Part shown: one piece after another, positions 1-64,000 of the stretch
How positions within the stretch are numbered: the stretch's first letter is position 1
Layout of the letters: every line of letters starts with the position of its first letter
DNA from: Robiginitomaculum sp.
Lineage (GTDB): Bacteria; Pseudomonadota; Alphaproteobacteria; Caulobacterales; Maricaulaceae
Length of the DNA stretch: 64,000 nt
Assembly (NCBI GenBank): GCA_026982415.1
Contig: JALSHE010000001.1
Coordinates: 1-64,000, forward strand
Reading direction: 5' to 3'
Translations under genes and position numbers: made by a program
The notes under the pieces: model-generated
The model's database searches: none
Seen by the model: only the letters and a program-made list of their open reading frames with translations
What the model was told of the DNA's origin: nothing

Positions 1-48
1 AATGCGCACGGCTTCTTGTTGAAATGCTTTGGTATGTTGCTTGGCCAT
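1..48 (-). mobile_element. Start of a transposase OrfA-like gene (IS3-family-like), truncated by the window edge
   Basis: Reverse strand reads ATGGCCAAGCAACATACCAAAGCATTTCAACAAGAAGCCGTGCGC = MAKQHTKAFQQEAVR, resembling IS3 OrfA N-termini; AGGAG RBS at 56-60. Only 16 codons visible. Confidence 0.55.
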
Positions 49-82
49 AATAGTTCTCCTTGATGGCTGTTATTACTCATAA

Positions 83-111
83 CAACCCGGAACTAAACCG
101 GGACAAGTCCA
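83..111. repeat. Putative IS terminal sequence, copy 1 (caacccggaactaaaccgggacaagtcca)
   Basis: Lies just outside the transposase start; 28/29 identical to 13900..13928. Confidence 0.5.
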
Positions 112-206
112 TAGTGAACCCAATTAACGAAAACCGTTCTAAGCCTATGGGGGAAGCGGATAACTCTGACAGTGAAATCCGTGAAGCGCGCCGAAAACTT
201 CAAAAC

Positions 207-1121
207 CTACGGCGTTGTGTTATTACTGAAATTGTTGCCCAGATTATAGCTTAGGCTGAGGTCAACAGGAATGGCGGCGCGGATTTGTTGTACGAATATA
301 CCAATTTCGGATAGACTGTTGCGCGGCACGAAAATAATATCACCGCGCCTTAGCTGCATATTGTCTGCGTAGGAACGGACATTTTGCAGGCCGCGTTTAT
401 GGTCGATCACCCGCATCATCAAGCCGCCGTTCGGCGCACGGCGTAAAATAGCCACTTCGCGGGTTTTGGCGGATGGTAGGAAACCACCAGCCATGATGAT
501 GGCCTCTAACGAACCAATAGGTCCGCTCAGGGCATAGGTACCTTGCTGGGTCACTTGACCACCCACATATATGCTTTGTTGGGCAAATGCACGGCTGGTT
601 ATAGCCGTTGTTGGGTCGACCAACTGTTTGGCAAGTTCGGCGCGAATGGCTTGTTCAAGCCACGGAATTGATCGCCCCGCCGCCATAATAGTACCAACCA
701 AAGGCATTGAAATGCGCCCGTCCGGTGCGACGGTAAGGGTGCGGGATAATTCCGGTGCAGTTTGGACGACAACATCAATTTGATCGCCGGGGAATAATTT
801 ATACTGAGGTTCATAATCGACCCACTGTTGGAACATATCGTAAGGGCCAGGCGGCGGAACGGCACCAGTATTCACATTCGCGATCCCGTAGCGGTTTGCA
901 GAGCGATTCGGTGCGCGTAGTTGGCGGCTGTTAATATTGCGGTTTTGAACCATCCGTCCCGAGTTATAGTTAACAGGATGCACGTTTTTTGCCTGAAATT
1001 GATTCGTTTTGTTATAGGGATGGGTATTTGAATTGGCGCTACAGCCTGCCGTGCTTGCTAAAGAAATGGCCATAATGCCTGTGATTAGGCCATTTTTTCC
1101 AATATTGCGCATATTTACCAA
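207..1121 (-). CDS. Polysaccharide export lipoprotein, Wza/SLBB-like
   Basis: Lipobox-like LASTAGC; YKLFPGDQIDVVVQTAPELSRTLTVAPDGRISMPLVGTI is typical of Poly_export; SLBB-like IYVGGQVTQQGTY. Confidence 0.88.
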   Translation of the reverse strand: MVNMRNIGKNGLITGIMAISLASTAGCSANSNTHPYNKTNQFQAKNVHPVNYNSGRMVQNRNINSRQLRAPNRSANRYGIANVNTGAVPPPGPYDMFQQWVDYEPQYKLFPGDQIDVVVQTAPELSRTLTVAPDGRISMPLVGTIMAAGRSIPWLEQAIRAELAKQLVDPTTAITSRAFAQQSIYVGGQVTQQGTYALSGPIGSLEAIIMAGGFLPSAKTREVAILRRAPNGGLMMRVIDHKRGLQNVRSYADNMQLRRGDIIFVPRNSLSEIGIFVQQIRAAIPVDLSLSYNLGNNFSNNTTP

Positions 1122-1220
1122 CCTTAATCTGAAACTTAATGTGTTTTTTCAACAGTTAACAAAAATGGCTAAGGAAATATTAAATTTTAGCCGTTCAAGT
1201 GCGTTAACGAATTTGTTTAT

Positions 1221-3101
1221 GTGAGGATAAGTATGGCCCAATACGGTCAATATGCAGGCAATACTGGTGGCGCAGGCTATGATGGAAACGGCAGTGGTAT
1301 TCGCCTTCGCGCCATACCCGGTGCGTTTTTGAAACAGATGCTCTGGGCAATTCCGCTTATATTTATTTTGGTCGGCTTGAGCTTCTACTTTACCAAGGAT
1401 GTCAAACGTCAATATATGGCCGAGGGGCGGATATTGGTTGAGTATGTTTACAATCCGGTTTCAGGCAGTGCCAATTTTAACAGTCCACTTTCCATTACCT
1501 CTGATCAGGTGACTTTGACGGAAGTTGGCATTATCAAAAATTCGGCTATTTTGGATGAAGTCATCAATACAATGATCAGTTCAAAGGCCAATGGTGGTGT
1601 CGGCGGCGAGCGGTTTGCGCCAAAACTATATAATAAGTGGGTTACGGCTCCGAAAAATGCGAAAACTGACCCTTGGAACGACATCGTCAAAATGGTCGAC
1701 GCGTCTTATGCGGTTATGCCGTCGCCAAAATCATCAATAGTTGATTTGTCGTATAAACACCAGGATCCGGACGTCGCCGTAAAGACGCTCAATGCTTTTA
1801 TGGCGTCTTATAGCAATTTCAGAAAACGGAAATTTGTCATTCAAAAATCTGGCAATTTGTCGGAGCGTCGTAGAGATACCGAGGAGCAATTGGCCAGTAT
1901 CGAGGCCAAAATTCAAAAATTGCTCAACAAAAACAACATTTCCGATTTTACAGCCGAGCAAACCGGCGTGCGGACACGCGCCGAATTACTGCGCACACAG
2001 CTCAATACACTCAGAGGGCGTTTGGCGGCCTCGGAAGCGGCTTTGGCCGCTAGCGAAGACCAATTAAGGCAGTTGCCGCCAACAATTGATCTCTATATAG
2101 ACGACCGTGGTTCGCAAAGATTAGCACAGGCAGAACTTGAACGGCGGCAATTGCTCGCCAAATATTTACCGACAAGCACAGTTGTTCGGGCGAAAGATGC
2201 CGAGATTCAACAATTGCGCACACAAGTAAACGCCAATGGCGGTAAGCCGTCCGGAGGGCGCCGTGTCGGCCCCAATCCTAATTATCAGTCGGGTTTAACC
2301 CAAAGAAACACCTTCCAATCGACGGCTGATAGCTTGCGAGAACAAGAAGTGACATTGCAAAGACAACTCAATGGAGCCGTTGCCAAGGTCAAGCGGATGC
2401 GCGAAATTGGGCCGTCATATGCAAATCTGGTACGCGAGAAAACCACTGTCGAGACTCGTTTGGCGCGTTTACAAGCCCGCGAAACCGAAGCTTTGGTCGA
2501 TGAACAACAACTTGAGAATTCCAGCGACCATATTAAATTCATCACCACGCCGACCATGGCACGTAAGGGGCGCAATATGAAAAAAATACTACGGGCTTTG
2601 GCTTTTCTAGGGGCAACATTTAGTGTGTTTATGTTGGCTTTGCTGAGGGTGTTTTTGGATCCAAAATTATATGGCCCCGGCGCGCAGACCCGTGTTCGCG
2701 AGACAACAGAGCCGGGTACTGAACCCGCATATTATAATGATATACCCGAATCAGTGCCGAATTATGCGCCAGATATTGCACCTGAGCCGGCCTATGCTCC
2801 CAATCATGCACCTGCCGCTTATGGCCCGGATGTGTATGATGGTGGCGGGACGGGTTACGCCGAACTGGCATATGAGCCGCCAAGTCCTTACGGGGAGCCT
2901 GCACCTGTTGAAATGGAAGTACCGCAAATTTATGCGGATGGTAGTTATGGGGGCGGCAATGGACTTGATAATCCGTACGCAAGTTCTCCGGCGCACCCTT
3001 ATGCACCTGTAGGATCACCTGTAGGCGCGCCTGCAAATCATGTTGGGCCGTCCGGTAATATTCCTGTTCTCGGCACAACTGATCCAAAACCTTACACTTA
3101 G
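1221..3101 (+). CDS. Chain-length determinant / GumC-Wzz-like exopolysaccharide transport protein with a Tyr/Pro-rich C-terminal tail
   Basis: Two TM segments flanking a coiled-coil region; PSYANLVREKTTVETRLARLQARETEA is typical of the Wzz/GumC family. Confidence 0.8.
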   Translation: MRISMAQYGQYAGNTGGAGYDGNGSGIRLRAIPGAFLKQMLWAIPLIFILVGLSFYFTKDVKRQYMAEGRILVEYVYNPVSGSANFNSPLSITSDQVTLTEVGIIKNSAILDEVINTMISSKANGGVGGERFAPKLYNKWVTAPKNAKTDPWNDIVKMVDASYAVMPSPKSSIVDLSYKHQDPDVAVKTLNAFMASYSNFRKRKFVIQKSGNLSERRRDTEEQLASIEAKIQKLLNKNNISDFTAEQTGVRTRAELLRTQLNTLRGRLAASEAALAASEDQLRQLPPTIDLYIDDRGSQRLAQAELERRQLLAKYLPTSTVVRAKDAEIQQLRTQVNANGGKPSGGRRVGPNPNYQSGLTQRNTFQSTADSLREQEVTLQRQLNGAVAKVKRMREIGPSYANLVREKTTVETRLARLQARETEALVDEQQLENSSDHIKFITTPTMARKGRNMKKILRALAFLGATFSVFMLALLRVFLDPKLYGPGAQTRVRETTEPGTEPAYYNDIPESVPNYAPDIAPEPAYAPNHAPAAYGPDVYDGGGTGYAELAYEPPSPYGEPAPVEMEVPQIYADGSYGGGNGLDNPYASSPAHPYAPVGSPVGAPANHVGPSGNIPVLGTTDPKPYT

Positions 3102-3106
3102 AATTT

Positions 3107-3826
3107 ATGGATGCCGGCTCAAATGACCAAAGCTTGCAAACCGCATGGGAAAGCTTGTCTCATGGCCGGCGTGCCGATGGTCATGGAGCCGTTTATGCTT
3201 TTGCATCGCCAACTTCCAATGTGGGCACTTCATATGTAACACGCAATATGGCGTTATTGGTTGCGGCGCAATTGCCGCCGGGCGAGCAGGTGCTCATTGT
3301 TGATATGGATATCCAATCAAGCGCCCAGGCCAATTGGTTCTTCGCGCAGCAAGCCGTGACCAAATACGGTAGCCCGGACGGCCCCTACGATGCCAGTTTC
3401 GGTATGCAGCCATTTTGGCGGGTGACGCCGTCTATGGTGGGTAAGGATGGTCAAAATTTGACAGACAGCCATTTCATGAGCCTGCATGTGGTCAATTCCG
3501 CCAATGTTGCATTCACCTGTTTCCAATGGCAAGAATTCCGCCCCGGACAAGCGGTTCATATGCAAAACGCCCATGGGTATTGGCTCAAATTGCGTGAAAA
3601 TTTTGCCGCAATTTTCGTGGATACCCCCGCATTGGACCGCGCCGATATTCTCGGCGCTATTTGCCCGCTAGCGGACAGTACCGTATTGGTCTGCGCTCCC
3701 GGGGAAGCCCAGTCAAAAGCTCTTGGTGATGCCTATACAAAAATCAGCGCAATGCCTTCGCAGTGTGCGGGCGTTATTCTCAACGACTTGCCGCCTCAAT
3801 ATTCCGGTTATGGGGGCAGTATATGA
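3107..3826 (+). CDS. CpsD/CapB-like P-loop (BY-kinase-related) exopolysaccharide protein
   Basis: GAVYAFASPTSNVGTSYVTRNMALLVAAQLPPGEQVLIVDMDIQSSAQANWFF; downstream of the Wzz-like gene; ATGA overlap with the next gene. Confidence 0.7.
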   Translation: MDAGSNDQSLQTAWESLSHGRRADGHGAVYAFASPTSNVGTSYVTRNMALLVAAQLPPGEQVLIVDMDIQSSAQANWFFAQQAVTKYGSPDGPYDASFGMQPFWRVTPSMVGKDGQNLTDSHFMSLHVVNSANVAFTCFQWQEFRPGQAVHMQNAHGYWLKLRENFAAIFVDTPALDRADILGAICPLADSTVLVCAPGEAQSKALGDAYTKISAMPSQCAGVILNDLPPQYSGYGGSI

Positions 3827-5133
3827 GTTACGGCGGCACATTGACGGGCGCGCCGCTGGATTACGGTTATGATAACATAGCTGCCCGCAACCGCATGGGG
3901 TTGCGCCTGTTGCGCTGGACCGAAGAAATTATTGTATTTGTTTTGTTGTTTCAGTTTTCTACGGCACTGGTCGCGCTTATTTTAACAGATCCAAATGATT
4001 TGACATCTACATCAATGCTGGCACGGAACCTCTGGTATCCAGGCTATATTTTGGTGATGTTATTAACATTACGCTGGTTGCCCAAGGTCGTCCGTATGGC
4101 GGTATTTAACCCGCTATTGGTCATCAGCGTGTTGTGGTGCGGCCTTAGCTATATCTGGTCTATTGAACCTGACGTGACTTTACGGCGCAGTGTGGCTTTG
4201 TTAATGACAACATTATTTGGCTTGGTTCTGGCGGCACGCTATGATTGGAACGAATTGGTACAGCGGCTGGCACTGGTGTTTTTGGTCACGGCGGTCATTA
4301 GTCTGGTCTTGGCCGTTGGCGTCCCCCAGCTTGGGCAAATGCAAGAAATCCACCAAGGCGCATGGCGCGGCGCGTGGCTGGAAAAGAACTCATTTGGGGT
4401 GCGGATGGCTATGGGTTTGGCGTTGATGATGTGCGCTTTTGCCATGCAGCCCAAACGCTGGTGGCTGTGGGTGCCGGGCGGGGTGCTTTGTTTCGGCTTG
4501 GTCATTATGTCGACTTCCAAAGCGGCATTACTGGCGGCTTTGGTGGCGATTTTGGGCTTTTTGGTTATCCGGGTATTTCGCCGCTTTCCGATATTGCGCG
4601 TCCCCGTCATGTACGGCGTGGTGATTGGGGTTGGGGTGATGACGTTCTTGTTGATCTTTATGCCCGATATGATGTTCGAGCTTATCGGTAAGGAGCGTAC
4701 CCTGACGGGGCGGACAGATATTTGGCACGCTCTGGCACAAGCCATCCGCGAGAAACCGTTGCTTGGCTATGGTTACGGCACGTTCTGGAACGACCTTAAC
4801 GGGCCGTCTTACTGGGTGCGGTTTAGCTTAGAATGGGGCGTGCCAACCGCACATAATGGCTGGGTCGAGACTTGGTTGTCTGCGGGTATTGTTGCGGTTG
4901 TTTTATTTGGGCTTTTATATTTGATTGCATTATTGCTGGCAATTGGGCGCTTGTACCGGGGCGGGGTGGAGAATTATTGGGTGATTTTATCCACCATATT
5001 ATTCCTCATGATTTCCCTGTCGGAAAGCACAATCTTGCAACAAAATGATTTAAGCTGGGTAATTTTTGTTGCGACATCGGCAAAACTGTTCGCATTTTCC
5101 CCAGCCTGGTGGCGGTATAAGCCTAGTTCCTAA
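3823..5133 (+). CDS. O-antigen ligase/polymerase-like membrane protein (Wzy/WaaL type)
   Basis: Multi-TM; LTGRTDIWHALAQAIREKPLLGYGYGTFW is the typical O-antigen ligase motif; start moved to the ATG at 3823 overlapping the upstream stop. Confidence 0.85.
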   Translation: MSYGGTLTGAPLDYGYDNIAARNRMGLRLLRWTEEIIVFVLLFQFSTALVALILTDPNDLTSTSMLARNLWYPGYILVMLLTLRWLPKVVRMAVFNPLLVISVLWCGLSYIWSIEPDVTLRRSVALLMTTLFGLVLAARYDWNELVQRLALVFLVTAVISLVLAVGVPQLGQMQEIHQGAWRGAWLEKNSFGVRMAMGLALMMCAFAMQPKRWWLWVPGGVLCFGLVIMSTSKAALLAALVAILGFLVIRVFRRFPILRVPVMYGVVIGVGVMTFLLIFMPDMMFELIGKERTLTGRTDIWHALAQAIREKPLLGYGYGTFWNDLNGPSYWVRFSLEWGVPTAHNGWVETWLSAGIVAVVLFGLLYLIALLLAIGRLYRGGVENYWVILSTILFLMISLSESTILQQNDLSWVIFVATSAKLFAFSPAWWRYKPSS

Positions 5134-5162
5134 ATGGTCACCGCGATTTAATGAGCCGCAAT

Positions 5163-5999
5163 CTAATGAGAGTGTGCGACTTTTAAGGTTAGCGCCGTAT
5201 AATCGGAATGATACACACCATCCGGTTTAGCCGGCATGGTAATCCACACCGCTGTGAGCATTGCGGCTCCGGAATGGGGGTGGTCAACGATCACCATACC
5301 GTTTTTATCCGTTACGGTTTTATGACCCTTGTCATCAATATCGTACACCACCACGTCTTGCCCCGCCAGCGGCTTGCCGTCGAGTAACAGCACAAATTTT
5401 CTGTCCCCGGACTTGCTGGCAACAAATTCCAGCTTTTGGCCAACGGGCTTATATTTTGCATTGGCACCATCGGTACAAGTTTTGACACAGAAAAATGTTT
5501 TCGTGTGCTTGTTATAGCTTCTGTTCAAGGGCGGAGTTCCGGGCAGGTCGTTAAATGCCTTGCGCACAGCCGCATTGGCCCCGATTTCCTCCAGATAGCC
5601 CTCGGTATCTTCGGGCTTGATCGCGCCGGAGCGGGTCTTACTGCTCATAGAGGCTACACCAAAGCCGGCATGGTCAGCTTTAAATGTCATGTTGAGATAG
5701 GTTTTGTTTTCTGTGAGCGTGGTCGCACGAATGTCTTGCCCGGCCAGCACAACTGAACTGAAGGCAATCCTGTCTTTGCCCGGCCCAAATTCTAATTTAG
5801 GGAATGCTAAGGCGCTGGTAAGGGCGATCTCTACCGTGTCGCCGGGCTGCCACATAAATTTGGTAGGCCACAAAAATGTTTTATGGGCAAGGGCAGGCAC
5901 GGCAAAAAGCACCGCGCTCAAGACAGCGCTGGCAAAAATACGTTTGCGAAAAGGTTTAATGTGGGCGTTCTGTAAATTTAACATATGACATATCTCCAA
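5163..5999 (-). CDS. DUF4198-like secreted protein
   Basis: Signal peptide then AHKTFLWPTKFMWQPGDTVEIALTSALAFP and GQDVVVYDIDDKGHKTVTDKNGMVIVDHPHSG. Confidence 0.65.
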   Translation of the reverse strand: MEICHMLNLQNAHIKPFRKRIFASAVLSAVLFAVPALAHKTFLWPTKFMWQPGDTVEIALTSALAFPKLEFGPGKDRIAFSSVVLAGQDIRATTLTENKTYLNMTFKADHAGFGVASMSSKTRSGAIKPEDTEGYLEEIGANAAVRKAFNDLPGTPPLNRSYNKHTKTFFCVKTCTDGANAKYKPVGQKLEFVASKSGDRKFVLLLDGKPLAGQDVVVYDIDDKGHKTVTDKNGMVIVDHPHSGAAMLTAVWITMPAKPDGVYHSDYTALTLKVAHSH

Positions 6000-6083
6000 A
6001 TGGGTTTTGGCGGGTTTTCCTGACGCTAGAGGTAAAGCAACAAAATGTCACTCCAAAAAATACATGAGCGAAATGTTGGAACG

Positions 6084-6290
6084 CCGGGTTACGGTCAGTA
6101 ACCGAGACTAAGCTGTAGGGTGGATTAGCGCCTTTTGCGCGTAATCCACCTTGAGTGTTTCACCGATGGTGGATTACGCTAACGCTAATCCACTCTACAA
6201 TAATCCGCCCGTTAATAGTCGCGGTTCACCAAAAGGCGTTCCCGTTGGCCACTATCACCAAAACCTAAGAGTCTCGGTAACCGTCACCGG
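6084..6290. repeat. Nested inverted repeat; inner 6114..6199 is copy 1 of a dispersed palindrome (tgtagggtggattagcg...cgctaatccactctaca)
   Basis: Outer arms ccgggttacggtcagtaaccgagact / agtctcggtaaccgtcaccgg and inner arms seen directly. Confidence 0.75.
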
Positions 6291-6308
6291 AATAAGAATC
6301 ACGTATTT

Positions 6309-7412
6309 CTAATCATCGAGCAGGTCAGAATTTTTTGGCGTAGGCAGATCTAACTGACCAATTTTATCAGCGCGCCCCGTAATCTTACTACTAGAGATAA
6401 GAATATCATCAACGTCTTTGCTAGCCTGTTTGAAATGGGTTTGTAGCTTAGTTGTGCGCTCTGATAATCGCCTAACATCATCCGCTAAAACGCCGACCTC
6501 TTTTTGGATAATATGGGCTTGCTCGCGCATAGCCGCGTCTTTCATCACAGCGCGCATCGTGTGCAAGGTTGCCATAAATGTGGTGGGGGAAACAATCATC
6601 ACTTTTTGCACAAACCCTTTTTCAACGAGATCTGAAAAGTTTGTATGTAGCTCTGCATAGATAGCCTCGGACGGCAAAAACATTAGCGCGATTTCGTATG
6701 TCTCGCCAAAGATTAAATACTTCCCCGCAATGGCTTTGATGTGAATAGTTATGTCGCGGCGAAATTCGCGCGCGGTGGTTAGTTTGTCCGCGTCTGTTTC
6801 TGCGCCCGCTAATCTGCGCCAGCTCTCCATAGGGAATTTGGAATCCACCGCCACATGGCCTTGGTCGCCCGGCAAATGAATAAGCGCATCGACCCGTTTG
6901 CCATTAGAGAGCGTTTCTTGGAAGCTATAAGCATTGGGCGGCAGAAAATTTTCAATTAAATCTTGCATTTGCTTCTCGCCAAACGCGCCGCGAGATTGTT
7001 TATTAGAGAGAATACTTTGTAAGCCAGACACTTCGCTCGACAGAGTTTCAATGTTCTTTTGCGCGCGGTCAATCAGCGCCAGCCGCTCGTGCAAAGCCTT
7101 GAGGTTTTGCGAACTGCGCTCTTGTGTTTCGCTCAGGGATTTCCCGACATTTTGCGTCATTTGGTCAAGGCGTAGGTTCAAATTATCTTGTAAATTAGCT
7201 TCGCGCTTGGCCGCATCTATGGAGTATTGCGACAACCGCCCTTGCAGCTCGGCATGCTGTTTATTCATATCCCCAAGATATGCATCCATGCGTGCCCCGC
7301 CCTTGCGGGTAAACGCAATCGCAATCAGCGCGCCCAAAAGCATAAGCGCCGCGCCCAAAATTAGCTCGGCCAGAGAAATCTCAAGCCCTGAATATGATAT
7401 GATAGGTTCCAT
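6309..7412 (-). CDS. rmuC: DNA recombination protein RmuC
   Basis: N-terminal TM, coiled coil, GAFGEKQMQDLIENFLPPNAYSFQETLSNGKRVDALIHLPG, VDSKFPMESWRRL, MIVSPTTFMATLHTM. Confidence 0.92.
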   Translation of the reverse strand: MEPIISYSGLEISLAELILGAALMLLGALIAIAFTRKGGARMDAYLGDMNKQHAELQGRLSQYSIDAAKREANLQDNLNLRLDQMTQNVGKSLSETQERSSQNLKALHERLALIDRAQKNIETLSSEVSGLQSILSNKQSRGAFGEKQMQDLIENFLPPNAYSFQETLSNGKRVDALIHLPGDQGHVAVDSKFPMESWRRLAGAETDADKLTTAREFRRDITIHIKAIAGKYLIFGETYEIALMFLPSEAIYAELHTNFSDLVEKGFVQKVMIVSPTTFMATLHTMRAVMKDAAMREQAHIIQKEVGVLADDVRRLSERTTKLQTHFKQASKDVDDILISSSKITGRADKIGQLDLPTPKNSDLLDD

Positions 7413-7578
7413 AAACCCACTCTATCGCGCCAAAGCAGCTTTGGGAAATACTTTTGGCAATAAAGCTAGCCCGCATAATGGACGTTAATTACGGCAATGG
7501 TATGGACGCCTTCGTTTGAGAAACTGAATGTGCTATAGTGGCCTGCGTTAGAATCTTAACCATTACTCGGAAGCGTCC

Positions 7579-7641
7579 ATGACCAAGGACTTACCACAAT
7601 CGGGCTAGATTTAGCAAAGATTATTTTTACAAGTGTCAGGC
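7579..7641 (+). pseudogene. Remnant of an IS110-like transposase N-terminus with a 1-nt frameshift
   Basis: ATGACCAAGGAC (MTKD) then, shifted one base, ACCACAATCGGGCTAGATTTAGCAAAG (TTIGLDLAK), the hallmark IS110 N-terminal motif. Confidence 0.55.
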
Positions 7642-7724
7642 TACGCTCCCAGATACACGGGAGCGGCGAGACGGGTCATCCGCTTTAAAGAAACGCTTAC
7701 GCGAGCGCAGGTCTTGCCCCCACC

Positions 7725-8669
7725 TTAATACGCCGTATTCTCAACCACAGCTGCCCCGTACAGCTTTGGGGTGAAGCCGCCGAACCAGAGGACTTTGCCT
7801 GCGCCGCCTGCGGATTTGGCTAGGTAATGGATATAGGACGGCTTGCCTGTTATTTTTGTGAGGAGTGCCATGGGTGCGTAGAGCGCGTATTGTACTGCGC
7901 CGACCAGCATCCATTTCGCGACGCCGAGCCAGTTTTTGTTGTCGGCGCATTCCTGGCTTGGGCCTTGGCCGTTGGCGAAGCTGCGGACTTTTACGTATGC
8001 GGGTGTTGCGCGGTGGGGTAATATATCTTCATTGGCTTTAGCGGCACGCGACCAGGCGATTTTTATGCCTTGGGATTTTAGTTCTGAAAACAGTAAATCG
8101 TCCTCGCCGCCCGTTTCGTTCATGTCCACATTGAACGGCGGGGCGGGCAATGTGCATAAATGGGTGTCGAGCAGGGAATTGCCACATCCAAAAAAATCAT
8201 CAACAATACCTTCGGTCAAGTCGGGGCCTTGGCGCGAGAAGAAGTCTACCAGATAATCATTGAATTTTGACGACCCCGGTATGCGGGCGTGAGTCGGTAC
8301 AAAAGCCAAGGCCGCTTCGTATTTTTTGGATATATCCAATAGGGTTTGCAACCAACCTGCACAGGCTTGTTGGTCATCGTCGAGAAAGGCCAGATAACGT
8401 CCCTTGGCGGCTTTGAGTGCGCCATTGCGCGCATTGGAAACACCGGGTTCGGGCACGTGTAAGTAATGGGTTTTTATCGCTGCCGTCTTGGCGAAGTTTT
8501 CAACATAATCTCGCGCACTACCAGCGGGGTCATTGTCTGCAACAATAATTTCCATGGTCAATGCACTAGCCGTCTGGTTCATCAAACTTTCCAGTGCGAT
8601 TTGCAGACCTTTCGCACGCCTAAAGGTTGGCACGATAATGGATACGCCGTTTTTTATGTCCCTAGCCAT
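7725..8669 (-). CDS. Family 2 glycosyltransferase
   Basis: GVSIIVPTFRRAKGLQIALESLMNQT, ADNDPAGSA, YLAFLDDDQQACAGWLQ. Confidence 0.88.
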   Translation of the reverse strand: MARDIKNGVSIIVPTFRRAKGLQIALESLMNQTASALTMEIIVADNDPAGSARDYVENFAKTAAIKTHYLHVPEPGVSNARNGALKAAKGRYLAFLDDDQQACAGWLQTLLDISKKYEAALAFVPTHARIPGSSKFNDYLVDFFSRQGPDLTEGIVDDFFGCGNSLLDTHLCTLPAPPFNVDMNETGGEDDLLFSELKSQGIKIAWSRAAKANEDILPHRATPAYVKVRSFANGQGPSQECADNKNWLGVAKWMLVGAVQYALYAPMALLTKITGKPSYIHYLAKSAGGAGKVLWFGGFTPKLYGAAVVENTAY

Positions 8670-9555
8670 AGTGCCCCTCTAATTTTTCAAGTGCCTTACC
8701 AACGGGGAGAACATCGGCGCCGCAGTCTTTAACCGCAGCAATAACTCTGCCAAAATCTCGGCCACTAATGCCCCACTTGCTTGGGTTGGCGCGCACATCA
8801 TGGGTGAAGAAAATCAACCAGCCCGGTTTTTTCTTAAGCCCTTGCAGCAGTGAAAGCGCTTCGTCCGTTTCTGGTCCGGAAAATAGCGGTGTCGATTTAA
8901 GCAGGTTCAAGTCAGCCTTGCCGTAATGCACGCCGGAACTAACCCCGCGCATTGATTTAAACCGTTTCGCCAGTGCGGCTTTATGAGCCGCATTTGTTGT
9001 ACCGTAAGGCCAGGCAAAATGCTCAATTGGTGTGTCAACGCCCATGGCTTTTAAGGCCGCAGTGTTGCGCTTTGTTTCGGCAATGACCTGCTCGGGCGTG
9101 CTTTGCGCGCAGTCTAAATGAGAATAAGTATGCCCACTAATCTCGTGGCCACATTCGTGCAATTGCTGCACATCTGTAGCGTGAAAGCTTTGCCCGTGGT
9201 GGTTCTCTATGCCCATAAGACCTGCCGCCACATAATAGGTCGCGCGCCAGCCCTGCATGGCCAAAATATCGCCACCCTGATAGCGCGCCGTGCGTGGGAA
9301 ATCGTCAAATGTGAAACTAACCAAAGGCCGCTCCAGTTTAAACTTCAAATTTCTTCGTGCGCGCAAAGGTAAAAGCTTGCGCGATATTTTTGCACCAATG
9401 GACGTGGAGGGTTCATAGGCTTTTATGTGGATATTCTGGCTTATGTCATCACCTCCGCATACCAGCTCGCCCGCCACAATTTCAGGGCTATCAGCCTTAA
9501 TTTGGTTGGCAGGGCGCTTGTGCGCACCAAAAATTTCAACATGGGCCGCATCCAT
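8662..9555 (-). CDS. Polysaccharide deacetylase family protein (start uncertain; true start probably near 9440)
   Basis: RPLVSFTFDDFPRTARYQGG, HEISGHTYSHLDCAQ, HFAWPYGT; the upstream part of the ORF overlaps the neighbouring GT gene. Confidence 0.82.
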   Translation of the reverse strand: MDAAHVEIFGAHKRPANQIKADSPEIVAGELVCGGDDISQNIHIKAYEPSTSIGAKISRKLLPLRARRNLKFKLERPLVSFTFDDFPRTARYQGGDILAMQGWRATYYVAAGLMGIENHHGQSFHATDVQQLHECGHEISGHTYSHLDCAQSTPEQVIAETKRNTAALKAMGVDTPIEHFAWPYGTTNAAHKAALAKRFKSMRGVSSGVHYGKADLNLLKSTPLFSGPETDEALSLLQGLKKKPGWLIFFTHDVRANPSKWGISGRDFGRVIAAVKDCGADVLPVGKALEKLEGHYG

Positions 9556-10370
9556 TTTTGCCCCGGTACATGGCCTAGTTTTTTGCTTAACTTATAGAGT
9601 TTCAAAGTCTTGGCCAGATCTGGGTGGGCTTGGGTGAAACGGACATAGTTTTCGCCACTGTTTTTAAATCTGCTGAGGAGCGTCTCTGTGCTTTCCAGAC
9701 CAAGGTGCAAGGCCGGAATGTCCGCATGTTTTAGGCGGTATTTGGCCGAGACCCGCGCCGCCCATTCGCTATCTTCCCAGCCCCAGCCGGTAAAGCCCGT
9801 ATCAAATGGTTCCGCGTCCAAAATGCCCGTGCGCACACACAGATTTGACGAACACACATATTGCGCCCCGTTTTTGCTGCGCGCGTCGGCGCTTAGGCAA
9901 TCGGATGTCTGCGAAAACGCCCGGTGTAGCTCGGTCTCGGCGGATTGTTTTTGATTTGGCACGGTAAAACCGCCAAAGATAATATCGGCAGTGTCTGCGT
10001 TTATTTCGGCCAGATAATCCCTCAGGAAATGTGTTTCGACCGGGCGCATATCCGCATCCAAAAACAACACCCATTTGGCTTTGGCTTGGGATTTCAGATA
10101 ATTGCGGGCAAAGGAGCGGCCTTGGTTTTGCTCGGCGAAAAACAAGGAGACGGGCGCAGTGCTTTTCTTTGCCGTACTGATGAGGCGCGCATTAACATTG
10201 GCATTGCCCGTACCGTCATCATACATTAAAATTTCGACCAACCCAGCAGTTTGCGCTTGAACCAGCAAGTCGTTCAAGAGCAGCACGGGGTCATCGTGAT
10301 AATAGGGCACCAAAATGGATAAAGTCGGCTTTGTTGTCTTGGCTACATTATTTTTAAATGTCTCTATCAT
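9441..10370 (-). CDS. Family 2 glycosyltransferase
   Basis: LSILVPYYHDDPVLLLNDLLVQ, WVLFLDADMRPVETHFL, GFTGWGWEDSEWAARV. Confidence 0.88.
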   Translation of the reverse strand: MIETFKNNVAKTTKPTLSILVPYYHDDPVLLLNDLLVQAQTAGLVEILMYDDGTGNANVNARLISTAKKSTAPVSLFFAEQNQGRSFARNYLKSQAKAKWVLFLDADMRPVETHFLRDYLAEINADTADIIFGGFTVPNQKQSAETELHRAFSQTSDCLSADARSKNGAQYVCSSNLCVRTGILDAEPFDTGFTGWGWEDSEWAARVSAKYRLKHADIPALHLGLESTETLLSRFKNSGENYVRFTQAHPDLAKTLKLYKLSKKLGHVPGQKWMRPMLKFLVRTSALPTKLRLIALKLWRASWYAEVMT

Positions 10371-11845
10371 GTCCTTGCCTCAACCTTAGAGGTCTTTAGG
10401 CGGGCTTTAGCCTTACCCCAAAAATCAATGACGATTTCTCGGCAATTGGCTGCGTTTACTGCGAAAGCGACAAAGCCATAGACCACAGCCCCGACCCCGG
10501 CTTTAACCAAAAGCTCGGCGAAATCAGGTAAAGTGTCTACGGCGGACGGTAAAGCAAGAACCGCCCCAGCCATGACCAAACAGGCGAAGGTACATTGCAC
10601 CAATGCTTTGAGGGGCAATGGTAATGGGAAAGACCGTCTTGCCACCACTAAGGTCAAGACTAAGCCAACACCGTAAGCCATTAAAGTCGCCCACACTGCG
10701 CCCATAAGGCCGTGAATGGGGATGAGCCAAATGTTAAGGCCGATATTGAGCAAAACGGGCAGAACCATAGTCGCGGCCAGCGTTCCGGTTTTGCGCGACA
10801 GCATAAAGGCGCGCTGGGCGTAATAGGTGATAAACCCGTTCATGACACCCGCAAAGGCAATCCACGGCATGATGGACACGGCCTGTTCGCGCACGGATTC
10901 GCCCAGAATGAACCCTGCAGGTTCGGCGACAAGCGCGACACCTGTGGCGGCGGGCAGAATGATGAGGAGTAAAAACTCACCGTAGCTTTTCAAAATCTTT
11001 TTGGTTTTCTCCAAGCCCTCTTGCTCTAGCGTGGTGATGGCTATGGGGGTAACGGCCATGGCTATCCAGACGAATAACACATCCAGAGAACGGTTGGCGA
11101 GATTATAGCCAGCATTATATTCACCAACCGAGAGATCACCCATATAATGGGCGATGAAGAACAGATCGCCTTGGGATAGAATATAGGCCAGCATGAGCGA
11201 AAAACATATGGGCATGCCGTAAGCAAAATAGGCGCGGGCACGGCGTTTCTCAAATTTGCCGCCTTTGGTTTGTTTGAGCATAAACGGCAAATCGATCAGC
11301 AATGCCAACACAGTACCTGCTATAATTCCGATAAACGGTGCCACTTCGCGCAGAGGTGTCACCAAAATAAGAATAATCCCCGCACTAAAGCCGAGCAGGC
11401 TCTGGGTGGAATGAATGGCGCTATATCGCCCAATGCGGTGCGCCGCTTTATGGGCTTCGATACCGATATTATATGTGAGGGTTAAACAAGTAGAGGCGAA
11501 TGCAAATGCCAACAGGGTTTTCATAGTAGCGGAAATCGGCAGTATATAAACCAGCCCCATCATAATCGGCAGGCCGATAATACCCATGCTTATAGCAGTG
11601 ACATAGCTAGTCTTTAGGTGGGAAGCCAACTCGCCGCGCCGTTCAGCCCTTGCATAAAACCGCGCCATAGCGGCCTCTATCCAAGTAAACACCACCATGT
11701 GGATGAAATGCAAGCTGGCAATCGCCAAGGCATAGCGGCCAAATTCGGCGCCGTCCAACAGCCGCGTCAAAATGGCAATCGTACCAAAGCTGATAATGAT
11801 ATTGGCCAGATTAACCGGGACATATCCAAGCATTTGTTTCCACAT
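10367..11845 (-). CDS. Polysaccharide biosynthesis flippase (Wzx / MATE-like)
   Basis: Approx. 12-14 TM; EFGRYALAIASLHFIHMVVFTWIEAAMARFYAR. Confidence 0.85.
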   Translation of the reverse strand: MWKQMLGYVPVNLANIIISFGTIAILTRLLDGAEFGRYALAIASLHFIHMVVFTWIEAAMARFYARAERRGELASHLKTSYVTAISMGIIGLPIMMGLVYILPISATMKTLLAFAFASTCLTLTYNIGIEAHKAAHRIGRYSAIHSTQSLLGFSAGIILILVTPLREVAPFIGIIAGTVLALLIDLPFMLKQTKGGKFEKRRARAYFAYGMPICFSLMLAYILSQGDLFFIAHYMGDLSVGEYNAGYNLANRSLDVLFVWIAMAVTPIAITTLEQEGLEKTKKILKSYGEFLLLIILPAATGVALVAEPAGFILGESVREQAVSIMPWIAFAGVMNGFITYYAQRAFMLSRKTGTLAATMVLPVLLNIGLNIWLIPIHGLMGAVWATLMAYGVGLVLTLVVARRSFPLPLPLKALVQCTFACLVMAGAVLALPSAVDTLPDFAELLVKAGVGAVVYGFVAFAVNAANCREIVIDFWGKAKARLKTSKVEART

Positions 11846-11852
11846 ACCCAGG

Positions 11853-13496
11853 CTACCTATCGTTTTCGCTGTCGCCGAGCAAGCACGGCAAGGTTTTGAC
11901 CATAATCATCAGGTCGAACAACACGCTGGAGCGTTCAATATATTCAATATCCAACTGTACCCGCCGTGCCACACCTTCGGCGTCGTGCAAGGGGCCGCGT
12001 GAACCATTGATTTGCGCCCAGCCTGTCAGGCCGGGTTTAACTTTGAGGCGGTGAGCATATTCGTCGACCAATTTATAAGTTTCGATATCGCCAGTATGCA
12101 TACCAACCGCATGGGGGCGCGGCCCGACAAGGGACATATCGCCCTTTAGGACATTGAGCAGTTGCGGCAGTTCGTCCAAGCTGGTTTTGCGGATAAACCG
12201 CCCGACCTTTGTAACGCGGCTATCACCTTTGGTGACCTGTGAGCGGGCAGATTTGTCTTCGTCTTCGACCTTGAGAGAGCGAAATTTAAACACGTCGAAT
12301 ATCCGGTTGTTAAAGCCCTGGCGTTTCTGTTTGAACAGAACCGGGCCGGGGCTATCCAGTTTAATCGCCAGCGCAATAATGGCCAGCACGGGCGCACCGA
12401 ACAAAAGAGCCGTACCGCTTATGGCGATGTCCATAAAGCGTTTGGCGAAGACGGCACTGCCTGAAAATGTTTTACCTGAAATATCGCGGGTGCCGATGGC
12501 GGCGATCTGGGTGAGGCGTTGCTGCACATGGTTCAGATTTTCAAATTCGTCGACCACAAAGGCGATACGGTTGGGTAATTGACGCACTTGATTGACAAAG
12601 GCGGTTTTGCGGGCTTCGGCCAAATTGGGCAGGGTCACGATAATCCTGTCCACATAGGGCAGGGCGTCCCAACCCAGCATATCCTTAATTTTGCCCACAA
12701 CCGGAACCCCGTGAATATTGTGGGGTGCGCGAGACAGGCGTTCGTCGAATATGGCTAAAATATTCAGCTCTCTGGTGCGGGCATTTTCCTCAATCAGCCT
12801 GCGCGCCGCTTCTGTCGCGCCGAGCATAACAATGGTCGGGATAAGCTGCCCGCGTTCGTGCTGGCGCTTAATCCATATATAATAGACCGTGTGCAAAACC
12901 AGAAGCGTCGCGGTGGCCAATAGGCCGGATATGGCGAGTGCGTCCGGCAAGAATGTATCGGGCTTGGCGATCAAGGCGATGGCCAGCCAAACGCCGAGCG
13001 CCGCTGCCGCCCCCAGCATGACTTTTTTCATGTGAGCGCCGTAGGTTTCAGCCGGGGAAAACTGGTGAGCCTTGACTAAAAACAGTGCCGTAAAAAAACC
13101 AATAGCGCCTGTTAGGCCTGCGGCAAGGGGCGCCAGCACGGCTTTGTTATTGATACCGATATAACCGCTCCATATAGAGATCAAAATCACAGCCGTAACG
13201 CACAGGGCGTCTATAGTGCGCAAGCTAAACCGTAGCGCTGCCATATTACCCGTTTGCGCCGGGAAGTGAATATCCGAGAGCTTTACCCGAGGGCGATCTT
13301 TGGGTTCTTGGTGTGTTTTTTCAACCCGGGCTTTGGCACGTGTTTGGGCAGGTGTTTGTGATCGCGTTTGGGTGCGGCGCGCAAATGCTTCGACGGTTTC
13401 CACTTGCCGTTTTTGCACCGGAACACTCCCACCTTGCGGCGGTTTTTTCGTAAGATTATTGGCCGAGTCCACACCCGAATTTTTTAACTGTTTCAT
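11853..13496 (-). CDS. Undecaprenyl-phosphate sugar phosphotransferase (WcaJ-like)
   Basis: C-terminal KRFMDIAISGTALLFGAPVLAIIALAIKLDSPGPVLFKQKRQGFNNRIFDVFKFRS, SLDELPQLLNVLKGDMSLVGPRPHA, KPGLTGWAQINGSRG. Confidence 0.92.
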   Translation of the reverse strand: MKQLKNSGVDSANNLTKKPPQGGSVPVQKRQVETVEAFARRTQTRSQTPAQTRAKARVEKTHQEPKDRPRVKLSDIHFPAQTGNMAALRFSLRTIDALCVTAVILISIWSGYIGINNKAVLAPLAAGLTGAIGFFTALFLVKAHQFSPAETYGAHMKKVMLGAAAALGVWLAIALIAKPDTFLPDALAISGLLATATLLVLHTVYYIWIKRQHERGQLIPTIVMLGATEAARRLIEENARTRELNILAIFDERLSRAPHNIHGVPVVGKIKDMLGWDALPYVDRIIVTLPNLAEARKTAFVNQVRQLPNRIAFVVDEFENLNHVQQRLTQIAAIGTRDISGKTFSGSAVFAKRFMDIAISGTALLFGAPVLAIIALAIKLDSPGPVLFKQKRQGFNNRIFDVFKFRSLKVEDEDKSARSQVTKGDSRVTKVGRFIRKTSLDELPQLLNVLKGDMSLVGPRPHAVGMHTGDIETYKLVDEYAHRLKVKPGLTGWAQINGSRGPLHDAEGVARRVQLDIEYIERSSVLFDLMIMVKTLPCLLGDSENDR

Positions 13497-13773
13497 TCAA
13501 CCCACCATATCGGGGCGTCCCATATTTGGGGTACCCACTATTATTATTTCGTGCAATCTATCCCAATAGGGAAAATAATGCGTAAACAAGGAGCGGTTTT
13601 TTTGTATCAATCGCAAGCGGTTGTCGTTAATTTTCTATGAGTTTGTACCGAAACGAGGCGCAAGTCTGTGGGTATGGTTAATTTTAGGCTAATTTTGAAT
13701 TTAAGTGAAAGTTCTTGGTAAATTTATCATTCCGCTCTTGCAGACACCGCAAGTCTGCGCTAATCCCCCGCTC

Positions 13774-13864
13774 GGAGACGTGGCCGAGTGGTCGAAGGCG
13801 CTCCCCTGCTAAGGGAGTATGGGTCATAAGCCCATCGAGGGTTCGAATCCCTTCGTCTCCGCCA
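13774..13864 (+). tRNA. tRNA-Ser(GCT) with encoded CCA
   Basis: GGAGACG acceptor pairs with CGTCTCC; anticodon loop CTGCTAA; long variable arm; GGTTCGAATCC T-arm; ends GCCA. Confidence 0.95.
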
Positions 13865-13899
13865 TTGCCTTCGAAAGCAAGGCAGCCTAAATGAGTAGT

Positions 13900-13928
13900 C
13901 AACCCGGAACTAAACCGTGACAAGTCCA
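13900..13928. repeat. Putative solo IS terminal sequence, copy 2
   Basis: caacccggaactaaaccgtgacaagtcca; 28/29 match to 83..111; 36 bp downstream of tRNA-Ser. Confidence 0.5.
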
Positions 13929-14095
13929 AATTACCGCATGCTCAAATATTATCCTTGAAAACTCTAAAAGAAGTTAGAGATGCACTTAAAAAGCGATCAG
14001 GTGGCGGTGGGTAGGCATTATCGGTTCCCAACTAGTAACCTTTCATTAACGCAAAAAGGCTCGACTTAGTTATCGTGTTCGCTTAGTGTTCTCCT

Positions 14096-14632
14096 ATGAG
14101 AACCAAAACACATAAAAGGATTCGGATATTTGGGATTGACCCTTCTTTGGTTAAATGTGGCTGGGGTGTGGTGGAGGCTGAGGGGTTGAAGATTACCCAT
14201 ATTGGTCACGGCGTGATAAAACCTGCCGCCAATCAGGATATGGCACTGCGGCTGAACCAGCTATATGATGAGCTGTCTGAATTGATAAATGTCTTTGCGC
14301 CCGACGAAGCGGCGGTGGAGGAAGTGTTTATGAACAATAATCCGGCGTCTGCGATGAAGCTCGGCCATGCGCGGGCAGTGTGTTTGCTGGCACCTGCTCA
14401 GGCCGGGCTATATGTGGGTGAATACTCGGCCAAGAAGGTCAAGAAATCTGTGGTCGGTACGGGCCAGGCCGACAAAGCCCAAGTCGCGGCCATGATGAAT
14501 GTCTTGCTGCCGGGGCAAAACCTAAAGGCTGGCGACGCGGCAGATGCCCTCGCCATAGCCATCTGCCACGCCCACCGCGCCAGCGCGGCGGGGGCTTTGC
14601 ATAATGTGATGAGACGGGGGAGTTTGGTATGA
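14096..14632 (+). CDS. ruvC: Crossover junction endodeoxyribonuclease RuvC
   Basis: RIFGIDPSLVKCGWGVVE, AAVEEVFMNNNPASAMKLGHARAVCLL, DAADALAIAICHAH. Confidence 0.95.
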   Translation: MRTKTHKRIRIFGIDPSLVKCGWGVVEAEGLKITHIGHGVIKPAANQDMALRLNQLYDELSELINVFAPDEAAVEEVFMNNNPASAMKLGHARAVCLLAPAQAGLYVGEYSAKKVKKSVVGTGQADKAQVAAMMNVLLPGQNLKAGDAADALAIAICHAHRASAAGALHNVMRRGSLV

Positions 14633-14648
14633 TACAAATAAGGAATAT

Positions 14649-14736
14649 TGTAGGGTGGATTAGCGTTCTTACGCGTAATCCACCTTTGGTGTACGCTAGT
14701 GGTGGATTACGGCCAAGAGGCCTAATCCACCCTACA
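14649..14736. repeat. Dispersed palindromic repeat, copy 2 (ruvC-ruvA spacer)
   Basis: tgtagggtggatta ... taatccaccctaca with an internal second hairpin. Confidence 0.85.
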
Positions 14737-14753
14737 GGCTCGGAGGCCACATC

Positions 14754-15374
14754 ATGATAGGCATGCTAAAAGGCATAGTAATTGTCATCGGTGCGGATGA
14801 AGCTATAATTGATGTGAACGGGGTAGGGTATTTGGTTAAGTGTTCGGGGCGGACTTTGTCGACGCTGTGTGTAGGCGCAGAAGCCATTTTACATGTGGAA
14901 ACTCATGTGCGCGAACAGGCGATTACTTTGTTTGGGTTTTCCGGTGAGGAAGAACGGGCTTGGTTTGTACGCTTGCAATTGGTGCAGAAAGTCGGGCCGA
15001 AAGCGGCGCTGGCTATTTTAGATATTATGCGGCCTAGCGAGATTTTATCGGCGGCGTCCTTGGAAGATAAAGCTGCATTCGCCCGTGCAAATGGTGTCGG
15101 CCCAAGTTTGGCCGGACGGCTTGTGGTTGAATTATCCGGCAAGCCGCCGCCCAAGGGCAGGGGGTTTGCCCCGGCATTTGCGGATGCGGGCGGTGATGTG
15201 CGGGTGGTGGAAAGCAAGGATGCAGGCATCCAAAAGGACGCGGTCTCGGCGCTGGTTAATCTCGGGATAGACCATTCACAGGCTATACGCGCCGTTGCTC
15301 ACGCGCTAAAAGCGAATTCTGAACTTGATTTAAACGCGCTGGTCAAGGCGGCGCTGAAGGAGTTATCAGGGTGA
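14754..15374 (+). CDS. ruvA: Holliday junction DNA helicase RuvA
   Basis: MIGMLKGIVIVIGADEAIIDVNGVGYLVKCS, LFGFSGEEERAWFVRLQLVQKVGPKAALAIL. Confidence 0.95.
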   Translation: MIGMLKGIVIVIGADEAIIDVNGVGYLVKCSGRTLSTLCVGAEAILHVETHVREQAITLFGFSGEEERAWFVRLQLVQKVGPKAALAILDIMRPSEILSAASLEDKAAFARANGVGPSLAGRLVVELSGKPPPKGRGFAPAFADAGGDVRVVESKDAGIQKDAVSALVNLGIDHSQAIRAVAHALKANSELDLNALVKAALKELSG

Positions 15375-15387
15375 TAAATTTACCTTT

Positions 15388-15496
15388 AAACCCGCTCATT
15401 CCTGCAAAAGCGGGAATCCAGTTTAAACAAAATGTGCGAGCCTTGCTCGCTCTTTATTCGCTGGATACCCAGTCGTGGCTGGGTATGAGCGGGTTT
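15388..15496. repeat. Second dispersed palindromic repeat family, copy A (ruvA-ruvB spacer)
   Basis: aaacccgctcat...atgagcgggttt outer arms; core tgtgcgag(c)nttgctcgctctttattcgctggatacccagtcgtngctgggtatgagcg shared with 63639..63768. Confidence 0.8.
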
Positions 15497-15510
15497 GTTA
15501 GGTGGGGAAA

Positions 15511-16551
15511 ATGAATGATGAGCGTATCATAGACGGCGCACCGCAAATGGGGGACCGCAATGACAAGGCGCTACGGCCTTTGGCGTTTGAGGATTTCGTT
15601 GGCCAAAAGGCGTCCATTGCTAATCTCAAGGTCTTTGTTGATGCGGCAGGGCGGCGCGGTGAGGCTATGGATCATGTGATGCTTTCGGGGCCGCCGGGTC
15701 TTGGCAAAACCACATTGGCGCAAATTATTGCCCGGGAGCTTGGCGTCAATTTTCGCGCCACCTCTGGCCCCGTCATATCCAAGGCCGGAGATTTAGCGGC
15801 GCTATTGACCAATATGGAGCCGCGCGATGTTTTGTTTATTGATGAAATTCACAGGCTCAATCCAACAGTTGAGGAAATCTTGTACCCGGCCATGGAAGAC
15901 TATGAACTGGACCTCATCATCGGCGAAGGGCCAGCGGCGCGGAGCATCAAGATAGATTTATCGCCGTTCACGCTTATCGGCGCGACGACGCGGGCAGGGC
16001 TGTTGGCCACACCCTTGCGCGACAGGTTTGGCATTCCGGTGCGGCTGGAATTTTACGACGAGGTCGAACTGACCAAAATTGTGGTGCGCGGCGCTGGTAT
16101 GCTCGGACTGAATGTTAGCGCCGAAGGTGCGCACGAGATTGCACGGCGCGCACGCGGTACACCCCGCGTGGCTGGGCGTCTCTTGCGCCGGGTGCGGGAT
16201 TTGGCAGAGCATGCGAGGGCGGAAGTGATAGATGCCAAGGTCGCCGATGCGGCACTGCTACGGCTCGGGGTCGACGATATTGGTCTGGATAGTCAAGACA
16301 TGCGGTATTTATCGGCACTGTGCGAAATGTTCGGCGGTGGCCCTGTGGGCGCGGATACAATGGCGGCGGCACTGTCCGAAGCCCGTGATGCGTTGGAAGA
16401 TGTGATAGAGCCGTATCTGATACAAAAAGGCTTTTTGCAGCGCACACCGCGTGGTCGGGTGGCAACCCCACACGCATTCGCTCATTTGGGATTGGCGGCA
16501 CCGCTAAAACTAGAAACACCTACACTATTCACTGGATCAGATGATGGATAA
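15511..16551 (+). CDS. ruvB: Holliday junction DNA helicase RuvB
   Basis: [73 protein letters not shown]. Confidence 0.96.
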
Positions 16552-17005
16552 ATTACTTGATAAATCCCAACCTGATATGGGCTATTTCGATGGCCGATTG
16601 CATTACTACCCAATCCGGGTGTTCTATGAGGATACGGATTTTACTGGCGTGGTGTTTTACGCCAATTATTTGCGGTTTATGGAGCGGGCGCGGTCATCGT
16701 TTTTTCGTTTGGCCGGGATAAGCCACGCGGAACTCTTAGAGCGCGACGTGCCGCTCGCATTTGTTATCCGCAAGATTGAAATCGAGTACAAAAAACCTGC
16801 GCGTATTGACGACGCCTTGCTGATTAAAACCAGTTATGACAGATATAAAGGCCCACGTCTCTGGGTCTCTCAAGAGGTTTGGCGGGGCGAGGAGCTTCTG
16901 ACCACCGCATATAGTGAGGCCGCCTGCATAGACTTGAATGGCCGCCCAAGACGCCCAACCCCCGAGATGATAGAGAAATTACAGCCGTATTTTTTGCCGG
17001 GATAA
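16541..17005 (+). CDS. ybgC: Tol-Pal-associated acyl-CoA thioesterase YbgC
   Basis: [34 protein letters not shown]; position upstream of tolQRAB-pal. Confidence 0.92.
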
Positions 17006-17100
17006 TATTATTAATAAGACACAAAGTCGTCGCCGGGTATGACCACAAGATACGGGGTTAGGCTTACCCTAAAGGGTCATAAATAAGCTGGTTTTCTGCG

Positions 17101-17553
17101 TTATTCTGGCATTGGCTTTGGCTCATTGACCACATCAAGTGGTTTCTCAACAACTGGTTTCTCAACAACTGGTTTCTCAACATTCAACTCACAAATGTCT
17201 GTCACTTCCTTGTTTTCTTCGTCGACATATATGAGATGTTCTGGCGTGACGACTTTGGTCCACGGTTCGCGGCGCTCAATGGGCGGTGTTTCGATCATAA
17301 TCCATTTTTTTGCGACATCGTCGTAGATTTGTTGTGGTTCTGTCTCGATAGAAACGATTGAGAAGCCGGACTTTGTCACAGCCGGAATTACGACCATTTT
17401 TAAAGTATTGATCGGGATGCAAGTTTGCTCGATCGGCGGCGGTGCCACGATCACTTCTTCCACGGGTTGGGTGGTTGTGCATGCGCCCAGAGTAACAAGT
17501 GGGGCTAGTATTGCAGTAGTGGTAAATACAGATTTCATGTTGCGGCCTTTCAT
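17101..17553 (-). CDS. Putative lipoprotein with short VEKPV tandem repeats, unknown function
   Basis: Lipobox LVTLGAC; VEKPVVEKPVVEKP near the C-terminus. Confidence 0.65.
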   Translation of the reverse strand: MKGRNMKSVFTTTAILAPLVTLGACTTTQPVEEVIVAPPPIEQTCIPINTLKMVVIPAVTKSGFSIVSIETEPQQIYDDVAKKWIMIETPPIERREPWTKVVTPEHLIYVDEENKEVTDICELNVEKPVVEKPVVEKPLDVVNEPKPMPE

Positions 17554-17787
17554 TATATGTCCATGTTTTACACAGAATATACGGCGAAACTATGGCGGGA
17601 ATTGACTAAAGGCAAGACAATAGCACCACTTTACTATTACAATTGAATAAGGTTCGAGGGTTTCCTATGCTTGTGATAGTGATTCCTTGTTGGTGGCGGT
17701 AGCTGATAAATTACCGTCTGTTAATTGGTATTACGCCACAATTTAGCCCAAGACGGTATTTAATATGTAGATGGAGACCTGCTTACA

Positions 17788-18537
17788 ATGAGTTTATTAC
17801 AAATTTTGCCGGAAATAAGCTTGAATATAGGCGTGTCGCCTATGTTGATCGCAAATGCATCGGCTGGAGGTTTTTCGCTGATAGAGCTATTTACCAGTGC
17901 CGACTGGGTTGTTAAATCGATCATGATTGGCTTGGCAATAGCTTCGATTTGGTCGTGGGCGATCATCATAGATAAAACCATAAACTTCCATTTGCTCAAA
18001 AAACGCGCCGCTAGTTTCGAGGAAACATTTTGGTCTGGGCGGACGCTTGACGAACTCGCCGAAGGGCTGGCGGGTGATACTCGTGACCCTATGGGCAGGG
18101 TGTTTACGGCGGCTATGCGCGAGTTTAAAGAGAGCCAGGTCAATCCGCGCGGCAATGATGTTGGCGGCACCCGCGAGCGCATTGACCGGGTTATGGGGCT
18201 AGTGGTCAACCGCGAACTGGCTAAGACTGAGCGCGGCATGACCGTGCTGGCGACGGTTGGTTCCGCATCGGTTTTTATCGGTTTGCTGGGTACGGTTTGG
18301 GGTATTATGAACACGTTTCGCGCTATTGATACGCGGGGAAATATTGACGTGTTGACGATTATACCGGGTATTATGGAAGCTTTATTTGCGACGGCTCTGG
18401 GGCTGGTGGCGGCGATTCCTGCGGTTATATTCTACAATAAATTCACAACTGATTTGGACAGGTATGCGGGCAGGCTCGACGGATATACGGACGAGTTATC
18501 GGCCATATTATCGCGCAAAATTGGCAAAGGTGGTTAG
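17788..18537 (+). CDS. tolQ: TolQ
   Basis: MTVLATVGSASVFIGLLGTVWGIMNTFRAID, GIMEALFATALGLVAAIPAVIFYN; position. Confidence 0.95.
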   Translation: MSLLQILPEISLNIGVSPMLIANASAGGFSLIELFTSADWVVKSIMIGLAIASIWSWAIIIDKTINFHLLKKRAASFEETFWSGRTLDELAEGLAGDTRDPMGRVFTAAMREFKESQVNPRGNDVGGTRERIDRVMGLVVNRELAKTERGMTVLATVGSASVFIGLLGTVWGIMNTFRAIDTRGNIDVLTIIPGIMEALFATALGLVAAIPAVIFYNKFTTDLDRYAGRLDGYTDELSAILSRKIGKGG

Positions 18538-18539
18538 TT

Positions 18540-18983
18540 ATGGCTATGGCGCAAATGGGACGGAGCGGCGGTGGGCGGCGCGGTCGCCGTGGGCGCCGTG
18601 GGCTGAATTCCGAAATTAATGTGACGCCTTTGGTCGACGTGATGTTGGTGCTGATGTTGATATTTATGGTGTTGGCCTCGGTTGTAGCGGCGGGCGTACC
18701 GATTGAACTGCCGAAAACCGATGCCAAGTCCATGCCAACACAGCAAAAACCCTTAACCGTTACCGTCGATATAAACGGCATAATTTACTTGCAAGAAGAA
18801 GTGGTAACGTTGGAAGAACTGAGGCCAAAGCTTATTGCGCTTGCAGGTGAGGGCTATGAAGAGCGGATTTATTTGCGCGGCGATGCGGGCGGTAATTACG
18901 GCCCAGTTATGAAAGCCATGGCCGCAATTAACGCGGCTGGTTTCTCAAATATAGGTTTGGTAACGGATCCTATACAAAAATAG
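18540..18983 (+). CDS. tolR: TolR
   Basis: LNSEINVTPLVDVMLVLMLIFMVLASVV. Confidence 0.95.
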   Translation: MAMAQMGRSGGGRRGRRGRRGLNSEINVTPLVDVMLVLMLIFMVLASVVAAGVPIELPKTDAKSMPTQQKPLTVTVDINGIIYLQEEVVTLEELRPKLIALAGEGYEERIYLRGDAGGNYGPVMKAMAAINAAGFSNIGLVTDPIQK

Positions 18984-18997
18984 GGCACATTCACTTT

Positions 18998-19792
18998 ATG
19001 AAATTCGGTCTGCCCATATCATTTACCTTTCATGTCTTGTTCGTGATGGCTGGACTTCTGTTGTGGTCTCGGCATGTGGAGCAATTGCCGCAGTCCAATA
19101 TTATCCCTCTGAAATTGGTAACCGTAGCGGACATAACTGATGTTAAGCCAACCCGTAGCGAAGACGAAATCCTGCAGCCGGATGAGCAAAGTGAAAAGCC
19201 GGTAATTCTTGATGTGCCATTGGAGCAGACCATACCAGATAAGACGCCAATTACACCTGTACCGGAACCAGTACAGCCGATACCCGATCCACCCAGTCCT
19301 GATGAAACGGATACCAAAGCCGTAGTAAGTCCGCCTGCATTTGATTTAGATGCGCTGGAAAAGGCTTTTGATAATGTTCGTAAAAATAATCCTGATGCAG
19401 CTACCCAGAAAATCCTGACCAATGAGAGCCAAGAAGCCGCTATTGCTGACAATTCAAGAATGGGTTCAGGCGCCCAGACTAGCGCCACTGTTAATGCGTT
19501 GGATTATATTCGCGCCCGCCTGCATGATTGCTGGATAGTTGACATGGGCGCAGTTGATTATCAAAATTTGGTTGTTGAAGTGCGGTTATTGCTCAATAGG
19601 GACGGCAGTATCGCAGAGGCGACTGTGCTGAACAATGCTGAAATAATAGCATCTCCGAACAGGGCTTGGCCTGTAGCGCGGCACAATGCTATGACTGCGC
19701 TTCGTAAATGCGCCCCTTACAATGGTTTGCTTAGTATCGATTATAATGTATGGAAAGACCTACGGCTTCATTTGAATCCAGGAGAGAATTAA
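18998..19792 (+). CDS. tolA: TolA-like
   Basis: Single N-terminal TM, Pro-rich linker, C-terminal WIVDMGAVDYQNLVVEVRLLLNRDGSI; position. Confidence 0.85.
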   Translation: MKFGLPISFTFHVLFVMAGLLLWSRHVEQLPQSNIIPLKLVTVADITDVKPTRSEDEILQPDEQSEKPVILDVPLEQTIPDKTPITPVPEPVQPIPDPPSPDETDTKAVVSPPAFDLDALEKAFDNVRKNNPDAATQKILTNESQEAAIADNSRMGSGAQTSATVNALDYIRARLHDCWIVDMGAVDYQNLVVEVRLLLNRDGSIAEATVLNNAEIIASPNRAWPVARHNAMTALRKCAPYNGLLSIDYNVWKDLRLHLNPGEN

Positions 19793-21165
19793 TGAACACT
19801 GCACGAGAATTTACAGGAGCATCAAGTTTTTATGGGGGCTTGTCTCAAGTTATGAAATTTTTATTGCTTACGGTAGCACTCATTATGGGCATGTTTGTAT
19901 CGTTTCAAGCCCGCGCCCAGTTGGAAATCGACATAGTCCACGGTGCGCCGGAACCTCTCCCAGTTGCCATTCCGGATTTTCTATCCAGCCACCCGGAGAC
20001 CGACCAGATTGCCAAAGATATAGCGTCTGTCATAGCTGCTGATTTGGAGCGTTCCGGCCTGTTTCGCGTGCTGGATAAATCCATGTATATCGAGAAACAG
20101 ACCGATATAAATTACCAGCCGAGCTTTGCCGATTGGCGTTTGATAAATGCCAAAGCTTTGCTGTCCGGCAAAATTGTGCGTGAGGGATCCAACCGCCTTA
20201 AAGTCGAATTCCGGCTTTGGGATATTTACGGTACTGAGCAATTAGACGGCAAACGACTAGCCACGACGCCAGATAATTGGCGGCGCATTGCTCACAAAAT
20301 CTCTGACAATATTTATAAACGCTTGACCGGAGAGGGCGGGTATTTCGATAGCCGCATTGTCTATATTTCAGAGAGCGGCCCCAAAACCAACCGCCGCAAA
20401 CGTCTCGCGATCATGGATGCGGACGGCGATAACCCACAATATTTATTGGCCGGGGCTGATTTGGTATTAACGCCGCGTTTCTCCCCAACGGCTCAAACTA
20501 TTACCTACCTTTCATGGGAAACCGGGCGTTCACAAGTCTATTTGCTGGATATAGAAACGGGACGGCGCGAACTGTTGGGTAATTTTCCCAACATGACCAT
20601 TTCACCTAGATTTTCCCCTGATGGCCGCAAGTTGATTTTCTCCATGATCAAGAAAGGTAATAGCGACATCTATGTGTTTGATTTGCGCTCCCGTTCCACC
20701 ACGCGCTTAACCACCAATCAGGCTATTGACGTATCGCCAAGCTTCTCGCCTGACGGGCGTAAAGTGGTGTTTAATTCCGACAGAGGCGGTTCGCCGCAGC
20801 TTTATACGATGAATGCGGACGGCTCCAATGTGCGTCGCCTCAGCTTTGGCGCAGGGCGGTATACGGCACCAGCGTGGTCGCCGCGCGGGGATTTAATCGC
20901 TTTTACCAAGAGTAATAAAGGCAAGTTTCACATTGGTGTTATCAATGCTAAGGACGGAAAAGGCGAACGCTTGCTAACAAATTCCTATTTGGACGAAGGG
21001 CCAACTTGGTCACCAAATGGCCGTGTTATTTTGTTTACGCGCGAGGGACGCGGTATAAGTGGACGTTCCGCTATATGGTCTGTGGACCTGACCGGGCGCA
21101 ATTTACGTAAAGTACCGACGCCAGGCGCGGCATCTGATCCGGCATGGTCACCAATATTGCCCTAA
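19792..21165 (+). CDS. tolB: TolB
   Basis: Multiple beta-propeller repeats (SPRFSPDGRKLIFSM, SPSFSPDGRKVVFNSDRGGSPQLYTMNADGSNVRRLSF); start at the TAATG overlap with tolA. Confidence 0.95.
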   Translation: MNTAREFTGASSFYGGLSQVMKFLLLTVALIMGMFVSFQARAQLEIDIVHGAPEPLPVAIPDFLSSHPETDQIAKDIASVIAADLERSGLFRVLDKSMYIEKQTDINYQPSFADWRLINAKALLSGKIVREGSNRLKVEFRLWDIYGTEQLDGKRLATTPDNWRRIAHKISDNIYKRLTGEGGYFDSRIVYISESGPKTNRRKRLAIMDADGDNPQYLLAGADLVLTPRFSPTAQTITYLSWETGRSQVYLLDIETGRRELLGNFPNMTISPRFSPDGRKLIFSMIKKGNSDIYVFDLRSRSTTRLTTNQAIDVSPSFSPDGRKVVFNSDRGGSPQLYTMNADGSNVRRLSFGAGRYTAPAWSPRGDLIAFTKSNKGKFHIGVINAKDGKGERLLTNSYLDEGPTWSPNGRVILFTREGRGISGRSAIWSVDLTGRNLRKVPTPGAASDPAWSPILP

Positions 21166-21268
21166 TTTGGGCACATTTATTCGCAAGGGTTCAACTTGAC
21201 ACATTGTTTCATGGCGTTAGCTTGAATATATCATTAACCAAAAATTGGTTGGGAAAAGAGAGAAGAAA

Positions 21269-21844
21269 ATGAATACGAAAACTATTGTACTCGCAGTTGT
21301 AATGTTAGCCCTTTCGGCTTGCGCGACGACACCTAAGCAACAAGAAATCATCCAAACTCAACCACGTGCAGAAGTACCTGCGCCGGTAATAGTGGAGCCT
21401 GAACCTGAAGCACCAATCGAGCCTGCGCCTGTCGAAGAGGCTGCGCCGGTTATTCCCCAAGGGCCTCAACCCGGTACTGCGGACCATTTTAAATATATGT
21501 CGGGCGAAGACCGCGTGTATTTTGGCTATAATGAATATAGTTTAACGCCACAAACCCGCGAAATTTTAAAATCTCAAGCCAGTTGGTTGCAGCAGTACAA
21601 TAACGCCATCATCGTTATTGGTGGCAATGCAGATGAGCGCGGAACTCGTGAATACAATCTGGCACTTGGTGCGCGCCGCGCCGATGCGGTCAAAGCATTT
21701 TTAGTCAGTCAGGGCGTGGCACCGGGGCGGATAACCACCGTGTCATACGGCAAAGAGCGCCCAATCGATGGCCGTTCTAACGAGGCAGCTTGGGCGCTGA
21801 ACCGCAATGCTCACTCTGTGGTATTGGTTGGTGGCAGTAGTTAA
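21269..21844 (+). CDS. pal: Peptidoglycan-associated lipoprotein Pal (OmpA-like)
   Basis: Lipobox ALSACA; VIGGNADERGTREYNLALGARRADAVKAFLVSQGV. Confidence 0.95.
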   Translation: MNTKTIVLAVVMLALSACATTPKQQEIIQTQPRAEVPAPVIVEPEPEAPIEPAPVEEAAPVIPQGPQPGTADHFKYMSGEDRVYFGYNEYSLTPQTREILKSQASWLQQYNNAIIVIGGNADERGTREYNLALGARRADAVKAFLVSQGVAPGRITTVSYGKERPIDGRSNEAAWALNRNAHSVVLVGGSS

Positions 21845-21946
21845 CTGCAATAAATTACAAACTTAACTGCACTTTAACGATACGCGCCTTATTTCTGCCA
21901 TTAGGGTATGGATAAATTATTGGGTTCTGCCTGAATAAGGATTATT

Positions 21947-22816
21947 ATGCGTATTTCATTTCTATTTCTCAGTGTTGTTTTGTTAATCGGCTCTGCCTTG
22001 CCAGCCCATGCGGCTAGCAAGAGGGAGTTGGAGGCTAAGATTATTCTGCTTGAGCAACGTCTTGCGACGTTGGAAAACCGGATGCTTACGGGTGACCCCG
22101 CTGCGGAAAGATTGATGCAGCGCATGGATGCATTGGAGACCTCCCAGCGCTCTATGACAGGCGAAATCGAGCGCTTACGGTATGAACAGAGTACGTTACA
22201 AGAGCAAGTTAAAGCATTGGCATCGCAAATCACACTCATGCAAAGCGCTAATGATGAAATGCGCAACAAGTTGAATGCAGTTGCTCCACAAACCTCCGCC
22301 CGGCAAGGGTACGGCGCCGCCTCTTATAGCAATGGTCGTTCAGGCGGCGTGTATGCAGGCGGCACGGCTATTCCCAGGTCGCCGAGTACTGCCGAGTTAC
22401 CTGCCTCTGGCACGAACAATATCGGGCTGGATAATGACATATCAAAATTAGCCCTTGTTGGCCAAGACCGGATGAACGAGGGTGATTTTTCCGGCGCCCA
22501 AAGGGCGTTTCAACAATATCTGGATTTAAACCCGGATGCACGCGACAGAGGCGATGTATATTTCTGGCTGGGCGAGACCTATTATGCCAAGTCCGGATTC
22601 TCCAGTGCCGCCGACGCTTATATTGCCTCTATGCGTGCCGCCCCCAAAGGCGACTATGCACCCGAAGCTATGGTTAAATTAGCGGCGACGGCTCGTGCGC
22701 TCGGCAAAAAAGATATGGCATGTAAAACCTTGGCCAGCTTCCCGGTGCAATATCCCAAAGCCGTACTTGCGGTGCGCAAGAAAGCCCAAATTGAGAATTT
22801 GCGCAGTGGATGTTGA
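21947..22816 (+). CDS. ybgF: Tol-Pal system protein YbgF/CpoB
   Basis: Coiled coil plus TPR-like FSGAQRAFQQYLDLNPDARDRGDVYFWLGETYYAKSGF. Confidence 0.9.
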   Translation: MRISFLFLSVVLLIGSALPAHAASKRELEAKIILLEQRLATLENRMLTGDPAAERLMQRMDALETSQRSMTGEIERLRYEQSTLQEQVKALASQITLMQSANDEMRNKLNAVAPQTSARQGYGAASYSNGRSGGVYAGGTAIPRSPSTAELPASGTNNIGLDNDISKLALVGQDRMNEGDFSGAQRAFQQYLDLNPDARDRGDVYFWLGETYYAKSGFSSAADAYIASMRAAPKGDYAPEAMVKLAATARALGKKDMACKTLASFPVQYPKAVLAVRKKAQIENLRSGC

Positions 22817-24125
22817 GGCTAAAGCCTTTGGTCAACTAACCCAGTGGGGTATTCCGCGCAATGAATTAATAGCCATCGCTTTTTCGGGAGGTGGTGACAG
22901 TACCGCGCTTTTGTCATTGATGATAAAGTGGAATAGTGCGCAATCTGTTCAAGCTTTCATTGTCGATCACCGCTTAAGGCCCGGCTCAGGTACAGAAGCA
23001 GAATTAGCCCGATCAAGGGCGCAAGCAATGGGTGCCAGCGCACGAGTTCTTTCCTGTGCATGGCCATATGAGAAACCTGGCGAAGTACCAACAACAGGCA
23101 TTCAAGAAAAAGCCCGTAATGCCCGCTATCAACTCCTCGGTGATGCGTGCCGGGAGCAGGGCATAAAAACCCTCATGCTTGGACATAACCGGGGCGACCA
23201 AGCGGAAACCGTGTTCATGCGTCAACAAGCCGGGAGTGGTTGGCGGGGATTGGCGGGTATTAAGTGCCGTATTGAAGCCCCCATTTGGCCGGCTTTGCGG
23301 GGGGTGAAAATTCTGCGGCCATTGTTGGGATGTGGCCGTGTAGAGTTGCGTTCTTACAATAAAAACAATAACTTATCATGGATAGATGATCCGTCTAATG
23401 ACAGCCGTGCATTTGCACGTATCCGCGCCCGCGCGTATTTAGATACGCATTTAGACGAAAAGCAAAATCTATTGACTATGGCCAAGGCGGCAAATTTTAT
23501 TTTGGCGCAAGAGCAGGTTTTGCTAAGCGAATTTATTCAATCAACAACGAAAATACATGATTGGGGGGGCGTAAATTTGCTGCCTGGTTTCTGCACGGCC
23601 AAACTTGGCCAAGTCGCAGAAGCTTTGAAATATTTGCTCCCCGCACTTTCCGGTGACGCATTCCCCCCAAGCACTGAAAAGCGCATGAACCTTGCGCGGC
23701 GCCTCCGTGCCAAAGGATTCTCCGGTGCTACGCTCGGCGGTGTTCGGTGCGTGCCACAGGAGGACGGAATTTTGTGTGTGCGGGATTTAGGCGTGTTGCT
23801 TGGCCGTGCCAAAGTCCCTGCTGTCCGCCCGATACAATTACAAACAAATGAAACAAAGATATGGGATAGTCGTTTTGCCATCACTACGGGGAGAGATAGT
23901 GTGTCAGTAGATGCGCTCGGGAATTGGGTTGATACATTGGATAAGTCGCAAAAACAGTCTCTATCGAGTTGTCCCCAAGTTGCGCGTGGAGGTCTACCCG
24001 TTTTCGTACTCGGGAACCAAGTTAAATTCATCCCGTTTGTGGATTCCCATGCCGACAATCAAGGTTTTTCCGTTCGAACGTTGACGAGTGAACGCTTGCG
24101 CTCACTTTTAGGCGAGTTTGACTGA
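22806..24125 (+). CDS. tilS: tRNA(Ile)-lysidine synthase TilS
   Basis: IAIAFSGGGDSTALLSL (SGGxDS), VDHRLRPGSGTEA, LGHNRGDQAETVFMR; GTG start proposed at 22806. Confidence 0.93.
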   Translation: MDVEAKAFGQLTQWGIPRNELIAIAFSGGGDSTALLSLMIKWNSAQSVQAFIVDHRLRPGSGTEAELARSRAQAMGASARVLSCAWPYEKPGEVPTTGIQEKARNARYQLLGDACREQGIKTLMLGHNRGDQAETVFMRQQAGSGWRGLAGIKCRIEAPIWPALRGVKILRPLLGCGRVELRSYNKNNNLSWIDDPSNDSRAFARIRARAYLDTHLDEKQNLLTMAKAANFILAQEQVLLSEFIQSTTKIHDWGGVNLLPGFCTAKLGQVAEALKYLLPALSGDAFPPSTEKRMNLARRLRAKGFSGATLGGVRCVPQEDGILCVRDLGVLLGRAKVPAVRPIQLQTNETKIWDSRFAITTGRDSVSVDALGNWVDTLDKSQKQSLSSCPQVARGGLPVFVLGNQVKFIPFVDSHADNQGFSVRTLTSERLRSLLGEFD

Positions 24126-24221
24126 TATATTTCACGTTTTGCCCTTACTCTTTAGGAATTGCCACTTATATAGTATAATTCATACTGTGATCATTTGAGC
24201 TGATAAAAGGAATATATAACA

Positions 24222-26135
24222 ATGCAAATGCGCAATTTTGCCCTCTGGGCTATTATCATCGTCATGTTTATGGTCATGATCACCGTCTCGCAAAACGCCA
24301 TGAAGCCTACGGCGCCCGAAGCTATGACTACGTCCGAATTTATGAGCGCGGTTGAGGCAGGGAATATTGATGATTTCAAAGTCGACGTGCAAAGTGATAC
24401 GATTACGGGCAAGACGACAGATGGCAAAACATTTACCTCGAATGTGCCGATTACCGGAGAATTATTGCAGAAATTTGATGAGCTAAATGTCACCTATGAC
24501 ACCAATCCGATAAAACAAACAAGCCTATTGGCGCAATTCTTGTTTACCGTTCTGCCGTTCATACTATTCATTGGTATCGCTATTTGGTTTATGCGCTCTA
24601 TGCAGGGTGGTGGTAAGGGCGGGGCGATGAGCTTTGGCAAATCCCGCGCCAAAATGTTGACCGAAGATCAAGGCAAGGTGACATTCGATGATGTTGCGGG
24701 CGTGGAAAACGCCAAAGAAGATCTCCAAGAGGTTATCGAATTTCTACAAGACCCAACAAAATTCCAACGCCTCGGCGCGAAAATCCCCACGGGTGCATTA
24801 CTCATCGGGCCTCCGGGGACGGGTAAAACCTTGCTGGCCAAAGCGGTGGCGGGCGAAGCGGGTGTGCCGTTCTTTACCATTTCCGGTTCCGACTTTGTTG
24901 AAATGTTTGTTGGTGTTGGTGCGTCGCGTGTCCGCGATATGTTCGAGCAAGCCCGCAAAAACGCGCCGTGTATTATCTTTATTGACGAAATTGATGCGGT
25001 CGGTCGCCATAGGGGTGTGGGTACATCCGGCGGTCACGAAGAGCGCGAACAGACTTTGAACCAACTCTTGGTCGAGATGGACGGATTTGACGGCCAGGAG
25101 GGCGTGATTATTATCGCCGCCACCAACCGCCCCGATGTTTTGGATAAAGCTCTTTTGCGCCCGGGACGTTTTGACCGCCAAATCGAAGTACCACTTCCGG
25201 ATATTTTAGGCCGCGAAAAAATTATTGCGGTGCATATGAAAAAAGTCCCGACAGCCCAAGACGTGGACAATAAATATATCGCGCGCGGTACGCCCGGCAT
25301 GTCCGGTGCCGACCTAGCCAATCTGGTCAACGAAGCTGCACTCTTGGCGGCGCGGCGCAATAAACGCAAAGTCACCATGCGCGAGTTTGAAGACGCCCGC
25401 GATAAAGTCCTGATGGGCGCAGAGCGCCGTTCCCTGTCTATGACCGAAGAAGAACGGGCAAATACGGCATACCACGAAGCTGGCCACGCTATTGTTGGCC
25501 TGAATATGCCCGGAGCGCACCCTATCCATAAGGCGACCATTATTCCCCGTGGTCGGGCGCTGGGCATGGTGCAATACTTGCCGGAACGCGACCAAATTTC
25601 ACAGTCCCGCGAACAAATGCTTGCCAGCATGGCTATGGCTATGGGCGGTCGTGCGGCGGAAGAGATTAAATTTGGCTATGACAAAGTCACCTCTGGCGCG
25701 TCTTCTGATATTGAACATGTGACCCGCATAGCCCGCGCTATGGTAACCGAATGGGGTTTATCTGATAAGGTCGGTCCGATTGCTTATAAGAATACTGACG
25801 TGGATAGTTTCATGCCGGGCATTGGGCGCGGCTCTGCAATCTCGCCGGAAACGGCTCGGTTGATTGAAGATGAGATAAAGCGTTTCGTCACCGAAGCCCA
25901 CGAGAAAGCCACGGCGATTCTCAAGAAAAAGAAGAAAGACTGGATACGCTTATCCGAAGCATTGCTGGAATACGAAACCCTGTCGGGCGACGAGATTAAA
26001 AACCTGCTATCGGATAATATTAAACCTAAACGTCCAGACTTCGATAATGATGATGGCAAGCCGGGCCTATCGGCTATCCCAACAACCAAGCCAAAGCCAA
26101 AACCATTAGGTGATAAGCCACAGCCTGAGGGGTAA
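24222..26135 (+). CDS. ftsH: ATP-dependent zinc metalloprotease FtsH
   Basis: [60 protein letters not shown] zinc site. Confidence 0.97.
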
Positions 26136-26140
26136 TAAAC

Positions 26141-26228
26141 TGTAGGGTGGATTAGGCTCTTCGCCGTAATCCACCAATGGCACTCACCGAGCGGTGGATT
26201 ACGCGTAAGAGCGCTAATCCACCCTACA
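26141..26228. repeat. Dispersed palindromic repeat, copy 3 (ftsH-folP spacer)
   Basis: tgtagggtggattag...ctaatccaccctaca; same architecture as 6114..6199 and 14649..14736. Confidence 0.85.
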
Positions 26229-26245
26229 AAACTGGTAATTATCTC

Positions 26246-27064
26246 ATGACCAACAGTCCAAAAATCATGGGCATATTGAATGTGACGCCGGACAGCTTTT
26301 CGGATGGTGGGCAGTTTGACGGGGTTGAGCAGGCGGTGGCACGGGCGCACGCCATGGTGCGGGCTGGTGCGGATATTATTGACATTGGCGGCGAGAGTAC
26401 ACGGCCCGGTGCGGTTGTGGTCGGTGAAGCCGAAGAATTGGCGCGGGTCATGCCTGTGATAGAGGCGCTTGCTGGTTTTGACGCAGATATTTCCATAGAT
26501 ACGCGCAGGCCAGCAGTGGCGCAGGCGGCTGTCAAGGCCGGGGCTAGTATATGGAATGATGTTACGGCTTTGGAATTTGATGAAACGTCAATAGAAATAG
26601 CCGCCAAGCTTGGCTGCAAAGTCGTCCTCATGCACATGCGTGGTACGCCTGAGACTATGCAGGATAACCCGCACTATAACAATGTGGTGGCAGAGGAGAT
26701 GGCGTATCTAAAAGCCCGCATGAGTGTTGCAATGAAAGCTGGCGTAAAGCGCCAAAACATCATCCTCGACCCCGGTATCGGCTTTGGTAAACGCCTAGAA
26801 GACAATCTCGACCTGCTACAACATCTGGACGATTTCCATATATTGGGTCGCCCTATACTCTTGGGCGCATCGCGCAAAAGTTTCATGGGCGCGTTAGACG
26901 GCAGTGATGTAGCAGGCAGGCTCGGCGGCAGCATAGCCAGCGCCCTTTGGGGTGCGTCTATGGGCGCTTCTATTTTGCGGGTGCATGATGTAGAAGAAAC
27001 TGTGCAGGCGCTGAAAGTTTGGAGAGCGATTGGGGGGAGAGCGAATGGCAAAGATAAAATTTGA
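26246..27064 (+). CDS. folP: Dihydropteroate synthase FolP
   Basis: IMGILNVTPDSFSDGGQF, IDIGGESTRPGA, ILDPGIGFGK; start at ATG 26246 after the repeat. Confidence 0.94.
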   Translation: MTNSPKIMGILNVTPDSFSDGGQFDGVEQAVARAHAMVRAGADIIDIGGESTRPGAVVVGEAEELARVMPVIEALAGFDADISIDTRRPAVAQAAVKAGASIWNDVTALEFDETSIEIAAKLGCKVVLMHMRGTPETMQDNPHYNNVVAEEMAYLKARMSVAMKAGVKRQNIILDPGIGFGKRLEDNLDLLQHLDDFHILGRPILLGASRKSFMGALDGSDVAGRLGGSIASALWGASMGASILRVHDVEETVQALKVWRAIGGRANGKDKI

Positions 27065-27440
27065 CTGGAGCCTTGTGAAGAACCGCTCTGAGCTTGGGCG
27101 GAAATTGATGTTGGAAAGATTAGTCAAACAAAACAGAAAACACCAATTAGTGGCATATGCTTTGTGGGCATTACTTGCCGGATTAGGTTTACACAGGATG
27201 TATCTTGGGCAATGGCGGCAAGCATTTTCATTGATTGGTTTTTATCTTTTCGCGCTATTGACACCTAGCTTACTACTCTTAAGCGGTAATGTTGCGCTCC
27301 GGAACTCCAGTCTAACGACAATATTATTGTTAGCAGGCATTGGTATTTGGTTGTATGAGGGGGTTCGATTGTATTCTTTAGTGCGAAGATGGAATGAGGA
27401 ACTTCGAAAGGAAATAGAAATAAGTATGGCATTTGTATGA
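27045..27440 (+). CDS. Small membrane protein, TM2-domain-like
   Basis: ALWALLAGLGLHRMYLGQWRQAF resembles the TM2 G-x-H-R-F-Y-x-G motif; 3 hydrophobic segments. Confidence 0.6.
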   Translation: MAKIKFDWSLVKNRSELGRKLMLERLVKQNRKHQLVAYALWALLAGLGLHRMYLGQWRQAFSLIGFYLFALLTPSLLLLSGNVALRNSSLTTILLLAGIGIWLYEGVRLYSLVRRWNEELRKEIEISMAFV

Positions 27441-28330
27441 CAGATAACCCAACACCCCGCGTTCTTATCATCGCTGGCTCCGACAGCTCCGGCGGGGCGG
27501 GCATTCAAGCCGACATCAAAACCTGTGCGGCGTTTGGGGTTTATTCGGCTACGGCGATTACGGCGATTACGGCGCAGAATACGCTTGGTGTGCAGCGGGT
27601 TGAGGCTTTGCCTGCGGACTTGGTGGCTGACCAGATGCGGTCTGTGCTTAGGGATATTGGGGCGGATGTGATTAAAATTGGTATGTTGGCCAATGGGGAG
27701 ATTATCCGGGCTGTGGCTGATGTTATTATCAATGATGCGGAAGATTGTACCGTAGTGCTCGACCCGGTTATGGTGGCGACTAGTGGTGATAGATTGCTGG
27801 AAGATGCGGCAATTGATTGCCCAAAAGAGATTATGAAAGAATTACTGTTGCCGCTGGCTGATGTGGTCACACCAAATATCGACGAAGCGGAAATTTTAAC
27901 CGGGATGCGACCCGATGACGTTGACGGATTGATACAGGCCGGAGAACGGTTATTGGAAATGGGGGCTTATGCGGCGCTGATGAAAGGCGGGCATCTTGAG
28001 AGTAAAAGCATCACAGATGTTCTCGTCGCGCCCGACGGTAATCACATCATGAGCGCCCCGCGCATATATTCGCGCCATACCCATGGCACGGGCTGTACAT
28101 TGGCAAGCGCTGTTGCGGCACTCTTAGCCCAAGGCGCCCCCCTAGAGATTGCCGTGCGCGAAGCTAGGGAATTTGTGTTCGAAGCTATCCGCACCGCACC
28201 AAAACTCGGCAAAGGCAATGGTCCGCTCAATCACGGCTTGGGCAATGGTTTAGGCACTGGCTTGGGGCAGGACGAAAAGCCAGCGGAACAAGATGCAAAT
28301 AACCCGTTCGCCGCGCTTAAGGATTTATAG
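27437..28330 (+). CDS. thiD: Hydroxymethylpyrimidine/phosphomethylpyrimidine kinase ThiD
   Basis: VLIIAGSDSSGGAGIQADIKTCAAFGVYSATAITAITAQNT, HTHGTGCTLASAVAALLAQG. Confidence 0.94.
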   Translation: MTDNPTPRVLIIAGSDSSGGAGIQADIKTCAAFGVYSATAITAITAQNTLGVQRVEALPADLVADQMRSVLRDIGADVIKIGMLANGEIIRAVADVIINDAEDCTVVLDPVMVATSGDRLLEDAAIDCPKEIMKELLLPLADVVTPNIDEAEILTGMRPDDVDGLIQAGERLLEMGAYAALMKGGHLESKSITDVLVAPDGNHIMSAPRIYSRHTHGTGCTLASAVAALLAQGAPLEIAVREAREFVFEAIRTAPKLGKGNGPLNHGLGNGLGTGLGQDEKPAEQDANNPFAALKDL

Positions 28331-28333
28331 GTT

Positions 28334-28362
28334 TCTCCTCCCCCCATAAATGGGGGGAAGGA
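28334..28362. terminator. Hairpin between convergent thiD and DMT genes
   Basis: tcctccccccataaatggggggaagga inverted repeat. Confidence 0.5.
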
Positions 28363-28363
28363 T

Positions 28364-29248
28364 TCATATTTTACTATCGCTACGCGCAACATACATGCCC
28401 ACCGTTACAATCACCATTGCGAGAACTGTGCGCCCCGAAAAGGCTTCGCCGAGGAATAATATTCCGGCAATAATTGAGCATACCGGCACTAGATAAACTA
28501 GGCGGGCGATTAGGCTGGGGCCGCTTATTTGTACCAGCCGGAGATACAATATTTGTGCAACCCCTGTTGCACCCACGGCCAAAACAACCAGAGCAATGAG
28601 CGCGGAGTTTGGCGGAATTGATTCTGGTAATCCGGTAGATAATGCAAATAGCAATGAGGCGGTTGCGGCGGCTATGAGCATGATTGCCGCGCCGAGACTG
28701 GCGGGGGTATCCGGGGCGCGTTTGGCGATTATAGTCAACACTGCATAGCAAAATGCCGTCAATAAAATCAGGCCTTGGGCGCGCCATTCTCCGACGAGTT
28801 CCAGTTCAAAGGGTATAGGGACAAATAGAAATATCAGGCCTGCGAAACCTATCAAAAAACCAAAACTTTTACGCCATGTTAGCCGTTCGTCTTTAATGAA
28901 AAAATGCGCTAGCACTATTGTAAACAAGGGCATGACGCCCGCGAGAATAGAGGTTAGGCCGCTCTCAATGACTTTCTGACCACTGGCGGTAAAATAAAAC
29001 GGGAGCGCCATACCAATCAGCCCCATAAGCGAATACCAACGCCAGCGAGGATCGCTCAGAGGCGGGAATTTATGTCCGCGCCACAGGGCGTAGGCCACTA
29101 AAACAAAGGCAGCAATGAAGGTGCGCACGGCCACTAGCCATGCCGGAGAAATTGTGTCCACTATATACCCAATAAGCGTATATGCCGTGCCCCAAATGAC
29201 CACTATGGCTATACAGGCGGCATAAAATAGTGGTTTGCGGTCTTGCAT
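28364..29248 (-). CDS. EamA/DMT-family transporter (1 of 3 tandem)
   Basis: 10-TM EamA pattern; VIVIWGTAYTLIGYIVDTISPAWLVAVRTFIAA. Confidence 0.88.
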   Translation of the reverse strand: MQDRKPLFYAACIAIVVIWGTAYTLIGYIVDTISPAWLVAVRTFIAAFVLVAYALWRGHKFPPLSDPRWRWYSLMGLIGMALPFYFTASGQKVIESGLTSILAGVMPLFTIVLAHFFIKDERLTWRKSFGFLIGFAGLIFLFVPIPFELELVGEWRAQGLILLTAFCYAVLTIIAKRAPDTPASLGAAIMLIAAATASLLFALSTGLPESIPPNSALIALVVLAVGATGVAQILYLRLVQISGPSLIARLVYLVPVCSIIAGILFLGEAFSGRTVLAMVIVTVGMYVARSDSKI

Positions 29249-29262
29249 AATATGCCTTGTTT

Positions 29263-30168
29263 TTATTTTGTTTTTTCACCCATGCGGGCAATAGCCAAGC
29301 CTATGAGTATGATGACCAGAGCAATAATATACCGTTGATGCAAGCTTTCTCGTAAAAATACCATTCCAGATATAATGGCGACTATAGGGACGATATAGTT
29401 GATTTTGGCGATGAGGCTAGGGCCAGAAATTTGCAAAAGCCGTAGATATAATAAATTGCCGAAAAAAGTCGCGCCGATAGTGAGAGCGGCGAGTGCGCCG
29501 ATGATTTTTGCAGGTGGTATTGTCCTAGGCATTTCTGATCCTGCGAGCAGGTAAGCACCGAGCAAGGCGCTGACCGCGCCGCCGATGAGCATCATAGCCG
29601 CACCGACGCTGGCGGGGTTTTCTGGCGCCCGCTTGCCCAGTATAGACGTAGATGCATAACCAAATGCCGCGAGGATTATCAAAGCTTGCGCCTGCCAATT
29701 ATCCACCAAAGACCAGCTTAGTTCGGCAGGTAAGAACAGTACGCATACCCCGATAAAACCGATGAAAAACCCCAAAGATTTAAGCCTGGTCAGAGGTTCG
29801 GATTTCACAAAAAAATGTGCGAGGATGACTGTGAACAGTGGCGTTACACCGATCAAGATTGAAATCAGCCCCGAATCGACACCCGCATTATAGCCCCGGG
29901 CGATTAAATAAAACGGGATAGTCATACCGATAAACCCCATAGTCCCGTAAAACAGCCAGCTTTTGTTTGTCAGACTTGGCAATTTATTGCCGCGTAAATA
30001 TACGAATGCGACCATCAACATGGCCGCAAATATCATACGGATTGCCACTTGCCAGGCCTCGCTAATGATGGCCGCATCAATAGTGCCGACCAAGGTATAT
30101 TCCGTACCCCAAACAAGCAAAGTGATGGGCACTAAAAGCCATAAATTGTAAAAGGGAGATTTATCCAT
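29263..30168 (-). CDS. EamA/DMT-family transporter (2 of 3 tandem)
   Basis: Paralogous to neighbours (LLVWGTEYTLVGTIDAAIISEAWQVAIRMIFAA; LLQISGPSLIAKINYIVPI). Confidence 0.88.
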   Translation of the reverse strand: MDKSPFYNLWLLVPITLLVWGTEYTLVGTIDAAIISEAWQVAIRMIFAAMLMVAFVYLRGNKLPSLTNKSWLFYGTMGFIGMTIPFYLIARGYNAGVDSGLISILIGVTPLFTVILAHFFVKSEPLTRLKSLGFFIGFIGVCVLFLPAELSWSLVDNWQAQALIILAAFGYASTSILGKRAPENPASVGAAMMLIGGAVSALLGAYLLAGSEMPRTIPPAKIIGALAALTIGATFFGNLLYLRLLQISGPSLIAKINYIVPIVAIISGMVFLRESLHQRYIIALVIILIGLAIARMGEKTK

Positions 30169-31085
30169 TAGGAAGATTTGTCTTCAATACGGGCTATAAG
30201 TAGCCCGGTTATAATGATCATCATAGCCGCTACAGAGCGCCAACTGAAGTCTTCGCTCAGGAATATAATACCGAAAACCAGCGCGAATACTGGCACTAAA
30301 TAATTGATCTTGGCAATCATGCTAGGGCCAGACATTTTGATAACTTTGAGATAAAGGATGTCGGATAGGCCAGTTGAAAACACGGTGAGTATGAAAAGAG
30401 CCAGCAAGACTCCGCCCGAATAATCTCCGCCCGGCGCGCCGGATAAAAGTGCGGGGACAAGCGCCGTCACAGCCGCTGTGATCAACATAATCGCCGCGCC
30501 CACGCTGGCCGTAGTATCGGGTGCGCGTTTTGCAACGATTGCCGCCAATGCGTAGCTGAGCGCGACCATCAATATAAATATTTGGGCGTGCCAGTTTTGG
30601 ATAAGTTCTAAGGATAAATTTTCGGGGATAAACAAAAACACGACCCCGATAAAACCAATGATAAAGCCCATAGACTTGCGCAAGTTCAGGCGCTCTGATT
30701 TCACAAAGAAATGCGCCAGCAAAATAGTCATGAGCGGCGTAACACCATTTGTGAGAATAGACGAAATTCCGCTTTCCACCCCGTATTCATTGCCCTTGGC
30801 CAGCAAATAAAACGGCGCAGTCATACCGAGAAATCCCATAAGGCCGTACCAGAACCAGCGCTTATCGGACAGGGGCGGTAGTTTCATGCCGCGTATATAA
30901 ACGAATAGCGTGATTCCTATTGCCGGTAAAATTGTCCGTGCGGCAGGTATCCATTCCGCCGGAAACCCACCAGAATAGACCGCATAATACATCAGATTAT
31001 AAGCTGTCGCCCAAATTAGGACAATGGCGGCAACATAGACGTATAATTGCAGAGTACTGCTTTCGGATTTTGTTTGTTTGTCCAT
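30168..31085 (-). CDS. EamA/DMT-family transporter (3 of 3 tandem)
   Basis: VLIWATAYNLMYYAVYSGGFPAEWIPAARTILPAI; KMSGPSMIAKINYLVPVFALVFG. Confidence 0.88.
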   Translation of the reverse strand: MDKQTKSESSTLQLYVYVAAIVLIWATAYNLMYYAVYSGGFPAEWIPAARTILPAIGITLFVYIRGMKLPPLSDKRWFWYGLMGFLGMTAPFYLLAKGNEYGVESGISSILTNGVTPLMTILLAHFFVKSERLNLRKSMGFIIGFIGVVFLFIPENLSLELIQNWHAQIFILMVALSYALAAIVAKRAPDTTASVGAAIMLITAAVTALVPALLSGAPGGDYSGGVLLALFILTVFSTGLSDILYLKVIKMSGPSMIAKINYLVPVFALVFGIIFLSEDFSWRSVAAMMIIITGLLIARIEDKSS

Positions 31086-31180
31086 TATCCCTAGCTATTG
31101 AAACGCACATACACTTGCAAGCTATAAAAACCCCGGCTTACTTTTAAGTGTAGGTAGAGCGCAGCGTGGGGTCGAGGCGG

Positions 31181-31792
31181 TTACCTTGGCGAAGTCCTTT
31201 TCTGCCGTATCGCCGTAGACGAAAGTGCGTTTAGCGGTGGGGTTAAATATGTCCATGCGGGGGCTTCGTAGCTGGCTAGGGTGTGGGCTTGTTGCTCATT
31301 GATGCGGGCATAGCTGTATTGGCGGGCGGCTTGGGACAGGCGGGCTTTTAGGGTGTCGCTGGTTTTTGCGCCGGATCTTGTGTCATTTCTGGCAATTACG
31401 GCTATGGGTACAGTTTCCATAATCTCGCGCCAACCTTTCCATTTTGGGAGCTGCATCAAATTATCTGCACCCATGAGAAAGACAAAATTTGTGCGCGGCC
31501 AGCGTTTTTTGGCACGGCGTAAGGTCTCCACCGTATAGCGTGTGCCGAAATCACGTTCCATGTGGCTGATATGCATACGCGGAGGGAGGTCGAGCGCTTC
31601 CACGCTTGCCACTCTTTGCTTATAGGGCGTTTGGTCTGTTTTTAGGGGGTTGCCCGGACTAACCATCCACCAGATTTGATCCAGCCCCAGCCGTTGCAAG
31701 CCACATTCTGCCACATGTAAATGCCCGGCGTGGGCAGGATTGAACGATCCGCCAAACAGACCGATGTTTTGCCTATCATAGCTCAAGCCCAT
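31181..31792 (-). CDS. nadD: Nicotinate-nucleotide adenylyltransferase NadD
   Basis: IGLFGGSFNPAHAGHLHVAE, FVFLMGADNLMQLPKWKGW, SSTAIRQ. Confidence 0.93.
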   Translation of the reverse strand: MGLSYDRQNIGLFGGSFNPAHAGHLHVAECGLQRLGLDQIWWMVSPGNPLKTDQTPYKQRVASVEALDLPPRMHISHMERDFGTRYTVETLRRAKKRWPRTNFVFLMGADNLMQLPKWKGWREIMETVPIAVIARNDTRSGAKTSDTLKARLSQAARQYSYARINEQQAHTLASYEAPAWTYLTPPLNALSSTAIRQKRTSPR

Positions 31793-31796
31793 AACC

Positions 31797-33055
31797 TCAT
31801 GGTCTGGTTTGTCCCGTGCCTAGCACCTGATATTTATAACTGGTCAAATGTTGTGCCCCGACGGGGCCGCGTGCGTGCAGGCGGCCTGTGGCAATGCCAA
31901 TTTCTGCGCCAAACCCAAATTCGCCACCGTCGGCATATTGGGTCGAGGCATTGTGCATGACAATGGCACTGTCGACCTTGGCCAGGAATTCTTGCGCCAC
32001 GGCCTCGTCTTGGGCGATGATAGCGTCCGTGTGATTGCTACCATATTGGTCAATATGGGCGAGGGCGGCGTCTAGTCCGTCCACAATTTTTATATTGAGG
32101 ATAGCGTCCAGATGTTCTGTCATGAAATCAGCTTCACTGGCGGGGTTAATCGTACCGACTTTGGCACAGGCTTGCGCATCACCGCGCAGCTCGCAACCTG
32201 TTTCCAAGAGGGCATTGGCCAATATAGGCAGCAGATCCAGCGCCGCTATATCTAAGAGCAATGTCTCGGTGGAGCCGCAAATTCCGGTGCGCCGCATTTT
32301 GGCGTTGACGAGTACATCCCGCGCCATGTCCGGGTCGGCATCCGCATGAATATAAGTATGATTTCGACCCTCCAAATGGGCAAGCACAGGGACACGGGCG
32401 TCTTGTTGTACCCGCCCGACCAGACCTTTGCCGCCACGCGGAATGATCAGGTCTATATTGCCGTCTAAACCCGCCAGCATATGGCCGACGGCATCGCGGC
32501 TTGTTGTGCCCACATATTGCACACAGGTTTCGGGTAAGCCGGCGACTGTCAGGCCACGGGTAATAGCCTTATGGATAGCAATATTGGAGTGCAGGGCTTC
32601 GGAGCCACCGCGCAAAATACAGGCATTGGCAGACTTGATACACAGGGAGGCAGCATCTGCCGTCACATTGGGGCGGCTTTCATATATCATGCCAATAACG
32701 CCCAGCGGTGTGCGGACTTTGGCTATGGTCAGTCCGTTGGGGCGCGTCCAACGCTCGTCCTCTGCGCCGATAGGGTCGGGCAGGGCGGCCACAGCTTCTA
32801 ATCCTGTTGCGATGTCCTCTATGCGCTCATCAGATAATTTCAGGCGGTCAAGCATGGCCGGGGTAAGCCCTTTATCCGCACCTGCCGCCATGTCCTTGGC
32901 GTTATTACTTAGGATTTCCGTAGCGGCTTTGCGTACCTGTACCGCCATTGCAAGAATAGCATTGGTGCGGGCTTCTCCGCTGGCGAGCCGTAAAGTATTT
33001 GCAGCAGTACGGGCCTTTGCACCCAAGTCTGTCATGTATTTTTCAAGATTATCTA

Positions 33056-33059
<4 letters not shown>
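31797..33059 (-). CDS. proA: Glutamate-5-semialdehyde dehydrogenase ProA
   Basis: GVIGMIYESRPNVTADAASLCIKSANACILRGGSEA; IIPRGGKGLV; TGRLHARGPVG. Confidence 0.95.
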
Positions 33060-35256
<2,197 letters not shown>

Positions 35257-35261
35257 TTATC

Positions 35262-35810
35262 CTATAGCGTCGACCAACGCGCCGCAGTATTACGGGGTAG
35301 GCGATACTCTATGCTGTTATATTTTTTGCCGCGTGCCACGGAAAAAAGCTGGCTTGGTTCGTTCTTATCAATAAACCCTAGCTTTTCAAGCACTCGTCCT
35401 GATGCGGGGTTATCCGCAAAATATCCCGCATCGATATAGGGGACGTCCAATGCGCGAAACCCTTCCGTGAGCAGGCATTTTGCGGCTTCTGGCATATATC
35501 CTTTGCCCCAAAATTCTTTTGCGAGCCAATAACCGATTTCCCAATTATCTTGGTCGTTCTTAAACAGATCGACCACACCCATCATGCTGTCATCGGTTTT
35601 AGTGATTGCATAGGCGAATGATTGACCACGGCGCCAATCGGCAGATGAGCGCATGAGCCAAAACTCTGCGCTCAAACCAAAATAGGGCAGGGGTAGAGTA
35701 GCTGTCATCCGTAGAATATCCGGGTCGTTAATCCGCTGAGCCATGGTTCGCGCATCGGAATTTCGTGTCCGGCGGAGGGTTAATCTGTGTGTTTTAAGTA
35801 AGTCTCGCAT
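35262..35810 (-). CDS. GNAT acetyltransferase (RimJ/RimL-like)
   Basis: LLKTHRLTLRRTRNSDARTMAQRINDPDILRMTATLP; start revised to 35810 (MRDLLKT) because the upstream ORF extension runs through a terminator hairpin. Confidence 0.85.
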   Translation of the reverse strand: MRDLLKTHRLTLRRTRNSDARTMAQRINDPDILRMTATLPLPYFGLSAEFWLMRSSADWRRGQSFAYAITKTDDSMMGVVDLFKNDQDNWEIGYWLAKEFWGKGYMPEAAKCLLTEGFRALDVPYIDAGYFADNPASGRVLEKLGFIDKNEPSQLFSVARGKKYNSIEYRLPRNTAARWSTL

Positions 35811-35826
35811 TTTGCAATCCCAAACG

Positions 35827-35860
35827 AAAAAAAAGGAAGATGGGCGGTGACCCATCTTCC
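35827..35860 (-). terminator. Rho-independent terminator of the rplU-rpmA operon
   Basis: ggaagatggg-cggtga-cccatcttcc followed on the minus strand by TTTTTTTT. Confidence 0.85.
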
Positions 35861-35912
35861 CTAAATTCGTTTAGGTTATTTGATCACCAAGAAGCGGTGA
35901 TTTCAATATCAC

Positions 35913-36176
35913 CTATTTTACCGTTTCTGGCTGCACAGACACAAAGGTGCGTTTGTTGCGTTTGGTAACAAATGCAACGCGGCCTTCGGCTTTGGCAAAG
36001 AGAGTATGGTCTTTTCCCATACCGACATTGTCGCCTGGAAAGAATTTGGTGCCGCGTTGGCGGATGATGATGTTGCCAGGAATAACGGCTTGTCCGCCAG
36101 ATTTCTTGACGCCTAGACGACGGCCTGCACTATCGCGACCGTTATTCGATGAACCACCAGCTTTTTTATGTGCCAT
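35913..36176 (-). CDS. rpmA: 50S ribosomal protein L27
   Basis: [48 protein letters not shown]. Confidence 0.97.
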
Positions 36177-36214
36177 GTTAAAGTCTCCATTTTACCCGAA
36201 AAGCGGGTAGTCTA

Positions 36215-36529
36215 TTATTTAGCTTTGATTGCCGTGATTTTTACAACGGTCTCGTTTTGACGATGACCTTTCTTGCGGCGGTAGTTTTGACGGCGTTTCT
36301 TTTTGAACACAATGACTTTGTCGCCTTTGCGCTGCTCGATGACTTCACCGCTAACGCTTGCGCCTTTGATGGACGGAGCGCCTACGGATACGTCTGCACC
36401 TTCACCGCACATGAGTACGTCGTCGAATGTAACTTTTTTACCTGCTTCGGCGTCCAGCTTCTCAATAACAATGATGTCGTCTTTAGCGACTTTGTATTGT
36501 TTGCCGCCTGTCTTGATGACTGCGAACAT
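36215..36529 (-). CDS. rplU: 50S ribosomal protein L21
   Basis: [59 protein letters not shown]. Confidence 0.97.
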
Positions 36530-36723
36530 AATTTCGTCCTTAAGTATCTGCGAAACTTGGCCTGAAACGTCTGTTTCTGAATGCCTTAGCCGCTGTTGAA
36601 ATTGGTTTTCCGAGGCTAAAATCAGCCTAGCCCAGAGAGAGCGCGAAATATACGAAAAAAACTTTGCCTGTCAACGTATGAATCGACCAAACCCTGATGT
36701 TTTATTTCGCGCACATATTGCCT

Positions 36724-36755
36724 AAAAAAAGACCCCGCGCCAGAAGCGCGGGGTC
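36724..36755 (-). terminator. Rho-independent terminator downstream of the giant repeat gene
   Basis: gaccccgcg-ccagaag-cgcggggtc stem with TTTTTTT on the minus strand. Confidence 0.88.
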
Positions 36756-36775
36756 TAAGATTAATGTATCTGGTT

Positions 36776-39700
36776 TTAGTTTCCGACGCGACCGATGATT
36801 TTACCAGCCGTATCAATAATGTTACCATTTGCATCTACGGTTCCGAGAACAACACCTGCACTGTTCACGACCTGACCGTTTGCACGAACAGAGAAATTAC
36901 CCAGAGACATGCTGCTGCTTGAAGCACCACTTGCACCGGAGATAAACTGTGAACCGCCACCAGTAATCGTTCTAGTGGTTGTCGTTGTGGAGCCGCCAGT
37001 AATCATGCCGAGAACCTGACCATTATTACCAACAATGCTGCCATTGCTTGCAAGGCGTCCAACGACTTCACCCGCTGCATTCAGAACCTGACCATTGGTA
37101 CCGATTGTATAGCTTCCGGTACTGGTAGTTACAATGCTACCGACTGCATAGCCTAGGCCGCTATTGATGGAATATCCACCACCAGAGACCATGGAACGCC
37201 AGTCAACACCCAGAGCATCAACTGTACGCAATGTCAGGCCACCCGTAGACAGGCTTTGCGCGATTTGGAATTGTTCGACAGATGCGTAGGTTGCTTGGCC
37301 AAGAATGCCGTCAATGGCACCACGGTAGTAACCACGTTCTTGCAGAGCCGTCTGGATAGCGGAGATAACACTAGCGTTCGAGTTAGCTTCACAAAGAACC
37401 TGACGCCATTCAGCTTTTTCCGGTGTGGTTTGAACACGTTTTTCAATTGTGCCAAATTTAGCCGGAATAACAATCCGTTCAATCCGTGCTGGTTCAACTA
37501 GTCTCTGTACGGAGACTGTGTCGTAACGAGCCGGGATCTCGCGGCGTTCTGTACGGGCTGGAACATCTACCACGCGGCGTGTAACTGTTTTGGTCACTGC
37601 CGGGATAGTCCGTTCCATTGTCGTAGCAGGCGTCTGAACGATACGGCGTGTAACCTGTTTGGTTATCGCAGGAATTACACGTTGCTCGGTACGCGCAGGC
37701 GTTTTGATAACACGGCGGGTCACCTGGTTGGTCACTGCCGGGATTACACGCTCTTGTGTCGTCGCAGGTGTGCGAACTACGCGGCGTGTAACCTGTTTGG
37801 TGATAGCCGGGATAGTCCGTTCCTGCGTAGACGCTGGAGTGTCAACCACACGGCGGGTCACTTGCTTGGTCACGGCTGGTATCACACGTTCGATTGTGTG
37901 TGCAGCGTCTTTGATGACACGGCGCGATACCTGCTTGGTGATAGCCGGGACAGTACGCTCTTCGACGCGCGCCGGAGTTTTGACAACCTGACGCGTAACC
38001 TGTTTGGTTACAGCCGGGATAGTCCGCTCCATAGTCGACGCTGGTGTTTTCACGACACGGCGGCTTACCTGTTTGGTAATTGCCGGGATAGTCCGTTCCT
38101 GCGTAGACGCTGGAGTGTCAACCACACGGCGGGTCACTTGCTTGGTCACGGCTGGTATCACACGTTCGACTGTGTGTGCAGCGTCTTTGATGACACGGCG
38201 TGATACCTGCTTGGTGATCGCTGGAATGACACGTTCTTCAGTGCGCGCCGGGGTTTTAACAACCTGACGCGTCACCTGTTTGGTGATTGCCGGTACGGCT
38301 CTCTCAAACGTAGACGCTGGTGTTTCAACAACACGGCGAGTTTGCGTTTTCGTGATTGCCGGGATGGTGCGTTCCATAGTGCTTGCCGGAGTTTTGACAA
38401 CACGGCGGCTCACTTGCTTGGTTACAGCTGGCACAATGCGCTCAACTGTGTGCGCTGGGTCTTTAATAACACGGCGGCTGACCTGCTTGGTGATTGCTGG
38501 GATAGTCCGTTCCTGCGTCGCTGCCGGAGTATCAACAACGCGGCGGGTAACCGTAGTGGTCACTGCCGGGATGATACGTTCCTGCGTAGATGCTGGTGTT
38601 TTCACTACACGACGAGTTTCCTGCTTGGTAATAGCTGGAATAACCCGCTCAAACGTAGAGGCTGGCGTTTTCACAACACGTCGGCTCACTTGCTTGGTCA
38701 CAGCAGGAATAGTGCGTTCTACTGTGTGCGCTGCATCTTTGATGACACGGCGTGTTTCCATTTTAGTGATTGCCGGAATGACACGTTCTTGCGTAGTCGC
38801 TGGTGTTTTGACCACACGGCGGCTGACCTGTTTGGTGATAGCAGGAACAGCACGTTCAACGATTGACGCTGGTGTCTTAACGACACGGCGTGTTTCCACT
38901 TTAGTGATAGCTGGAACTGTACGCTCCATGGTCGATGCTGGTGTTTTGACCACACGGCGACTTACCTGTTTGGTGATCGCCGGGATAACACGTTCAACAG
39001 TTGACGCTGGTGTCTTAATGACCCGGCGTGTTTCCATTTTAGTGATTGCCGGAATGACACGCTCTTGCGTAGACGCTGGTGTTTTGATTACACGGCGGCT
39101 GACCTGTTTGGTGATAGCAGGAACAGCACGTTCAATAGTGTGCGCTGCATCTTTGATAACACGGCGGGATACCATTTTAGTGATTGCCGGAATAACCCGC
39201 TCTGTTGTACTTGCCGGAGTTTTAACAACACGGCGCGTCACTTGCTGGGTTACAGCTGGGACAACACGTTCAATAGTATGTGCAGCTTCCTTGATCACAC
39301 GGCGTGAACGCATTTTGGTGATGGCTGGAATAGCCCGCTCAATCGCAGATGCCGGAGTTTTGACAACGCGGCGCGTCACTTGCTGGGTCACGGCTGGAAC
39401 AACACGTTCCACTGTGTGAGCAGCATTTTTAATGCGGCGACGTGTTTCCGTTTTCGTGATGGCCGGGACGGCTCTCTCGATTGTGGAAGCTGGCGTCGCA
39501 ACAACGCGGCGGCTAACCTGTTTGGTGATAGCCGGTATGACCCGCTCAATGGTATGGGCTGCGTCTTTGATGACCCGGCGGCTTTCCATTTTAGTAACTG
39601 CTGGAATAACCCGCTCGGTCGTGCTGGCTGGTGTTTTGACCACACGGCGATTAACCTGTTTGGTAATCGCCGGGATAGCCCGTTCAATAGTAGTCGCTGG

Positions 39701-42700
39701 TGTTTTGACCACACGGCGACTGACCTGTTTGGTGACAGCTGGAATAGTACGCTCTTGTACCGAAGCTGGCGTTTTGACCACACGACGACTTACCTGCTTG
39801 GTGATTGCCGGAACAACACGTTCAACGGTATGTGCTGCGTCTTTAATAACGCGGCGGCTTTCCATTTTAGTGATTGCCGGAATAACCCGCTCTGTCGTGC
39901 TGGCTGGCGTTTTAACCACACGACGACTTACCTGCTTGGTAATTGCCGGGATAGCACGCTCAACAGTGTGTGCAGCGTCTTTGATGACGCGGCGACTTAC
40001 CTGTTTAGTGATTGCCGGAATAACCCGCTCTGTCGTGCTGGCTGGCGTTTTAACCACACGGCGGCTAACCTGCTTGGTCACAGCCGGGATAATCCGCTCA
40101 ACGGTTGACGCTGGTGTCTTGATGACACGGCGCGTTTCCTGCTTGGTGATTGCCGGGATGACACGTTCTTGTGTAGAGGCAGGTGTTTTCACGACCCGAC
40201 GGCTGACCTGCTTGGTAATCGCAGGGATAACACGTTCCGTTGTGCTTGCTGGTGTAACCATAACACGGCGGTTTTCCACTTTAGTCACAGCCGGGATAAC
40301 ACGCTCAATACTTGATGCTGGCGTTTTAACCACACGGCGGCTGACCTGGGTGGTCACTGCCGGGATGATACGCTCAACAGTAGATGCTGGCGTTACGATA
40401 CGGCGACGCGTTTCCGTCTTAGTGATAGCCGGGATAACACGCTCTTGTGTAGATGCTGGCGTTTTAACCACACGGCGGCTGACCTGTTTGGTGACAGCCG
40501 GGATAACACGCTCTTGTGTAGATGCTGGCGTTTTAACCACACGGCGGCTGACCTGTTTGGTGACAGCCGGGATAACACGCTCTTGTGTAGATGCTGGTGT
40601 ATCAACAACACGGCGGGTAACCGTAGTTGTCACAGCTGGCACGATACGCTCTTCAGTGCGCGCAGGTGTTGCAATACGGCGGCGTGTTTCTGTTTTAGTG
40701 ATAGCCGGGATAACACGCTCTTGCGTCGTAGCAGGACGGTCAACAACACGGCGGGTAACCGTCGATGTTCTCGCTGGAATAACACGCTCAACAGTGTGCG
40801 CAGGCTGATCAACAACACGGCGGGTGACCTGCTTGGTCACAGCGGGGATAACACGTTCCACCACTTGTGCGTCCGAAGACATCACACGGCGGGAATACGT
40901 ACCCGTTGTGGCGCCGGAGACACCACCGTAAGCACGCTTGCCATTGCCACGGCGATCGGCAGCGCGAGCTGCTGAACTGGATAAACCATCACGGTCATCC
41001 GCACCATTACTATCGCGGTCAATAAAGCCGGATATCGTTCCGTCATTATTATAACCTGAAATCATACCTAAAAGGTTGGCTTCTTTAGCTTCGCGCCAGC
41101 TCATAACGCGAGCTGGTGTGCGCACCACACGTCGGGTAATTGTACCAGTTTTAGCTGGTAATACGACTTCCTCGGTTGTTGCAGATGTTGCAACAACACG
41201 GCGTGTGATTTGACGGGTAACGGCAGGGATAGTTTTCTCAACTGTCCGTGCTGGTGTCACCAAAACACGCTTGGTGATGGTTTTGTACGTTGCCGGGATC
41301 AATACACGACACAAAATCTCGCCAGTTGCGTTCACAATAGTCTCTGTGGACTGAATAATCTGGTTGGACGTGCCATCAAATTCGGTGAATTGGTAACGGG
41401 TATTGGAAGAAATAACACCGCTTCTTTGGATTTGGCTGAAATTACGCGCCTGGTTCGCAGGTTTCCATTCTTCGCGTGCCGGAGAAATTAGCAGGCGTTC
41501 AGTGCGTGTTTCGTACTGAGCCGGAATGACTTGAATTTCTGTGCGGGCAGGCTGTACCACGATAGTTTCGGTTACAGTTCTGTATGTGGCCGGAATTGCA
41601 CGCAATGATGTAGCGGCTTCTTGAACCACATAGGTCTCAGTAACCGTATCATATGTTGCCGGAATAACCACTATGCGCTCAACAGAATCGGACGCTTGAT
41701 ATGTGCCAGTTTCGGTGCGGAATTTCGCACCAATTGTCGCATATTCAACCGTCTCTGGCTGTACAACCATTGTCTCGGTGACAGTTGTGTAGGTTGCCGG
41801 GACGGCGACCAATTCTACAGAAGCTTCCTGAACAACTACAGTCTCTGTAACATCACGGTAAGTCGCAGGGATGGCTACCAATTCGGTAGACGCTTCCTGA
41901 ACCACGATGGTTTCCTGGTAAGTTTCGTAAGTCGCTGGAATAGTTACATAATTGACGGTTTGCGGTGTGACCACAACCGTGTCGCTCACGGTTCTGTATG
42001 TTGCTGGAATGCTTACTAGTTCAGTAGACGCCTCGCGAGCAACAACCGTTTCGGTCACTGTTTCGTACACGGCAGGAATGCTTACTAGCTCAGTGGAAGC
42101 TTCTTGAACAACTACCGTTTCGGTAACAGTTTCGTATGTCGCCGGAATAGTAATCAGGTCAGTAGACGCTTCCTGAACTACGATGGTTTCTTGATAGGTT
42201 TCGTACTGGGCTGGAACGGTTTCGTAAGTTACAGTTTGCGGCGTAACTACAACTGTGTCTGTTACTGTCTCATATGTAGCTGGTACGGATACCAACTCAG
42301 TAGAGGCTTCGCGAACCACAACGGTTTCGGAAACAGTTTCAAACACTGCTGGTGATGTCACGAGTTCAGTAGAGGCTTCTTGCACTACCATTGTTTCAGT
42401 CACAGTCTCATATGTCGCTGGGATAGAAATCAACTCGCTAGAGGCTTCCTGAACCACGATAGTTTCGGAAACGGTCTCATATGTAGCTGGAACAGTGACA
42501 TAATCAACGGTTTGCGGTGTAACCACTACGGTTTCGGTCACTGTCTCGAACACAGCCGGGATAGTCACCAGTTGAGTAGAGGCTTCTTGAACCACTACGG
42601 TTTCGGAAACAGTCTCATATGTCGCCGGTACGGTCACATAATCAACGCCCGCAGCTTGAACCACAACGGTCTCAGAAACGGTTTCGAATACGGCTGGGAT

Positions 42701-45298
42701 AGTGACCATTTGCGTGCTGGCTTCTTGTACGACAACCATTTCAGAAACGGTCTCATATGTCGCCGGTACGGTGACATAATCCACACTTTGCGGCTGAACC
42801 ACAATCGTGTCGGTCACGGTTTCGTAAGTCGCTGGAATAGTCACCAAATCGGTAGAGGCTTCTTGGACAACAACAGTCTCTGTCACAGTTTCGTACACGG
42901 CTGGTACGCTGACATATTCAACACCTGCGGCTTGCACCACAACGGTTTCGGAAACTGTCTCGTAAACGGCTGGAATTTGCACAAGCTCGGTAGAGGCTTC
43001 TTGTACGACAACCATTTCAGAAACGGTTTCGTAGGTTGCAGGAACGGTAACATAGTCAACACCTGCGGCTTGAACCACAATGGTCTCGGTTACAGTTTCG
43101 TAAGTCGCTGGAACGGTAACAAGCTCCACGGAAGCATCCTGAACAACGATTGTTTCTTGGTATGTTTCGTATGTCGCAGGAACCGTGACATAATCAACGG
43201 ATTGCGGGGTTACCACAACTGTGTCTGTAACGGTTTCGTATGTCGCCGGAACGGATACAAGCTCGGTAGAGGCTTCTTGAACCACATAGGTTTCTGAAAC
43301 TGTCTCATATACGGCTGGAACCATGATGTATTCAACGGTTTGCGGGGTTACCACAACGGTTTCTGTCACAGTTTCGAATACGGCTGGAATAGTCAGTACT
43401 TCTGTAGAGGCTTCTTGAACCACAACCATTTCGGAAACGGTCTCATAGGTCGCCGGAACCGTCACATAATCAACGCTAGCAGGTTGAACCACAACGGTCT
43501 CAGAAACGGTTTCGTAAACGGCTGGAATTTGCAACAATTCTGTTGAGGCTTCTTGCACCACAACCATTTCGGATACGTTTTCGTAAACGGCTGGCACGGT
43601 GACATAATCCACTGATTGCGGCTGAACTACAATCGTATCGGTCACGGTTTCGTAAGTTGCCGGAATTGTTACCAATTCAATAGACGCGTCTTGTACAACA
43701 ACGGTCTCGGATACAGTTTCGTACACGGCTGGTACGCTGATATATTCAACGCTTGCGGCCTGAACAACAACGGTATCGGATACGGTTTCATATACGGCAG
43801 GAATGGTAATCAAGTCGGTAGATGCTTCTTGAACCACGACCATTTCAGAAACGGTTTCATAAGTTGCCGGAACCGTCACATAATCAACGCCTGCGGCCTG
43901 AACCACAATAGTGTCTGTAACGGTCTCGTAAGTCGCCGGAACAGATACAAGCTCGGTAGAGGCTTCTTGAACCACGATGGTTTCGGTAACCGTTTCGTAT
44001 ACGGCAGGAATAGTCACATAATCGACGGTTTGTGGTGTGACCACAACAGTGTCGGTTACAGTTCTGTAAGTCGCAGGAATAGCAACCAATTCAGTTGATG
44101 CATCCTGAACAACCATAGTCTCGGTAACGGTTTCATATGTCGCAGGTACAGTGACATAATCAACAGATTGTGCCTGAACAACAACCGTGTCGGTCACAGT
44201 TTCGTAAGTCGCCGGAATAGTTACCATTTCGGTAGACGCGTCTTGAACAACGATGGTTTCGGTTACCGTACCGTATTTAGCAGGCACACTGACAAGCTCG
44301 GTGCTTGCAGCTTGAACCACGATAGTTTCGGTAACAGTCTCGAAAGTTGCTGGGATCGTGATAACTTGTGTCGCCGCTTCTTGAACTACAACGGTTTCGG
44401 ATACGGTTTCATATGTAGCTGGAACAGTGACATAATCAACGCTTGCAGGTTGAACCACAACAGTATCAGTGACAGTTGTATATGTAGCAGGAATTGTCAC
44501 CAAATCGGTGGATGCTTCTTGAACCACAACGGTTTGAGATACTGTTTCGTAAACGGCAGGGATGGTGACCATCTCTGTGGACGCATCGGAAACCACTACA
44601 GTTTCGCTAATAGTTTCGAAAGTAGCTGGAATAGTGATTAAATCAGTGGACGCCTCTTGTACAACGACCGTCTCGGAGACGGTCTCATATGTGGCTGGTA
44701 CTGTTACATAATCTACGGATTGTGGCTGCACGACAACGGTTTCGGAAACCGTAGTATATGTAGCCGGGATTGTTACTATTTCAGTGGTTGCCTCTTTAAC
44801 AACAACCGTCTCGCTAACCGTTTCGTAAACTGGGGGGATGGATACGAGTTGGGTGGAAGCGTCTTGAACAACAACAGTTTCTGTTACTGTTTCGTAGACT
44901 GCTGGGATTGAGGTGTACTCTACTGATTCTGGCTGAACCACAACAGTTTCAGTCGCCGTGCCGTAAACGGCTGGCACTGAAATGATTTCAGTAGATGCAT
45001 CAGATACAACAACAGTTTCCGTCACAGTTTTATATGTAGCCGGAATTGTGGCAAGCTCAAAGCTGGCCTCTTGAACCAGAACGCGCTCGGTTACTGTCTC
45101 GTAACGAGCAGGGATTTTCCGCAGTTCTTCACCAGCGTCTTGCAGGACGATTTGTTCAGATGAAACGGAATACTGTGCGGGAACAATTACCCGGGCGAAG
45201 CATTCGCCGGGAAGTGGATTACCGGGCGGCAAATCCTGGGCAATAGTTGGAATAGCTAAAGCCGCTGTACATACGGCCAATAAAAGAGTGCGTTTCAT
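36776..45298 (-). CDS. Giant secreted/envelope repeat protein: signal peptide, about 53 acidic 23-aa repeats, linker, about 50 basic 23-aa repeats, peptidoglycan-binding-like domain, Gly/Ser-rich tail
   Basis: Single uninterrupted ORF (45313 in the track; 45298 preferred as MKRTLLLAVCTAALAIPTIAQ). Units (I/V)PATYETVTETVVVQEASTELV and IPAITKQVSRRVVKTPASTQERV. C-terminal SAIQTALQERGYYRGAIDGILGQATYASVEQFQ resembles PG_binding_1. Confidence 0.93.
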   Translation of the reverse strand: MKRTLLLAVCTAALAIPTIAQDLPPGNPLPGECFARVIVPAQYSVSSEQIVLQDAGEELRKIPARYETVTERVLVQEASFELATIPATYKTVTETVVVSDASTEIISVPAVYGTATETVVVQPESVEYTSIPAVYETVTETVVVQDASTQLVSIPPVYETVSETVVVKEATTEIVTIPATYTTVSETVVVQPQSVDYVTVPATYETVSETVVVQEASTDLITIPATFETISETVVVSDASTEMVTIPAVYETVSQTVVVQEASTDLVTIPATYTTVTDTVVVQPASVDYVTVPATYETVSETVVVQEAATQVITIPATFETVTETIVVQAASTELVSVPAKYGTVTETIVVQDASTEMVTIPATYETVTDTVVVQAQSVDYVTVPATYETVTETMVVQDASTELVAIPATYRTVTDTVVVTPQTVDYVTIPAVYETVTETIVVQEASTELVSVPATYETVTDTIVVQAAGVDYVTVPATYETVSEMVVVQEASTDLITIPAVYETVSDTVVVQAASVEYISVPAVYETVSETVVVQDASIELVTIPATYETVTDTIVVQPQSVDYVTVPAVYENVSEMVVVQEASTELLQIPAVYETVSETVVVQPASVDYVTVPATYETVSEMVVVQEASTEVLTIPAVFETVTETVVVTPQTVEYIMVPAVYETVSETYVVQEASTELVSVPATYETVTDTVVVTPQSVDYVTVPATYETYQETIVVQDASVELVTVPATYETVTETIVVQAAGVDYVTVPATYETVSEMVVVQEASTELVQIPAVYETVSETVVVQAAGVEYVSVPAVYETVTETVVVQEASTDLVTIPATYETVTDTIVVQPQSVDYVTVPATYETVSEMVVVQEASTQMVTIPAVFETVSETVVVQAAGVDYVTVPATYETVSETVVVQEASTQLVTIPAVFETVTETVVVTPQTVDYVTVPATYETVSETIVVQEASSELISIPATYETVTETMVVQEASTELVTSPAVFETVSETVVVREASTELVSVPATYETVTDTVVVTPQTVTYETVPAQYETYQETIVVQEASTDLITIPATYETVTETVVVQEASTELVSIPAVYETVTETVVAREASTELVSIPATYRTVSDTVVVTPQTVNYVTIPATYETYQETIVVQEASTELVAIPATYRDVTETVVVQEASVELVAVPATYTTVTETMVVQPETVEYATIGAKFRTETGTYQASDSVERIVVIPATYDTVTETYVVQEAATSLRAIPATYRTVTETIVVQPARTEIQVIPAQYETRTERLLISPAREEWKPANQARNFSQIQRSGVISSNTRYQFTEFDGTSNQIIQSTETIVNATGEILCRVLIPATYKTITKRVLVTPARTVEKTIPAVTRQITRRVVATSATTEEVVLPAKTGTITRRVVRTPARVMSWREAKEANLLGMISGYNNDGTISGFIDRDSNGADDRDGLSSSAARAADRRGNGKRAYGGVSGATTGTYSRRVMSSDAQVVERVIPAVTKQVTRRVVDQPAHTVERVIPARTSTVTRRVVDRPATTQERVIPAITKTETRRRIATPARTEERIVPAVTTTVTRRVVDTPASTQERVIPAVTKQVSRRVVKTPASTQERVIPAVTKQVSRRVVKTPASTQERVIPAITKTETRRRIVTPASTVERIIPAVTTQVSRRVVKTPASSIERVIPAVTKVENRRVMVTPASTTERVIPAITKQVSRRVVKTPASTQERVIPAITKQETRRVIKTPASTVERIIPAVTKQVSRRVVKTPASTTERVIPAITKQVSRRVIKDAAHTVERAIPAITKQVSRRVVKTPASTTERVIPAITKMESRRVIKDAAHTVERVVPAITKQVSRRVVKTPASVQERTIPAVTKQVSRRVVKTPATTIERAIPAITKQVNRRVVKTPASTTERVIPAVTKMESRRVIKDAAHTIERVIPAITKQVSRRVVATPASTIERAVPAITKTETRRRIKNAAHTVERVVPAVTQQVTRRVVKTPASAIERAIPAITKMRSRRVIKEAAHTIERVVPAVTQQVTRRVVKTPASTTERVIPAITKMVSRRVIKDAAHTIERAVPAITKQVSRRVIKTPASTQERVIPAITKMETRRVIKTPASTVERVIPAITKQVSRRVVKTPASTMERTVPAITKVETRRVVKTPASIVERAVPAITKQVSRRVVKTPATTQERVIPAITKMETRRVIKDAAHTVERTIPAVTKQVSRRVVKTPASTFERVIPAITKQETRRVVKTPASTQERIIPAVTTTVTRRVVDTPAATQERTIPAITKQVSRRVIKDPAHTVERIVPAVTKQVSRRVVKTPASTMERTIPAITKTQTRRVVETPASTFERAVPAITKQVTRQVVKTPARTEERVIPAITKQVSRRVIKDAAHTVERVIPAVTKQVTRRVVDTPASTQERTIPAITKQVSRRVVKTPASTMERTIPAVTKQVTRQVVKTPARVEERTVPAITKQVSRRVIKDAAHTIERVIPAVTKQVTRRVVDTPASTQERTIPAITKQVTRRVVRTPATTQERVIPAVTNQVTRRVIKTPARTEQRVIPAITKQVTRRIVQTPATTMERTIPAVTKTVTRRVVDVPARTERREIPARYDTVSVQRLVEPARIERIVIPAKFGTIEKRVQTTPEKAEWRQVLCEANSNASVISAIQTALQERGYYRGAIDGILGQATYASVEQFQIAQSLSTGGLTLRTVDALGVDWRSMVSGGGYSINSGLGYAVGSIVTTSTGSYTIGTNGQVLNAAGEVVGRLASNGSIVGNNGQVLGMITGGSTTTTTRTITGGGSQFISGASGASSSSMSLGNFSVRANGQVVNSAGVVLGTVDANGNIIDTAGKIIGRVGN
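37400..40849 (-). repeat. Basic repeat block B: about 50 tandem 69-bp units
   Basis: Hand-aligned translation; exact 69-bp spacing of gggataacac at 40431, 40500, 40569. Confidence 0.92.
41459..45115 (-). repeat. Acidic repeat block A: about 53 tandem 69-bp units
   Basis: Hand-aligned translation into 23-residue units beginning (I/V)PA; boundaries agree with 53 x 69 = 3657 bp. Confidence 0.92.
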
Positions 45299-45437
45299 AA
45301 TGAAAACCCCCAAAACTCAATAAATAACAATCTGCAAAACACAGACACGAACGTAACCCTAACCAAAAGTTAATCAAAAGGCTAGGCATTAATACATGAG
45401 TAGTACACTTTTTTGACTAAAATCAATTGTTTTTTAG

Positions 45438-46076
45438 CTACAGGCGAAAAGGTTTGAAGAAAGACTCCTGTGCGGCGTGTAGCATTTCTCTATCACCACG
45501 GGTATCACCGTAAGCTTCTGCTATTATAAAGGGTGTTTGCGTCATTTTAGCCGTGATTTTGGCCATTTTACCCGGCCCCCAACAGTTTGGCCCCGATAAC
45601 TCCCCTGTTAACCGTCCATTAATCACGTGTAAATTTGTTGCGATAACGTTCGAAATTCCGTTGTCAATTGCCCATACATCCAGATAATGGTTAATAGATG
45701 CGGAAACTATATATAGTGTATAGGGCGGTTTATTTTTCTCTTTAAGGGCTTCAAGAGCTTTGGGGCGAATCAAACCTGGTATAACTTCGCGGGCGAATTG
45801 CTTGGCGCGTCTGTTAAGCGCTTTTTCGTCTGCGCCTTTGAAAAAAGCTCTAACCACATGCTCTTTCACCTTGTCACGACCAATTATTTTCAAAGTATAG
45901 GCGATAAAAATAGGCAATAATTTCAAGAGATTAAACAACCAGCGTCGTGTGCCCGCCCAATACCTTAAAAATAGTGCAAATGTGTCGGCAGTTGTAATTG
46001 TGCCGTCAAAATCAAAGGCTATCAGTTGAACTGGCTCATTTTGCTGTTTCTGTGTCAAAATTTTCTCCAAAATCAA
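45438..46076 (-). CDS. HAD-superfamily (HAD-IB, SerB-like) phosphatase
   Basis: LIAFDFDGTITTADTFALFLRYW; YGDTRGDREML. Confidence 0.85.
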   Translation of the reverse strand: MILEKILTQKQQNEPVQLIAFDFDGTITTADTFALFLRYWAGTRRWLFNLLKLLPIFIAYTLKIIGRDKVKEHVVRAFFKGADEKALNRRAKQFAREVIPGLIRPKALEALKEKNKPPYTLYIVSASINHYLDVWAIDNGISNVIATNLHVINGRLTGELSGPNCWGPGKMAKITAKMTQTPFIIAEAYGDTRGDREMLHAAQESFFKPFRL

Positions 46077-46167
46077 TATAATATCGGTGTGCGACGATTT
46101 TCTATGGGGGCGCCAGCGAATAATAGGGTAATATCACCAAGAATATTTAAAACAAGGAGGGTTCGCT

Positions 46168-49100
46168 ATGCTCAACTGGGAAGCTCTGGATAATAACAAA
46201 TTTGCAGATGAAAACACTCTGGCGGCAGGGCTGGTGGCTTTGACACGTCTAGATGCGCCAGAACAACGCCGAATCAATGATAATGCTGTCGCTATGGTCA
46301 AAAGGGCGCGCAAAATGGCCACTCAAAAGGGAATGATGGAAAGTTTCCTCGAACAATTTGGCCTTTCCAATAAAGAGGGGCTGGCTTTGATGTGTTTGGC
46401 CGAATCGCTCTTGCGGGTACCGGACGGCGAGACGGCGGACAAGCTAATCGCCGAGAAAATTTCTTCTGGCGATTGGGGGGAACATAAAGGCCAGTCAGAT
46501 AGTTGGTTGGTCAATGCCTCGACTTGGGGGCTGATGCTGACGGGTGCCGTTGTCAATGTCGACAAAACCATGCGCAATAATCCGGCCAAGTTCATGAAAT
46601 CCCTGACACGTAGGGCAGGGGAGCCAGTGATCCGTGCCGCCATGATGCAAGCCATGCGCATTATGGGTGAGCAATTTGTAGTTGGCGGTACGATAGAGGC
46701 GGCTATGGACAAAGCCAAGACGTTGGAATTGGATAAAAAGCCTGCAATCTGCTCATTTGATATGCTGGGCGAGGGCGCACGCACTTCGCGGGATGCGGAC
46801 AAGTATTTTAAGGCCTATTGGGACGCAATTATTGCCCTCGGTAAGGCGCAAGACACCAATATTCCACCCGAAAAAAAGCACGGAATATCGGTCAAATTAT
46901 CCGCCTTGCATCCGCGCTATGAAGCGGCCAAAGAAGCGCGTCTTTGGGGTGAACTTTACCCTAAGATAAAAGTGCTCGCCGTAGAAGCCGCCGCTGCTAA
47001 TCTCAATTTTACCATAGATGCAGAAGAAGCTGACCGACTTACTATGTCTTTGAAATTACTAGATAGATTAGCAAATGAAGAAGAGTTAGGCGATTGGACA
47101 GGGCTGGGTTTGGCCATACAGGCTTACCAAAAACGCTGTGTAGATGTGGTGGCCAAACTGGCCGATCTCGCACGCAATTGCTGTGGCGGCAAAGGGCGGC
47201 GTTTAATGGTGCGTTTGGTCAAGGGGGCTTATTGGGATACGGAGATAAAACACAGCCAGGTCGAAGGTCATCCAGACTTCCCAGTATGGACACGAAAACC
47301 AACCACGGATTTGTCATATTTGGCTTGTGCGCGGGGTCTTTTGGACGCGGGGCGCTGGATATACTCCCAATTCGCCACCCACAATGCCAACACGGTTGCA
47401 GCCATCGAGGAAATGGCGGCGGGCGGTGGTCATTACGAGTTCCAACGCCTGCACGGTATGGGCGAGGCTTTGTATGCGGCGGTTTATGACGGCCCGGAAC
47501 ACCCGCATCCGTGCCGGGTATATGCACCCGTTGGCGCCCATGAGGATTTGCTGCCATATTTGGTCAGAAGGCTCTTGGAAAACGGTGCCAACACCTCATT
47601 TGTCCACTCGTTTTTAGACGAAAATGTGCCTCCGGAACAGGTGGCGAAGTCGCCGTTTTCTAATACATCCCCCGTCCGTCATGATAAAATTCCGGCACCC
47701 ATAGATATTTATGGTTCAAGCCGGAAAAATGCACGCGGTATTGACCTTAGCCAAGCCAAAAACCGCGCAGATTTGGAGCAAAGGGCTGCAAGCCTTAAAA
47801 AAATAGCCGCCGGGCCAATTATCGCTGGAAAATCCAACACAAAAGGCGGTGACCCCGTTGATGCGCCGCATAATGGCGCGATTATTGGCTCTTTTAGGGT
47901 GTCGAGTGATGCAGACATAGAAAAAGCGTTCACATCCGCCAAATCTGCCTATCCGGCATGGGACAAACTCGGCGGTAGCAAGCGCGCCGAGATTTTGAAC
48001 AAAATAGCCGATTCTCTGGAGGAAAAGACCGAGTATTTCACAGCCTTGATGGCGCTGGAAGCGGGTAAATGCTTTCTGGACGGTGTCACAGAAGTACGTG
48101 AAGCGGTGGACTTCTTGCGTTATTATGCCGTAGAGGCTAAACGCACATTCGGCACCCCGAAAAAGCTTCCTGGGCCAGCCGGGGAGACCAACCATTTTGC
48201 TCTGCGCGGACGGGGTGTATTCGTGTGTATTAGCCCGTGGAACTTCCCGCTGGCCATATTCACCGGACAAATCGCGGCGGCTTTGGCGGCTGGCAATACC
48301 GTTTTGGCCAAGCCCGCCGAGCAAACCCCATTAGTAGCTTTTGCGGCGGTGGAACTCTTCCAAAAAGCTGGCCTTCCTAAGGATGTTCTGCACTTTCTGC
48401 CCGGCTCCGGCGCGAAAATTGGTGCGGCACTCACCGCCCACCAAGATGTGGCGGGTGTGTGCTTCACAGGCTCTACAGAAGTTGCGAAAATCATCAACAG
48501 AACCTTGGCCGCTAAAGACGGCCCTATCCCCGTCCTTATCGCAGAAACGGGTGGGCTTAACGGCATGTTTGTCGATACCAGCGCCCTGAAAGAGCAAGTA
48601 GTCGACGATGCGGTCGCATCCGCGTTTAATGCCGCCGGACAGCGCTGTTCGGCGCTGCGCGTGTTGTTTCTCCCGGTTGAGACGGCGGATAGCTTTATTG
48701 AATGCTTGAAAGGGGCCATGGGTGAACTGGAGATCGGAGACCCGGCGCTGGCGACCACAGATGTGGGGCCGGTGATCGACGAAGACGCTCGTGCAGGCCT
48801 CGTAGCCCATATTGAACGGATGAAGCGGGAAGAGAAAATCTTGCGAGTCTGTGATTTTCCCAAAAATGGTTCCTTCGTGCCGCCCACATTGGTGGAGATC
48901 AGCTCCCTAGACGCCCTGACCAAAGAAGAATTTGGCCCCATCCTGCACGTGCTGCGTTACCGCCACAAAGACTTGCCGAAAATCGCGGCTGAATTTGCCG
49001 CCAAAGGCTACGGGCTTACATTGGGCGTGCATTCGCGCATTGATAGTTTTGCCGAAAAAATTGCTGACCTCGTCCCGGCAGGCAATCTCTATATCAACCG

Positions 49101-49272
49101 CACCATAATCGGCGCGGTGGTTGGCGTGCAACCCTTTGGCGGCGTTGGTTTGTCGGGTACAGGCCCCAAGGCAGGCGGCCCGCACTATCTGCCAAGGTTT
49201 GCCTCGGAACGCACAATAACCAACAATATTTCGGCACAAGGCGGTGATCCGGCTCTCTTGAATTTAGATTAG
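46168..49272 (+). CDS. putA: Bifunctional proline dehydrogenase / L-glutamate gamma-semialdehyde dehydrogenase PutA
   Basis: FDMLGEGARTSRDADKYFKAYWDAI, RLMVRLVKGAYWDTEIK; ALDH domain CISPWNFPLAIFTGQIAAALAAGNTVLAKPAEQTP, FNAAGQRCSALRVLFL. Confidence 0.95.
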   Translation: MLNWEALDNNKFADENTLAAGLVALTRLDAPEQRRINDNAVAMVKRARKMATQKGMMESFLEQFGLSNKEGLALMCLAESLLRVPDGETADKLIAEKISSGDWGEHKGQSDSWLVNASTWGLMLTGAVVNVDKTMRNNPAKFMKSLTRRAGEPVIRAAMMQAMRIMGEQFVVGGTIEAAMDKAKTLELDKKPAICSFDMLGEGARTSRDADKYFKAYWDAIIALGKAQDTNIPPEKKHGISVKLSALHPRYEAAKEARLWGELYPKIKVLAVEAAAANLNFTIDAEEADRLTMSLKLLDRLANEEELGDWTGLGLAIQAYQKRCVDVVAKLADLARNCCGGKGRRLMVRLVKGAYWDTEIKHSQVEGHPDFPVWTRKPTTDLSYLACARGLLDAGRWIYSQFATHNANTVAAIEEMAAGGGHYEFQRLHGMGEALYAAVYDGPEHPHPCRVYAPVGAHEDLLPYLVRRLLENGANTSFVHSFLDENVPPEQVAKSPFSNTSPVRHDKIPAPIDIYGSSRKNARGIDLSQAKNRADLEQRAASLKKIAAGPIIAGKSNTKGGDPVDAPHNGAIIGSFRVSSDADIEKAFTSAKSAYPAWDKLGGSKRAEILNKIADSLEEKTEYFTALMALEAGKCFLDGVTEVREAVDFLRYYAVEAKRTFGTPKKLPGPAGETNHFALRGRGVFVCISPWNFPLAIFTGQIAAALAAGNTVLAKPAEQTPLVAFAAVELFQKAGLPKDVLHFLPGSGAKIGAALTAHQDVAGVCFTGSTEVAKIINRTLAAKDGPIPVLIAETGGLNGMFVDTSALKEQVVDDAVASAFNAAGQRCSALRVLFLPVETADSFIECLKGAMGELEIGDPALATTDVGPVIDEDARAGLVAHIERMKREEKILRVCDFPKNGSFVPPTLVEISSLDALTKEEFGPILHVLRYRHKDLPKIAAEFAAKGYGLTLGVHSRIDSFAEKIADLVPAGNLYINRTIIGAVVGVQPFGGVGLSGTGPKAGGPHYLPRFASERTITNNISAQGGDPALLNLD

Positions 49273-49370
49273 GACGTAGACCCATATGTGAAAAATGTAC
49301 TATGTAGTGAAAAGTCAATTGGGATTAGGCAGTATATGGACTGTCGCAAAATGCAAATGAGGAGAATACG

Positions 49371-50930
49371 GTGAATGGTGCAGAGGCTTTAATTCAGGTA
49401 TTGAGTGATAGCGGGGTCGAGGTTTGTTTTGCTAATCCGGGCACTTCCGAAATGCATATGGTGGCAGCCATTGATGGCCAGCCTAAGATGCGCGCCGTGT
49501 TGGGTTTGTTCGAAGGGGTAGTGACGGGTGCGGCTGATGGTTATGGGCGCATGGCGGATAAACCTGCGGCGACTTTGTTGCATTTGGGGGCTGGTCTAGG
49601 CAATGGCTTGGCCAATTTGCACAATGCGCGGCGGGCGTTTTCGCCTGTGGTCAATATTGTCGGTGACCATGCGACCTATCATTTACCTTTCGATGCACCG
49701 TTGACTTCCGATATTGCGGGCGTTGCCGCGCCCATGTCGAATTGGGTTGGGACATCTACATCACCGGACGATTTAGCCAAGAAAGGCGCGCTGGCCATAG
49801 AGGCGGCCATGGTCTATCCAGGGCAAGTGGCTACGTTAATCGCACCCGCTAACCATGCTTGGGACGATTGCAAGAAACCCGCCAAGCCTGCGAAGCTCTC
49901 CAAGCCGAAACCTGTCACCAAGGCCGCCCTTGCCAAAGCTGTTCGGGCTATGAATAAGTCCGGCAAGACGGCTTTGTTTTTGGGTAATAGAGCTTTACGC
50001 GAAGATGCGTTGGTGCAGGCCGGGCGCATCGCCGCCGCTACCGGGTGCCGTTTGCTGTGCGAAACATTCCAGACCCGTTTGCAGCGCGGTGCCGGGCGGG
50101 TGGCGCTGGAACGCCTACCGTATTTCGGCGAAATGGCGGCGGATTATATCAAAGATTTTGATCGCATTATATTTGTCGGAGCCAAGCCGCCAGTGTCGTT
50201 CTTTGCTTATCCTGACAAACCAAGTTTTATCCCGGCAGAGCATACGGAACTTGTCATTCTCGCTGATGTCCACCGGGACGCAGAAGACGCCTTGACCCGT
50301 TTGGCAAATGCGCTGGACGCACCGAAAGAACCCGCCAATGTCCAAGCGCCAATGCTTATGCCAATAGAGCCGGGACGGCTCACCGCCGCTGGTGTCGGGA
50401 CTGTCGTTGCGAAACTGATGCCTGAAAATGCGATTGTTTCTGACGAAGCCGCCACCGCCGGGTTGGCGCTATTTCCGTTGACGGCAGGTGCGGCAAAACA
50501 TGATTGGCTCAACCTAACGGGTGGTTCGATCGGCCAGGGGCTTCCGGTTGGTGTTGGCGCGGCTATTGCTTGCCCAGACCGTAAGGTCATGTGTTTGCAA
50601 GCTGACGGCAGTGCCATGTACACCGTACAAGCACTGTGGACCATGGCGCGGGAAAATCTTGATGTGACCACGGTTATTCTCAATAATTCCAGCTATGCCA
50701 TTCTCAATATTGAACTGGCGCGGGTCGGGGTGAGCAATCCGGGGCCTAAGGCTTTGTCTATGCTCGACCTATCCAACCCGACTATTGACTGGGTCAAATT
50801 ATCAGAAGGCCAAGGCGTACCAGCCGTGCGGGCTGATACGGCTGAGGATTTCCACAAGGCTCTTAAGGATGCGCTCGCTCATAAAGGCCCGCGCTTGGTC
50901 GAAGCCATTATCCCCAGCCCGGGCGGTTAA
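49371..50930 (+). CDS. Thiamine-pyrophosphate enzyme (acetolactate synthase large subunit-like / benzoylformate decarboxylase-like)
   Basis: MNGAEALIQVLSDSGVEVCFANPGTSEMHMVAAID; TPP-binding QADGSAMYTVQALWTMARENLDVTTVILNNSSYAI. Confidence 0.88.
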   Translation: MNGAEALIQVLSDSGVEVCFANPGTSEMHMVAAIDGQPKMRAVLGLFEGVVTGAADGYGRMADKPAATLLHLGAGLGNGLANLHNARRAFSPVVNIVGDHATYHLPFDAPLTSDIAGVAAPMSNWVGTSTSPDDLAKKGALAIEAAMVYPGQVATLIAPANHAWDDCKKPAKPAKLSKPKPVTKAALAKAVRAMNKSGKTALFLGNRALREDALVQAGRIAAATGCRLLCETFQTRLQRGAGRVALERLPYFGEMAADYIKDFDRIIFVGAKPPVSFFAYPDKPSFIPAEHTELVILADVHRDAEDALTRLANALDAPKEPANVQAPMLMPIEPGRLTAAGVGTVVAKLMPENAIVSDEAATAGLALFPLTAGAAKHDWLNLTGGSIGQGLPVGVGAAIACPDRKVMCLQADGSAMYTVQALWTMARENLDVTTVILNNSSYAILNIELARVGVSNPGPKALSMLDLSNPTIDWVKLSEGQGVPAVRADTAEDFHKALKDALAHKGPRLVEAIIPSPGG

Positions 50931-50934
50931 GAGT

Positions 50935-52071
50935 ATGAACCTCGCCCCAGCATCAACCAGCGACTATCGGCGGCTGGCGGAAAAACGCCTGCCGCGTAAT
51001 TTGTTCGACTATATTGATGGCGGCGCCTACAGTGAAACCACTCTGAAAGCCAATGTTGATGATTTTGAAAAAATTGTTATGAAACAACGGGTTATGCGAG
51101 ATGTTTCGAGCATTAACACCAAAGTCGAACAGTTCGGTGACACATTTGCTTTGCCCTTGGCATTAGCCCCCATAGGGCTGGCGGGCATGATGGCGCGGCG
51201 CGCTGAAGTGCAGGCGGTTCGGGCGGCAGAGAAAGCCGGGATACCGTTTTGTCTCTCGACCGTGTCTATATGCTCACTCGAAGAAGTCGCTGCCGCCGCG
51301 ACCAAACCGTTCTGGTTCCAGCTTTATATGATGCGCGACCGTGGTTATGTGAAAGACCTGTTGGGACGCGCCAAAGCCGCCGGGTGCAAGACGTTAGTGT
51401 TTACGGTTGACTTGGCAGTTGTTGGCGCACGCTACCGCGATGTACGCAACGGCATGGCGGGCGGGCTTTCCCGAGTGGGCAAATTTCGTGCTGCGTTAGA
51501 ATACCCCAAACATCCTGGCTGGCTCTTGGATGTGGCCGTTAAAGGCAAGCCGCACACTTTTGGAAATCTGTCAGCATTGGTGCCAAGTGCAAAGTCTTTA
51601 TCCGATTTCAAGGCGTGGATTGATGCACAATTCGATCCGTCTTGTACGTGGAAAGATATAGAATGGCTCCGGTCTATCTGGGACGGAAATTTGATTATTA
51701 AGGGTATCTTAAATACTGAAGATGCGAAAGCGGCAGTGGCTGCTGGCGCAGACGGCATAGTCGTATCCAATCACGGCGGACGGCAATTGGACGGCGTGTC
51801 TTCGACCATTAAAATGACGCCGCGCATTCGAGATGCCGTCGGCGACAAGACCACCATCATTATGGACGGCGGTGTGCGCAGCGGTCAGGACATTGTCAAA
51901 GCACTGGCCAATGGCGCACATTCGGTCATGATCGGGCGGCCTTGGGTATGGGCGTTGGCGGCGCGGGGCGAAGCTGGACTGGATGCGCTGTTGCGAACTT
52001 TCAAAGCCGAAATGGACGTCAGTATGGCGCTCACCGGTGCGCCTACTTTAGCCGATATTTCGGATGATTGA
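50935..52071 (+). CDS. FMN-dependent alpha-hydroxy acid dehydrogenase (LldD / L-lactate dehydrogenase-like)
   Basis: LPRNLFDYIDGGAYSETTLKAN; LALAPIGLAGMMARRAEVQAVRAAEKAGIPFCLST; VSNHGGRQLDG; start set at ATG 50935. Confidence 0.9.
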   Translation: MNLAPASTSDYRRLAEKRLPRNLFDYIDGGAYSETTLKANVDDFEKIVMKQRVMRDVSSINTKVEQFGDTFALPLALAPIGLAGMMARRAEVQAVRAAEKAGIPFCLSTVSICSLEEVAAAATKPFWFQLYMMRDRGYVKDLLGRAKAAGCKTLVFTVDLAVVGARYRDVRNGMAGGLSRVGKFRAALEYPKHPGWLLDVAVKGKPHTFGNLSALVPSAKSLSDFKAWIDAQFDPSCTWKDIEWLRSIWDGNLIIKGILNTEDAKAAVAAGADGIVVSNHGGRQLDGVSSTIKMTPRIRDAVGDKTTIIMDGGVRSGQDIVKALANGAHSVMIGRPWVWALAARGEAGLDALLRTFKAEMDVSMALTGAPTLADISDD

Positions 52072-52078
52072 AAACGCG

Positions 52079-52771
52079 TTAGGCTTTATTTTGGGCTTTC
52101 CAATTATTGGTTTTGATGATTTTATAGCCAATATAAATCAGAGTTAGTCCGACCAATTCTGTTACATACAATACATTGACATGACCCATGCGGGTGAAAG
52201 TGCCGCCTATGCCGGGAAGTAGACCACCAAAGGCGATGAAGATATTGCCTTTGAAACGGGCTTGATGATCGGCTTTGGCATAGTAGCGGATTGCCGAATA
52301 TATTGCTCCGCCGACCAAGAAGATGAGAGCGTAAATATTAATAGGGATCGAGAACAACCTGACCCATTTCCATTCAAACACCTTGCCCGTTAATTTGCCC
52401 GCAAAATCGTCTGGAATAACGATAGGGGAGAGCATAACGCAAACCCCGGCGCCTATGATAAGCGTGACAAATAATATGGTTGTGATGTTTGCGAATTTGC
52501 GGTTCATCAATAAATAGACCGAACCTTGTGCGAGCGGGAACCCGCCCAAAAGCGCACCGACAATATACCAAGCTTTGGTGTTTATCTGGCTCCAACCAAA
52601 CAAAACATTGATGCTTTCGGTCAAGGTTCCTAGGCCAAAAGCGACGACGCCGAGCGTCCACCATAGCAAATAAGTTGTCTTTGTGCGACGGTAATGGGCG
52701 AAGATTTCACGGAAGAAAAATGCGGAGAAAATCGTTGTGATAATCGGGATATATTCAATATAATGGGTCAT
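52079..52771 (-). CDS. Integral membrane protein, about 7 TM, unknown function
   Basis: Long hydrophobic segments throughout the translation. Confidence 0.65.
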   Translation of the reverse strand: MTHYIEYIPIITTIFSAFFFREIFAHYRRTKTTYLLWWTLGVVAFGLGTLTESINVLFGWSQINTKAWYIVGALLGGFPLAQGSVYLLMNRKFANITTILFVTLIIGAGVCVMLSPIVIPDDFAGKLTGKVFEWKWVRLFSIPINIYALIFLVGGAIYSAIRYYAKADHQARFKGNIFIAFGGLLPGIGGTFTRMGHVNVLYVTELVGLTLIYIGYKIIKTNNWKAQNKA

Positions 52772-52919
52772 TGCGCTGGCTCTTTGTTGTTAGAATTCGT
52801 TGGTTTTAGAATTGATATAATTCTAAACACCGAACGCCTCTTACAGCATTGGCCTGCACGCACAATCATTAAATGATATAAAAACTATGTCATTTCGTCG
52901 CAGTCTCTTTGTTCCTTTC

Positions 52920-54578
52920 TTAACGCTCAAATTTCATGAATTTTAGCTTCCGAGGAATATCGGCATCATCACCCAAGCGGCGTTTTTTGTCTTCTATGTA
53001 ATCAGAGAAACCGCCTTCGAACCATTCCACATGGCTATTGCCTTCATAGGCGAGGATGTGGGTACAGATACGGTCGAGGAAAAATCTATCATGAGAGATG
53101 ATAACCGCGCAGCCTGCGAAATGCTCTAGGGCATCTTCGAGGGCGGACAGGGTTTCCATATCCAGATCATTGGTCGGCTCATCGAGCAAAAGCAAGTTAG
53201 ACGGCTTGGTCAGCATTTTAGCCAAATGGACGCGGTTCCGTTCCCCGCCCGATAGCTTGCCGACGTTTTTTTGCTGATCCGTGCCTTTGAAATTGAACGT
53301 GCCAACATAAGCGCGGCTGTTCATTTCGCGCTGGCCAAGGTCGAGGACTTCACTGCCGCCCGTAATTTCTTCCCAGACATTGTTTTTAGGGTCAAGCGCA
53401 TCGCGGCTTTGGTCAACATAACCAAGCACCACGGTTTCGCCGACTTTGAACGTACCGGCGTCCGGGTCTTCTGCGCCTGTGATCATTTTGAACAGAGTGG
53501 TTTTACCGGCACCATTGGGGCCAATTATACCGACAATTCCGCCGGGCGGTAGGCGGAAAGAAAGGTCTTTAATCAAGAGCTTATCGCCAAAACCTTTACT
53601 AACATTATCAGCTTCGACCACAACATTACCGAGCCTTGGCCCCAGCGGAATACGCATTTCTGCGGTTGTCACCTTTTCAGCCTCGGCGCTGTCACGCAAT
53701 TTTTCAAAAGCCGATATACGGGCTTTGGATTTGGCTTGGCGGGCTTTGGGGTTCGAACGTATCCAGTCCAGTTCGCGCTTTAGGGCGCGTTCTTTGGCAT
53801 CACCCTCGCGGCCCTCTTGCTGCATACGCTTGTGCTTGGCGGCTGCCCAAGAGGAGTAATTGCCTTCGTGGGGCAGGCCGCGTCCCCGGTCGATTTCCAA
53901 TGTCCATGAGGTGATGTTATCGAGGAAATACCTATCATGGGTGATGAGAATAATCGCGCCTTTATAATTCTTTAGGTAATTCTCAAGCCAGGCCACGGTC
54001 TCCGCGTCCAAATGGTTGGTCGGCTCGTCCATCAAAAGCATGTCCGGCTTGGACAAGAGCAGTTGGCAAATGGCGACCCGCCGCGCTTCACCGCCTGAAA
54101 GGTTTTTAACATCCCAATCTTTTGGTGGACAGCCAAGTGCCTGCATGGCCATTTCAATTTTGCTATCAATGTCCCACGCGTCATTATTGTCCACATGTTC
54201 TTGGAGCGCGGTCATTTCTTCCATCAATTCGTCGGTATATTCTTCGGCCATTTTCATGGCGACGGCGTTATATTTGTCAAAGATGATTTTGTCTTCACAG
54301 CCAAGAATGACATTACCCCAAACGTCTTTGCTCTCGTCGAGGCGTGGTTCTTGGGGCAGATAGCCGATTTTAGTGCCCTCTGCCGCCCAATGTTCGCCGG
54401 TGACATCTTGGTCGACACCCGCCATGATTTTCAGCAAAGTAGATTTACCAGAGCCATTAATGCCGACCATGCCGATTTTAGCATCTGGATAGAAAGACAA
54501 ATGGATATTGTCGAGAACGGTTTTATTGCCAAATTTTTTGGACAAACCCTGCATGTGATAAATATATTGACGTGCCAC
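52920..54578 (-). CDS. ettA: ABC-F ATPase, EttA-like
   Basis: Two ABC domains; MARQYIYHMQGLSKKFGNKTVLDNIHLSFYPDAKIGMVGINGSGKSTLLKIMAG; NLSGGEARRVAICQLLLSKPDMLLMDEPTNHLDAE. Confidence 0.93.
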   Translation of the reverse strand: MARQYIYHMQGLSKKFGNKTVLDNIHLSFYPDAKIGMVGINGSGKSTLLKIMAGVDQDVTGEHWAAEGTKIGYLPQEPRLDESKDVWGNVILGCEDKIIFDKYNAVAMKMAEEYTDELMEEMTALQEHVDNNDAWDIDSKIEMAMQALGCPPKDWDVKNLSGGEARRVAICQLLLSKPDMLLMDEPTNHLDAETVAWLENYLKNYKGAIILITHDRYFLDNITSWTLEIDRGRGLPHEGNYSSWAAAKHKRMQQEGREGDAKERALKRELDWIRSNPKARQAKSKARISAFEKLRDSAEAEKVTTAEMRIPLGPRLGNVVVEADNVSKGFGDKLLIKDLSFRLPPGGIVGIIGPNGAGKTTLFKMITGAEDPDAGTFKVGETVVLGYVDQSRDALDPKNNVWEEITGGSEVLDLGQREMNSRAYVGTFNFKGTDQQKNVGKLSGGERNRVHLAKMLTKPSNLLLLDEPTNDLDMETLSALEDALEHFAGCAVIISHDRFFLDRICTHILAYEGNSHVEWFEGGFSDYIEDKKRRLGDDADIPRKLKFMKFER

Positions 54579-54693
54579 GGAAGGCTCCTATGTGGTAAAT
54601 TGAAATTTGCGCCTATATGGCGCGGGATGGTTTTGTTTGCAAGTAGGTTTGCGACTTCATATTATTCTAGCATAGATGAGCATGGACAAGTTA

Positions 54694-55365
54694 TTACGGT
54701 TTTAATGTGACGGCTGTTGGCTCTGTGTGTGCCATCAAAATCATGGCGGCGGTTGCAAACAGGAGTAGCCCCATAATTATGTTGAGCACGACGGCTGAAC
54801 GTCCGTGTGACATCAGGCGGTTGAGGGCGCTGCCAGCGACAGCCCATGTTGAAGCTGAGGTTACCCCCATCATTAAAAACGTACCGCATATGAGCAAAGT
54901 TCTGAGCTTGAAATCATCGGAAATGCCTACATATGCGCCTGCTGCTGCCAAGGCCATGATTAAACCTTTCGGGTTAACCCACTGAAAGAGAACGGCTTCG
55001 TAGAACCGAAACGGTCGCGACCTTTGTTTTTGCTCTGGTTTATCGTTTGTCGAGGACGTGGTTTTTTGCTTATGCGCCAAAGCCGCTTTGAAAAACTTCA
55101 CCCCCAGCCAAGCTAGCCAGGCCGCGCCTGCGACTTTCACAAAGGTAAGTAGCCACGGAAATGTCTCGATCACGACGCCCATGCCTAACAGTGCGGCCAA
55201 CATGACCAAGTTAAAACCAAACGCGACCCCCATAATGTGAGGTGTGGTTTTTCGAAAGCCAAACAAGGCTCCCGATGACATCAACATAAAATTATTAGGC
55301 CCCGGTGTAAACGCAGACGTAAAGGCAAATGCCACAAAGGCGGCAAACAGTGTCCAGTCAATCAT
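54694..55365 (-). CDS. LysE/RhtB-family exporter
   Basis: FTSAFTPGPNNFMLMSSGALFGFRKTTPHIMGVAFGF; multi-TM. Confidence 0.88.
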   Translation of the reverse strand: MIDWTLFAAFVAFAFTSAFTPGPNNFMLMSSGALFGFRKTTPHIMGVAFGFNLVMLAALLGMGVVIETFPWLLTFVKVAGAAWLAWLGVKFFKAALAHKQKTTSSTNDKPEQKQRSRPFRFYEAVLFQWVNPKGLIMALAAAGAYVGISDDFKLRTLLICGTFLMMGVTSASTWAVAGSALNRLMSHGRSAVVLNIIMGLLLFATAAMILMAHTEPTAVTLKP

Positions 55366-55385
55366 ATTTTGTAGGAGGGCATGTG

Positions 55386-55799
55386 TTATTGTTTTCCGAT
55401 CACTTTGAACGGTGGGCGTTCATAACCCCACAATAATGCGGCGGATTTTATCAAATCTGATTCGTCCACATGATATTCTTTATCAGATATAGAAATCGCC
55501 AGCATTGCATCATACATAGCTTCGATCACCATATCATCGTCTTTGAATTGGTTGAGCATAGTCAGAACATATGTGTTCTTACGCGCACTTTTCATGCGTT
55601 TGAGTAAAGTGGCTTCATTGTCATGGAACCAGTCAATTATTTCCCCGGAATTCATCCCATGCTCGTGTTCCAAAAGGTCTAGCAAGCCTTCGGCTTGCAC
55701 GACGAATTCCGAAAGCTCGGGATCACGGACGACATTGTCAATAATCACCGTTAATGCTAGGGGCGTCAAAATATTATCTATACTATATTGGTTTGGCAT
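55386..55799 (-). CDS. Small acidic protein, possibly TerB-like
   Basis: Helical acidic protein with MLAISISDKEYHVDESDLIKSAALLWG; weak TerB-like resemblance only. Confidence 0.5.
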   Translation of the reverse strand: MPNQYSIDNILTPLALTVIIDNVVRDPELSEFVVQAEGLLDLLEHEHGMNSGEIIDWFHDNEATLLKRMKSARKNTYVLTMLNQFKDDDMVIEAMYDAMLAISISDKEYHVDESDLIKSAALLWGYERPPFKVIGKQ

Positions 55800-55938
55800 A
55801 ACATATTCTCGAAAAGGCCTGTTCTCTCAATTGCCAAACTCGTATTCGTTTAAGTATGGGCGTTAGTTGATTATAAATTGCTCAAGTACCGAAAATCAAG
55901 CTATAGCTTGCCTAACGACATAAAAATATGGAGAAAAA

Positions 55939-56325
55939 ATGATCGGCTATCAAATGGTGGGAACCAATAAATTCGACGAATCTGCTACGTTTTATGACGC
56001 ATTGCTCGGCGAAATGGGGGCAAAACGGATGATGGAAGACGAAGGCAGGTTTATTGCCTGGGCCGTGAAGCCTGGACAACCAGCATTCTCCATCTGCCGC
56101 CCTCATGACGGAAAAGATGCTACGGTCGGCAATGGCGGCATGACGGCATTTATAGTGGATACACCAGAAGCGGTTGATAAATTATATGCCAAAGCTATTG
56201 AGCTGGGCGCGACTTGCGAAGGTCCGGCTGGCGCGCGCGGCGACGGTAGTTTCTATGCCGGATATTTCCGCGATCCGGACGGTAATAAATGCAATTTCTT
56301 CTGGATGGGTGCGCCGTCTAGCTAA
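55939..56325 (+). CDS. VOC/glyoxalase-family protein
   Basis: ESATFYDALLGEMGAKRMMEDEGRFIAWAV ... GYFRDPDGNKCNFFWMG. Confidence 0.88.
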   Translation: MIGYQMVGTNKFDESATFYDALLGEMGAKRMMEDEGRFIAWAVKPGQPAFSICRPHDGKDATVGNGGMTAFIVDTPEAVDKLYAKAIELGATCEGPAGARGDGSFYAGYFRDPDGNKCNFFWMGAPSS

Positions 56326-56421
56326 GAATTGTGCACTGCAATTAATCTGTATTGTGGTTTTTACTTTTGTGTGGTTTGGTGTATGCTAAAAGCATCATAA
56401 ACCGCACAAAGGGCTGATCTC

Positions 56422-56952
56422 ATGAAAAAACTACTTTTATCTGTGGTGAGTGCCACGCTTTTTACTGCCAGTTTGTCGGGCTGCGCAACTGGCCCAACGG
56501 CATATGGCCCTGCTCAAGGTAGCGGTCTTGGTTTTGCTAGCCAGAAAATTGAAAGCGACCGTTTTCATGTTAACTTTACGGGGCGCAATGCTGACGAAGC
56601 CCGCAATTTGGCGCTTCTGCGCTCTGCCGAACTCACCAAAGGCGAGGGCTTTAGCCATTTTCGGGTTATAGGTAGCGGCACCAATTCCCAAGACCGGGGG
56701 CGTTCCGGCATTTCTTCGTCTATCGGTATTGGCATCGGTAGCGGCGGGGGGCGTTACGGGCGTTATGGGGGCAGTCGTACCAATGTTGGCATTGGCATCG
56801 GGGTTAATGATATTGTTCGTGCCATGCAAGGTAACCGGGTTTCTGCCAGTATGGAGATCATTCTCTTGAACGCCACAGACGGCCTCGGTGACAATGTCTA
56901 TGAAGCTGATAGCATTATCAAATCTATACAGCCCAAGGCTTTTACAAATTAA
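56422..56952 (+). CDS. Lipoprotein resembling the CC0125/CC1285 family
   Basis: Lipobox SLSGCATGPTAYGPA; GFASQKIESDRFHVNFTGRNADEARNLALLRSAELTKGEGFSHFRV. Confidence 0.72.
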   Translation: MKKLLLSVVSATLFTASLSGCATGPTAYGPAQGSGLGFASQKIESDRFHVNFTGRNADEARNLALLRSAELTKGEGFSHFRVIGSGTNSQDRGRSGISSSIGIGIGSGGGRYGRYGGSRTNVGIGIGVNDIVRAMQGNRVSASMEIILLNATDGLGDNVYEADSIIKSIQPKAFTN

Positions 56953-56968
56953 TGAGTCTACGCCCTAA

Positions 56969-57481
56969 TTAACTGCTCACAGCCTGACAAGGCATGGCCA
57001 CAACGGCAGATTTTGCTGCTGGATGATCTAGGGTTTGAACCGAGAAATTTGGTGTGAGGCTAGGGTCGTATTTTATATGCACCATGACGGCTTGGCCGAT
57101 GACTTCGCCCCGGTTGGCGGCGGTTCTGCGGGTTGCCGTGTAAAGAGCCGTTGGGGCGGCGGCAGCTGAGAGAACGCAGTCCTCGATTTGCCCTGGGTCT
57201 TGCGCATTACCGCCAAAAGCTTTGCCGTTGATGGTGCCGCTAACAGTTAACATAAGAGACATTTCGCCGACGGCACCTTCCGACAGTATTGTAAATGGTG
57301 CATTGGAGGCAACCATAATCCCGGTCAGGCCGGGGGCGATAGGAGTGACCGCATGAGCGGCGCGCGGGGCGGCGGTGAACATCACCCGGTCAACGATTTG
57401 CGCTGCGGCTGGCAGGCCAATAAGCAAAACGACGGCTTCGAGTGCTACCCATCCCAGAAAGATTTTCTTTTTAATACCCAT
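56969..57481 (-). CDS. Putative membrane-anchored/secreted protein, unknown
   Basis: N-terminal hydrophobic segment [27 protein letters not shown]; no recognised domain. Confidence 0.5.
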
Positions 57482-57620
57482 AATTGCCTCTGTTTCCTGC
57501 TTATCTGATTCGCTCTTGTGTGCGGAGCGTTATTCTTCTCACTCTTCTCTATTCAAGTTTGATGCCAAGAAGTGGGATAAGGCTCTGGTCAGGGGTGAAA
57601 AGACGCGATATAGGGCGGGC

Positions 57621-58319
57621 ATGAGCGGTGATAAGAAAGCGTTGATATTATTTTCAGGCGGACAAGATTCGGCTACTGTCCTCGCATGGGCGCTAGATAA
57701 GTTTGACCATGTAGAGACGCTGGGTTTTGATTACGAACAACGCCATATGGTCGAGATGCAGTGCCGGGGTGATGTGCTGGCGCAAATACGAGCCACTTTC
57801 CCGCACTGGGCGCACAAGCTTGGCAAAGACCGGGTTTTGGATTTGTCGGTACTCGGTGAAATAAGCAATACGTCTTTGACCCGTGATATTGAAATTACGG
57901 AAACAGGCGACGGGCCGCCCAATACTTTCGTACCAGGGCGCAATATTATTTTCCTAAATTTTGCAGCCGCGCTGGGATATAAACGCGGTGTGCAGAATTT
58001 GGTGGCGGGTATGTGCGAAGCGGATTTCTCTGGCTACCCCGATTGCCGTAAGGATACTTTGGATGCGACGATTAAGGCGCTTTCGCTGGGCATGGACACG
58101 GAGTTTAAATTACACACGCCGTTGATGTTCCTCTCCAAAGCCGACGCTTGGCAATTAGCCGAACGGTTGGGGGGGGGGGCTTTGGTCGCACTGATCAATC
58201 AATATTCCCACACATGTTATATGGGCGAGCGGGGCGAACGGCACGCTTGGGGCTATGGCTGCGGCGAATGCCCGGCTTGTGTTTTACGCGCAAATGGCTG
58301 GGCGGCATATAAATCGTGA
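57621..58319 (+). CDS. queC: 7-cyano-7-deazaguanine synthase QueC
   Basis: [68 protein letters not shown]. Confidence 0.95.
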
Positions 58320-58963
58320 CCTATTCCGTCAAAGAAATGTTTTTATCTATACAGGGCGAGGGTGCCCATACGGGTCGCCCAAGCGTATTTTTGCGCTTCT
58401 CCGGATGTAATCTTTGGTCAGGCCGCGAGCAAGACAGGGCGGCTGCCGTGTGCAAATTTTGCGATACGGAATTTGTTGGCTTTGACGGTCTTGGTGGTGG
58501 TCAGTTTAAAACTGCCCAAGCATTGGCCGAGGAAGTTTGGTCTTATTGGCCGAAACAAGAGGGGGAAGCGTGGGTTATCTGTACGGGCGGAGAACCTTTA
58601 TTGCAGTTGGACACCGCGTTGATCGCCGCCCTGCACAAAGTCGGGTTTAAAATTGGTGTGGAAACCAACGGCACGATAGCGGCTCCCGCAGGCATTGATT
58701 GGTTATGCGTTAGCCCAAAGGCGGATGCCAAGCTTGCCCAAATATCCGGCGACGAATTAAAACTGGTGTATCCGCAAGCGGAAAACAGACCGGAAGATTT
58801 TACAAACCTTAATTTTAATGTGTTCTCTTTACAGCCGATGGAAGATCAGTCGGGTAATATTGAAATAAGCGACGCAAACAAATACGCCGCTTTTGAATAT
58901 TGTATAGCACACCCAAAATGGCGGCTCAGCTTACAAACCCATAAATATTTGGGTGTGCGTTAA
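58316..58963 (+). CDS. queE: 7-carboxy-7-deazaguanine synthase QueE
   Basis: [57 protein letters not shown] overlap with queC. Confidence 0.94.
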
Positions 58964-58965
58964 TT

Positions 58966-59580
58966 CTACCGCAATGATTTTGCGGTTTTGCGGGCAAAAC
59001 GGTCTATGGCGCGGTGGGCGTCTGACCAAGTGCCACCGAATTGTGCATCACGAATGTCGGTTTCGTACCAGCCATAACTAACCTCTCCTTGCTCGCCGGA
59101 CGGGCTGACAAGTGTGCCTTCAAATTTAGCTCCGCCGACGCCAAAACTGCGCATGGATAGCGATGCGCTTCTCGACATTTGGTTAAAGGTCGGGCGGTTA
59201 GGCCTTGCGTCGGTAATGACCAAATTTAGAACAGTGGCGGCATCGTCGCTCACGGTAATGCCGCCTTTTGCGAGCCGGGTTTCCATACGGGATTTAAGGC
59301 GCTTGGTCAATTTGTCTAAATCTTTTTGCCCAAAATAGCCATTATTGGCGAAACCGTTATTTAGGGAACGGCTGTTATGACGGTCACGGATTTTGGTTGA
59401 GAGATTGTCGGCACGAAACGCCAAATCTTCTCCGAGGGTAACATTAATACGCACTGATGTTGCTGGCATTTGCAAGGTAGATTCGAATTGATTACTCCGC
59501 GCCATTGCCGGGCTTGTTATGGCCAAAGTGCCCGTGGTGACGGCCAAGGCGAGTAGGGTGGATGTTGCAAGTTTTTTCAT
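58966..59580 (-). CDS. Secreted protein, unknown function
   Basis: Signal peptide MKKLATSTLLALAVTTGTLAITSPAMA; no confident family. Confidence 0.6.
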   Translation of the reverse strand: MKKLATSTLLALAVTTGTLAITSPAMARSNQFESTLQMPATSVRINVTLGEDLAFRADNLSTKIRDRHNSRSLNNGFANNGYFGQKDLDKLTKRLKSRMETRLAKGGITVSDDAATVLNLVITDARPNRPTFNQMSRSASLSMRSFGVGGAKFEGTLVSPSGEQGEVSYGWYETDIRDAQFGGTWSDAHRAIDRFARKTAKSLR

Positions 59581-59688
59581 TTTTTTCTCCGAAAAAGATG
59601 CCCTCTTCGCGACAGTGTAACATAATTATACACTGGGCGCAATCCCAAGCAGGTTAGCGCTCGGTTACAAATTGGTCAGAAACGATAG

Positions 59689-60144
59689 CTAACCTCTGAA
59701 CACATCTACCATTATGCCAACAACATTAGCAGCACCTTTGGCCCGGTTAATATAGCCGTCGACTTCGGAGCGTTGCAGGGTGCGGCTGACCGACACGACT
59801 TTACCTGATAGATCAACCACCTGCGTTGTGACGGTCAGGACTTTAGCCGTGGTATCTAAAGCCGCATTGGTGACTTTGATCGGAACCTTGGCAACATTAT
59901 AGGCACCTTTACCCGTATAATAGACACCTTTACCTGCAAACATACCTGTATGGTAAACCACTGTGCCAGCACCCTTACCTGTATAATAAACCCCCTTAGC
60001 GGCCAATTCTCCGGTCTTATAGACGGCTTTGAAGGGGAGTGCGGCCACTTTACCCGTGGTTTTGGCAACGACACAGCCGCCAAGGCTAATGGACAACAAG
60101 CTGGCGGCACAGACAGCAGAGATAATAGAATTTCGCATAGGCAT
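59689..60144 (-). CDS. Putative lipoprotein with degenerate YYTGKGA repeats
   Basis: MPMRNSIISAVCAASLLSISLGGC lipobox; GVYYTGKGAGTVVYHTGMFAGKGVYYTGKGAYNV; start shifted from the track's 60162 to the MPMRNS methionine. Confidence 0.65.
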   Translation of the reverse strand: MPMRNSIISAVCAASLLSISLGGCVVAKTTGKVAALPFKAVYKTGELAAKGVYYTGKGAGTVVYHTGMFAGKGVYYTGKGAYNVAKVPIKVTNAALDTTAKVLTVTTQVVDLSGKVVSVSRTLQRSEVDGYINRAKGAANVVGIMVDVFRG

Positions 60145-60384
60145 ATGGCTTCCCTTAAACAATGGGGGGATTGATAAAACAGACAGACTTATAAACCTTT
60201 AACCACGGGCAAATAGCAAGTGGTTTTTGCAGTTTTTGGTTAATCAAGGCGGTTTAACCTCGGTCGGTGGGGTTGATGGCCGGGTGTTTTCCGTCGCCTT
60301 TTGCTGGTTTTTGGACGGCGGATATTGTGTTATCTTCCTTATATTTCCTGCTTGTTCAGATGGTTTTTCTTCGTCTTCAGGCAT

Positions 60385-60526
60385 GCCCGTTCTTGCACGC
60401 GGAGAGGGAAGCAATTATCGGCACAATAATTCCCTGAGATAATCATCCGGACAACTTATCAAACTGTTACACCTCACATCCGGCATTTGCGGAAACTTGC
60501 TTCCCTCTCCGCGTGCAAGAACGGGC
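60385..60526. repeat. Perfect 30-bp inverted repeat with 82-nt loop
   Basis: gcccgttcttgcacgcggagagggaagcaa (60385-60414) and its exact reverse complement (60497-60526). Confidence 0.9.
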
Positions 60527-60676
60527 ACCTCCCCCACAAGTGGGGTGAGGATGAAGATGCAATAGCCTTGAATGTCCACAGACCCTAGGGAGGGGCAAGT
60601 CTTAAAATCCTAAACCCTCGCCATGCGTTAAGAAGAAAATTATTGTCGGTGTGGTTATTCCGGTTACAGTGGGCAA

Positions 60677-62290
60677 ATGACCACAAAAACTTATGACGCA
60701 ATTATTATCGGGGCAGGGCATAACGGGCTTGTGTGTGCTTATTATTTGGCGCGAAAGGGGCTGTCGGTATGTGTGCTAGAACGGTCGGATGCTGTGGGCG
60801 GGGCGGCGATAACCGAGAAGTTTTACCAAGATGCGTCCGGGGGGTTTCGTAATTCTGTGGCTAGTTATACAGTGTCTTTGCTCCAACCCAAAGTCATTCG
60901 CGATATGCAGCTTGAGAAACACGGGCTAAAAGTCGTGCTGCGCAAGGTGGATAATTATTTACCGCTAGATAATGACTATTTAGTGGCGGGTAGGGACGGG
61001 CTGACCCTGCGCGAAATCGCCCGCCATAGCGAGAAAGACGCGGTAGCTTATCCGCGCTACCAAGCTACTTTGGACGGTATTGTTAGTTTGCTCAAGCAAT
61101 TTTTGTTGGTCTCGCCGCCCAATATGGGCGGGGGGCTTGCTGATGTTCTGGCTTTGCTGAAAGCGGGCAATAAAATGCGTAAATTGTCCACAGAGACCCA
61201 GCGCGATTTGCTGAACTTTTTCACCAAGTCGGCCACAGAGATTCTGGATCAGTATTTCGAGTGCGACGCGGTGAAAGCTTTGTTTGGTTTTGATGCTATT
61301 GTCGGTCATTTTGCCAGCCCCAACGAACCCGGCTCGGCCTATGTATTGTTGCACCATGTGTTCGGCGAAGCTGCGGGCGTGCCGGGCGCCTGGGGGCATG
61401 CCATAGGCGGCATGGGCGCAATAACGCAGGCGATGCAAAGAGCATGCGAAGCGCAGGGTGTAGAGATTATCACGGACTGCCCGGTTGAGGCAATAATATG
61501 CGCCAAAGGCAAAGTAAGCGAAGTGCGAACTAAACAACTCCGTTACAAAACTAATTTAGTCATTTCATCAGTCCACCCGAAAATTCTGTTTGAACATTTG
61601 GTCGACGCGGATGATTTACCCGCAGATTTTCGCACCCGCATCAAAAACTACAAATCCCATTCCGGTACGTTTCGGATGAACGTAGCGCTCAGTGAATTGC
61701 CTAAATTCACCAATGCGCCAACCAAAAAACCAGAGAGCGCAGACTATCTAACTTCCGGTATCATCATCGCGCCGAGCCTTGAATATATGGACGAAGCCTG
61801 GCTCACTGCCAAAGCCAAAGGCTGGTCGGACGAACCGATCATTGAAATGCTAATCCCGTCGACGCTCGACGATACGCTCGCCCCGAAAGGCAAGCATGTA
61901 GCGAGCTTGTTTTGTCAGCAATTTTCCTATGACCTGCCAGATAATTTGAGCTGGGATGATGTGAGCGGGCAAGTCGCCGACCACATTATCAACACAGTCG
62001 ATAAATACGCCCCCGGCTTCGCGGGGTCCGTACTCGGTCGGCAAGTCCTGTCCCCCCTCGACCTAGAGCGCAAATTCGCTCTGATCGGCGGCGATATATT
62101 CCATGGCCGTATGAGCCTTGACCAGTTATTCTCCGCCCGCCCTGTCCTAGGCCACGGCGCATACCGCTCCCCCATAAAAGGCCTCTATATGTGCGGCTCC
62201 GGCACCCATCCCGGCGGCGGCGTAACAGGCGCCCCCGGCCACAATGCAGCACAGGTGATTTTGAAGGATAGGCGATTCTTACGCTTGTGA
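60677..62290 (+). CDS. FAD-dependent oxidoreductase, phytoene desaturase / PYROXD2-like
   Basis: DAIIIGAGHNGLVCAYYLARKGLSVCVLERSDAVGGAAITE; GLYMCGSGTHPGGGVTGAPGHNAAQVIL. Confidence 0.9.
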   Translation: MTTKTYDAIIIGAGHNGLVCAYYLARKGLSVCVLERSDAVGGAAITEKFYQDASGGFRNSVASYTVSLLQPKVIRDMQLEKHGLKVVLRKVDNYLPLDNDYLVAGRDGLTLREIARHSEKDAVAYPRYQATLDGIVSLLKQFLLVSPPNMGGGLADVLALLKAGNKMRKLSTETQRDLLNFFTKSATEILDQYFECDAVKALFGFDAIVGHFASPNEPGSAYVLLHHVFGEAAGVPGAWGHAIGGMGAITQAMQRACEAQGVEIITDCPVEAIICAKGKVSEVRTKQLRYKTNLVISSVHPKILFEHLVDADDLPADFRTRIKNYKSHSGTFRMNVALSELPKFTNAPTKKPESADYLTSGIIIAPSLEYMDEAWLTAKAKGWSDEPIIEMLIPSTLDDTLAPKGKHVASLFCQQFSYDLPDNLSWDDVSGQVADHIINTVDKYAPGFAGSVLGRQVLSPLDLERKFALIGGDIFHGRMSLDQLFSARPVLGHGAYRSPIKGLYMCGSGTHPGGGVTGAPGHNAAQVILKDRRFLRL

Positions 62291-62416
62291 GTTACGTTTA
62301 ACCGTGCCATAATCGCCATTCCGAGGGGTGCTGGCATTGCTGGCTGAGACTTACCCTTAAGATTCCGAAGCGGAGTCTGGCAACTTGATCTGGCTAATAC
62401 CAGCGGAAGGACGGGA

Positions 62417-63178
62417 ATGTTTGTAGGACGCCTCATAGCGTTATTGGGTTTACTGTGCGTAGTTTTAGCTGCTCCAGCATGCGCGCGCGAAACGGCGCCT
62501 GCTTGTCAGGACATCCGCTATATAAAAACCAGTTTCACAGTCTGTAAATTCTCCGCAAAGTCATCAGAAATCCGTACCTTTTTAAATGCTGATAACGGCA
62601 AGCCATATGCCAATTTCTCGGCACTGAAAACGAGGTTGGCGGCCAAAAACCAAACACTGGTTTTTGCCATGAACGGCGGCATGTACAAAGAAGACCGCAG
62701 TGCCGCAGGGCTATATATAGAAAACGGTGTAGAGATAAAATCGCTCAATACCAATAAAGGCCCCGGTAATTTTCACATGATGCCCAATGGTGTGTTTTAT
62801 GTTGGCAAGGGGGGGGCAGGTGTGCTCAGAAGCGATGTCTATGCACATATGAAACTTGGTGTCAAAGTCCATTCGGCCACTCAATCCGGGCCAATGCTGG
62901 TGATAGACGGTAAACTACACCCCAAGTTCAATATTGGGAGCACATCAATACATATCCGCAACGGGGTCGGGGTGGACGGTGACACTGTCTATTTCGCCGT
63001 AAGCAATGAGCGGGTAAATTTCCACACATTCGCTAGATTATTCAAAGACTATTTAAAAACCCCAAATGCCCTCTACCTAGACGGCGCGGTCAGCAAGCTC
63101 TACGCACCAGACCTAAACCGCAATGACATGGGCAGAGCTATGGGGCCGATAATAGCAGTAGTGGAGGAGGCGGAATGA
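62417..63178 (+). CDS. Phosphodiester glycosidase (NAGPA-like) family secreted protein
   Basis: FAMNGGMYKEDRSAAGLYIENGVEIKSLNTNKGPGNFHMMPNGVFYV; ALYLDGAVSKLYAP. Confidence 0.82.
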   Translation: MFVGRLIALLGLLCVVLAAPACARETAPACQDIRYIKTSFTVCKFSAKSSEIRTFLNADNGKPYANFSALKTRLAAKNQTLVFAMNGGMYKEDRSAAGLYIENGVEIKSLNTNKGPGNFHMMPNGVFYVGKGGAGVLRSDVYAHMKLGVKVHSATQSGPMLVIDGKLHPKFNIGSTSIHIRNGVGVDGDTVYFAVSNERVNFHTFARLFKDYLKTPNALYLDGAVSKLYAPDLNRNDMGRAMGPIIAVVEEAE

Positions 63179-63615
63179 CCCAAGATGAATTCAACGAATT
63201 TTGCGCATCGCTTCCCCATACGCTGTATGTCTGCCAATGGGGCGGGGCGGATGTCTGGAAGGTCGGTACGCCTGAGAAGAACAAGCTGTTTGTTGTTGGT
63301 GGTTGGAATAAACAAGAGGCGAAGAGGGAGCGTAGCGACCGACCGGGAAAAAACAATGACGACGGGAGCCAGTTCTGCACATCATTTAAATGCGGGGAAA
63401 TCGCCTATGATTTCCTGCGCGATACCCCCGGTTGTCGCCCTGCGCCCTATCTGGCATCACGCGGTATGAAGTGGATACAAAGGATGACAAACGAGGGGGT
63501 GAGCGACGAAGAGTTGAAAAACTACCTGCGCGAAAGTTATAGGTTGGCGTCTCTGAACTTGACCAAGAAATTGCAGAAGGAATTGGGACTTAATCAGGGG
63601 GGTGGCGATGTTTAA
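63175..63615 (+). CDS. MmcQ/YjbR-like DNA-binding-fold protein
   Basis: MTQDEFNEFCASLPHTLYVCQWGGADVWKVG; KWIQRMTNEGVSDEELKNYLRESYRLA. Confidence 0.78.
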   Translation: MTQDEFNEFCASLPHTLYVCQWGGADVWKVGTPEKNKLFVVGGWNKQEAKRERSDRPGKNNDDGSQFCTSFKCGEIAYDFLRDTPGCRPAPYLASRGMKWIQRMTNEGVSDEELKNYLRESYRLASLNLTKKLQKELGLNQGGGDV

Positions 63616-63638
63616 CGCGCGAATATACCTCCACCACC

Positions 63639-63768
63639 AAACTCATTCCCTGCGACCGCAGGAAGTCCCTCTTGGGGAAAGCGGAAATCCAGTTCAAATT
63701 ATATGTGCGAGCATTGCTCGCTCTTTATTCGCTGGATACCCAGTCGTAGCTGGGTATGAGCGGAGTTT
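63639..63768. repeat. Second dispersed palindromic repeat family, copy B
   Basis: Shares the core with 15388..15496; sits immediately upstream of the last gene. Confidence 0.78.
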
Positions 63769-63780
63769 GGGGAGAGTATT

Positions 63781-64000
63781 ATGATTGACCCTGACATTCG
63801 TAATATTCTGCGATCACAATTGCACCATGGGGAGAAAATTATTTGGGCAGGACGCCCACAGAAGCACCCCGTGCTGGTTTACCTTTTCGTAATACCGTTT
63901 CTTCTTATTTTTGTTTGGGCATTCCCTATTCAGCTTGGCTTGGCGATTTTGCAAAATGATCCTTCCAGTGTTCATATGACTATCAATGATGTTCCAGTTG
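63781..64000 (+). CDS. Membrane protein with bacterial PH-like start (truncated by window end)
   Basis: MIDPDIRNILRSQLHHGEKIIWAGRPQKHPVLVYLFVIPFLLIFVWAF. Confidence 0.55.
   Translation, partial: MIDPDIRNILRSQLHHGEKIIWAGRPQKHPVLVYLFVIPFLLIFVWAFPIQLGLAILQNDPSSVHMTINDVPV

Follow-up and report, generated by a model that had tools for sequence, protein, structure and literature searches.

Mirrored acidic and basic repeat arrays in a giant alphaproteobacterial protein probably pair as a charge-coded antiparallel beta ribbon

In a 64,000-nucleotide stretch of DNA from Robiginitomaculum sp. (hereafter the window) we identified a giant open reading frame encoding two long repeat blocks of opposite charge, an acidic block A followed by a basic block B, and a covariation analysis across relatives gives good support for the pairing of A unit i with B unit 55-i. 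The product is very probably a secreted chain, likely tethered to peptidoglycan, that folds into an antiparallel A:B beta ribbon with a charge code. We also think it likely that this is a new architecture, in which mirrored arrays of opposite charge zip as a sequence-addressed 54-pair antiparallel beta ribbon, with compensatory substitutions and a length fixed by the pairing.

The giant gene and its product

The open reading frame occupies window positions 36776-45313 on the minus strand, with 2845 codons open from a TTG; the signal peptide begins at an ATG five codons in, at window 45298 (MKRTLLL...), which is the more probable start. Its parts, in window coordinates, are as follows.

36776..45298, minus strand: coding sequence for the giant diblock protein (2840 aa when begun at the ATG; to 45313 if the TTG is used)
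45236..45298, minus strand: signal peptide, MKRTLLLAVCTAALAIPTIAQ; orthologs begin MK(R)TLL
45200..45202, minus strand: first Cys (GEC-F/Y-AR), at the start of module A, found in 24/24 full-length orthologs
41459..45184, minus strand: block A, 54 gapless acidic 23-aa units (A1-A54), EEW at the end, aa 44-1285
41666..41734, minus strand: unit A51, aa 1194-1216, the most degenerate inner A unit; its mirror partner is the degenerate B4
41300..41458, minus strand: inter-block linker (proposed hairpin tip), with the second Cys within GEILC
41093..41299, minus strand: B units 1-3
40919..41092, minus strand: 58-aa insert of module B between B3 and B4, carrying DRDSNGADDRDG, calcium-binding-loop-like
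40850..40918, minus strand: B4, a degenerate unit
37400..40849, minus strand: B units 5-54, basic, EW at the end
37391..37393, minus strand: third Cys (RQVLCE), at the end of module B
37211..37366, minus strand: PG_binding_1 domain, aa 2650-2701 (Pfam E=1e-7)
36779..37105, minus strand: C-terminal tail with Bflower_2 / DUF3659-like repeats

Units of both blocks are 23 residues long and start with (I/V)PA; the 23-aa register of block A is never interrupted in the window, and the whole B block, also of 54 units, spans aa 1339-2638. Units agree with one another at a mean identity of 60% inside A, 69% inside B and 32% across the two blocks. A first-pass annotation of this DNA had described about 53 acidic and about 50 basic units on one polypeptide; the two blocks stand, with the counts corrected to 54 and 54, and the opposite charges it proposed were borne out when charge and pI were computed (net -158 and pI 4.05 for A, about +163 and pI about 11.9 for B). 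It was also right about a signal peptide, which is clear after the ATG at 45298, and about a C-terminal peptidoglycan-binding-like domain, as PF01471 (PG_binding_1) passes its gathering cut-off over aa 2650-2701 (32.4 bits vs 23). This domain was the one convincing match; for the repeat blocks, searches of Pfam, NCBIfam and the PDB gave nothing but hits that stayed under the cut-off, and so no characterised family in the Pfam profile check and no solved structure matching the repeats, and nothing on this protein was found in the literature searched. The equivalent of the 58-aa insert in one ortholog (L027) had no Pfam match. Three Cys residues are found in the mature protein (at the A start, B start and B end), all conserved in 24/24 full-length orthologs, with one Cys beyond these in two Algimonas orthologs. 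Two plus-strand frames lie open antisense to block B, at window 39432-40808 (458 aa) and 38280-39419 (379 aa), and probably just reflect the codon use of the repeats.

Orthologs and conserved locus

A homolog scan of 85,462 species genomes yielded 56 loci, the long forms occurring in Robiginitomaculum, Hellea, Litorimonas and Algimonas and in MAGs near them. Full-length ORFs, acidic then basic and of 2429-3044 aa, are present in 23 other genomes, among them those of the isolates Hellea balneolensis DSM 19091, Litorimonas cladophorae, Robiginitomaculum antarcticum and two Algimonas, which rules out an assembly chimera. At two loci (L025 and L051) the giant ORF is split between two frames (pieces of 2245 and 1913 aa), either by assembly error or by decay. 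The order was covered by 299 genomes, in which matches of ~1.9-3.05 kaa occur in the window's own family alone, plus a few fragments of 386-755 aa; the remaining matches in the order measure 120-510 aa, and the size gap from these up to the giants is empty. Giants were absent from other genera of the window's family among these genomes. The literature describes one member of this family, Algimonas porphyrae, as dimorphic and prosthecate (PMC11556061); a link to the prostheca is not claimed here, as giants are missing from those other genera.

The gene order HAD - giant - rplU - rpmA - GNAT - obgE - proB - proA recurs wherever the locus is long enough, and the giant gene therefore appears to have been inherited vertically. 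The units match orthologous units position by position across genera, and weaker peaks recur at four-unit intervals. This one-by-one orthology, together with the register-specific coupled changes described below, speaks against a polyampholyte spacer or charge store in which composition matters over order, a reading that the near-neutral net charge of the entire chain (+7) and its low complexity would suit and that we find scarcely credible. Many orthologs (L021, L027, L028 and others) carry a 76-147 aa insert after A unit 2, which the window, L024, L037 and L038 lack and which is Bflower_2-like in the one case tested (L027). In five rumen or gut alphaproteobacterial MAG loci (L070, L072 and L074-L076) the match is to the C-terminal tail only (query residues about 145-253), without repeats.

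Unit counts in the two blocks

Units were parsed in 24 full-length orthologs, the window included, and exact A:B counts emerged once the insert-side and last units were parsed. Block A has 54 units in 16 of the 24 and is nearly indel-free once the N-terminal insert that follows unit 2 is set aside. The A:B count is 54:54 in 15/24, or 16/24 counting one unparsed 23-residue unit of L048, and 46:46 in five Hellea-like genomes, where both blocks are 8 units shorter; counts of 42:41, 54:50 and 52:48 were found in one genome each, and the two genomes with four more A than B units count against equal pairing. The acidic-then-basic order and the charge split are kept in the relatives, and the exact count usually is. 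Over the 18 genomes of a first parse, block length and block charge had shown no fine correlation between A and B, and the first-pass counts none. In a tree built from four genes, the 46:46 state appears in two places, L028 and L034/40/41/43; the deleted units overlap, however, and the state might still go back to one event. The signal was too flat to place the site of the 8-unit deletion. The degenerate units A51 and B4 face each other as mirror partners, and the inner conservation and irregularity profiles of A, compared with those of mirror B, gave no clear agreement.

Mirror covariation between A and B units

Mutual information was computed between the columns of A unit i and those of its B partner for the inner units of 15 genomes, with permuted pairs subtracted. 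The antiparallel register i+j=55 came first of 42 A/B registers (9.6, the next being 8.3 and 8.2 and most others 3.3-6.7). The column pairs A11-B7, A6-B14 and A8-B12 stood out in this register only, and their column sums (a+b=18-20) are those expected for facing antiparallel strands. At the residue level, A6 Glu goes with B14 Lys/Arg and A6 Arg/Lys with B14 Asp, and A8 Val goes with B12 Val and A8 Tyr/Phe with B12 Arg. A shift at A6 from an acidic or neutral residue to Lys/Arg is accompanied by Asp/Glu at B14 of the mirror unit. In the mirror register the counts for A6(+)/B14(-) were 86/13/16/695 (odds ratio 287, against 0.1-9 in other registers), the species being related so that any p value is nominal and control properly comes from the remaining registers and from the counts per branch; the separate 46:46 set gave 22/1/2/205 (odds ratio 2255; other registers <=49). 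In the window, position 6 is Lys/Arg in A3, A17, A47 and A49, and each of the respective partners (B52, B38, B8 and B6) has Asp at position 14; the unit pair 17/38 is R/D in the four species of the window's clade and E/K or E/R in most others.

These substitutions also coincide on the tree. Same-branch changes, counted by parsimony, numbered 10 for A6/B14 (chance 0.9, shifted controls 0-2), 7 for A8/B12 (chance 0.3, shifted controls 0-1) and 27 for A11/B7 (chance 5.6, controls 2-5); coupled changes share branches about ten times over chance. With the test clade left out, a pair score built on column pairs chosen from the 15-genome analysis placed antiparallel shift 0 first of 82 registers in 20/20 genomes, 46:46 genomes included. 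A common origin of the two blocks fails to explain this mirror signal because tandem duplication cannot produce similarity in reversed order. Parallel A:B pairing was rejected: its shift-0 mutual information came largely from alternating-unit pairs, e.g., (21,8) and (16,8), that are seen in other registers, and it was the best register in none of the held-out genome tests. The first-pass guess of A/B charge pairing, with an antiparallel arrangement as one option, is thereby upheld and given a register, while its second suggestion, a basic half left free to bind anionic polymers of the envelope, fell away because the charges of B change jointly with those of A. As a separate observation, the A6/B14 flips fall mostly in odd A units and the A8/B12 Tyr/Arg pairs mostly in even ones, which matches the stronger 46-residue period (blocks A and B, window 37400-45184).

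Predicted structure

For L068, a short homolog with four units in each module, AlphaFold2 predicted alternating 12- and 7-residue strands, nine per module (pLDDT 74.5, pTM 0.37). By our reading of the strand limits, those of paired strands add up to 288 throughout, the last short strand excepted, a symmetry that suggests antiparallel pairing of the modules. Foldseek searches with this model gave no match below 1e-3, the weak ones being to long-stranded pore proteins, and only the PG domain matched convincingly, fitting 6tci (SleB N-terminal domain) with a probability of 1.00. Covariation is blind to whether paired blocks belong to one chain, and a swapped dimer or higher assembly, with A of one molecule on B of another in mirror register to give PG-linked fibres or cross-links, predicts exactly the same signal; the three conserved Cys would even leave one for an intermolecular bond. 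However, the linker is short, and the mirror-symmetric strands of L068 were predicted in a monomer run; pairing within one chain would be the simplest topology, and we judge the swapped assembly to be unlikely.

A junction segment (A39-A54, the linker and B1-B6) was designed to leave ten A units partnerless. In the resulting AlphaFold2 model (overall pLDDT 49.7, pTM 0.21), A39-A48 were essentially strand-free at a pLDDT of about 25; A49-A54 and the B units formed strands at a pLDDT of mostly 50-80, with the onset near A48/A49. About six A units thus appear to fold for six B units, as in partner-dependent folding. The same low-confidence model bears on the notion that each block forms an independent beta solenoid or rod whose charges contact other envelope polymers: the strict 23-residue period and the indel-free A block would agree with it, but the near absence of strands in A units without a partner, the register-specific A/B covariation and the equal unit counts make it very improbable.

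Short homologs and a possible origin

The short homologs share a plan of GECYARV, four units, W, linker, GELLC, four units, EWRQVLCETN and PG_binding_1; the form in Henriciella is about 330 aa. The giant fits the frame of this short two-module PG_binding_1 family, with the GEC(Y/F)ARV start, 23-aa units, EW/W module ends, GEI(L/M)C opening the second module and EWRQVLCE closing it; however, there are 8-12 units in that family and 108 in the giant, and its charge split is weaker. In the 4:4 homologs, coupling of an A8 aromatic with a B12 basic residue is seen in the mirror register (8/0/6/27) and is 0 in the others. As the short homologs hold the same plan in small, we infer that the giant is an in-place expansion of both modules from a ~330-aa 4:4 ancestor. 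No description of the short family was found in Pfam, NCBIfam, the PDB or the literature searched, and the neighbours scanned around short homologs had no partner gene in common. The window's own genome carries a second, short 4:4 copy (L077:2286-3470, G000 contig C105) with a Gly/Ser-rich tail and without the PG domain. Ten gammaproteobacterial and other short homologs (L053-L055, L057, L059, L060, L062, L063, L066 and L069) consist of four three-unit modules, 12 units in all, for which the pairing could be 1-4/2-3 or 1-2/3-4.

Proposed architecture and its meaning

We propose that the signal peptide directs Sec export and that the C-terminal domain is a probable peptidoglycan tether at the base of the folded chain. 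A unit i would lie on B unit 55-i to give one very long antiparallel beta ribbon, the linker forming its tip and the N-terminal start coming to lie beside the C-terminal domains at the base; the calcium-loop-like insert, with the linker, would be placed at the tip. Each 23-residue unit would supply a 12-residue and a 7-residue strand split by Pro-Ala kinks. Charge segregation would act as a pairing rule, in which A-A and B-B contacts are disfavoured and A:B contacts mutually neutralising, and the A6/B14 flips, A8 Tyr/Phe with B12 Arg, and A11/B7 would form an address code that sets a unique register. Blocks of like charge would keep apart, and zipping of B onto A, starting at the tip, would follow once B has emerged. 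The AlphaFold2 models are of moderate confidence, and the ribbon could be either straight or wound, with a length that we estimate at about 400 nm or about 50 nm, respectively, and with exact contacts still provisional; a lone two-stranded ribbon would have no hydrophobic core, and lateral packing or winding may be needed. A periplasmic location is likely from the signal peptide and the PG_binding_1 domain, since the relatives are Gram-negative, and the chain may serve as a rigid, PG-linked tether, a ruler or a scaffold whose length is set. A ruler function could account for this constant length, as could the mere fact that an indel without a match in the other block leaves units unpaired.

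In SMC and Rad50 arms an N-terminal half pairs with a C-terminal half as an antiparallel coiled coil with a hinge at the tip, and designed acidic/basic coiled coils use charge-coded heteropairing; those are helices, whereas the giant is predicted to form beta strands, and there is no homology. The SasG / Aap E-G5 rods (PMC4458895) are likewise long, thin, beta-rich extended repeat rods, but SasG is a linear domain string in the Gram-positive wall, not two mirrored complementary arrays, and is not homologous. Periscope proteins (PMC8201768) are also tandem-repeat rods on bacterial surfaces; these vary in repeat number, whereas the giant is held at 54:54.

If correct, this would be a protein zipper found in nature, with its pairing code made explicit, and would offer designers a charge-addressed beta ribbon. 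Its fold would be visible from the repeats alone, with substitutions readable like the base pairs of an RNA helix. Such arrays usually change length quickly, and pairing would explain why this one stays steady at 54 between genera. A molecular ruler in the envelope of a prosthecate bacterium would thereby become a testable question.
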